IMG/VR virus record: IMGVR_UViG_3300034105_000107
Location: 1-26,989 of that record
DNA from: a virus
Direction: 5' to 3' (one strand)
DNA: 26,989 nucleotides
Shown: positions 1 through 26,989 of the stretch, piece by piece
Layout: each line of letters opens with the position of its first letter
Position numbering within the stretch: the stretch's first letter is position 1
Position numbers and translations under genes: made by a program
The notes under the pieces: model-generated
Seen by the model: only the letters and a program-made list of their open reading frames with translations
Told to the model about the DNA's origin: nothing
The model's database searches: none

Positions 1-3000
1 GTTGTACCCTGAGCACCAGTGGCACCAGTTGTACCCTGAGCACCTGTTGTACCTTGAACACCTTGAGCGCCTAATATACCCTGAGCACCAGTAGCACCAG
101 TTGTTCCTTGAGTACCTGTTGTACCTTGAGCACCTGTAGTTCCTTGTCTACCTTGAACACCTTGAACACCTTGAGCGCCTAATATACCCTGAGCACCAGT
201 AGCACCAGTTGTTCCTTGAGTACCTGTTGTACCCTGAGCACCAGTGGCACCAGTTGTACCCTGAGCACCAGTGGCACCAGTTGTTCCTTGAGTACCTGTT
301 GTACCCTGAGCACCAGTGGCACCAGTTGTACCCTGAGCACCAGTGGAACCAGTTGTTCCTTGAGTACCTGTTGTACCCTGAGCACCAGTGGCACCAGTTG
401 TACCTTGAGCACCAGTAGCACCAGTTGTTCCTTGAGTACCTGTTGTACCCTGAGCACCAGTGGCACCAGTTGTACCTTGAGCACCAGTAGCACCAGTTGT
501 TCCTTGAGTACCTGTTGTACCCTGAGCACCAGTTATACCTTGAGATCCAGTTGTTCCTTGAGTGCCTGTCGTGCCTTGTGAACCAGTAGCACCAGTTGTT
601 CCCTGAGCACCTGTAGTTCCTTGTCTACCTTGAACACCTTGAGCGCCTAATATACCCTGAGCACCAGTGGCACCAGTTGTACCTTGAACACCTTGAGCGC
701 CTAATATACCTTGAGCACCAGTGGCACCAGTTGTACCTTGAGCGCCAGTGGCACCAGTTGTACCTTGAGCGCCTGTTGTACCTTGAGCGCCTGTCGTACC
801 TTGAGTACCAGTTGTTCCCTGAGCACCTGTAGTTCCTTGTCTACCTTGAACACCTTGAGCGCCTAATATACCTTGAGTACCCTGAGTTCCAGTTGTACCT
901 TGAAGACCTTGAATACCTGCAGCAAAGGGTGCAGTCCATTGAATTCCACTTCCAGTCGCGACTAAAATAGAACCGTTAGTGCCCACATTATTATTAAAGT
1001 CGTAAAGACCAGAACGAAGTCTTACATTTCCATTAACGTCCAATTTTTGAGTTGGACTTGTCGTTCCAATTCCAACATTTCCACCATAAGCTGCAAACTC
1101 AATTGTTCCATCCGCATCTACATCTATACTTGGTATACCAGAAACATCATTAACTGAGAAAATCGATCCGGTAGTAAGATTGTTTGTAATACTGAAAAGT
1201 TGCCCAGCAGAACCTTCAAACGATAATGTTCCAGAATTCAAGCTATCATATGGAATGATATCTATTGCAGTACCAATTCCAAAAGCTCCAGTAGAAGGAT
1301 TATATTGTAATTTAGTACTTGTTACATTAAGAGTTGTTGAAATTCCTGATGTAGCAGTTACAAATCCAATAAAGGCATTGGTAGATGTTGTATCGTTAAC
1401 AATTGTAAATCCACCATTATTAGCACCTTGAATACCTTGAGTTCCTTGTGATCCAATTGTGCCTTGAGTACCAGTTGTACCTTGAGCGCCTGTAGTTCCT
1501 TGTCTACCTTGAACACCTTGAGCGCCTGTTGTACCCTGTGTACCTGTTGTACCCTGTGATCCAGTTGTACCTTGAGCACCAGTAGTGCCTTGAGCGCCTG
1601 TCGTACCCTGAGTGCCTACTGTTCCTTGAGTACCTGTTGTACCTTGTGTGCCTCCAGTACCAGCAGTGCCGTTTACACCCGAAGTGCCTTGAATACCCGT
1701 TGTACCTTGTGAACCTGTAGTGCCTTGAGCGCCTAATATACCTTGAATGCCTTGTGTACCCTGAGCACCTGTTGTACCTTGAGATCCAGTTGTACCTTGA
1801 GTGCCTGTTGTACCTTGAGCACCAGTAGTACCTTGTGAACCTGTAGTGCCTTGAGCGCCTAATATACCTTGAATGCCTTGTGTACCTTGAGATCCAGTTG
1901 TACCTTGTGAACCTGTAGTGCCTTGTGATCCAGTTGTACCTTGAGCGCCTGTAGTTCCTTGTCTACCTTGAACACCTTGAGCGCCTGTTGTACCCTGTGT
2001 ACCTGTTGTACCCTGAGCACCTGTTGTACCTTGAGATCCAGTTGTACCTTGAGTGCCTGTAGCACCTTGAGCACCAGTAGTGCCTTGAATGCCTTGTGTA
2101 CCTTGAGATCCAGTTGTACCTTGTGAACCTGTAGTGCCTTGAGCACCAGTAGTGCCTTGAATGCCTTGTGTACCTTGAGTGCCTGTTGTACCTTGAGCAC
2201 CAGTTATACCTTGAATGCCTTGTGTACCTTGAGTGCCTGTTGTACCTTGAGCACCAGTTATACCTTGAATGCCTTGTGTACCCTGAGCACCTGTTGTACC
2301 TTGAATGCCTTGTGTACCTTGAGTGCCTGTTGTACCTTGAGCACCAGTAGTACCTTGAGCACCAGTTATACCTTGAGCACCAGTAGTGCCTTGAGTGCCT
2401 GTCGTGCCTTGTGAACCTAATACACCTTGTGTACCTTGAGTGCCTGTCGTGCCTTGTGAACCTGTTGTTCCCTGTGATCCAGTAGCACCTTGTGAACCTG
2501 TTGTACCTTGTGTACCCTGAGCACCTGTTGTACCTTGAGATCCAGTTGTACCTTGAGCACCAGTAGTACCTTGAGCACCAGTTATACCTTGAGCACCAGT
2601 AGTGCCTTGTGTACCCTGAGATCCAGTTGTACCTTGTGAACCTGTTGTACCTTGTGAACCTGTTGTTCCCTGTGCACCAGTTGTACCTTGTGAACCTGTT
2701 GTTCCCTGTGCACCAGTTGTACCCTGAGATCCAGTTGTACCCTGAGATCCAGTTGTACCTTGTGAACCTGTTGTTCCCTGTGATCCAGTAGCACCTTGTG
2801 AACCTGTTGTACCCTGAGATCCAGTTATACCTTGAGTGCCCTGTGCACCTGTTGTACCTTGTGTACCCTGAGATCCAGTTATACCTTGAGTGCCCTGTGC
2901 ACCTGTTGTACCTTGTGTACCCTGAGATCCAGTTATACCTTGAGCGCCTGTTGTGCCCTGAGCACCTTGAACTCCTTGAGCACCAGTTATACCTTGAGCG

Positions 3001-3914
3001 CCTGTTGTACCCTGTGATCCAATTGTACCTTGAGCACCTTGAGAACCTTGTAAACCATCAGTACCCTGGGCACCTTGTGATCCAATTATACCTTGAGCAC
3101 CTTGTAAACCATCAGTTCCCTGTGCACCTTGTATTCCTGTGGCACCTTGAGCACCTTGAGCACCTTGTAAACCATCAGTTCCCTGTGCACCTTGTATTCC
3201 TGTGGCACCTTGAGCACCTTGAGTACCCTGTAAACCATCAGTTCCCTGTGCACCTTGTATTCCTGTGGCACCTTGAGCACCTTGAGTACCTTGTAAACCA
3301 TCAGTGCCTTGTGCGCCCTGTATGCCTGTGGCGCCTTGCGATCCTGTAATACCCTGAGCACCATCAGCGCCTTGAAGACCTTGCGCGCCTAAAATTCCTT
3401 GAAGACCTTGAGCGCCAGTTGTTCCCTGAGCACCTTGAGCACCTGTTATACCTTGACTACCCTGTGCGCCTATATTACCTTGAATGCCTTGAGTGCCTTG
3501 AGCACCAATTTCACCTTGAATGCCTTGAGTGCCTTGAGCACCAGTTTCACCTTGAATACCTTGTGAACCTATTGTACCTTGCGATCCTTGAACACCTATA
3601 GTTCCTTGAAGACCTTGTAGACCTTGAATACCAATTGTACCTTGAGGTCCTTGAAGACCTATAGCACCTTGAACACCTTGAATACCCTGAGGCCCTTGAG
3701 GTCCTTGAGGTCCCTGAGATCCTTGTGCGCCGAGAGCATCGTATGCATCGCTTAAGCGCCAGATAAGACCGTCACTGTGATATCGATTGCCGTCGTCAAG
3801 TTGTACCTGTCGACCTTTATAGTCTATAGGATTTAATGCTGCTAGATCACCACTGGTAATAACAAACAAACCGTCGTCAACTAATTGTTTGTTTGATAGA
3901 AATTTATTCGACAT
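1..3914 (-). CDS. Giant collagen-like phage fibre protein (C-terminus off the window)
   Basis: Probably a virion fibre or adhesin. From the ATG at 3914 the frame stays open to the window edge (about 1,304 codons), so the 3' end is missing. Residues 1-61 form a non-repetitive head with an [15 protein letters not shown] start. From about residue 62 every third residue is Gly, with Gln very common ([15 protein letters not shown]). Residues about 832-999 are a non-collagen island, after which Gly-X-Y resumes at about 1000. Exact long tandem repeats of 54, 63 and 72 nt are embedded. The start overlaps the stop of the upstream structural gene (TAATG), placing it in the late structural operon. Phage Gly-X-Y tracts usually form triple-helical stalks; the receptor-binding role is inferred. 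Recurrent repeats make it prone to length change, and assembly errors are possible here. Confidence 0.88.
208..567 (-). repeat. 72-nt tandem repeat inside the collagen-like gene
   Basis: The phrase gttgttccttgag recurs at 208, 280, 352, 424 and 496, exactly 72 nt apart, with only a few base changes between copies. Each unit encodes 24 residues (eight Gly-X-Y triplets), so copy-number change keeps the frame. Confidence 0.85.
2811..2945 (-). repeat. 54-nt tandem repeat inside the collagen-like gene
   Basis: The phrase ccctgagatccagttatacc recurs at about 2812, 2866 and 2920, 54 nt apart. Each unit is 18 residues (six Gly-X-Y triplets). A related 54-nt period is visible around 2200-2300. Confidence 0.75.
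3108..3310 (-). repeat. 63-nt tandem repeat inside the collagen-like gene
   Basis: The phrase accatcag recurs at 3108, 3171, 3234 and 3297, 63 nt apart, with nearly identical sequence between. Each unit is 21 residues (seven Gly-X-Y triplets), including a GADG/GTDG-type triplet. Confidence 0.8.
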
Positions 3915-4402
3915 TATATGATACCTACACCCACATGCTCTGCCGAAGCTTGTTCATTAGCTGAAGCCCAAACATCACATGCTCCCGAAACGCTAGATTT
4001 TACCTGGATCGAATCGCCGTTTGCGGTTGCAAGATTTCTTTTGATTAGGGATCTTCCTTGTAACGGAATAGCTACACTCTCGCCTGCAGGAATAAGAGTT
4101 GCGCCCAATGCATCATTTACAACTGAAGCTGTATTTCCTTCTGCGATAAAACGAACTTCAATTATGCAAGAACCACCAGTTTTGTTTTTGACTATAAGTG
4201 GTGTTAGAAAGAATATTTCACCTGCTGCAATACCTCGAGAAGGATAAGAGGGATCTCTAGCATCAGGATATTGTGACTCTGAGGGATCGGGAACAGAAAA
4301 GTCTGGTGCTTCTGCGATTGTAACAAATGTATTAGGAACACTCTCGTAACGAATGTTTACAGGTTTACCTGTTGATGGTTGGCGACATGTAATTCTTGCC
4401 AT
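3914..4402 (-). CDS. Hypothetical virion structural protein
   Basis: A 162-aa protein that I do not recognise by family. It begins [15 protein letters not shown] and contains a beta-rich middle ([23 protein letters not shown]) and an Ala/Ser-rich C-terminus. There is no signal peptide, membrane segment or catalytic motif. Its stop overlaps the start of the collagen-like fibre gene (TAATG) and its start abuts the 618-aa beta-helix protein, so translational coupling with both is likely. Position and composition suggest a late virion protein, perhaps a fibre connector or decoration protein; this is inferred from context only. Confidence 0.7.
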
Positions 4403-6258
4403 TAAAATCCTCCAAATGTAATAGCTGCGCGAGTAGCTTCACGTTTTGTAGGTGCAATAAATCCGCGACCTCCCATACCAAATCTTGCGTCAATTGTGAC
4501 ATCACCAGCAAAGATAGCATTACCATCACTATCTTGTCCTGTAGCAATGACAAGAGCGCCATCTTGTTCTAAAATACTGTCTCTGATTGGCAATCTTGAC
4601 TGTGCTGGTGGAATTTTAATTTGCCAAACACCAATCATGTTAGCTGTCCAAGTATGACCAATAGCCTCAATTCTACTTGGTTCAGTGCGTGTTTGTGGAC
4701 TATCGATTGTGCTTTTTACCGCAATAGTGGCATTATTTACCATAGTCTGTGATGTGGCGTCTACACCAGTAAGAGCGTTAATTTGGTCTCTTATGTAATC
4801 ATAACAAAACTTAAATTGTGTTTTCTTGTCGCTCGACAATACAGGATTACCAACAGCGTCAAACAATACCAATTGGAAACGTTCAATCATATCTGAACCA
4901 CCACCACGCAACATTTCTTCAAGTGCTTTAATCCAAACACTACCGTCATATCGAGTGTATTCTTGATCATATGCGTCCCAAGCAGATATAGTACCTGTTG
5001 CTGTTAATGCTGTCCACATATTATTAATGATTGTAGTAGAGGCTGCCGCAACAGCGTTTGCAGCAGTTGTGTTTGGTGTCATTGTTCCTGATATTGCATA
5101 AGGAACGCCGATGTTGCGTGAACCTGATGCAACTAGCGAATAGTCACCAAACTGCGTAGAACAAGAACTGAGAATGATTTGACCACCGCTCATTGCTAAG
5201 AAGTGTTTGTGGGCCCACATAGAGATGGCGTTAACAGCGTTGATTAGTCCGCCATTCTTTGCACAATAACCAATACCATTGTATGTTACAGGTGTTGCAC
5301 CCCATGTCATGATGTTTGGAAAGATCGAATATTGAGAACAAACAAGACCGTCTGCTATAACAACGCCAGGTCCTCTTGGATATTGTGGATTTCCATTTAG
5401 AGGATCTAGTTTACCTCCAACAACGCTTATAGGCTGTGAACATCTTACAGCACACTTATGAGCGTATGGTACGCGCGTGATGACTGCACCAGGTCTAAAA
5501 CTGAATGCAAAACCTTCTGTAGGATCTGTCAAACTATTTAAGCGGAAATTCTCAATGATAAATCCTTCAACAAAACATCCTGATCCCATACGAAATACGT
5601 TGCGCTCTTCAAAGTTAGGAACAGGACGAATGAATACTGAACGATGGGCAGCTTGTACAATACAACCATCAGGTAAATCTAACCAACCTTGTGTGTAATA
5701 AACACCAGGTGATACTTTGATAAGAACAATATCGTTTCTTGCAGTTGCAACTGCAAGAGCTTTTTCTAGCGATGCAAAAGGAGAATATTCGCTTGTGCCG
5801 TCATTTGCAGTATCGCTACCTGTTGTAGAAACAAATAATGTCCTCGAAAGTGATGGAAGAGCACCAGGTAAACCAACATCACCAACATTTGTCCACATAC
5901 CTGCACGACGAATCTGAAGAAAATCTGTTTCTTCATTATAGATAACAAGACCATCAGGAGGATTAGGAATAGCATCTCGCTCTGTTGTAGTCATTCGAGG
6001 GAACAATAGACCCTTGTCTCTTGCCCATAAGTCTAGAACGGCAGCTTGGCTCGGTTGCTGTATAGGAATTTGTCCTCGTGCACCCATAGCTGTAGAGCCT
6101 TGAGGTGTAATAGAGAACATAGAATTTGAATTGATTTTGAAATCGACTAGTTTAGTGTTTGCGGCATAAGAGATAGCATTGACATTCATGCCAATGCCAA
6201 CAAACACATTCGATGTATTAGCCCAAGTCGCTCTTAAATTTGAAATAGGTGTTGGCAT
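4402..6258 (-). CDS. Virion fibre/baseplate-associated protein with beta-helix-like centre
   Basis: A 618-aa protein. Residues about 85-130 carry KGLLFPRMTTTERDAI followed by GLVIYNEETDFLQ and W, a segment common in phage tail fibres. From about residue 140, LFVSTTGSDTANDGTSEYSPF followed by a Gly/Asn-rich, turn-rich stretch resembles the start of right-handed beta-helix (pectate-lyase-like) domains. The C-terminal part (about 480-618) is less repetitive, ending IDARFGMGGRGFIAP. It lies in a run of late genes with the PAAR tip and the collagen-like fibre. Similar proteins occur in T4-like phages of marine bacteria as unnamed structural proteins. A tail fibre or a baseplate-attached protein are both possible; enzymatic cleavage of host glycans cannot be judged from sequence alone. 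Confidence 0.72.
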   Translation of the reverse strand: MPTPISNLRATWANTSNVFVGIGMNVNAISYAANTKLVDFKINSNSMFSITPQGSTAMGARGQIPIQQPSQAAVLDLWARDKGLLFPRMTTTERDAIPNPPDGLVIYNEETDFLQIRRAGMWTNVGDVGLPGALPSLSRTLFVSTTGSDTANDGTSEYSPFASLEKALAVATARNDIVLIKVSPGVYYTQGWLDLPDGCIVQAAHRSVFIRPVPNFEERNVFRMGSGCFVEGFIIENFRLNSLTDPTEGFAFSFRPGAVITRVPYAHKCAVRCSQPISVVGGKLDPLNGNPQYPRGPGVVIADGLVCSQYSIFPNIMTWGATPVTYNGIGYCAKNGGLINAVNAISMWAHKHFLAMSGGQIILSSCSTQFGDYSLVASGSRNIGVPYAISGTMTPNTTAANAVAAASTTIINNMWTALTATGTISAWDAYDQEYTRYDGSVWIKALEEMLRGGGSDMIERFQLVLFDAVGNPVLSSDKKTQFKFCYDYIRDQINALTGVDATSQTMVNNATIAVKSTIDSPQTRTEPSRIEAIGHTWTANMIGVWQIKIPPAQSRLPIRDSILEQDGALVIATGQDSDGNAIFAGDVTIDARFGMGGRGFIAPTKREATRAAITFGGF

Positions 6259-6593
6259 TAACCCTCTACCACGTAATACTTAAATTGATAATCTTGTGAC
6301 AGAAGTCCTGTAAAATGCTCTTCAAGAGCTACAATATTTCCATCACCATCATATATAGCATCCGCCAGAGCCTGTTCCCATTCGTCAGGCTCATATCTCA
6401 AATCATAATCAAGAGTAATGTTAAATTCTGTAAGAGTGAGAGTTGTTCCAGTCTCATTACCTACAATTGTCATACCAGCTTGAAAATTTCCATATATATC
6501 ATAGATTACAATTAGTCCGGTATCTGGATAGTAGTTCTTAACTCTTGCTTGGTTATTACCTGAATACACAAGCTCGTTCAGCTGCCATGTCAT
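6258..6593 (-). CDS. Small hypothetical virion protein
   Basis: A 111-aa acidic, Tyr-rich protein starting MTWQLNELVYSGNNQARV and ending YQFKYYVVEG. The first 60 residues look like a small beta-barrel (VIYDIYGNFQAGMTIVGNETG). It is not recognised. Its start overlaps the PAAR gene's stop (ATGA) and its stop overlaps the next start, so it is made together with the spike tip and the beta-helix protein. A baseplate or fibre-base role is a contextual guess. Confidence 0.65.
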   Translation of the reverse strand: MTWQLNELVYSGNNQARVKNYYPDTGLIVIYDIYGNFQAGMTIVGNETGTTLTLTEFNITLDYDLRYEPDEWEQALADAIYDGDGNIVALEEHFTGLLSQDYQFKYYVVEG

Positions 6594-6913
6594 TTACCAC
6601 CACCAGCTCTACCACCATAAACAACAACATCCATAGAGTGTCCTTTTGGATTAGTAGGACCGGTAGGATGTATAACAACGCAATCTTGTTTATCAGGAGC
6701 TGCAATGTCACCCATCGCACAAATCACAAGTTTACCTTGAATGTAAACATTCTTAGCGCCGTACACAGCTTGCAATTGACCTCCATCGCAGTGTGTATCA
6801 TAATCACCTTCAACTGCCCACAATATACCATTCACTTTGACAGTGCTTTGTCCTGTAACGATTGTTGTAGCCTCACAAAATCTCTTATCGCCGTGACGAT
6901 GGGCTCCTGGCAT
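6590..6913 (-). CDS. PAAR-like spike tip protein (T4 gp5.4-like)
   Basis: A 107-aa protein with the small size and Gly/His/Cys-rich make-up of PAAR spike tips. It opens with MPGAHRHGDKR, carries TVKVNGILWAVEGDYDTHC and GKLVICAMGDIAAPDK, and has a final His at HSMDVVVYGG. Candidate metal ligands are His5, His7, the His/Cys at 41-42 and a late His. In T4 the equivalent gp5.4 caps the gp5 needle and pierces the outer membrane. Its place at the head of the structural run, just after dUTPase, fits a late baseplate gene. Assignment is by motif style and context; no single invariant motif decides it. Confidence 0.72.
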   Translation of the reverse strand: MPGAHRHGDKRFCEATTIVTGQSTVKVNGILWAVEGDYDTHCDGGQLQAVYGAKNVYIQGKLVICAMGDIAAPDKQDCVVIHPTGPTNPKGHSMDVVVYGGRAGGGK

Positions 6914-6920
6914 TTTATTC

Positions 6921-7511
6921 CTATGCTACTTTCTTTGGTCTTCCTCTGCCGCGCTTTAGAGGCTGTTCAACTGGCACTGGCTTCTGTACATCTTCAATTG
7001 CGAAGACGCTAATACCTGTTGAACCTAATCCTCCGGCACGATCTGTTTTTTGAATTGGAGCATCGAAGATTTCCCAAAGAATATATTCCTCTGATTTAAT
7101 CATTTCCGCTTGTGCAATCCTATCTCCATTATTTATCGTCTGATCTACACTGGAATTATTTGCAAGCAAAACAAAAGTTTCTTGGACATAATCCGAATCG
7201 ATTACGGCTTCTAGGTTTGCTAAAACAAGACCTTGCTTAAGTGATAGCCCAGACCTAGGATGAATTCGTACCGAATATCCTTCTGGAATATCAAAGATCA
7301 ATCCAGTAGGCACTAGAATACGATCACCAGGCATGATCTTAATTGAGCCATTAGAAAGTTGCCTCGTTAATGGCGCATTGTACATATTGTATCCAGTATA
7401 CTCAGTCTTGCCCGTAGATTGAAACGATAGATCGAAACAAGCTGCTTGTTTTGTTGCAAACTTAGGAAGATTGACGTTGGGATCTGTCTTAAAAATTCTC
7501 AAACGATTCAT
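6921..7511 (-). CDS. dut: dUTP diphosphatase with AT-hook-like C-terminal tail
   Basis: Trimeric-type dUTPase, hydrolysing dUTP to dUMP and pyrophosphate to keep uracil out of DNA and feed dTMP synthesis. All five motifs are visible: 1, ACFDL (24-28; Cys where Gly/Ala is usual); 2, PRSGLSLK (85-92); 3, AVIDSDYVQE (102-111); 4, NGDRIAQAEM (128-137); 5, DRAGGLGSTG (157-166), the mobile arm that closes the site. At 196 aa it is longer than the usual ~150; the extra is an insert near 30-58 and a 30-residue tail ending KRGRGRPKKVA, an AT-hook-like basic sequence. ATG with GGAG 9 nt upstream (ATGGAGCTATATAATG). It sits between regA and the virion genes. Confidence 0.95.
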   Translation of the reverse strand: MNRLRIFKTDPNVNLPKFATKQAACFDLSFQSTGKTEYTGYNMYNAPLTRQLSNGSIKIMPGDRILVPTGLIFDIPEGYSVRIHPRSGLSLKQGLVLANLEAVIDSDYVQETFVLLANNSSVDQTINNGDRIAQAEMIKSEEYILWEIFDAPIQKTDRAGGLGSTGISVFAIEDVQKPVPVEQPLKRGRGRPKKVA

Positions 7512-7525
7512 TATATAGCTCCATG

Positions 7526-7924
7526 TTAAGTTTTACGTTTGCCAATATTGTATTTTGTTACCAGATTCCATTCCGTCTTTTCACGGTGTGATATGATTTT
7601 GATTTGTGAAAGGGGAGCGACAGGAGTCTGGCTTTTAGCAGGATCAACAAGAATAGCCAATCTCCATTCTGATAGGAGATTGGCTATTGTATTCACACGA
7701 CCACGATCCTCATCTGAGAAATCGGAACTCTTATTGTCCAATAAGAATAGTTGTTTGAAGTGGATAATATAGTACTTGCCCTGCTTATGCAGAATGTGGC
7801 AAGATTGATATAAAGTCTTTTCTTTTTTAGATGCAACACCAATACGAGAAAGTGTTTCCTTAACTTTTAGGAAGTCATCAGGCTCAGCCAGTCTCACCTC
7901 TATTAAATCTTCTAAGTTTAGCAT
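7526..7924 (-). CDS. regA: RegA translational repressor of early mRNAs
   Basis: Orthologue of T4 RegA, an RNA-binding protein that blocks ribosome access to early phage messages, including those of the clamp and clamp loader. The core EPDDFLKVKETLSRIG then EKTLYQSCHILHKQGKYY is very close to T4 RegA. A GTG at 7933 is in frame, but the ATG at 7924 has an AGGTGG Shine-Dalgarno 6 nt upstream, so I use 7924 (132 aa; T4 has 122). The N-terminus extends about 7 residues beyond the T4 start. The first 41 nt lie inside the end of gene 62, as part of the conserved 44-62-regA order, so its synthesis is probably coupled to gp62. Confidence 0.93.
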   Translation of the reverse strand: MLNLEDLIEVRLAEPDDFLKVKETLSRIGVASKKEKTLYQSCHILHKQGKYYIIHFKQLFLLDNKSSDFSDEDRGRVNTIANLLSEWRLAILVDPAKSQTPVAPLSQIKIISHREKTEWNLVTKYNIGKRKT

Positions 7925-8303
7925 TAGGACCACCTTTGTTCAAAGTCTTTTTAATTTCTTCAAGTTGGTCATTTGTAAGCACTGTTAGAACGTCCTTTGC
8001 CTTTTCATTGGAATAATTGTAAGCTTCCTTAATGACTTCAAGATTGTCATCATCTTGTCTTTTTTGCCATTTCTGAAAAGGTCTTTTATATGACCTTACA
8101 GTATTTAGCAAATAGTGGTACTGAAGAAGTCCATCTGTGGATGGTAACATATTCATCTGATTGGCCTGCATTACCATGTCCAGATGAAACGAGATGGATC
8201 TGTTAACCACATAGGGCACATATTCCTTCTCGTTTTCACTGGTAATGACTTTCTTTTTGGTATGCTGGATGCTAGGGATAACGTCTTTAAAAAGATCCGT
8301 CAT
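7884..8303 (-). CDS. 62: Clamp loader small subunit (gp62)
   Basis: A 139-aa protein starting MTDLFKDVIPSIQHTKKKV, directly after gene 44 with an ATGA overlap and before regA, the exact position of T4 gene 62. In T4, gp62 is the single non-ATPase subunit that joins four gp44 subunits to load the gp45 clamp. The sequence is shorter than T4's 187 aa, as in cyanophage-type relatives; it has no P-loop and a Lys/Asp-rich helical C-terminus (LTNDQLEEIKKTLNKGG). Assignment relies on synteny and the LFKD start more than on strong identity. Confidence 0.85.
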   Translation of the reverse strand: MTDLFKDVIPSIQHTKKKVITSENEKEYVPYVVNRSISFHLDMVMQANQMNMLPSTDGLLQYHYLLNTVRSYKRPFQKWQKRQDDDNLEVIKEAYNYSNEKAKDVLTVLTNDQLEEIKKTLNKGGPNAKLRRFNRGETG

Positions 8304-9238
8304 TGATATTCACAATCTACCATAAGTTCTGTCAAACAAGCAACAAGATTGATTTCTTGGTCTGCAACAAATGCTGATTGATACCCATATTTGGCAATGA
8401 TCAAAACAGCTTGTGGTACGCTTTCGGGCTTGAAATATTCCACAAGAGAGTCATAAATCTTGCGATACACACGGGCAGGTTCAATGTCAGAATTGGTAAC
8501 ACACCACTTTCTCATTTCTGAAAAGTTCTTGTCTTTCAGAAATTTGACAAGATCGGCAATCTTTCGAACATCTGAGAGTTGTGCAACGATGCCTGCATCC
8601 AAAGTGCCAGAAGAACTAAACCGCTGTAGCTCATTAAGAGTACGACGATAGTCAGGAAAGTACTTCTCGACAATCTTTGCCACAACCGCTTTATCATAAT
8701 CGATTCCTTCTGAAGTCAGAATGTTAAGCAAACGCTTAAACAACTGAGATGCCATCTCTTGCTTTTCATCATTCTTCAATCCGAAATCGATTACCGAACA
8801 ACGTGAATGAATCGCGTCGATCAGCTTTGACTTGAAGTTACATGTAAGAATGAATGTGCAATTGCCTGCAAACTCTTCGATTGCACCACGCATAGCTGCT
8901 TGGGCTTCAGGAGTTAGATAGTCGGCTTCGTCTAGGATGATAACTTTCTTGCCACCCGTCAACGATACCGAAGATGCATAGTTACGAATAGTTGTTCGCA
9001 GCATATCAATACCTCTGTTTTCAGAAGCATTGATATACAGATGGTTGATCCCAATCTCATCACACATGGCTTTGGCAACTGTGGTCTTACCCACACCGGC
9101 AGTACCAGTTAACATGAGATTGGGAATTTCTTTCTTATCCACATACTCCTGAAACGGCTTTTTCAGCCGCTCAGGAAGGATGCAGTCTCTTACGGTCTTT
9201 GGTCTATACTTTTCGACCCAGAGAAAAGATTCGCTCAT
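8300..9238 (-). CDS. 44: Clamp loader ATPase subunit (gp44)
   Basis: AAA+ ATPase of the sliding-clamp loader, related to RFC small subunits. Numbered from the ATG at 9238: Walker A GTAGVGKTT (45-53), Walker B ILDEAD (101-106), sensor 1 LTCN (131-134) and the SRC arginine-finger motif (145-147). The 312 aa match T4 gp44 (319). An in-frame TTG lies one codon upstream, but GAAGGA is 7 nt before the ATG and the TGATG junction with the preceding nuclease gene makes ATG the better start. Together with gp62 it opens gp45 and places it on primer-template DNA for the replicative polymerase, which is not in this window. Confidence 0.96.
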   Translation of the reverse strand: MSESFLWVEKYRPKTVRDCILPERLKKPFQEYVDKKEIPNLMLTGTAGVGKTTVAKAMCDEIGINHLYINASENRGIDMLRTTIRNYASSVSLTGGKKVIILDEADYLTPEAQAAMRGAIEEFAGNCTFILTCNFKSKLIDAIHSRCSVIDFGLKNDEKQEMASQLFKRLLNILTSEGIDYDKAVVAKIVEKYFPDYRRTLNELQRFSSSGTLDAGIVAQLSDVRKIADLVKFLKDKNFSEMRKWCVTNSDIEPARVYRKIYDSLVEYFKPESVPQAVLIIAKYGYQSAFVADQEINLVACLTELMVDCEYQ

Positions 9239-9741
9239 CAATAAGTCCTTCTAACGTTGTAGCGAGATTTTAGCAGAATAGCACACGTTTCGTCAAGTGT
9301 CATAAAGTCTATTCTAAGATTTTTCATTCTAGGCATCATTCTTATAGGCATAAATTTAGCGTAGATATGTTTAGGAATAACACCATCAAATCTAGCTTTG
9401 GTTGCTGCCGGATGTTTCTCGTCATCTCTTGATACATCATGAAGTTCTTTCATGAATCTATATACACGTTGACGTATCGAATACTCTGTAGCGCCCACAT
9501 ACAGACACGAGGTTTGTGTCTTGGTCTTTTCATAGAGAACGTATAGACCACCACCATTCACACCTGGAATGTCAGCTTTTCGAAAAAAGGTGCCTTCGCT
9601 ATGAAGTGACATACCTAAACCTTCGTTTGGTAATTCATATGAAATCACTTTATAGAAAGGCAACCCTATTCCGATAGTGACGATCTTTCTGGCATAGTCC
9701 CAGTTGTCCACATAAGTGTCACCATAAAGATCGACGGCCAT
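9238..9741 (-). CDS. GIY-YIG family nuclease inserted between clamp and clamp loader genes
   Basis: A 167-aa protein with the GIY-YIG nuclease hallmarks: GGLYVLY (64-70) as the GIY strand, CLYVGAT (79-85) as the YIG strand, the helix SIRQRVYRF with Arg90, and LDETCAILLKSRYN (149-162) supplying the metal-binding Glu151 and the final Asn. The N-terminal 60 residues have no known domain. It may be a free-standing homing endonuclease, or a phage nuclease acting on host or recombination DNA. It has no separate promoter and shares a TGATG junction with gene 44, so it is fully integrated in the replication operon. T4 has no gene in this slot. Confidence 0.75.
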   Translation of the reverse strand: MAVDLYGDTYVDNWDYARKIVTIGIGLPFYKVISYELPNEGLGMSLHSEGTFFRKADIPGVNGGGLYVLYEKTKTQTSCLYVGATEYSIRQRVYRFMKELHDVSRDDEKHPAATKARFDGVIPKHIYAKFMPIRMMPRMKNLRIDFMTLDETCAILLKSRYNVRRTY

Positions 9742-9742
9742 T

Positions 9743-10030
9743 TTACTTCATAACTCCGTCATACATTTCTTCGAAGTTACGATTTTCGTCCTGCTCTTGA
9801 GCGTAGTTGCTCTTAAAGTAGACACGTGCCATACGACGAAGCATCTTCTTATCAATGCCAAGCTGATCTTCCATTCGCGCGAGAGTGTCCTTCTGCAAAT
9901 CCCTTTCAGCAGCAATTCGCGTCATACTGTCGTTCATTTCAAGAACAGCATCCTTAACGCGCTTCTTGTCCGCTTCAGAAAGACCGTTGATCGAAACGAA
10001 TACTTTTTGATTGTGTCCCATGCCAGCCAT
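9743..10030 (-). CDS. dsbA: DsbA-like double-stranded DNA-binding protein
   Basis: A 95-aa, mostly helical protein. Its second half, ARMEDQLGIDKKMLRRMARVYFKS then NFEEMYDGVMK, parallels the C-terminus of T4 DsbA (DELGVDGKMFNRL... then VVELYDTVF). T4 DsbA binds DNA and assists late transcription from gp55 promoters. Start ATG at 10030 overlaps the gp45 stop. Proximity to gp45, which activates late transcription as a mobile clamp, is consistent. Identification is from a short recalled motif and length, so it is moderate. Confidence 0.65.
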   Translation of the reverse strand: MAGMGHNQKVFVSINGLSEADKKRVKDAVLEMNDSMTRIAAERDLQKDTLARMEDQLGIDKKMLRRMARVYFKSNYAQEQDENRNFEEMYDGVMK

Positions 10031-10683
10031 TACTTAGTCTCCACTGCAATCCAATACTTGATCTTCTTGTTCTTCGCCGCAAACTTCGCGAAGCCGTTCA
10101 ACATAACTTCAACGTCATAATCATCCGCAATCATTTTGAGATTTTCAAACTTGAACGTAACAGAACAATCTTCACCTGTATGATCGGCAAGCTTGATAGA
10201 TGCAGAGTTAGAAGTGTCGTTTGCCTTCTCATGCGCGAGAAGACGAAGTTCACCATTCTTACCAACAATAGAAATGTTAGGAAATCCGTTTGTTGCAGCA
10301 AGACGACGGATACGCTGCCAAACAGAATCGGTCAGAGTGAAGCGAAGATCAACCTGCTTCATCGTCAGTTCCTTATCGGGAGGGGAAGTGATGAGACCAA
10401 TCGCACTTGAGTAATAGTGCAGACCGACAGTACCATCAGTCATGGTTAGAGACTTGTCACCAAAATCGATATCAGGATTATCGAAAGAGGTTACGTTTCC
10501 AAGAAACTGTGGCAAATCATAGATGCCAAACTGAATAGGAATGTTGTCTTCAAGTTCAGCTTCACATAGAATAGACTTGTCCATGTTGATGGTCTTCTGA
10601 ACATTACCTGTTCGAAGAACGAGTCCAGAATTGATTTCTGAAAAGTTCTTGAGGACCTTTAGAGTGTTTTCGCTAATCTTCAT
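10030..10683 (-). CDS. 45: DNA polymerase sliding clamp (gp45)
   Basis: Trimeric processivity clamp of the phage replisome and, in T4, the activator of late transcription together with gp55 and gp33. The N-terminus MKISENTLKVLKNFSEINSGLVLRTG closely parallels T4 gp45 (KDTTALLKNFATINSGIMLKSG), and length (217 aa; T4 228) agrees. Other shared features are IYDLPQFLG and an EDCSVTFKFENLKM stretch. The 15 residues missing relative to T4 are spread through the middle and C-terminus. ATG with GGAG 11 nt upstream. It heads the 45-(dsbA-like)-(GIY-YIG)-44-62-regA replication run and follows dNMP kinase. Confidence 0.93.
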   Translation of the reverse strand: MKISENTLKVLKNFSEINSGLVLRTGNVQKTINMDKSILCEAELEDNIPIQFGIYDLPQFLGNVTSFDNPDIDFGDKSLTMTDGTVGLHYYSSAIGLITSPPDKELTMKQVDLRFTLTDSVWQRIRRLAATNGFPNISIVGKNGELRLLAHEKANDTSNSASIKLADHTGEDCSVTFKFENLKMIADDYDVEVMLNGFAKFAAKNKKIKYWIAVETK

Positions 10684-10708
10684 AATATATTCTCCAGTTA
10701 GATTTAGT

Positions 10709-11386
10709 TTAGGCTGCTAGTATAGCAGACTTTTGTGGGCCTGTAAAGACTTTTAGCAGGTGACTGATATCAGCTTCAAGCATGGAAATGTTTCCGTTGT
10801 TATCAAGATGATAATCCATAATCGATCCTGCCCATGCCCATTCAGAGTAGTGGATCTTATACTGATCTACCATTGCATCTTCGGCAGCTAACTTTCGAGA
10901 AATCTGTTCGTGAGTTTCAGCTTTCCTGTTAGCAATGACAGCAGTATCGTACCAAATAGGATCAGGACCACGCTGAACACGAACTGCAAACCCTCCCTTT
11001 GATCTCATCCAATCAATTTCATTTGGGAATCGAACATCAGCAATTATTACGTTCTTATACATTTCGGCTTTACGCTCTAATGCATGTACCCAAACGTCTT
11101 GATGAAAAACATTGCGACCAGCTTCTGTTCCCATCAATTGAAGAGCTAGACGAGGTGAAAAATCAAACTCAAACTTCTTTGACCACCATTCATCTTTTGT
11201 TTCACGAAATTCCCTACTTTCTAAAGTGTCACCTTCAAGAAGGGCTCGCGGCCATCCGAAGATAGCCGCAGTTGCATCCTTAACAGCATCAGCAAATGAA
11301 AGCTTAACAAAGCCGTGCTTCTCGACCAAAATATCAGCAACAGTGCCTTTACCTGATCCAATAAATCCTACAACACCAATTATCAT
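10709..11386 (-). CDS. 1: Deoxynucleoside monophosphate kinase (gp1)
   Basis: Phosphorylates dNMPs to dNDPs for phage DNA synthesis. The N-terminal P-loop is GFIGSGKGT (7-15). Further features of the T4 gp1 family are the LSFADAVKDATAAIFGWPR segment, LALQLMGTEAGRNVFHQDVW, and VIIADVRFPNEIDW. The 225 aa compare with 241 in T4. T4 gp1 acts on dTMP, dGMP and hydroxymethyl-dCMP; whether this enzyme accepts a modified nucleotide cannot be read from sequence, but the glycosyltransferases nearby make the question worth asking. The start overlaps the upstream glycosyltransferase stop. Confidence 0.93.
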   Translation of the reverse strand: MIIGVVGFIGSGKGTVADILVEKHGFVKLSFADAVKDATAAIFGWPRALLEGDTLESREFRETKDEWWSKKFEFDFSPRLALQLMGTEAGRNVFHQDVWVHALERKAEMYKNVIIADVRFPNEIDWMRSKGGFAVRVQRGPDPIWYDTAVIANRKAETHEQISRKLAAEDAMVDQYKIHYSEWAWAGSIMDYHLDNNGNISMLEADISHLLKVFTGPQKSAILAA

Positions 11387-12279
11387 TATAGATTTCCTGT
11401 ATATTGAGCGATTGCTTGCATGTTACCAGTGAAGGCATAAGTGCCAACATGTTGCGTCTTCATCCATGGACACAGCCAAATTTGCACATCGATCTTTCGA
11501 AGATACTGACAGAACATGTAATCCTCAGAAAGATACCTATGTGACGCATTCTTTTCTGTGTTCATAAATTCTTGTGCCTTCTTCTTGATGTTATCACCCT
11601 GTGCAGCAATCTTTACGAGATGGTATAGATCGTCATAAGTATAACCATTGTCAATCACAGTATCAAAATATGCGTGAATGTAGCGAGAACCATCAAAGTT
11701 GGCCTGACCAACATGATCTGGCTTGTAGTTCTGCTTCGGATAGGCATTCTTGAACTTTTCGAATACTTCACGTTTGACCATCATGAAGCCAGTTCCAATT
11801 TCCATAACCTCAAGAGGTTCGCGAACGTTGAACTGTGTTGTACCTGGCACGGGATTGAAAACATAATCGCCAACAAGATTGTCCAATTCATTTACTGGTG
11901 TTGTTGGATCTTTAACAAGAGCCGCAGCAATGTTTTTCCAATTGATTGACTTCTTAGGATAAGGTGCACCAATAACGTCTTTGTCCAAAGCAATAAGGGC
12001 TAGAACATCTTGAGGATCAAAATGAATATCAGAATCGATGAAGAGAAGATGTGAGCTATCTGAGCGCAAGAATTCGTCTACCAAATAGTTTCTTGCGCGG
12101 GTAATTAGTGATTCATTGAAGAGGAAAGAGAATCGAACTTCAATGCCATATTGAAGACAGATGCTTTGAAGATCAAGGCATGCCTTCATATAAAGTCCAT
12201 TGTTCTGTCCACCATACATAGGTGTTGCTATGAACAGTTTGGTCTTTCTTAGGTCTTCAACTTTGATTGATAATTCCAT
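11386..12279 (-). CDS. GT-A type glycosyltransferase
   Basis: A 297-aa family-2-like glycosyltransferase. It has TKLFIATPMYGG at residues 13-24, the nucleotide-sugar/metal DXD motif in LLFIDSDIHF (82-84), a GTGFMMVKREVF segment near 167-178, and the late acidic motif LSEDYMFC typical of GT-A catalytic bases. It has no membrane segment, so it is likely soluble. The acceptor (DNA base, virion protein or host surface glycan) is unknown. The RBS is ATGGAG before the ATG, and a strong hairpin terminator lies just upstream, so it begins or rejoins a transcript that continues into dNMP kinase. Related enzymes are common in T4-like phages of marine and soil bacteria. Confidence 0.82.
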   Translation of the reverse strand: MELSIKVEDLRKTKLFIATPMYGGQNNGLYMKACLDLQSICLQYGIEVRFSFLFNESLITRARNYLVDEFLRSDSSHLLFIDSDIHFDPQDVLALIALDKDVIGAPYPKKSINWKNIAAALVKDPTTPVNELDNLVGDYVFNPVPGTTQFNVREPLEVMEIGTGFMMVKREVFEKFKNAYPKQNYKPDHVGQANFDGSRYIHAYFDTVIDNGYTYDDLYHLVKIAAQGDNIKKKAQEFMNTEKNASHRYLSEDYMFCQYLRKIDVQIWLCPWMKTQHVGTYAFTGNMQAIAQYTGNL

Positions 12280-12295
12280 TAGTGAACTCCATAAT

Positions 12296-12333
12296 AAAAA
12301 GGGATGCTACAGTAGTATATAGCATCCCTTTTT
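12296..12333 (-). terminator. Strong intrinsic terminator, symmetrical
   Basis: A perfect 14-bp inverted repeat: aaaaagggatgcta (12296-12309) pairs with tagcatccctttt+t (12320-12333) around a 10-nt loop. On the minus strand it follows the small HTH gene and ends in five Ts. The A/T arms also make it able to stop plus-strand transcripts. Confidence 0.9.
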
Positions 12334-12349
12334 GAATTGCTAGAAAAAA

Positions 12350-12562
12350 TTACGAGGCAATACGATAAAACATCTTGCGAGTACCGTTAACATTACGGTA
12401 GTTGCTATAGATGGTCTTACCTTCAACATTGCGAAGATCCCAAACGCGCTTATACACGGCGTCCTTAGACAAGCCGGAAAGCTGTGCAAGTCGACCAGCA
12501 GTGATGCCAGTACCCTTGTTATTCTTACGCAGAACCTTAGCAACACGGGAAAGATGAGACAT
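12350..12562 (-). CDS. Small helix-turn-helix (winged-helix-like) DNA-binding protein
   Basis: A 70-aa basic protein. Residues 18-45 read TGITAGRLAQLSGLSKDAVYKRVWD, a helix-turn-helix with the LSxxxVYKRV recognition helix, followed by a possible wing (KTIYSNYRNVNGTRKMFYRIA). It is a candidate small transcription factor or DNA-binding accessory protein. ATG with GGAG 7 nt upstream (ATGGAGTTATTTAATG). It lies alone between two hairpins (12606-12638 and 12296-12333), so it appears to be expressed separately from its neighbours. Target sites are unknown. Confidence 0.75.
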   Translation of the reverse strand: MSHLSRVAKVLRKNNKGTGITAGRLAQLSGLSKDAVYKRVWDLRNVEGKTIYSNYRNVNGTRKMFYRIAS

Positions 12563-12605
12563 TAAATAACTCCATTATAATTTTAGGTTACGAGTCTTCA
12601 AAAGG

Positions 12606-12638
12606 ACGGACAGTGAATGACTCAAGCCCACTGTCCGT
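12606..12638 (-). terminator. Hairpin after the AAA+ ATPase gene
   Basis: Inverted repeat acggacagtg (12606-12615) and cactgtccgt (12629-12638), 10 bp with a 13-nt loop, starting 8 nt after the stop of the ATPase gene. The minus-strand tail is CCTTTTG, a weak T-tract, so termination may be partial. Confidence 0.65.
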
Positions 12639-12645
12639 ATTCTTG

Positions 12646-13869
12646 TTACATGGAAATTTCGCCATCATTAGTAGCGGCAGCTTCCGTCTTGACTTCCGGC
12701 TTCGGCTGGAGAGTTTCGTCCAGCTTCATGTAGAGGTCAAAGAAGCCATTCTTGGTATCCACATCAAAGCGGTTCAGACAAAGCTTGATTGCCTTCTCAC
12801 GATCCTGACCGAAGATTGAGAACGCTTCGCAGATGTGGACAAGACGGCGAGTAGAGATGATATCAGACACGGCACCATCGTAGAATGCCTTGCGGATCAT
12901 ATCAGCCCAATTGACTAGCTTTTCTGCAAAGTCATTGTCATCACAACCGGAAGCCTGCAGAATATTCTTCACGATCTTGAGTTCGGTCTTGAGCGGCGGG
13001 TATTCCTGCTCGAAAGTGATAGAGAAACGCTCAAGGAAAGCTTCGTTCATCACGTTGGTACCGATGAAGCGACCGTCGTCAGAACCCTTACCCTTGGTAT
13101 TGGCAGTAGCCAGAATGTTGAAGCCCTTAGCAGGCGTTACCACACGATTGATCTTCTTAAGATAGATCGGCTTGCCTTCAAGAATGGGCTGAAGGCACAT
13201 GAGCTTGGCATCACCGAGATCCACTTCGTCCAGAAGCAGGATGGCACCACGTTCCATAGCCACGATAACCGGACCATTCTGCCAGACAGTCTTACCATCG
13301 ATAAGACGGAAACCACCAATCAGGTCATCTTCGTCCGTTTCTTTGGTGATGTTGGCACGAACCAGTTCACGCTTTTCTTGGGCGCAAATCTGCTCAATCA
13401 TCATGGTCTTACCGTTACCAGACAGACCGGTCACATAAGTCGGATAGAACTTACCAGACTTGATGATCATGCGGACATCGGCAAAGTGGCCGAAAGGAAC
13501 ATAACCAGAAGCCTTAGCGGGAACCAGTGACACAGTATCAGCGACACTGGTGTGCAGAGCAGCAATTGCCATGTCATGCTGATTTGACACTTCGATGGCA
13601 GTGTTAGAAGCAACCGGAACTTCCGAAGCAATATCGGAAGCCTTAATTGCCTTAGCTGCCTTCACGGGCTTAGTGGAACCACTGTCATCAAGGGAATACA
13701 CTCCGCGCGAGACATGTCGCGCCTTGTCCTTGATGAACCAAACCGGATAATCAATTCCGTACTTACGTTCAATGAGGATAACTTCCTGACGGGTGATGGT
13801 CGCGATATCACCGAATTCCTTCTTAACAGCGTTAAAGAAGGCAGACTTGTCGAGAGGGCGCTTAGCCAT
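12646..13869 (-). CDS. MoxR/CobS-like AAA+ ATPase
   Basis: A 407-aa AAA+ ATPase of the MoxR/CobS/CbbQ group. Walker A is GLSGNGKT (148-155), Walker B ILLLDEVD (210-217), sensor 1 ATANT (254-258), and NEAFLERF (275-282) carries the arginine-finger region. Residues 1-55 form a small domain and 60-120 an Ala/Lys-rich linker. T4-like phages often carry such a gene, annotated as the cobalt chelatase subunit CobS. No cobalamin genes are present here, and the neighbour at 13931-16165 encodes a VWA protein, the usual partner of MoxR-type ATPases, so a protein-remodelling pair is more likely than vitamin B12 synthesis. It has its own consensus promoter (13906-13934) and AAGGAAG as RBS. Confidence 0.9.
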   Translation of the reverse strand: MAKRPLDKSAFFNAVKKEFGDIATITRQEVILIERKYGIDYPVWFIKDKARHVSRGVYSLDDSGSTKPVKAAKAIKASDIASEVPVASNTAIEVSNQHDMAIAALHTSVADTVSLVPAKASGYVPFGHFADVRMIIKSGKFYPTYVTGLSGNGKTMMIEQICAQEKRELVRANITKETDEDDLIGGFRLIDGKTVWQNGPVIVAMERGAILLLDEVDLGDAKLMCLQPILEGKPIYLKKINRVVTPAKGFNILATANTKGKGSDDGRFIGTNVMNEAFLERFSITFEQEYPPLKTELKIVKNILQASGCDDNDFAEKLVNWADMIRKAFYDGAVSDIISTRRLVHICEAFSIFGQDREKAIKLCLNRFDVDTKNGFFDLYMKLDETLQPKPEVKTEAAATNDGEISM

Positions 13870-13905
13870 TTAGAACTTCCTTGTGTGTGTTTCGATTATG
13901 TGTAT

Positions 13906-13934
13906 ATTATAGACTAGGTAAAGGTGTTTGTCAA
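13906..13934 (-). promoter_or_regulatory. Perfect-consensus sigma70 promoter for the AAA+ ATPase gene
   Basis: Minus strand: TTGACA (13934-13929), a 17-nt spacer, TATAAT (13911-13906). Both hexamers match consensus exactly. The -35 box overlaps the TGA stop of the upstream VWA gene (13933-13931). Expected start is near 13899, giving a leader of about 30 nt with AAGGAAG before the ATG at 13869. Confidence 0.92.
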
Positions 13935-16165
13935 GCGGCAATTCGCTTGACAAACCGTGAGAGTAGAACACGGGAAACCGTCTTCTTTTCGGAAAACTTG
14001 ATGAATTCCTTTGCAGCCTTGTTACGGGTCATGTTGGAATCTACAACCAGTTCCTTGTTAGTGGAAACATTGAACATCTTAGGGTTGAGAATATAGTATT
14101 CATCATAACCTGCAGTGTCAACTGGAAAAAATCCATCATTTGTCCAAGACTTCTTGGCATCAGTCAGGCGCTTGTCATAAACGCCAAACTTATATTGATC
14201 CCAAACACGCTGGAATCCATCACCGTTGATAAAGAAGCCAATAAGATTACAGTTGGTACGATCCTTCAGAACCTTAAGAAGCAGAGAAGTCATGCGACGG
14301 TCGCCAAGGCTGTACCGAATGTCGTAAGATTTCTTGGTAAGATCATCCTGAAGAATGTACTTGGTCTTACCAGACCAACCATAACCGTACTGATTTTTTC
14401 CATGGAAACCATAGATAGGATCGGATTCGCCATCAGTCAGGAAGATGGTATTGACAACCTGAACTTTAGACTGATTATGGAACTTATTTACAACCAGATC
14501 TGCCAGAGCAATACACTCATTGAGTGGAGTGGACGACATTCCATCACAGGGCATATGACCACCACAACCCATGAGCCAAAGATGGTACATTGCATCATTG
14601 AGTTCCTGGATCTTCATTCGAGATGAAAGAATGTTACGGATCATGACAGGATCCATAGAAATTTCATCTTGATTTTGAGAGAAGAACTGGGTATCCGGAA
14701 GAAGAGTGCCTCCATCATCCTTGTAATCAGTGTACAGAACACTACGGAACGAATAAACCTCAAAAGGAATCTGTACCCGCTTGCAAAACATTGCCAGTGA
14801 GAAAAGCTGCTTTAGCGTTTTCTTCAGGTTGGATTGCATTGAACCAGACCAATCAACAAACATAACGAAGCCGTGATTTTTGCCAGTCGCAACGGAAGTG
14901 ACACGACGGAAAAGGTCATCATTATACTTGTAGGTATGCAGCTTATTCATATCGATTACACCGGTCTTCGAAACGCTGGTGCGACTATATTCATCCGCAG
15001 ACTTTCGCATTTCAAATTCTTTAACCATGAAAGAAATCGTGGCATTTTCATCTGCACGGAACTTCATGAGTTCCGCACGAACCGAATCTTGCCAAAACTT
15101 GTCTTGCCACATCTTAGGAAGATAAGACCGCTGTTCAGCTAGAACCTGCTTGTAGTCAACAACCATCTTGTTGATATCGACAGGACGAGGAAGCTTCAGG
15201 TAAATATACCGTTCGTCCGAATTCTTAATCAGATCATCCTGCGTCTTTTGCCAAGACTTTTCAGTTTCCGATTCCGGCAGGTTGTTATCATCACCGCTGC
15301 CGTTCTGAGAACCCATGTTTATAGGAGTATCAGAATATTCGTTTGAGCGGTCATCAGACTGGGTCTTACCAGACTTATTACCATCTTCATCATCATCCGA
15401 TGCTTCACCATCGGCATTACCGTTGCCGTCAGTTTCATCCGTTTCCGAATCATCATAGGTCATGTCATCAGAGTCCGAATCATCCGATTCCGACCATTTG
15501 CCGTCATCTTCACCGGCTTCTTCGCCCATGTCATCCGGATTGTTTTCTTGATCCTGTTCCTGCTGATCCTTAGACCAAGTGAAAATCTTTTCAGTGAGTT
15601 TCAAAACCTCATCAAAGGTTTCAGCATTCTCAACCTCAAGAAGCATTTTCTTCTCAACAGGAGAAAACTTGATGCCCATCATAGAGCCGCCCTTGCAATA
15701 GATGTTAAGGCGATCAATAAAGGACATTTGATTAACGTCCCGCTTTTCGGTACCGAAGAAATCACGTTCAATGAGTTCCTTATAACCCTTCACGTAATTC
15801 CGACGGGCACCAGGGAAGCGGCGCTTCTGGCGCTTATCAATACGGGCATCCTCAATAACGTTTAGAAAGCCCTTGACGGCACCCATCGCGCGATTAGAAG
15901 CAGAACCCGTAACACGGAGAGCAATATCCTTGATTGCATCAGCCCAACCTTCGGGAGGAGTATCAAGAGCATGGCCGACTTCATGTACAACCAGAAGGTC
16001 ATATAGGTCATCGGAAATATTGTGCCATATCGGCAGACACAGGACACGGTTCTTTACGTCGAACCATGCGGTCTTTGCACCAGGCTTATGCTGTACGGCA
16101 ATGTTTTCAGTGGCCAAAAGCTTAGCCAGCTGAGACTTTCCGTTCTGAATATTTGCTTGTTCCAT
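13931..16165 (-). CDS. CobT-like protein: HExxH metallopeptidase-like domain plus VWA domain
   Basis: A 744-aa protein. The N-terminal domain has VVHEVGHALDTP with HEVGH at 61-65 and a NVIEDARID helix at 102-110, which together look like a zinc-metallopeptidase site (HExxH with a downstream Glu). Residues about 200-310 are a long Asp/Glu/Ser/Asn-rich linker of low complexity. The C-terminal part is a VWA domain with the MIDAS sequence DWSGSM (438-443), a Thr/Ser further on, and FLTDGESD as the fourth metal-binding loop. This layout is like CobT of cobaltochelatase and other VWA partners of MoxR ATPases. It precedes the AAA+ gene, so the two probably work together. The substrate is unknown. 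Own promoter at 16189-16218; AGAGGAC RBS. Confidence 0.87.
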   Translation of the reverse strand: MEQANIQNGKSQLAKLLATENIAVQHKPGAKTAWFDVKNRVLCLPIWHNISDDLYDLLVVHEVGHALDTPPEGWADAIKDIALRVTGSASNRAMGAVKGFLNVIEDARIDKRQKRRFPGARRNYVKGYKELIERDFFGTEKRDVNQMSFIDRLNIYCKGGSMMGIKFSPVEKKMLLEVENAETFDEVLKLTEKIFTWSKDQQEQDQENNPDDMGEEAGEDDGKWSESDDSDSDDMTYDDSETDETDGNGNADGEASDDDEDGNKSGKTQSDDRSNEYSDTPINMGSQNGSGDDNNLPESETEKSWQKTQDDLIKNSDERYIYLKLPRPVDINKMVVDYKQVLAEQRSYLPKMWQDKFWQDSVRAELMKFRADENATISFMVKEFEMRKSADEYSRTSVSKTGVIDMNKLHTYKYNDDLFRRVTSVATGKNHGFVMFVDWSGSMQSNLKKTLKQLFSLAMFCKRVQIPFEVYSFRSVLYTDYKDDGGTLLPDTQFFSQNQDEISMDPVMIRNILSSRMKIQELNDAMYHLWLMGCGGHMPCDGMSSTPLNECIALADLVVNKFHNQSKVQVVNTIFLTDGESDPIYGFHGKNQYGYGWSGKTKYILQDDLTKKSYDIRYSLGDRRMTSLLLKVLKDRTNCNLIGFFINGDGFQRVWDQYKFGVYDKRLTDAKKSWTNDGFFPVDTAGYDEYYILNPKMFNVSTNKELVVDSNMTRNKAAKEFIKFSEKKTVSRVLLSRFVKRIAA

Positions 16166-16188
16166 TACGTCCTCTTGATTATTGACTT

Positions 16189-16218
16189 ATCTTAGACTGT
16201 TTTGAGGTCCAAGTCAAT
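16189..16218 (-). promoter_or_regulatory. Sigma70-type promoter for the CobT-like gene
   Basis: Minus strand: TTGACT (16218-16213), an 18-nt spacer, TAAGAT (16194-16189). Predicted start near 16182 gives a 17-nt leader holding AGAGGAC before the ATG at 16165. Confidence 0.75.
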
Positions 16219-16220
16219 AG

Positions 16221-16481
16221 TTAACCGATGTAGACAAAAAGGGTTGCTCGGCTATACAATTGCTTATAAGTTGCAATATGCATGTTATCATGCTTGTTAT
16301 ACATTTTCTTGTATAACTTGAAAGGCTGTTCGTTTCCGTAACAGGTTTCGATCATATTAGGAAAATCAGGATCATTTGATACAGCACTAAGGTCGACGTG
16401 GAAAACGTTCGGCTTGCTTTCATAAACGATATGGGTTACGAGATGGGAATTGTCAAGTCTGAGGGGTTCTGAATTTGTCAT
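16221..16481 (-). CDS. Hypothetical 86-aa protein, possibly leaderless
   Basis: An 86-aa unrecognised protein, starting MTNSEPLRLDNSHLVTHIVYE and ending ATLFVYIG. It has no membrane segment and no known motif. There is no Shine-Dalgarno sequence before the ATG at 16481; the preceding bases are TATATATAGTAC, and a promoter predicted there would start transcription at or within a few bases of the ATG. It stands alone between the TAGT-like operon end and the promoter of the CobT-like gene. Confidence 0.6.
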   Translation of the reverse strand: MTNSEPLRLDNSHLVTHIVYESKPNVFHVDLSAVSNDPDFPNMIETCYGNEQPFKLYKKMYNKHDNMHIATYKQLYSRATLFVYIG

Positions 16482-16487
16482 GTACTA

Positions 16488-16516
16488 TATATAAGTACGG
16501 CAACCCTCTTTTTCAA
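16488..16516 (-). promoter_or_regulatory. Candidate promoter giving a leaderless message
   Basis: Minus strand: TTGAAA (16516-16511), 17-nt spacer, TATATA (16493-16488). The expected start, 6-7 nt on, falls at 16481, the A of the ATG. The -35 box lies inside the hairpin at 16498-16528. Confidence 0.5.
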
Positions 16517-16528
16517 GAGTGGTTGCCG
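16498..16528 (-). terminator. Hairpin after the TAGT-like glycosyltransferase operon
   Basis: Stem cggcaacc/ggttgccg plus ctctt/aagag (13 bp, one bulged base) with a 4-nt loop. There is no T-run on the minus strand, so it may be a factor-dependent terminator or an RNA-end stabiliser. Confidence 0.55.
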
Positions 16529-16588
16529 CATAGCTGGTATGTGTTCAATGCATAGCTACTGCTAAGTCATTGTTTTTACTAGAGAATA

Positions 16589-17500
16589 CTATAAACCATT
16601 GTAATTGTTGATCAATTTTAGTCCATAGTTGTTAACTTTTGGCAGTTTTGAAAGATCAACTCCTGGTTTTAATCTCAGCTTATTTTCCTTAAACTTTGAA
16701 TAGTCCACATAATGATGCCAACGACCATACTTCCAAACCATTTGAGCAACATCTGGATGCATATCAACTAGCATCTGAGACTTATTCACAGTACCAGTTG
16801 CATTCAATTGGCCATCACGCCATTTGCTCTTGTCTAGCTCACCTTCAGCATGGTAGAATTCAGAAGTGTTTCCACCCTTAACAGTTTGCGTTGCGGCTTT
16901 ACCCTGCATCCATATATTGAACTGAATCGTGCAATCACCATCTTTAAGAACATTGAGGCAGATATCAGTATCTTCGTTATAACGTCCACGCCATCTATGT
17001 TTACAATCATTGGAAATGAGTAGACAAGAATAGATACGTGTGTTTATCACAAAAGGTGGATACTTCTGATTGGGTGCAATAAAGAACCGATACTGAAAAC
17101 CTGAGATAGGAACATTCTCAAAACGATCAACAAAATCTTCGGCAGCTTTGAAACATACTCCAGAACCTACTCGAATTCTTTCGTTCTTATGAAGTCGATA
17201 GAAATCTGAAATGTTATCGTCTAATACCCAATGCTTCTCAGCTCCTATTGAAATAGCATGATCCCAACACCAATTACGAGCCCGACCAGGGCCGTCACCG
17301 TGGTTGCTGAAAGGGGCAACAAGCAGAGTAACATAATCCCTAATATTGAAATTATCAAGGGCAGCTTCATAAGAACTTTCATCTTGTGGCTCTATCGCTA
17401 TGTAATGTGGAACTTTCATACGCGCGAGTGAACGCGAAGTAAACATGCTTTCATGTCTACCTTTAGATATGATATAAACAGGATTTTTAGGGTTAGTCAT
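16589..17500 (-). CDS. TET-associated-type glycosyltransferase (TAGT/GREB1-like)
   Basis: A 303-aa protein. Its order of motifs matches what I know of the phage TAGT family: PVYIISKGR near the start, GPGRARNWCWDHAI (70-83), the LDDN motif in HWVLDDNISDFYRLHKN (90-106), GFQYRFFI with YPPFVINTRIYSC in the middle, and YNEDTDICLNVLKDG (174-188) with VKGGNTSEFY (207-216). LDDN and NEDTD are likely metal/sugar-nucleotide and catalytic residues. Family members are proposed to glycosylate oxidised or hydroxymethylated bases in phage DNA; that role here is inferred. No TET/JBP or hydroxymethylase gene is in this window. Its start overlaps the preceding gene by 8 nt. Confidence 0.8.
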   Translation of the reverse strand: MTNPKNPVYIISKGRHESMFTSRSLARMKVPHYIAIEPQDESSYEAALDNFNIRDYVTLLVAPFSNHGDGPGRARNWCWDHAISIGAEKHWVLDDNISDFYRLHKNERIRVGSGVCFKAAEDFVDRFENVPISGFQYRFFIAPNQKYPPFVINTRIYSCLLISNDCKHRWRGRYNEDTDICLNVLKDGDCTIQFNIWMQGKAATQTVKGGNTSEFYHAEGELDKSKWRDGQLNATGTVNKSQMLVDMHPDVAQMVWKYGRWHHYVDYSKFKENKLRLKPGVDLSKLPKVNNYGLKLINNYNGL

Positions 17501-18557
17501 TTTTGAAATTCTTCTCCACTAGCATTATCTTATCTTGTACATACTCCAACAATTCCAAACGCCTTGATTCAGTAGGAATGTCAGTTGTTACAAGAGGAGA
17601 TAAATCAACATCAAATGAATTTTGAATGTCTACCAAATTACAAGCAGGGTTGATTAGTGGTAGACAGTCGTAGTTAATAGCTTCAATAAAGCGATAGATT
17701 GAAAAACAGTGTCTATCATAAGAAGGAAGCATATATGTGAAACGAGACTCTTCAATCTTGTTCAGATATGCATCTGGATCGATCAGTGTATTTTGACCAT
17801 TTCTGTAATCTTTGATATAGAAGTTTACAGTTTCAAACTTAGCTTCGATATCTTCAATATCACCTATAAACTCCTCACGATTGCTTTTCTCAAGAATTGT
17901 TAATCCAAATGTAAAGTCTGTAATCTTGTCTCTTGTGATCATAGGCACCGGCTTCGTCAATAGATAAGCCTGCAGACTATCCAATCGATTAATACCATAA
18001 GCTGGAATATCATAACCATGATACAGATAGTAGTCTGTGGTTGGCTTTACATCTTCATGAAACAGACCGCAACTGATTTCGTTTGGATCAATAGCAATTT
18101 CATGCAGAGGTATGTTGTATGTATTATGAGCTTTAAGCATTGCAAGAATGTTAGTGCAGTGAGCGCCTACACTCTGAAACTTGATCTGACCACCGTCATT
18201 AGGAAATACACCAGATCTTTTACCTACACGGGTAAGTTCAGAACGCCATAGGTCCATACCTCCAACAATGAACAGCTTGTCATATTGTTGAAGTGGAGTC
18301 ACATCTATTGCATCATAAACGTCCATCCATGATGACATCAAAGGAACTAAGGTTTCATAATAATGTCCATAATGATTATAATAGTTGTCCACTTCAACAT
18401 TGCCATAGCGAGATAATGCTATCTTAGCACCATCTGTTTTTGTTGTGCTGAGAATATCAACTTCATCGCATGTTTGAGATATGATATTCATATGACGGAT
18501 GACTATCTTGCCCTCACGACCACTAATAGGTCTAGCTGAATAAATCAGACCTCTCAT
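17493..18557 (-). CDS. Possible GT-B glycosyltransferase, next to the TAGT-like enzyme
   Basis: A 354-aa protein. The N-terminal half has a Rossmann-like pattern with EVDILSTTKTDGAK and QQYDKLFIVGGMDLW, resembling the region of T4 beta-glucosyltransferase that reads YDRLIVVNSSINFF. The C-terminal half has RFTYMLPSYDRHCFSIYRFIEAI then DCLPLINP, reminiscent of the GT-B segment in which the sugar donor is held and a glutamate contacts the ribose. Overall identity looks weak and the fold is a proposal. It is translated with the TAGT-like gene (8-nt overlap) and with the 119-aa gene (ATGA), so the three probably serve one process, perhaps sequential sugar addition to DNA. Confidence 0.55.
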   Translation of the reverse strand: MRGLIYSARPISGREGKIVIRHMNIISQTCDEVDILSTTKTDGAKIALSRYGNVEVDNYYNHYGHYYETLVPLMSSWMDVYDAIDVTPLQQYDKLFIVGGMDLWRSELTRVGKRSGVFPNDGGQIKFQSVGAHCTNILAMLKAHNTYNIPLHEIAIDPNEISCGLFHEDVKPTTDYYLYHGYDIPAYGINRLDSLQAYLLTKPVPMITRDKITDFTFGLTILEKSNREEFIGDIEDIEAKFETVNFYIKDYRNGQNTLIDPDAYLNKIEESRFTYMLPSYDRHCFSIYRFIEAINYDCLPLINPACNLVDIQNSFDVDLSPLVTTDIPTESRRLELLEYVQDKIMLVEKNFKND

Positions 18558-18913
18558 TCTTCTTCAACCCAACGCAACAGGTGATTAGCTGTACGGTCGA
18601 GTGCTGGATACCACATGCTCTTTGTTTTTACAGTGATTGTCTGATCTGAATCGATTTGGGATCTGTAGACGCTGACGAATTTGTCAAAGTCTTCCTTGTT
18701 ACGGAAATGAAGATACATGGTCTTATATGTCTTCTTGTCTTCCTGTTCAAACTCAGGCATTCCAACCCAAAGAGCATCCTTATCATTAGGATTCATATCA
18801 CCACTATCTTCCGTTTCAAGAAACTCAGTTAGGGTAGGTTCTCGAGGAAGCTCTACCTTTTTTCCAAGAAAGTTGTCATATTCTGCTGATTCTGCTACAG
18901 GTGTCTTAGTCAT
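18554..18913 (-). CDS. Conserved phage protein with KTKSMWYP motif
   Basis: A 119-aa acidic protein. WVGMPEFEQEDKKTYKTMYLHFRNKEDFDKF then ITVKTKSMWYPALD is a pattern I recall from short unnamed phage proteins, sometimes fused to or beside ParB-like domains. No catalytic motif is evident. It is coupled by ATGA overlap to the putative GT-B gene, and follows gene 46 by 7 nt with GAGGAAC as RBS. A role as adaptor or DNA-binding partner of the modification enzymes is a guess. Confidence 0.65.
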   Translation of the reverse strand: MTKTPVAESAEYDNFLGKKVELPREPTLTEFLETEDSGDMNPNDKDALWVGMPEFEQEDKKTYKTMYLHFRNKEDFDKFVSVYRSQIDSDQTITVKTKSMWYPALDRTANHLLRWVEEE

Positions 18914-18920
18914 TTGTTCC

Positions 18921-20633
18921 TCATACTAGTCTGCTGAAGTTTCGGATCTTCTCAAAGCGATATACCTTATCAAACTTATCTATGAGTTGATCCTGTTTAT
19001 GGCTTATTATAAACGTATTTGTATCATCTGTCAAGGTCTTAATTATCTTAAGGAATTCATCTGTGCCATTTGCGTCCAAACTTCCATCTAAGATTTCATC
19101 TAGTATCAACAGATTCGTATTGACGGAATTTTTCATCTTGGCAATTGTACGCCAAGTAAACATTAGCGCCAAATCAATACGTGTCTTCTCACCTTCCGAG
19201 AAGTTCGCATAGGAAAACTCATCACGATATCTGGACTTGATTACCTCGTTGAAGTTTTCGTCAATGTTAAAGTTTACAAAGAATCCCATCTGAGCGAGGT
19301 ATTTATTAACAAGCTTATTGATGATTGGAATGTATTGCTTGATGATCTTGGTCTTTATACCGCCATCTTTCAATAGCGCCAGTGCAGTCTCAATGTACTT
19401 GCGATCTTCCAACAGTTCAGTTTTGAGAATGTTGAGATTTTCAATGTTATCAATTGTAGCAGACAATTGTTCTTCACTGTCTTGAACCATCTTGTCTGCA
19501 TTCTTGATCTTCTCTATTGCGTCTTCAGTATCATTGACCATTGAGACTAAATGCATCATCGTTTGTTTCTTTGCAGATATATCAGCAGTGATAGCTTGAA
19601 TGCGCTTTACGTTTTCTTCTTTCTTGCTAATCTGCACAAGGAGATCATTTGAGTGTAGTTCTGCAAATTCAGCAGCAGATACCAAACTCATGATTTCATC
19701 ACTCAACTGAAGTACACGTTTGGAACGAAACGTTTCCTCAATAAGCTGTTTGCATGTTGGACAATTGTCAGTTGTCTTCAACATAGTTTTTTCAGAATCT
19801 AATCGTTTGGCATCAGTATCATGTTGAGTATACAACTTAATTGCATTGTGAAAGTGAGTCTTCAATTCAGTGAGGTCGTTTACTTCGGTTTGTAATTCTT
19901 TACGTTCGTCAACCAAATTCTCAACAGTTGATATAAGATCACGTTTTTGATCGGTATAATCGTTCAGTTGTTTTTGAAGTTCCAACATACGATCCGCGCT
20001 AGTCTTCTTCAAGCCTGCAAGAGTCTTTTCAATGTAAGATTTCTTATCTTCGTGAGACTGGAGATGAACACGATTATTTTCTAGGTCTTGCTTGTTTACC
20101 AATGCCCTCTGCTTCATCAGTACATTCATTACCGAAAAGATTTGAATATCTAGAAGACCTTCAATGATAGCACGACGATCAGCGGGAGATAACTGCATGA
20201 AAGGAACAAAAGATGCAGAACCAAGAATGACAATCTGAGTGAATGCCTTGTAGTTCATTTTGAGGATGAACTTCTCAAGGTACTCTTGATAGTCGCGCGA
20301 AGCTGAATCCTGATTAATCATCGTACCATCTACCCAAATCTCAAAGACATTAGGCTTGATACCACGAATGATTCGATACTCTTTACCGTTTGTATTGAAA
20401 TCAATCTCCACAACGCAATCTTTACCGTTCACTGAATTAACCAGTGTCGGCTTATTGATGTTACGGAATGCTTTACCAAAAAGCACAAACGTCATGGCAT
20501 CCAGAATAGTGGATTTGCCATGACCGTTCGCGCCAACAATCAGATTTGTCTTAGATGAAACTAAATCAATCTCAGTAAACATATTACCAGTCGAAAGAAG
20601 ATTTTTCCAACGAATAGTTTTAAATGTTAGCAT
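18921..20633 (-). CDS. 46: Recombination nuclease subunit gp46 (Rad50/SbcC-like)
   Basis: SMC-like ATPase that with gp47 resects DNA ends for recombination-dependent replication and helps degrade host DNA. Walker A GANGHGKST (34-42); the Q-loop region follows ILGSASFVPFMQL (136-148); two coiled-coil arms flank the zinc hook CPTC (291-294); the ABC signature FSEGEK is at 478-483 and Walker B LLILDE at 508-513. The 570 aa match T4 gp46 (560), and identity is high at RGIKPNVFEI and KSRYRDEFSYANFSEGEK. The start ATGCTAA overlaps the MazG-like gene's stop. Transcribed with 47. Confidence 0.97.
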   Translation of the reverse strand: MLTFKTIRWKNLLSTGNMFTEIDLVSSKTNLIVGANGHGKSTILDAMTFVLFGKAFRNINKPTLVNSVNGKDCVVEIDFNTNGKEYRIIRGIKPNVFEIWVDGTMINQDSASRDYQEYLEKFILKMNYKAFTQIVILGSASFVPFMQLSPADRRAIIEGLLDIQIFSVMNVLMKQRALVNKQDLENNRVHLQSHEDKKSYIEKTLAGLKKTSADRMLELQKQLNDYTDQKRDLISTVENLVDERKELQTEVNDLTELKTHFHNAIKLYTQHDTDAKRLDSEKTMLKTTDNCPTCKQLIEETFRSKRVLQLSDEIMSLVSAAEFAELHSNDLLVQISKKEENVKRIQAITADISAKKQTMMHLVSMVNDTEDAIEKIKNADKMVQDSEEQLSATIDNIENLNILKTELLEDRKYIETALALLKDGGIKTKIIKQYIPIINKLVNKYLAQMGFFVNFNIDENFNEVIKSRYRDEFSYANFSEGEKTRIDLALMFTWRTIAKMKNSVNTNLLILDEILDGSLDANGTDEFLKIIKTLTDDTNTFIISHKQDQLIDKFDKVYRFEKIRNFSRLV

Positions 20634-20821
20634 GGTATACCTAATAGTTGCTTGTATTCTTTAAGACGATATTCAACGTCACCAATCTCAAGAATGATAT
20701 TCTCTCTACTCTTATCACTCATACCGAAACGCTTAACTTTACAAAGTTCCTTTGTGAGTTCGGACATTTCTTCAATCAGACAATCATCCGCTGCGCCTAT
20801 ATGCATATAATCAGGATGCAT
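20627..20821 (-). CDS. MazG-like mini protein between genes 47 and 46
   Basis: A 64-aa helical protein starting at ATG 20821 (GGAGAA 7 nt upstream). It overlaps the end of gene 47 by 11 nt; longer in-frame starts upstream lack an RBS. LIEEMSELTKELCKVKRFG then NIILEIGDVEYRLKEYKQLLG has the EExxE...ExxD pattern of the MazG/all-alpha nucleoside triphosphate pyrophosphohydrolase superfamily, with just the two-helix metal-binding core. It could clean the dNTP pool or respond to ppGpp, or be a non-catalytic relative. Similar short genes occur at this spot in cyanophage-like genomes as far as I recall. Confidence 0.65.
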   Translation of the reverse strand: MHPDYMHIGAADDCLIEEMSELTKELCKVKRFGMSDKSRENIILEIGDVEYRLKEYKQLLGIPC

Positions 20822-21899
20822 CAATGTTCTCCAATGAAATAGCTTCCACATACAGATCACGCATGTAATGTTTCATTTTATCAGAATCTACAGGCAAAGT
20901 CAAGTTGCTAATGTAGCTGTCAAGAATAGTAGGAGTATCTTGTGCTTGATCAACAATTTCATCTGGATTGGTATCCGTAAACAGATTTACATCTTCTACG
21001 ATGGAAATATCTGCAGGACTTTCTTTATATAACTTGTCCAATAGCATATCGAATGCAAACGGGTTCGTCTTGTTCACACATACGATCTTAACATAACAGT
21101 CCTTATACTTGCTGTAATCTGTAGACTGTATCTTCTGAATGATATCTGGATTCTTTACATCATCATAAGATACCATGTGAAAAATGCTAAAAGGATTACG
21201 ATGGAAAGTAACTTCCAATGTTTCTGTATCAAGAACTGAGAAACCTCGAGAATCGTTATAATCACTCCAAATATGCTCAGAAAAAGCACCCAGATAAGTA
21301 ATGTTATTGCGGTTACTACGGTGATGATAATGACCACTATAAACGCTGTCGAAGCGGCTAAAAATGCTAGAACTTTGTCCATGATCTGATACCTGTCCTT
21401 TGTAGAATTCAAACCCTTCTAGTTCAAGATGTCCCATTAGAATACTAGAGGTACTATTCCTGATCGCATCAAACGATTCCGCTTCATTGTCTTTTGTGAT
21501 CCAAGGCATTAAAAGGATCTCGCAACCATAAACTTCAATCTCTCTTGGTGTTGAGTATGTGGTGATATTGAAATATCTCTCACCAACCAACTCATTAAGA
21601 GCGTTGACCTTATATGTATCCTTATAGTACTCATCATGGTTACCTGCAATAATGTGCAGATTAATTGCACGTTGATGTATAGGTTCCAAAAAGTCTGTGC
21701 GAAGACGATGCGCTGTGTTGATGTTAATATACTTGCGACGATCAACCAAATCGCCTAGATGAATAATCGTGTCGATATGTTGCTTGTCAATAATCGGAAG
21801 AAAGAACTCATCCACACACTTCTTGAAATAGTCTAAGAAGATTGGGGAATCATTTCTGACTCCCCAGTGAGTATCAGTAATCAATGCTATCTTTGCCAC
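20811..21899 (-). CDS. 47: Recombination nuclease subunit gp47 (Mre11/SbcD-like)
   Basis: Calcineurin-fold metallophosphoesterase partner of gp46. Motifs in order: DTHWG (9-13), GDLVDRR (49-55), GNHDE (86-90), GHLELEGF and GHYHHRS, together the Mn2+-binding set of the family. 362 aa versus 339 in T4. The start is GTG at 21899, directly after the TAA of the upstream gene, with AGAGGG 5 nt before; no ATG precedes the conserved first strand. Works with gp46 in DNA-end resection. Confidence 0.96.
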   Translation of the reverse strand: MAKIALITDTHWGVRNDSPIFLDYFKKCVDEFFLPIIDKQHIDTIIHLGDLVDRRKYININTAHRLRTDFLEPIHQRAINLHIIAGNHDEYYKDTYKVNALNELVGERYFNITTYSTPREIEVYGCEILLMPWITKDNEAESFDAIRNSTSSILMGHLELEGFEFYKGQVSDHGQSSSIFSRFDSVYSGHYHHRSNRNNITYLGAFSEHIWSDYNDSRGFSVLDTETLEVTFHRNPFSIFHMVSYDDVKNPDIIQKIQSTDYSKYKDCYVKIVCVNKTNPFAFDMLLDKLYKESPADISIVEDVNLFTDTNPDEIVDQAQDTPTILDSYISNLTLPVDSDKMKHYMRDLYVEAISLENIDAS

Positions 21900-22085
21900 T
21901 TATGCCCTCTTTTTCCCTGATTTGGAGATGTAGGCTTCATTATCGTACATTTTCACTGCTTTGTCAATAGCATCTTTGATGTTCACTAATCTTTCACGAT
22001 AGTTTCCACGTAGATGGACATTTTCACCTTTATTCAATAGGCTCTTAATCAGATGTTCAATCTGAAACGGCACTTCGTTGCTCAT
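21900..22085 (-). CDS. Short conserved phage protein between genes 55 and 47
   Basis: A 61-aa basic protein. From the ATG at 22085, GAGGAAG lies 6 nt upstream; an ATG at 22100 gives five more residues but is not preceded by a good RBS. It overlaps gene 55's end by 29 nt. VPFQIEHLIKSLLNKGENVHLRGNYRERL is a small helical domain. No motif of known activity. It occupies the place where cyanophage-type genomes have a similar small ORF; function unknown. Confidence 0.65.
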   Translation of the reverse strand: MSNEVPFQIEHLIKSLLNKGENVHLRGNYRERLVNIKDAIDKAVKMYDNEAYISKSGKKRA

Positions 22086-22665
22086 CTTTTTCTTCCTCAT
22101 AAAACTTACTAAGACCTTCTTTGGTCTGTTTACGCTTGATCTTCTTTTCCTCTTCTCTTCGTTCGAACTTGTTCATAAACTCATTGATGTTGTCATACAT
22201 TTGACTTGGCATCACATGATTGTCATCACCGTCAACCAATGCACCTGAGTGACCCTGATTGACAATACTCTCTTGATAATTCTTATATATGATGTATCTG
22301 TTCTTCTCTTCCTTGCTAATGCGACGAAGGAATGCATAGTATATGATCTGAGTAAAATACGCAAAAGGATTTGGAACATAGTTTGGATTATCATTACCAT
22401 TGTACTCTGGATTGTAGTCCTTAAAGTACATAATACAATTCTCAATTCCATCACTGATCATTTCATCACGATATGAGTAGTTAATGAATCTAGGCATGGT
22501 AGAAAGTTTGTTAGCAATCTTCCATATACACTCACCAATATACTCAGGCAAGCGAGGCTCTTCTTTGCCCTCAAGCTTTGCCTGTTCTACTCTCTGTCTA
22601 TGTCTGATGATTTCGTCGTAGAATTTCTTATTGTCAACATAATGCACGGTATTTCTCTTCTTCAT
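22057..22665 (-). CDS. 55: Late-gene sigma factor gp55
   Basis: A highly reduced sigma70-family factor that directs host RNA polymerase to T4-type late promoters, activated by the gp45 clamp. It has the N-terminal YVDNKKFYDEIIRHR (T4: YVNNKELLQAII), SYRDEMISDGIENCIMYFKDYNPE (T4: WKQEMIADGIEASI) and NPFAYFTQIIYYAFLRRISKEEK, the sigma region 2-like core. 202 aa versus 185 in T4, with an added Lys/Glu-rich C-terminus; that C-terminal end is where T4 gp55 contacts the clamp. RBS GGGA upstream of the ATG at 22665. Confidence 0.93.
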   Translation of the reverse strand: MKKRNTVHYVDNKKFYDEIIRHRQRVEQAKLEGKEEPRLPEYIGECIWKIANKLSTMPRFINYSYRDEMISDGIENCIMYFKDYNPEYNGNDNPNYVPNPFAYFTQIIYYAFLRRISKEEKNRYIIYKNYQESIVNQGHSGALVDGDDNHVMPSQMYDNINEFMNKFERREEEKKIKRKQTKEGLSKFYEEEKDEQRSAVSD

Positions 22666-22676
22666 TCACTTTTCCC

Positions 22677-22705
22677 TTGACAACCGCTTGACACACTGCT
22701 ATTAT
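22677..22705 (+). promoter_or_regulatory. Plus-strand sigma70-like promoter, antisense to the operon
   Basis: TTGACA (22677-22682), 17-nt spacer, TATTAT (22700-22705). It points to higher coordinates, against all genes here, and would read into the 3' end of the 22756-23178 gene. No ORF longer than eight codons follows before that gene. Function, if any, would be as antisense RNA. Confidence 0.45.
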
Positions 22706-22755
22706 GGCTATGCCAGCGATGATATGAATAACTTTAAATACTATTAGGTATCAGC

Positions 22756-23178
22756 TTAGTGTAGCTTTCCCTTATCATCTTTACTTTCAAGTAGCTTCTT
22801 CAATAGTTCTATTCCCTCATCTAAATCATTAGAGTCATCATAAGTTCCTTCATCATTTGAATATCTATCATATTCGACATTATCTTTAGAAGCAGAATTC
22901 ATGAAATGCTCTACTGAATTCCAATAGTGAGCAACTAAGCTCTCATCAGGATATGACTTAAAGAGAACTTCTTCCTTTACAATCTCAAAGACTTGCTCAG
23001 AACAAATCTTCATGAATACCCATTGCATGAGTGAAAGAGATATGAACCCTGGTTTACTTCCCTTAAGATAAAGAACTTTGCATGGATTAAGAAGAATGTA
23101 TGTGGTTGCTGTTTCTTGAATCTCAGCAATAATGTCTTCACCATTCTTCAGTCTGAGGAACTGAATATCTGTTTCCAT
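22756..23178 (-). CDS. Hypothetical protein with possible Sm-like N-terminus
   Basis: A 140-aa acidic protein. The start METDIQFLRLKNGEDIIAEI followed by YILLNPCKVLYL looks like the strand pattern of small beta-barrels of the Sm/Hfq type (L.nGe.i.aei ... l.nP..v), and QWVFM a little later is a segment I recall in cyanophage homologues. The C-terminal half is Asp/Ser-rich and helical. No catalytic residues. It sits between uvsW and gene 55, separated from gene 55 by 90 nt. RNA binding is only a hypothesis. Confidence 0.7.
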   Translation of the reverse strand: METDIQFLRLKNGEDIIAEIQETATTYILLNPCKVLYLKGSKPGFISLSLMQWVFMKICSEQVFEIVKEEVLFKSYPDESLVAHYWNSVEHFMNSASKDNVEYDRYSNDEGTYDDSNDLDEGIELLKKLLESKDDKGKLH

Positions 23179-23190
23179 AATATTAACCTT

Positions 23191-24669
23191 TCATTTCAAT
23201 TCTATTTTGTAGATTTTGTATGAGAACTGTTCCTCTGTATATACCTTGATGCGTTCTGCAAAATGTTTAAGAGTATAGTTTTCGTGCTTCTTATATCGCA
23301 TGTCATCTGCAATATCGAACAACTGTGCTGATTCTTTTGTATCGCTCTTTCTTAGTCCGCGTCCAATAGACTGTAGGTTTCTTATCCGAGACTTAGACGG
23401 ACTAGCAAATATAATGTTATGTAGATTTCTAATATTGATTCCAGTACTAAAAGTACCAAAACTAGCCACAATAATAGCGTTTGTTTCTGACTCAACGATC
23501 TTACGAACTTCTTCACGTATGTCCACATTTGTTTCACCACTTACGAAAAACACTTTTCTATCTGATCCAACTTTCTTGGAGATAATGTCATGGAGTATTC
23601 TTCCATGTTTGTCAACGTACTGGAATAAGACGAGGGTATTTCCGTCGAGAGATACTGCGAGGTTACTAATAAATCTGTTACGGGACTCATTAAGAACAAG
23701 GTATTCAATTTCTTGCTGATAGGTAAAAGTCTTACTTGCCTGACAGATTGATTCACCATGCCTGAGAAGAAGACACTTGATCTTGAACTCAGCCAAGTGT
23801 TTTGCATCCATAAGCTCTTTTGTGGTAATAACTTTTCTAACTGATCCAAAAAGACCTTCAAGAACGAGACGATGGGTTTTGGTGCCGTCAAGGGTGCCGG
23901 TGGTACCAATTCTAAAACTAGCATTTGATAGTCCTGTCATAATGTCTGTTAGAGATTTTGCTTTGAATAGATGAGCTTCATCACCGATTACAAAATCAAA
24001 TTGCGCGAACCACTTCTTAGGCATCTTGTAAAGAGACTGCCAAGTTGAAATCGTCAGGAACTTGTTTGTATCCTTGTCCTGACCCTGATAAACTTTATGT
24101 ATGTTATCACTAACATTCCAACCATTCGTTTCAGAGTATTCTTTAAAATCACTAGTCAACTGTTCCACTAAAGAGACAGTTGGTACAATGATCAGCCCCC
24201 TCTTTAGTCCTCTATACCTGAGAAAATGACATAGAAGATAAATAATAAGAGACTTACCACTTGCAGTGGGGCTAAGTAATAAACTACGTCTTGTACGAAT
24301 GGCATGAACGAATGCATCCAACTGATAGTCTCTTGGAACATGTTTCGGCCTTAATTTTTCTACAAACTCGTTTGCTTCCGCTAACGAGAATTCTTCGTCG
24401 TAGTCTTCATTCTCATATTCCCAATCGTAGTTGCGTTCTTCACAAAACTTCGCAACATATGGTACAAGTCCACGATACAACTGCTTTGATCTAACATCAA
24501 ACAATCGTATTTTTCCATCCCAAAGTCTAGCCTTATACTGAGGCGTAAACTGATAACCAGGCACTTGAAACGTGAATGCTTCTCTTAGTTCGTATGCAAC
24601 ACCATCATCACATACAATGACTACAAAAGCTTCATTCACGTTTCTTATTATAACTTTATTTTCCACCAA
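23191..24669 (-). CDS. uvsW: UvsW RNA-DNA/DNA helicase
   Basis: Superfamily 2 helicase that unwinds R-loops and branched DNA and drives the switch from origin-dependent to recombination-dependent replication. N-terminal domain matches T4 UvsW (ELREAFTFQVPGYQFTPQYKARLWDGKIRL). Motif I SPTASGKS (133-140), II GDEAH (229-233), III GTTGT, VI QSIGRGLRK (433-441). 492 aa, close to T4. There is no ATG: a TTG at 24669 or a GTG at 24666 begins the conserved part; GGGA lies 9 nt before the TTG, inside uvsY, so uvsW starts by translational coupling with a 14-nt overlap. Confidence 0.96.
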   Translation of the reverse strand: MVENKVIIRNVNEAFVVIVCDDGVAYELREAFTFQVPGYQFTPQYKARLWDGKIRLFDVRSKQLYRGLVPYVAKFCEERNYDWEYENEDYDEEFSLAEANEFVEKLRPKHVPRDYQLDAFVHAIRTRRSLLLSPTASGKSLIIYLLCHFLRYRGLKRGLIIVPTVSLVEQLTSDFKEYSETNGWNVSDNIHKVYQGQDKDTNKFLTISTWQSLYKMPKKWFAQFDFVIGDEAHLFKAKSLTDIMTGLSNASFRIGTTGTLDGTKTHRLVLEGLFGSVRKVITTKELMDAKHLAEFKIKCLLLRHGESICQASKTFTYQQEIEYLVLNESRNRFISNLAVSLDGNTLVLFQYVDKHGRILHDIISKKVGSDRKVFFVSGETNVDIREEVRKIVESETNAIIVASFGTFSTGINIRNLHNIIFASPSKSRIRNLQSIGRGLRKSDTKESAQLFDIADDMRYKKHENYTLKHFAERIKVYTEEQFSYKIYKIELK

Positions 24670-25105
24670 TAAATCGTTCCCAATCCATGTATGACTTCAA
24701 TTGAAAAGTCCTGTTATTCAATTCTTTAAGAACTGACTTACAGAAATCAACAATCTCTTCATGCATTACCTTTTTCAACAGTATGTTATTTAGTTCAGTA
24801 TCAGAATCAAGCCAATGCTGAAGATCAGCCCTCATGACCTTCTTTGTCATAGGTTCAAGACCGTATCTCTCTAGGTCTTCAGGATTGTTCAGATCACCAT
24901 TATAGTAATCCCACTTGATCTTGCGTCTTGTGTTATATTCTGCTTGAAGTTTCTTGACGATCAGATTGTGATGTGTCGTAATACGCAAATACTTCGAATG
25001 AAGTTTAGGAATATTTGCAACAGCTTTATGCGGATCAGTTTCATCCCAACCTGCATCTTTAATCCATTCTTCAGTTAGGGCGTCAATAGTTACCGGCGGT
25101 TTCAT
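24656..25105 (-). CDS. uvsY: UvsY recombination mediator
   Basis: Loads the UvsX recombinase onto gp32-coated single-stranded DNA. Order and content match T4 UvsY: LHSKYLRITTHHNLIVKKLQ (T4 YSKWLNKHSSIKKEM), KIKWDYYNG (T4 KARLDYYSG), LEPMTKKVMRADLQHWLDSD (T4 SEMKTVLSADKDVLKVDT), then IVDFCKSVLKELNNRTFQLKSYMDWERF (T4 LLDFCSGALDAIKSRGFAIKHIQDMRAF). 149 aa from ATG 25105, chosen because GGAG is 6 nt upstream; the ATG at 25117 has no RBS and lies only about 8 nt from the expected transcript start. Coupled to uvsW. Confidence 0.92.
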   Translation of the reverse strand: MKPPVTIDALTEEWIKDAGWDETDPHKAVANIPKLHSKYLRITTHHNLIVKKLQAEYNTRRKIKWDYYNGDLNNPEDLERYGLEPMTKKVMRADLQHWLDSDTELNNILLKKVMHEEIVDFCKSVLKELNNRTFQLKSYMDWERFIGGK

Positions 25106-25131
25106 CCACTGCTCCATAAAAAATAATTATT

Positions 25132-25160
25132 AGTATAGACGGAATTTAGGAACGTGTCAA
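25132..25160 (-). promoter_or_regulatory. Near-consensus sigma70 promoter of the uvsY-uvsW operon
   Basis: Minus strand: TTGACA (25160-25155), 17-nt spacer, TATACT (25137-25132). Start expected near 25125, 20 nt before the chosen uvsY ATG. Confidence 0.88.
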
Positions 25161-25163
25161 GTA

Positions 25164-25682
25164 CTAAAGACGTTGAACTTCGAAATAATCATATGAGAAT
25201 GCCATGTCCAAAGTGATAGTTTGTTCCGCAGTTTGTGTGGTATCAAAGATTAGCTGACCCATAGATGTAGGGTGTACATTGTAAAACTTGATTCTCATTA
25301 ATGCTATATTAGAGTTCGTATTGATGGTTAGAATGCCATCATAGTACTTGCTGAATGGAATACCTTTACGTTTTCCATATTCTTCATACGTTGTTGGCTT
25401 TGTTAACGATTTTAGCCATTCAAGAGTTTCTTCCCATACCCGTAGGTCTTCATCAACTAGAACAGACATAGACAGATCACTCCAACGTAGAGTATCTCCG
25501 TGTCTTTTAGTGACTGAAAATGGTGTAGGAACTTCCACAGCGGAAGTTGAAACGTCAGGTAAATTTACAGTCTGACAGAAGTATTTGGCAAAAGGAAGAT
25601 CAGGAATAACAAATGAATACTTCGTAGGTTGAAGCAAGTTGCTATTTTCTGGTATTCTTGTAATGAGTGTTTCTTTTGACAT
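25164..25682 (-). CDS. Tail-tube-family protein (gp19-like)
   Basis: A 172-aa protein with the tail-tube fold signature seen in T4 gp19 relatives: KYSFVIPDLPFAKYFCQTVNLPDV near the N-terminus, EVPTPFSVTKRHGDTLRWSDLSMSVLVDEDLRVWEETLEWLKSL in the middle, and IKFYNVHPTSMGQLIFDTT then TITLDMAFSYDYFEV at the end. It may be the main tube subunit or a second tube-like baseplate/neck protein, since T4 places gene 19 elsewhere, not directly after gene 23. RBS AGAGG before ATG 25682. A candidate late promoter lies 17 nt upstream. Confidence 0.75.
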   Translation of the reverse strand: MSKETLITRIPENSNLLQPTKYSFVIPDLPFAKYFCQTVNLPDVSTSAVEVPTPFSVTKRHGDTLRWSDLSMSVLVDEDLRVWEETLEWLKSLTKPTTYEEYGKRKGIPFSKYYDGILTINTNSNIALMRIKFYNVHPTSMGQLIFDTTQTAEQTITLDMAFSYDYFEVQRL

Positions 25683-25698
25683 TGTTACCTCTTTTGAT

Positions 25699-25706
25699 TA
25701 TTTATG
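25699..25706 (-). promoter_or_regulatory. Candidate T4-type late promoter (CATAAATA)
   Basis: CATAAATA on the minus strand, one base from T4's TATAAATA and within the NATAAATA form of cyanophage-type late promoters, placed between the gp23 terminator and the tube gene. The predicted start near 25692 makes a very short leader, which lowers confidence. Confidence 0.45.
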
Positions 25707-25716
25707 CAAAAGAAAA

Positions 25717-25734
25717 GGGCAGCCGAAGCTGCCC
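25717..25734 (-). terminator. Intrinsic terminator with UUCG tetraloop after gene 23
   Basis: Minus-strand RNA: GGGCAGC-UUCG-GCUGCCC followed by UUUUCUUUU; 7 GC-rich base pairs around the very stable C(UUCG)G loop. A second 7-bp inverted repeat (25751-25767, tcttgtt-ata-aacaaga) lies immediately after the gp23 stop and may add to 3'-end stability. Confidence 0.93.
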
Positions 25735-25767
25735 AAGTCTGAGTTTCGTTTCTTGTTATAAACAAGA

Positions 25768-26989
25768 TTACATAAGGTTACGAACGCGGAAGATGCGGTA
25801 GTACTGGTTAGCGCGTGCCGTAGCAGCGATAGTTGCAGCAGCATCAGCATCAGCGATAGCATCTAGACCCTTAGCGAATGGATTGGCTACCATGCCGTAA
25901 CGTGTCTTGAAGCCGATCTTTGGCTGGAAGTTATCCTGGCCAATAGCGCGAACCATCTGAAGAGGAACGTATGGGCAGTAGAACAAGCCGGCGTCATAAG
26001 GTGAAGTACCCTTATAACCAACGCAAACTAGTTCGTCGCCGTTTGCTGAACCACCGAAGTAAGGGTCGATGTAGACCTTTACGCGGCCGTGCATTGTACC
26101 AGCGTATGTGTTGCCTGTATCGTCAACTTCAAGGTTAACATTTAGAGCAGGTGTGTAGTCGAGAACACCAGCCATAGCGAGAGCAGAAGCAACATCTGAA
26201 GAAACGATCATGATGTTACCCTTACCGCGACGAGTACCCTTAGCAATTGCATTGCACTCGCGTTCGATTTGGAATACAAGACCCTTGAACTTTTCAACTG
26301 ACCAACGGCCGTTTGAGTCTGTGTCAAGGTCGAATGTACCAGCAGTTGTCGTGCCGTACTGAGCGCCAACAACAGCAGAGTTATAAACTGTGCGGATAAG
26401 TTCGCGGTTGATTTCAGCAAGAATTTCTGTTGACAGAATGTTAGCAAGTTCTGTCTCAGCGTCTAGACCGTGAACAGCCTTAAGATCCTGAGCAAGTTCC
26501 ATTGTGTATTCTGCCTTGAGCGCGCGTGAACGTGCTGTAACAGTTAGCTTCTCAATTGAGAAAGCCATTTCAGCGAAAGCATTGTTACCTGCATCGCCTA
26601 GAGCTTCCGCCTGAGCAGTTGACATACCAATGCCAGTTGTGTAAGCACCTGTATTAGCTGTGTTAGAAACAGGGTTTGAACCAACGTTGGTACCAACTGA
26701 AGATGTGTTACCAGCAGCATTCGAAGCAGAATACTTGGTATCAGCTTCGTTGAAGAATGATTCTGTCCAATCTGTCTTTGTCTTTGAGTTGTTTGTGTAC
26801 TTGGAACGCATAGCGAAGATCAAGCCAGTTGGGCCTGTCATTGGCTGAACGCCAGCAATGTCGTGAGCCATTAGCTTTGGTAGTGAACGACGAACCAATG
26901 AGATAAGAATTGGATCGTAGTTAGATACTGCACCACCAGAAACTGAGTTAGTTGGTGCTGACTCGTTGATCATACGAGATTCTTCAGCC
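25768..26989 (-). CDS. 23: Major capsid protein gp23 (N-terminus off the window)
   Basis: C-terminal about 406 residues of the T4-type major capsid protein. Signature segments: MINESAPTNSVSGG then YDPILISLVRRSLPKLMAHDIAGVQPMTGPTGLIFAMRSKY, very like T4 gp23. Others are ALKAEYTMELAQDLKAVHGLDAETELANILSTEILAEINRE, NIMIVSSDVASAL, GYKGTSPYDAGLFYCPYVPL, and FKTRYGMVANPF. An in-frame ATG exists at 26973, but the frame continues upstream without a stop (AEESR), and gp23 needs a further N-terminal region that includes the maturation cleavage site, so this is a truncated view of a longer gene. A strong terminator follows. Confidence 0.97.
   Translation of the reverse strand, partial: AEESRMINESAPTNSVSGGAVSNYDPILISLVRRSLPKLMAHDIAGVQPMTGPTGLIFAMRSKYTNNSKTKTDWTESFFNEADTKYSASNAAGNTSSVGTNVGSNPVSNTANTGAYTTGIGMSTAQAEALGDAGNNAFAEMAFSIEKLTVTARSRALKAEYTMELAQDLKAVHGLDAETELANILSTEILAEINRELIRTVYNSAVVGAQYGTTTAGTFDLDTDSNGRWSVEKFKGLVFQIERECNAIAKGTRRGKGNIMIVSSDVASALAMAGVLDYTPALNVNLEVDDTGNTYAGTMHGRVKVYIDPYFGGSANGDELVCVGYKGTSPYDAGLFYCPYVPLQMVRAIGQDNFQPKIGFKTRYGMVANPFAKGLDAIADADAAATIAATARANQYYRIFRVRNLM

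Follow-up and report, generated by a model that had tools for sequence, protein, structure and literature searches.

Introduction

Trimeric dUTPases (PF00692), among them those of E. coli (1dud/1rnj), phage T5 (8qky) and Brucella (3mbq), have a fold and five motifs in common with the phage protein described here. The nearest precedent that we found for this protein is the betaretroviral nucleocapsid-dUTPase, in which a dUTPase is joined to a nucleic-acid-binding part; the MPMV protein retains nucleic acid binding as well as dUTP hydrolysis, according to excerpts of PMC4531489. On the same excerpts, the betaretroviral type comprises a whole N-terminal nucleocapsid protein encoded in two reading frames, whereas the phage protein carries an 11-residue C-terminal peptide, belongs to a DNA phage and starts directly at the dUTPase core, i.e. 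it has no N-terminal nucleocapsid part. A C-terminal extension is also present in the system of PMC5794464, for which the excerpted text of that paper states neither an AT-hook nor DNA binding.

The terminal peptide of the phage enzyme resembles an AT-hook. As given in excerpts of the respective papers, AT-hooks are defined by an (R)GRP core (PMC7279267, PMC10011098) that binds the minor groove of DNA (PMC7279267, PMC11354804), AT-hook peptides of 5, 7 and 11 residues have low DNA affinity (PMC11354804), and an AT-hook protein occurs in a filamentous prophage (PMC10011098). In HMGA-type AT-hooks (PF02178) a basic-flanked RGRP core lies in a disordered stretch, as in the phage tail, which differs in being a single predicted hook per chain, in residing on an enzyme and in scoring below the Pfam cut-off. 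The first hook of HMGA1 reads KRGRGRPRK. Among the papers listed in searches of the open-access literature there was none on an AT-hook dUTPase, an absence that is weak evidence.

Results

A trimeric-type dUTPase with a flexible C-terminal arm

The window, that is the whole 26,989-base virus record analysed, encodes a dUTPase, as is evident from profile, motifs, solved homologues and fold. The features of the gene are as follows:

6921..7511, minus strand: dUTPase gene, trimeric type, 196 aa (ORF and translation, Pfam PF00692, PHROG 135, solved dUTPases)
7428..7439, minus strand: motif 1 region, CFDL, residues 25-28 (motif reading)
7245..7259, minus strand: motif 2, PRSGL, residues 85-89 (motif reading and alignment A1)
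7188..7205, minus strand: motif 3, VIDSDY, residues 103-108 (motif reading and alignment A1)
7110..7127, minus strand: motif 4, GDRIAQ, residues 129-134 (motif reading and alignment A1)
7014..7040, minus strand: motif 5, RAGGLGSTG, residues 158-166, mobile arm (motif reading and alignment A1)
6957..7013, minus strand: disordered variable linker, residues 167-185 (pLDDT, linker lengths, linker replacement)
6930..6956, minus strand: AT-hook-like motif KRGRGRPKK, residues 186-194 (sequence, Pfam, homologue comparison)
6921..6929, minus strand: terminal Val-Ala and stop (sequence)

The protein matches PF00692 with 60.7 bits (cut-off 22) and phrog_135 with an E value of 1.1e-40, and a PDB search returned 54 distinct homologous sequences at E<=0.001. 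All five motifs are present. In an alignment of 37 rows (A1), PF00692 matches 37/37 rows at E<=1 (best 1.5e-20), and C25, F26 and D27 of the motif 1 region are invariant. An AlphaFold2 monomer computed from this alignment has a pLDDT of at least 90 at 111 of the 196 residues, and each of the 50 PDB matches listed for the model is a dUTPase. Since the model is a monomer, the homotrimer is predicted from the family; the enzyme is most likely an active trimer with three AT-hook-like tails.

The pLDDT falls below 50 over most of residues 166-190. The best-matching segments of the 54 solved homologues lie within query residues 50-169 and leave the hook uncovered, and the last 23 residues alone gave no match in the PDB. 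The preliminary description had noted about 30 extra residues after motif 5; there are exactly 30, and they end in KRGRGRPKKVA, whose 11 codons plus stop codon occupy precisely 6921-6956 on the minus strand. The GRP-centred AT-hook core that it had claimed was likewise recovered, in that residues 186-194 (KRGRGRPKK) hold a basic-flanked (R)GRP core. The Pfam AT_hook profile (PF02178) matches residues 186-195 with 11.8 bits, which is below the curated cut-off of 17.4, and we therefore speak of an AT-hook-like motif. Even at E<=1, this profile matches no more than 19/37 rows of A1, although GRP[KR] is present in 24/37 as read by eye.

The hook marks a phage lineage and is patchy at its borders

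For a wider comparison, 114 distinct dUTPases were tabulated, including the window protein and three from named phages and leaving aside rows found only by hook-pattern scans, genome-collection rows and Seuratvirus rows. In the first scan (80 loci), the very end of the tail was already its conserved part. At a core identity of at least 70% to the window protein, 25/25 sequences carry the hook (window included), as compared to 11/21 at 60-70%, 16/25 at 55-60%, a share raised by one feeding scan that began from a hook-bearing relative and favours hook bearers, and 0/43 below 55%; another six sequences at 55-60% have a basic tail without GRP[KR]. The preliminary description had made its reading depend on whether homologues keep the tail. 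All close relatives do so; conservation is patchy at 55-70%, where 13 of 46 relatives have no tail, and ceases outside the window's lineage. The 43 sequences below 55% identity bear out its statement that a dUTPase normally stops at the mobile arm, and in a genome collection the hook followed motif 5 in 0/79 bacterial or archaeal dUTPases, a sample read from 80 loci that is limited by two peptide patterns and in which some loci are probably phage.

The 23-row clade containing the window protein has KRGRGRP[KR]K in 23/23 members, and in the enclosing clade of 38 rows GRP[KR] is found in 34/38 and the full form in 32/38. More divergent tails retain GRP and basic residues (KRRSGRPKK, KKRPGRPK, KKAGRPKR, KPGRPKK), and in six relatives the tail is Lys/Pro-rich but has no GRP[KR] core, so that simple basic charge may suffice there. 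On a core-only tree, which has weak support at 37/108 inner branches and joins some long branches to each other, the distribution of tailed and tail-less proteins needs at least six changes; the tail was therefore gained or lost several times.

Lys/Pro-rich dUTPase tails (e.g. KLPPKLPPKAPPKVPTKK) were seen in loci L059-L063, L374-L376 and L426-L429, with ends reading GRPKR, GRPKK, GRTKK or forms without GR. In the hook-less group, L408 and L410 share an acidic C-terminal peptide, PMEEWxVDGPTEFPK, which is perhaps a protein-docking motif. A further observation concerns motif 5 (7014-7040 in the window). Phe is usual at one position of this motif in dUTPases and is thought to stack on uracil. 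The window protein has Leu there; Leu or Met occupies the position in 69/114 sequences, and Phe is found in 38/56 sequences without such a tail. A plain count appeared to tie the tail to Leu/Met (51/58 tailed versus 18/56 others); this link was dropped, as starred branches only gave two independent pairs (sign test p 1).

Named phages were inspected as well. A tail common to Seuratvirus dUTPases was suspected at first, in that a tblastn alignment reached query residues 186-196, but the three dUTPases read there end in unrelated tails and the idea of convergence was dropped. A short-linker query, in which the hook is query residues 57-67, matched 71 records, which is part of the 1406 records matched by the earlier tblastn; among the alignments listed, for 60 of the 71, none covers a hook beyond motif 5. 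In record H63 the alignment extended to query residue 62, yet this lies past the end of its dUTPase gene; the dUTPases of H63 and H67 stop at or just past motif 5. Variovorax phage V45v66 (L097) and Acidovorax phage ACP17 (L516) do carry a basic dUTPase extension, with GRP in V45v66 and PGPKPG in ACP17. In both, however, the extension is N-terminal (KKKAGRPSNAEKAARAA... and RRKPGPKPGAKAAREAA..., respectively) and the enzyme ends at motif 5 with no C-terminal hook. In ACP17 regA lies directly upstream of dut; in V45v66, whose genome is unannotated, an upstream ORF is RegA-like, by eye only. Metagenomes contain dUTPases that are unlike the eight that were read from named phages (three Seuratviruses, X1, phiM12, V45v66, KsaM-C1 and ACP17).

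The terminal peptide is conserved next to a freely changing linker

The linker that separates the hook from motif 5 varies in length from 5 to 40 residues (41 sequences). Two pairs of loci, L345/L347 and L026/L027, have cores that are 99.4% identical, replaced linkers and nearly the same last 11 residues. In a third pair, L426/L427, with 98.2% identical cores, linker and end both differ, and neither protein has a hook. Among 41 proteins, which had been chosen for the motif, pN was 0.055 in the hook as compared to values of 0.218 and 0.477 in core and linker, respectively, pS in the hook was 0.56, the hook DNA occurred as 26 different 27-mers, and 0/158 nine-codon core windows were as conserved as the hook. 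Because this set was motif-chosen, the comparison was repeated on all rows of the 23-row clade using simply the last 11 codons. Their pN was 0.042, versus 0.130 in the core and 0.391 in the linker. In this case, 7/156 core windows of 11 codons were as conserved or more so, and synonymous variation was also low (pS 0.288 versus 0.627 in the core), so that constraint on the RNA or an exchange of gene ends plays a part as well.

One source of such constraint may be the following gene. In 19/23 rows of the clade, though not in the window, the start of the next gene overlaps the dUTPase stop, and AAGG lies within the Lys-Val codons of 19/23 rows (counted by eye from the listing), which could be the ribosome site of that gene. 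Together with the low pS, this means that the last few codons are probably under RNA-level constraint too. The GRGRP codons lie upstream of the putative ribosome site; they have four spellings within the clade and 14 in 18 more distant hook rows (19 of the 29 other hook rows were examined, one of them without GRGRP). By computation, then, the terminal peptide is under selection at the protein level; the enzyme core and the disordered, variable linker are likewise computed results.

Twelve related contigs, which were hand-chosen, measure 24,560 to 167,363 bases (933,118 in all) and are not all independent, as L024/L051 and L001/L009 share the same dUTPase, were also scanned with a degenerate DNA pattern that encodes RGRP and two further, mostly basic residues. 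This pattern occurred once in ten contigs and was absent from two. Nine of the ten matches are the dUTPase tail and the tenth reads SGRPRN elsewhere, while a reversed control pattern gave four matches over the 12 contigs. Two of the three contigs without a dUTPase-tail match bear other GRP tails (L033, L063). The hook thus appears in the dUTPase tail more than chance would give.

The same hook on other phage proteins

A scan of IMG/VR for KRGRGRP[KR]K returned at least 200 loci, in 59 of which the motif lies no more than 15 residues from the C-terminus. Each of the two hook-pattern scans returned at least 120 stretches, and the shares among the 200 analysed loci are not abundances; the DNA patterns also admit codons for Ser, which is the residue encoded in at least two of these loci. 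Clustering was based on similarity outside the hook. Besides 12 dUTPases, the 200 loci yielded a cluster of 38 proteins of mixed, often great length, two clusters of ten and smaller ones, the largest cluster (L187/L219) comprising 56 similar proteins with the hook mostly near the N-terminus. The representative of one cluster of ten (L108) matches the small terminase (phrog_74 / PF05944), a packaging protein with an unrelated core and the same C-terminal KRGRGRPKK as the window dUTPase; that of the other (L102) matches DUF6433 (phrog_461), of unknown function. Pfam AT_hook scores for the C-terminal KRGRGRPKK of the L102, L108 and L148 proteins are 12.9, 13 and 15.2 bits, respectively. Phage proteins thus bear the hook as a portable tag, and at least one of the groups concerned handles DNA.

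Two of these groups deserve separate mention. The L187/L219 protein is small (~130 aa) and frequent and has KRGRGRPRK near its N-terminus; the one member scanned had no PHROG match and an AT_hook score of 21.7 bits, and by eye the protein resembles a small terminase. The KRGRGRP-type hooks at the ends of the L102 cluster proteins, whose representative is a DUF6433 protein, hint that the role of these proteins is linked to DNA.

Gene neighbourhood

The dUTPase gene lies beside T4-type replication genes, which are upstream of it and on the same strand; the PAAR-like gene downstream of it closes the list:

10030..10683, minus strand: sliding clamp, gp45-like (PHROG 223, E 2.4e-64)
8300..9241, minus strand: clamp loader, gp44-like (Pfam/PHROG search)
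7884..8303, minus strand: clamp loader, gp62-like (Pfam/PHROG search)
7526..7933, minus strand: regA translational repressor, upstream neighbour of dut (Pfam PF01818, 136.9 bits)
6590..6913, minus strand: PAAR-like gene, start 7 bases past the dUTPase stop (PHROG 281, E 1.6e-07)

Downstream come the PAAR-like gene (Pfam PAAR 25 bits, below the cut-off of 27), an ORF without match and a gene that matches tail fibres weakly, in the place taken by DNA polymerase in Sinorhizobium phage phiM12. This phage has the order gp45, gp44, gp62, regA, dut and DNA polymerase, with small genes between, and its dUTPase is tail-less despite the same neighbourhood. With the window RegA as sole query and uncorrected for relatedness, regA was found directly upstream in 30/54 tailed and 20/54 other loci, a difference that relatedness alone could explain. 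The PAAR-like gene is downstream in 28/57 tailed loci and not in the other 29.

Elsewhere in the window, positions 16589-17500 encode a homologue of beta-glucosyl-HMC-alpha-glucosyltransferase (phrog_842, E 6.2e-44), which suggests sugar-modified cytosines in the phage DNA. Adjacent genes at 12646-16165 match phrog_249 (porphyrin biosynthesis) and phrog_459 (peptidase), which in a T4-like phage we take to be CobS-like and CobT-like, respectively. Two ORFs within the gene run, 9238-9741 (167 aa) and 17493-18557 (354 aa), have no PHROG match.

Discussion

A dUTPase probably held loosely on phage DNA

The preservation of the motif while the remaining tail changes points to tethering of the enzyme to DNA, and we lean towards a model in which the hooked trimer is held loosely on phage DNA, keeping dUTP hydrolysis near replication. 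That is, this phage lineage would have equipped an ordinary trimeric dUTPase with a flexible C-terminal arm that has an AT-hook-like peptide at its end, so that each trimer would offer three hooks just past the mobile arms, by which the active sites are closed. The hooks would bind weakly, each in the minor groove of a short A/T stretch, and the three together would hold the enzyme loosely on the phage DNA. Weak DNA binding by short AT-hook peptides implies a loose or multivalent grip, and we propose that three hooks per trimer may offset the low affinity of a single one. In this way, dUTP hydrolysis and the supply of dUMP for dTMP synthesis would be kept close to replicating DNA, thereby lowering uracil incorporation there. 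DNA binding, the three hooks and the tethering are what we infer.

Tethering at replication sites is plausible because dut adjoins the gp45-, gp44- and gp62-like and regA genes. Gripping the minor groove would also be fitting in a phage with a possibly sugar-modified major groove, given the glucosyl-HMC glucosyltransferase homologue in the window; sugars on the cytosines would fill the major groove, whereas the minor one would stay accessible. The preliminary description had proposed that a DNA- or RNA-binding tail tethers dUTP hydrolysis at replication sites or confers a regulatory role. Our data make its binding and tethering interpretation more likely, though not proven, and contain nothing in favour of a regulatory (Stl-type) role of the window dUTPase. 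A stronger variant, in our view unlikely, is that the dUTPase doubles as a DNA-bridging protein that organises or marks replicating genomes. In that event the three hooks would crosslink the phage DNA, which may be sugar-modified, at its AT-rich minor grooves. With the hook attached to the mobile arm, binding to DNA and closure of the active site would be coupled, the dUTPase working best on DNA.

Other explanations of the tail

The basic end could instead be a docking or RNA-binding peptide that recognises an acidic partner, e.g. a phage single-strand binding protein through its acidic tail, or phage RNA rather than DNA. The six relatives whose Lys/Pro-rich tails lack the GRP[KR] core would fit such a role, as would the adjacent gene for the translational repressor RegA and the ability of AT-hooks to bind RNA too (stated in the excerpt of PMC11354804). 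What is kept, however, is not charge alone but R-G-R-P with basic flanks, i.e. the minor-groove core, and GRP[KR] persists in 34 of the 38 clade members, so that we regard docking or RNA binding as rather unlikely.

We give still less credence to the notion that the 3' end of the gene is kept mainly at the nucleic-acid level, be it because the next gene has its ribosome site and overlapping start there or because recombination homogenises gene ends. Within the 23-row clade, the start/stop overlap and the AAGG, about where a ribosome site is expected, would each account for constraint in 19 rows, the low pS and the mere four spellings of GRGRP agree with it, and the swapped linkers show that exchange takes place. 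Yet GRGRP lies upstream of the putative ribosome site and takes 14 spellings in the 18 other hook rows, the downstream genes vary, as the PAAR-like gene illustrates (28 of 57 tailed loci), and in the window the next start is 7 bases beyond the stop. Finally, the scattering of the same peptide over many phage proteins and the six or more changes on the tree might indicate that a hook module moves between phage genes and left this tail behind, neutral or of little use; this seems improbable in view of the strong protein-level conservation next to a freely changing linker.

Taken together, the hook-tailed dUTPase is a real, selected variant that we did not find described in the open-access literature searched, and loose tethering of the enzyme to phage DNA is the reading of its tail that we favour. 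In T4 biology it is an old question whether the enzymes that clean up or produce nucleotides act locally at the replication fork or throughout the cell ('dNTP synthetase complex'). Tailed and tail-less dUTPases of one lineage, along with near-identical cores bearing swapped linkers, would offer a clean test of this question with small proteins. In addition, a motif familiar mainly from nuclear proteins is seen here to serve phages as a portable tag.

Follow-up and report, generated by a model that had tools for sequence, protein, structure and literature searches.

An AAA+ ATPase and a peptidase-like VWA protein in the replication cluster of T4-like phages are probably a protein-remodelling machine and not a vitamin B12 enzyme

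We analyzed a virus record of 26,989 bases, referred to below as the window, whose genes mark it as a T4-like phage. They comprise those of the major head protein, UvsY, UvsW helicase, the late sigma factor gp55, gp47, gp46, the clamp gp45, its loader gp44/gp62 and RegA. The host is probably a proteobacterium rather than a cyanobacterium because the major head protein is closest to those of the Methylophilales phage Melnitz and the Pelagibacter phage Mosig (~66% identity). On the minus strand, a gene encoding a 744-aa protein is followed, after a gap of 61 bases, by the gene of a 407-aa AAA+ ATPase (Table 1). The longer frame had been read from the letters alone as a HExxH protein with an acidic linker and a VWA domain, and we confirmed both frames at exactly these positions.

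Table 1. Positions of the gene pair, its motifs and promoters, and the flanking genes within the window.
Feature	Position	Strand	Remarks
MoxR/CbbQ/CobS-like AAA+ ATPase, 407 aa	12646..13869	-	PHROG 249 ('porphyrin biosynthesis', cyanophage CobS)
Walker A GLSGNGKT, residues 148-155	13405..13428	-	
Walker B ILLLDE, residues 210-215	13225..13242	-	
Sigma-70 promoter of the ATPase gene, TTGACA-N17-TATAAT	13906..13934	-	12/12; overlaps the VWA gene stop codon
HExxH / acidic linker / VWA (MIDAS) protein, 744 aa	13931..16165	-	PHROG 459 'peptidase' (profile match)
N-terminal domain, zincin-like, residues 1-206	15548..16165	-	AlphaFold2 mean pLDDT 86
HEVGH, residues 61-65	15971..15985	-	H61, E62, G64, H65 invariant (n = 48 distinct relatives)
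NVIEDARID, residues 102-110	15836..15862	-	N102, E105, D106, R108 invariant
Disordered acidic linker, residues 206-293	15287..15550	-	37.5% D/E
VWA domain and C-terminal part, residues ~430-744	13934..14878	-	NorD VWA is the best PDB fold match
MIDAS motif DWSGS, residues 438-442	14840..14854	-	completed by T546 and D578
Sigma-70-like promoter of the VWA gene, TTGACT-N17-TAAGAT	16189..16217	-	9/12
gp46 recombination nuclease subunit (context)	18921..20633	-	flanks the pair on the upstream side
gp45 sliding clamp (context)	10030..10683	-	flanks the pair on the downstream side

The ATPase had been credited with a full set of AAA+ motifs. Indeed, sensor-1 (ATANT, 254), the arginine finger (ERF, 280) and TRR (340) were found in addition to Walker A and Walker B. 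The protein matched the domains AAA_5 (64 bits) and CbbQ_C, and a profile comparison with the PDB gave midasin as the best hit, followed by CobS, CbbQ and NorQ. In a fold search the best PDB match was NorQ with the NorD VWA domain. Complete motifs of the AAA_5/CbbQ_C type and a partner with an intact MIDAS (DWSxS, T546, D578) place the pair among the MoxR-type AAA+/VWA systems.

The partner combines HEVGH, NVIEDARID, an acidic linker and a MIDAS-bearing VWA domain in one protein, as the sequence-only reading had it; the linker spans 88 residues instead of the 100 given there. Across 48 distinct partner sequences spanning 32-100% identity, all eight residues of the two N-terminal motifs listed in Table 1 as well as D438, S440, S442, T546 and D578 of the MIDAS are invariant or nearly so, and the motifs are therefore not due to chance. 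Conservation of the two HEVGH histidines had been singled out earlier as a check, which H61 and H65 passed without exception. NxxEDxR follows HExxH at a distance of 26-49 residues, and the gluzincin pattern of HExxH with a conserved downstream Glu is present in 48/48 sequences. In the predicted AlphaFold2 model HEVGH lies within helix 52-68 and E105 within helix 91-116, and E105 is likely to be the third metal ligand. The model is confident for the N-domain (residues 10-206) and for the VWA domain, while the linker is disordered with pLDDT < 50 over residues 209-293. Linker length varies among relatives but its strongly acidic character is kept wherever measurable. The N-domain model had no significant fold match in the PDB. 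The weak top matches included the zincins ArdC, M61, ZMPSTE24 and IrrE, all with E values of at least 1.1, and the zincin fold is thus not confirmed. Against PDB sequences, neither phmmer nor profile searches turned up a credible match for the partner; Pfam had none even at E 10, and no NCBIfam hit was of use.

Each of the two genes had been proposed to possess a strong host-type promoter. For the ATPase gene this is correct: a 10-12/12 match is kept in nearly all of ~42 distinct relatives (~50-100% identity), whereas shuffled upstream regions reach this level in ~2% of cases. The promoter of the VWA gene does not deserve the term 'strong', because shuffles match its 9/12 level equally often (58 sites found versus 52 expected); members of the close clade share its position, 23 nt 5' of the start codon. 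Further sites occur in the window: 11/12 sites precede UvsY and gp47, and a second 12/12 site lies at 19034-19006. For this cluster, sigma-70 promoters of the conventional kind would be consistent with early or middle genes.

The pair is not new but belongs to the described phage families PHROG 249 (full-length profile match, 9.9e-114, ATPase) and PHROG 459 (1.5e-196, partner). Relatives were found in 548 (ATPase) and 463 (partner) phage records, with identical counts for both genes in Synechococcus (365), 'Cyanophage' (61) and Prochlorococcus (24) records. The cobS gene of phages is commonly classed among the auxiliary metabolic genes for vitamin B12 and is also used to mark marine T4-like cyanophages (PMC9983427, PMC10665884). 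Liu et al. (2021) called the two proteins CobST and proposed that they take over host CobN (PMC8651126). What our analysis adds is the invariance of metal site and MIDAS, a clade apart from CobS, a link to mobile elements, the gene order and the promoter conservation.

We scanned viral contigs with the VWA partner as query and obtained 78 loci. On contigs of sufficient length the ATPase gene is the next or nearly the next one downstream of the VWA gene, on the same strand, and phage loci reaching far enough contain both genes, nearly always with the VWA gene first. In nearly all T4-like relatives that are long enough, including HTVC008M and P-SSM2, the pair is flanked by gp46 and gp45, the order being gp55-gp47-gp46-VWA-AAA-gp45-gp44-gp62-regA. 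Three loci (L083, L085, L091) are arranged differently. The neighbouring genes thus make the pair a member of the T4-like replication cluster, although this position may reflect inherited ancestry and not function, since the core gene order of T4-like phages is conserved in general.

This location bears on the idea of a virion-maturation machine, in which the pair would remodel and trim phage structural proteins during assembly. For jumbo phages, Iyer et al. (2021) proposed exactly such a virion-assembly role of a MoxR ATPase and its metallopeptidase-vWA partner (PMC7824862), so the chaperone/protease idea is already in print for that group. According to work cited there, tail development of an archaeal virus needs a MoxR-vWA system. 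Cyanophages have cobS among their core genes (PMC3037559). However, our pair lies in the replication cluster, ~9.6 kb from gp23, and has a sigma-70 promoter. Moreover, relatives reside on conjugative elements, which make no virion, and marine cluster C cyanophages form virions without cobS (PMC10665884). We consider a role in virion maturation rather unlikely. The virion proteome of S-CREM2 was uninformative in this respect as this phage has no cobS.

A second idea sees the target in a host protein, e.g. RNA polymerase or a defence factor, which the pair would unfold and cleave. The host-type promoter is compatible with early expression, and the antirestriction protein ArdC was the best of the weak, non-significant fold matches of the N-domain. 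Yet the pair is strongly conserved and keeps its gene position across diverse phages. As both sequence and position are conserved, a phage-internal substrate fits better than a fast-evolving host target, and an anti-host or anti-defence protease appears quite unlikely.

We wondered how well the vitamin label itself holds. The ATPase does have CobS among its relatives (TIGR01650, E 3e-26; PDB CobS, E 1e-24), and the VWA region of the phage partners aligns with that of CobT (hhalign 87%). An accessory cobaltochelatase that inserts cobalt together with host CobN to boost cobalamin, as suggested by Liu et al., would draw on this kinship. However, the ATPase scored 92.4 bits against the CobS equivalog cut-off of 558.55 bits (NCBIfam), and in a maximum-likelihood AAA+ tree the CobS clade (100/99) and the phage ATPase clade (99/98) are separate. 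Only this separation was used and not the deeper joins, because the tree contains very long branches (9.46 for one NorQ/CbbQ-like row, 2.42 for Rts1). The partner had no match to the CobT families PF06213 and PF11775 even at E 10, and PF06213 had none in the window. We compared the partners with 26 genuine CobT proteins whose genes have CobS alongside, mostly from one bacterial group; a preceding profile comparison with two CobT rows had been uninformative. HExxH was present in 48/48 phage partners versus 0/26 CobT, and EDxR, invariant in the phage partners, was likewise found in 0/26. CobT shows spaced variants such as HNExxH or HDxxxH at the corresponding region. The absence of accompanying cobalamin genes, remarked upon earlier, holds for the window, which is a fragment, and a CobN-type gene was found in 0/12 pair-bearing phage records (55-252 kb, some of them fragments). 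SAR11 bacteria, the hosts of HTVC008M, are not known to make cobalamin. They also lack MetH (PMC12478193). These comparisons suggest that the pair is not orthologous to CobS/CobT and that a chelatase role is unlikely; the CobN-dependent version of it seems highly improbable.

A direct tblastn search of plasmids with the partner was negative. A motif-based genome scan, followed up with a mobile-element protein, revealed relatives on conjugative elements. HExxH is kept in 32/32 of them. They pass the CobT Pfam cut-off, and the family aligns with CobT over 538 columns (99.1%) as well as with the phage N-domain (97.8%). As it links CobT to the phage N-domain, the simplest reading would be one superfamily comprising phage partners, the mobile-element family and CobT without the metal site, within the limits of a CobT sample drawn mostly from one bacterial group. 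In an SXT-like element the order is RecT, YqaJ exonuclease, AAA+, DUF3150, HExxH-VWA, RadC, primase. An IncC plasmid carries ssb, bet, exo, DUF3150 and VWA, with an AAA+ gene just upstream, and on Rts1 the relatives are grouped with ssb, bet/RecT and exonuclease genes. The bet/exo genes of SXT mediate recombination (PMC2786100). That recombination genes recur beside these relatives in distinct kinds of element is suggestive, but transferring this context to the phages is weak because the ATPases of the mobile elements are not closely related to those of the phages. DUF3150 was absent among the phage records tested. A CobN-type gene was absent in 16/19 host genomes of these relatives, some of which may be incomplete, and this further argues against a chelatase. 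The CobN model used also covers ChlH-type proteins and therefore over-counts rather than under-counts CobN. On Rts1 the VWA gene adjoins a copy of IS2. The accessible portion of an Rts1 deletion study does not name the VWA and MoxR genes among 32 genes needed for conjugation, and for both reasons we draw no phenotype from it.

How might such a pair work? In NorQD, the scheme comprises a hexameric ring with the VWA finger in its pore, a target-contacting MIDAS and a stretched linker (PMC13036017, PMC9976466). Cryo-EM shows both the finger in the pore and the pulling on the linker (PMC13036017), and NorD with a mutated MIDAS no longer functions although it still binds NorQ (PMC9976466). By homology, the phage ATPase ring would hold the partner's VWA domain within its pore, the MIDAS would dock the target protein, and ATP-driven rotation would pull the long acidic linker. 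The tethered N-terminal domain, with its HExGH and downstream Glu forming a gluzincin-type site, would then cut or hold the target. The target may be a protein of the phage replication/recombination apparatus or one stuck on phage DNA. Such a target appears most likely because the pair lies inside that cluster and conjugative elements carry its relatives within recombination modules; taken alone, the claim of a replication/recombination substrate is tentative.

HExxH might also hold a metal for delivery and not for catalysis, which would make the pair an ATP-driven metal-insertion or remodelling chaperone. NorQD and CobNST both insert metal ions (PMC13036017, PMC8651126). We regard a delivery role as improbable: E62 is invariant along with the histidines, as would be expected of a catalytic site, and we identified no phage metalloenzyme target. 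Our best reading is a NorQD-like AAA+/VWA remodeller with a zincin-type head that would bind zinc and cleave proteins. Such a remodeller with an active protease head seems on the whole probable. The sequence-only proposal of a MoxR-VWA chaperone/protease instead of a chelatase thus survives as to class, given the metal site, the clade and the NorQ-NorD fold. As to targets, gene order favours the replication/recombination cluster over the proposed host or virion proteins.

By this evidence, the phage cobS product is not a CobS orthologue but an ATPase with a conserved peptidase-like VWA partner. If this is true, much of what viral metagenomes have been taken to say about B12 is misplaced, and phages possess a core machine still in search of a substrate. 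A broader idea is that AAA+/VWA-coupled metalloproteases form a widespread mobile-element class (T4-like phages, SXT-like elements, IncC) acting on protein-DNA complexes in replication and recombination, with CobT as a relative whose zinc site was lost or absent. This is speculative and, as a whole, rather unlikely. If it holds, cyanophage 'cobS' is no vitamin B12 auxiliary gene at all. Many ocean viruses carry the pair under a vitamin label.

Among known systems, the closest counterparts are found in HTVC008M (AGE60441-AGE60442) and P-SSM2 (PSSM2_150, PSSM2_154), where both genes are homologous over their full length and occupy the gp46-gp45 interval in the same order. They differ only by sequence divergence (partner ~32-36%, ATPase 50-63% identity), and in P-SSM2 three small genes separate the VWA and AAA+ genes. 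The pair of Iyer et al., from group 2.2 jumbo phages, is, as described, alike in domain architecture and functional idea (PMC7824862). The SXT-like/IncC/Rts1 modules share HExxH...ED[VA]R...acidic linker...VWA and a CbbQ_C-type AAA+ in one cluster, but their ATPases fall in another clade, DUF3150 is present and AAA+ precedes VWA. CobS/CobT share the AAA+ kinship, the acidic linker and the C-terminal VWA domain; in contrast to the phage pair, CobT lacks HExxH/EDxR (26/26), and the phage ATPases form a separate clade without a CobN. NorQ/NorD, the best PDB fold match, combine a MoxR-like ATPase with a partner built of an N-domain, a disordered linker and a C-terminal MIDAS VWA domain. NorD, however, serves iron insertion into nitric oxide reductase, and the accessible descriptions mention no HExxH in its N-domain. 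The phage partner has the layout of NorD with a peptidase-like N-domain in place of NorD's own.

The genes for the AAA+ ATPase and its HExxH-VWA partner (the AAA+/VWA pair) are flanked by genes for two glycosyltransferases and a deoxynucleotide kinase, and a comparison of gene neighbourhoods revealed that all three accompany the pair in most close relatives. This flanking and recurrent association suggests that the phage DNA is hypermodified and glycosylated. Most close relatives also keep, immediately after the ATPase gene, the gene of the 70-aa protein, which gave no family match. The second promoter precedes a small gene of unknown function, and the G-X-X repeat protein is probably a tail fibre.

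Features of the window near the AAA+/VWA pair and beyond
Feature	Position	Strand	Remark
TET-associated glycosyltransferase	16589-17500	minus	flanks the pair
Anp1-type glycosyltransferase	11386-12279	minus	flanks the pair
Deoxynucleotide kinase	10709-11386	minus	flanks the pair
Small 70-aa protein	12350-12562	minus	directly 3' of ATPase gene
Second perfect TTGACA-N17-TATAAT promoter	19006-19034	minus	within 3' end of gp46 (recombination nuclease subunit gene)
Collagen-like G-X-X repeat protein, >1,300 aa	3-3953	minus	reading frame open at contig end

On plasmid Rts1 (L135:7369-9771), the VWA gene has an IS2-family transposase at its position, and its annotation gives a shortened gene of 1,200 bases. 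The assembly of a bacterial isolate, Nonlabens xiamenensis (L092, 188 kb contig), contains a T4-like phage cluster with the AAA+/VWA pair, and many of the MAG contigs found to carry the pair resemble phage contigs.
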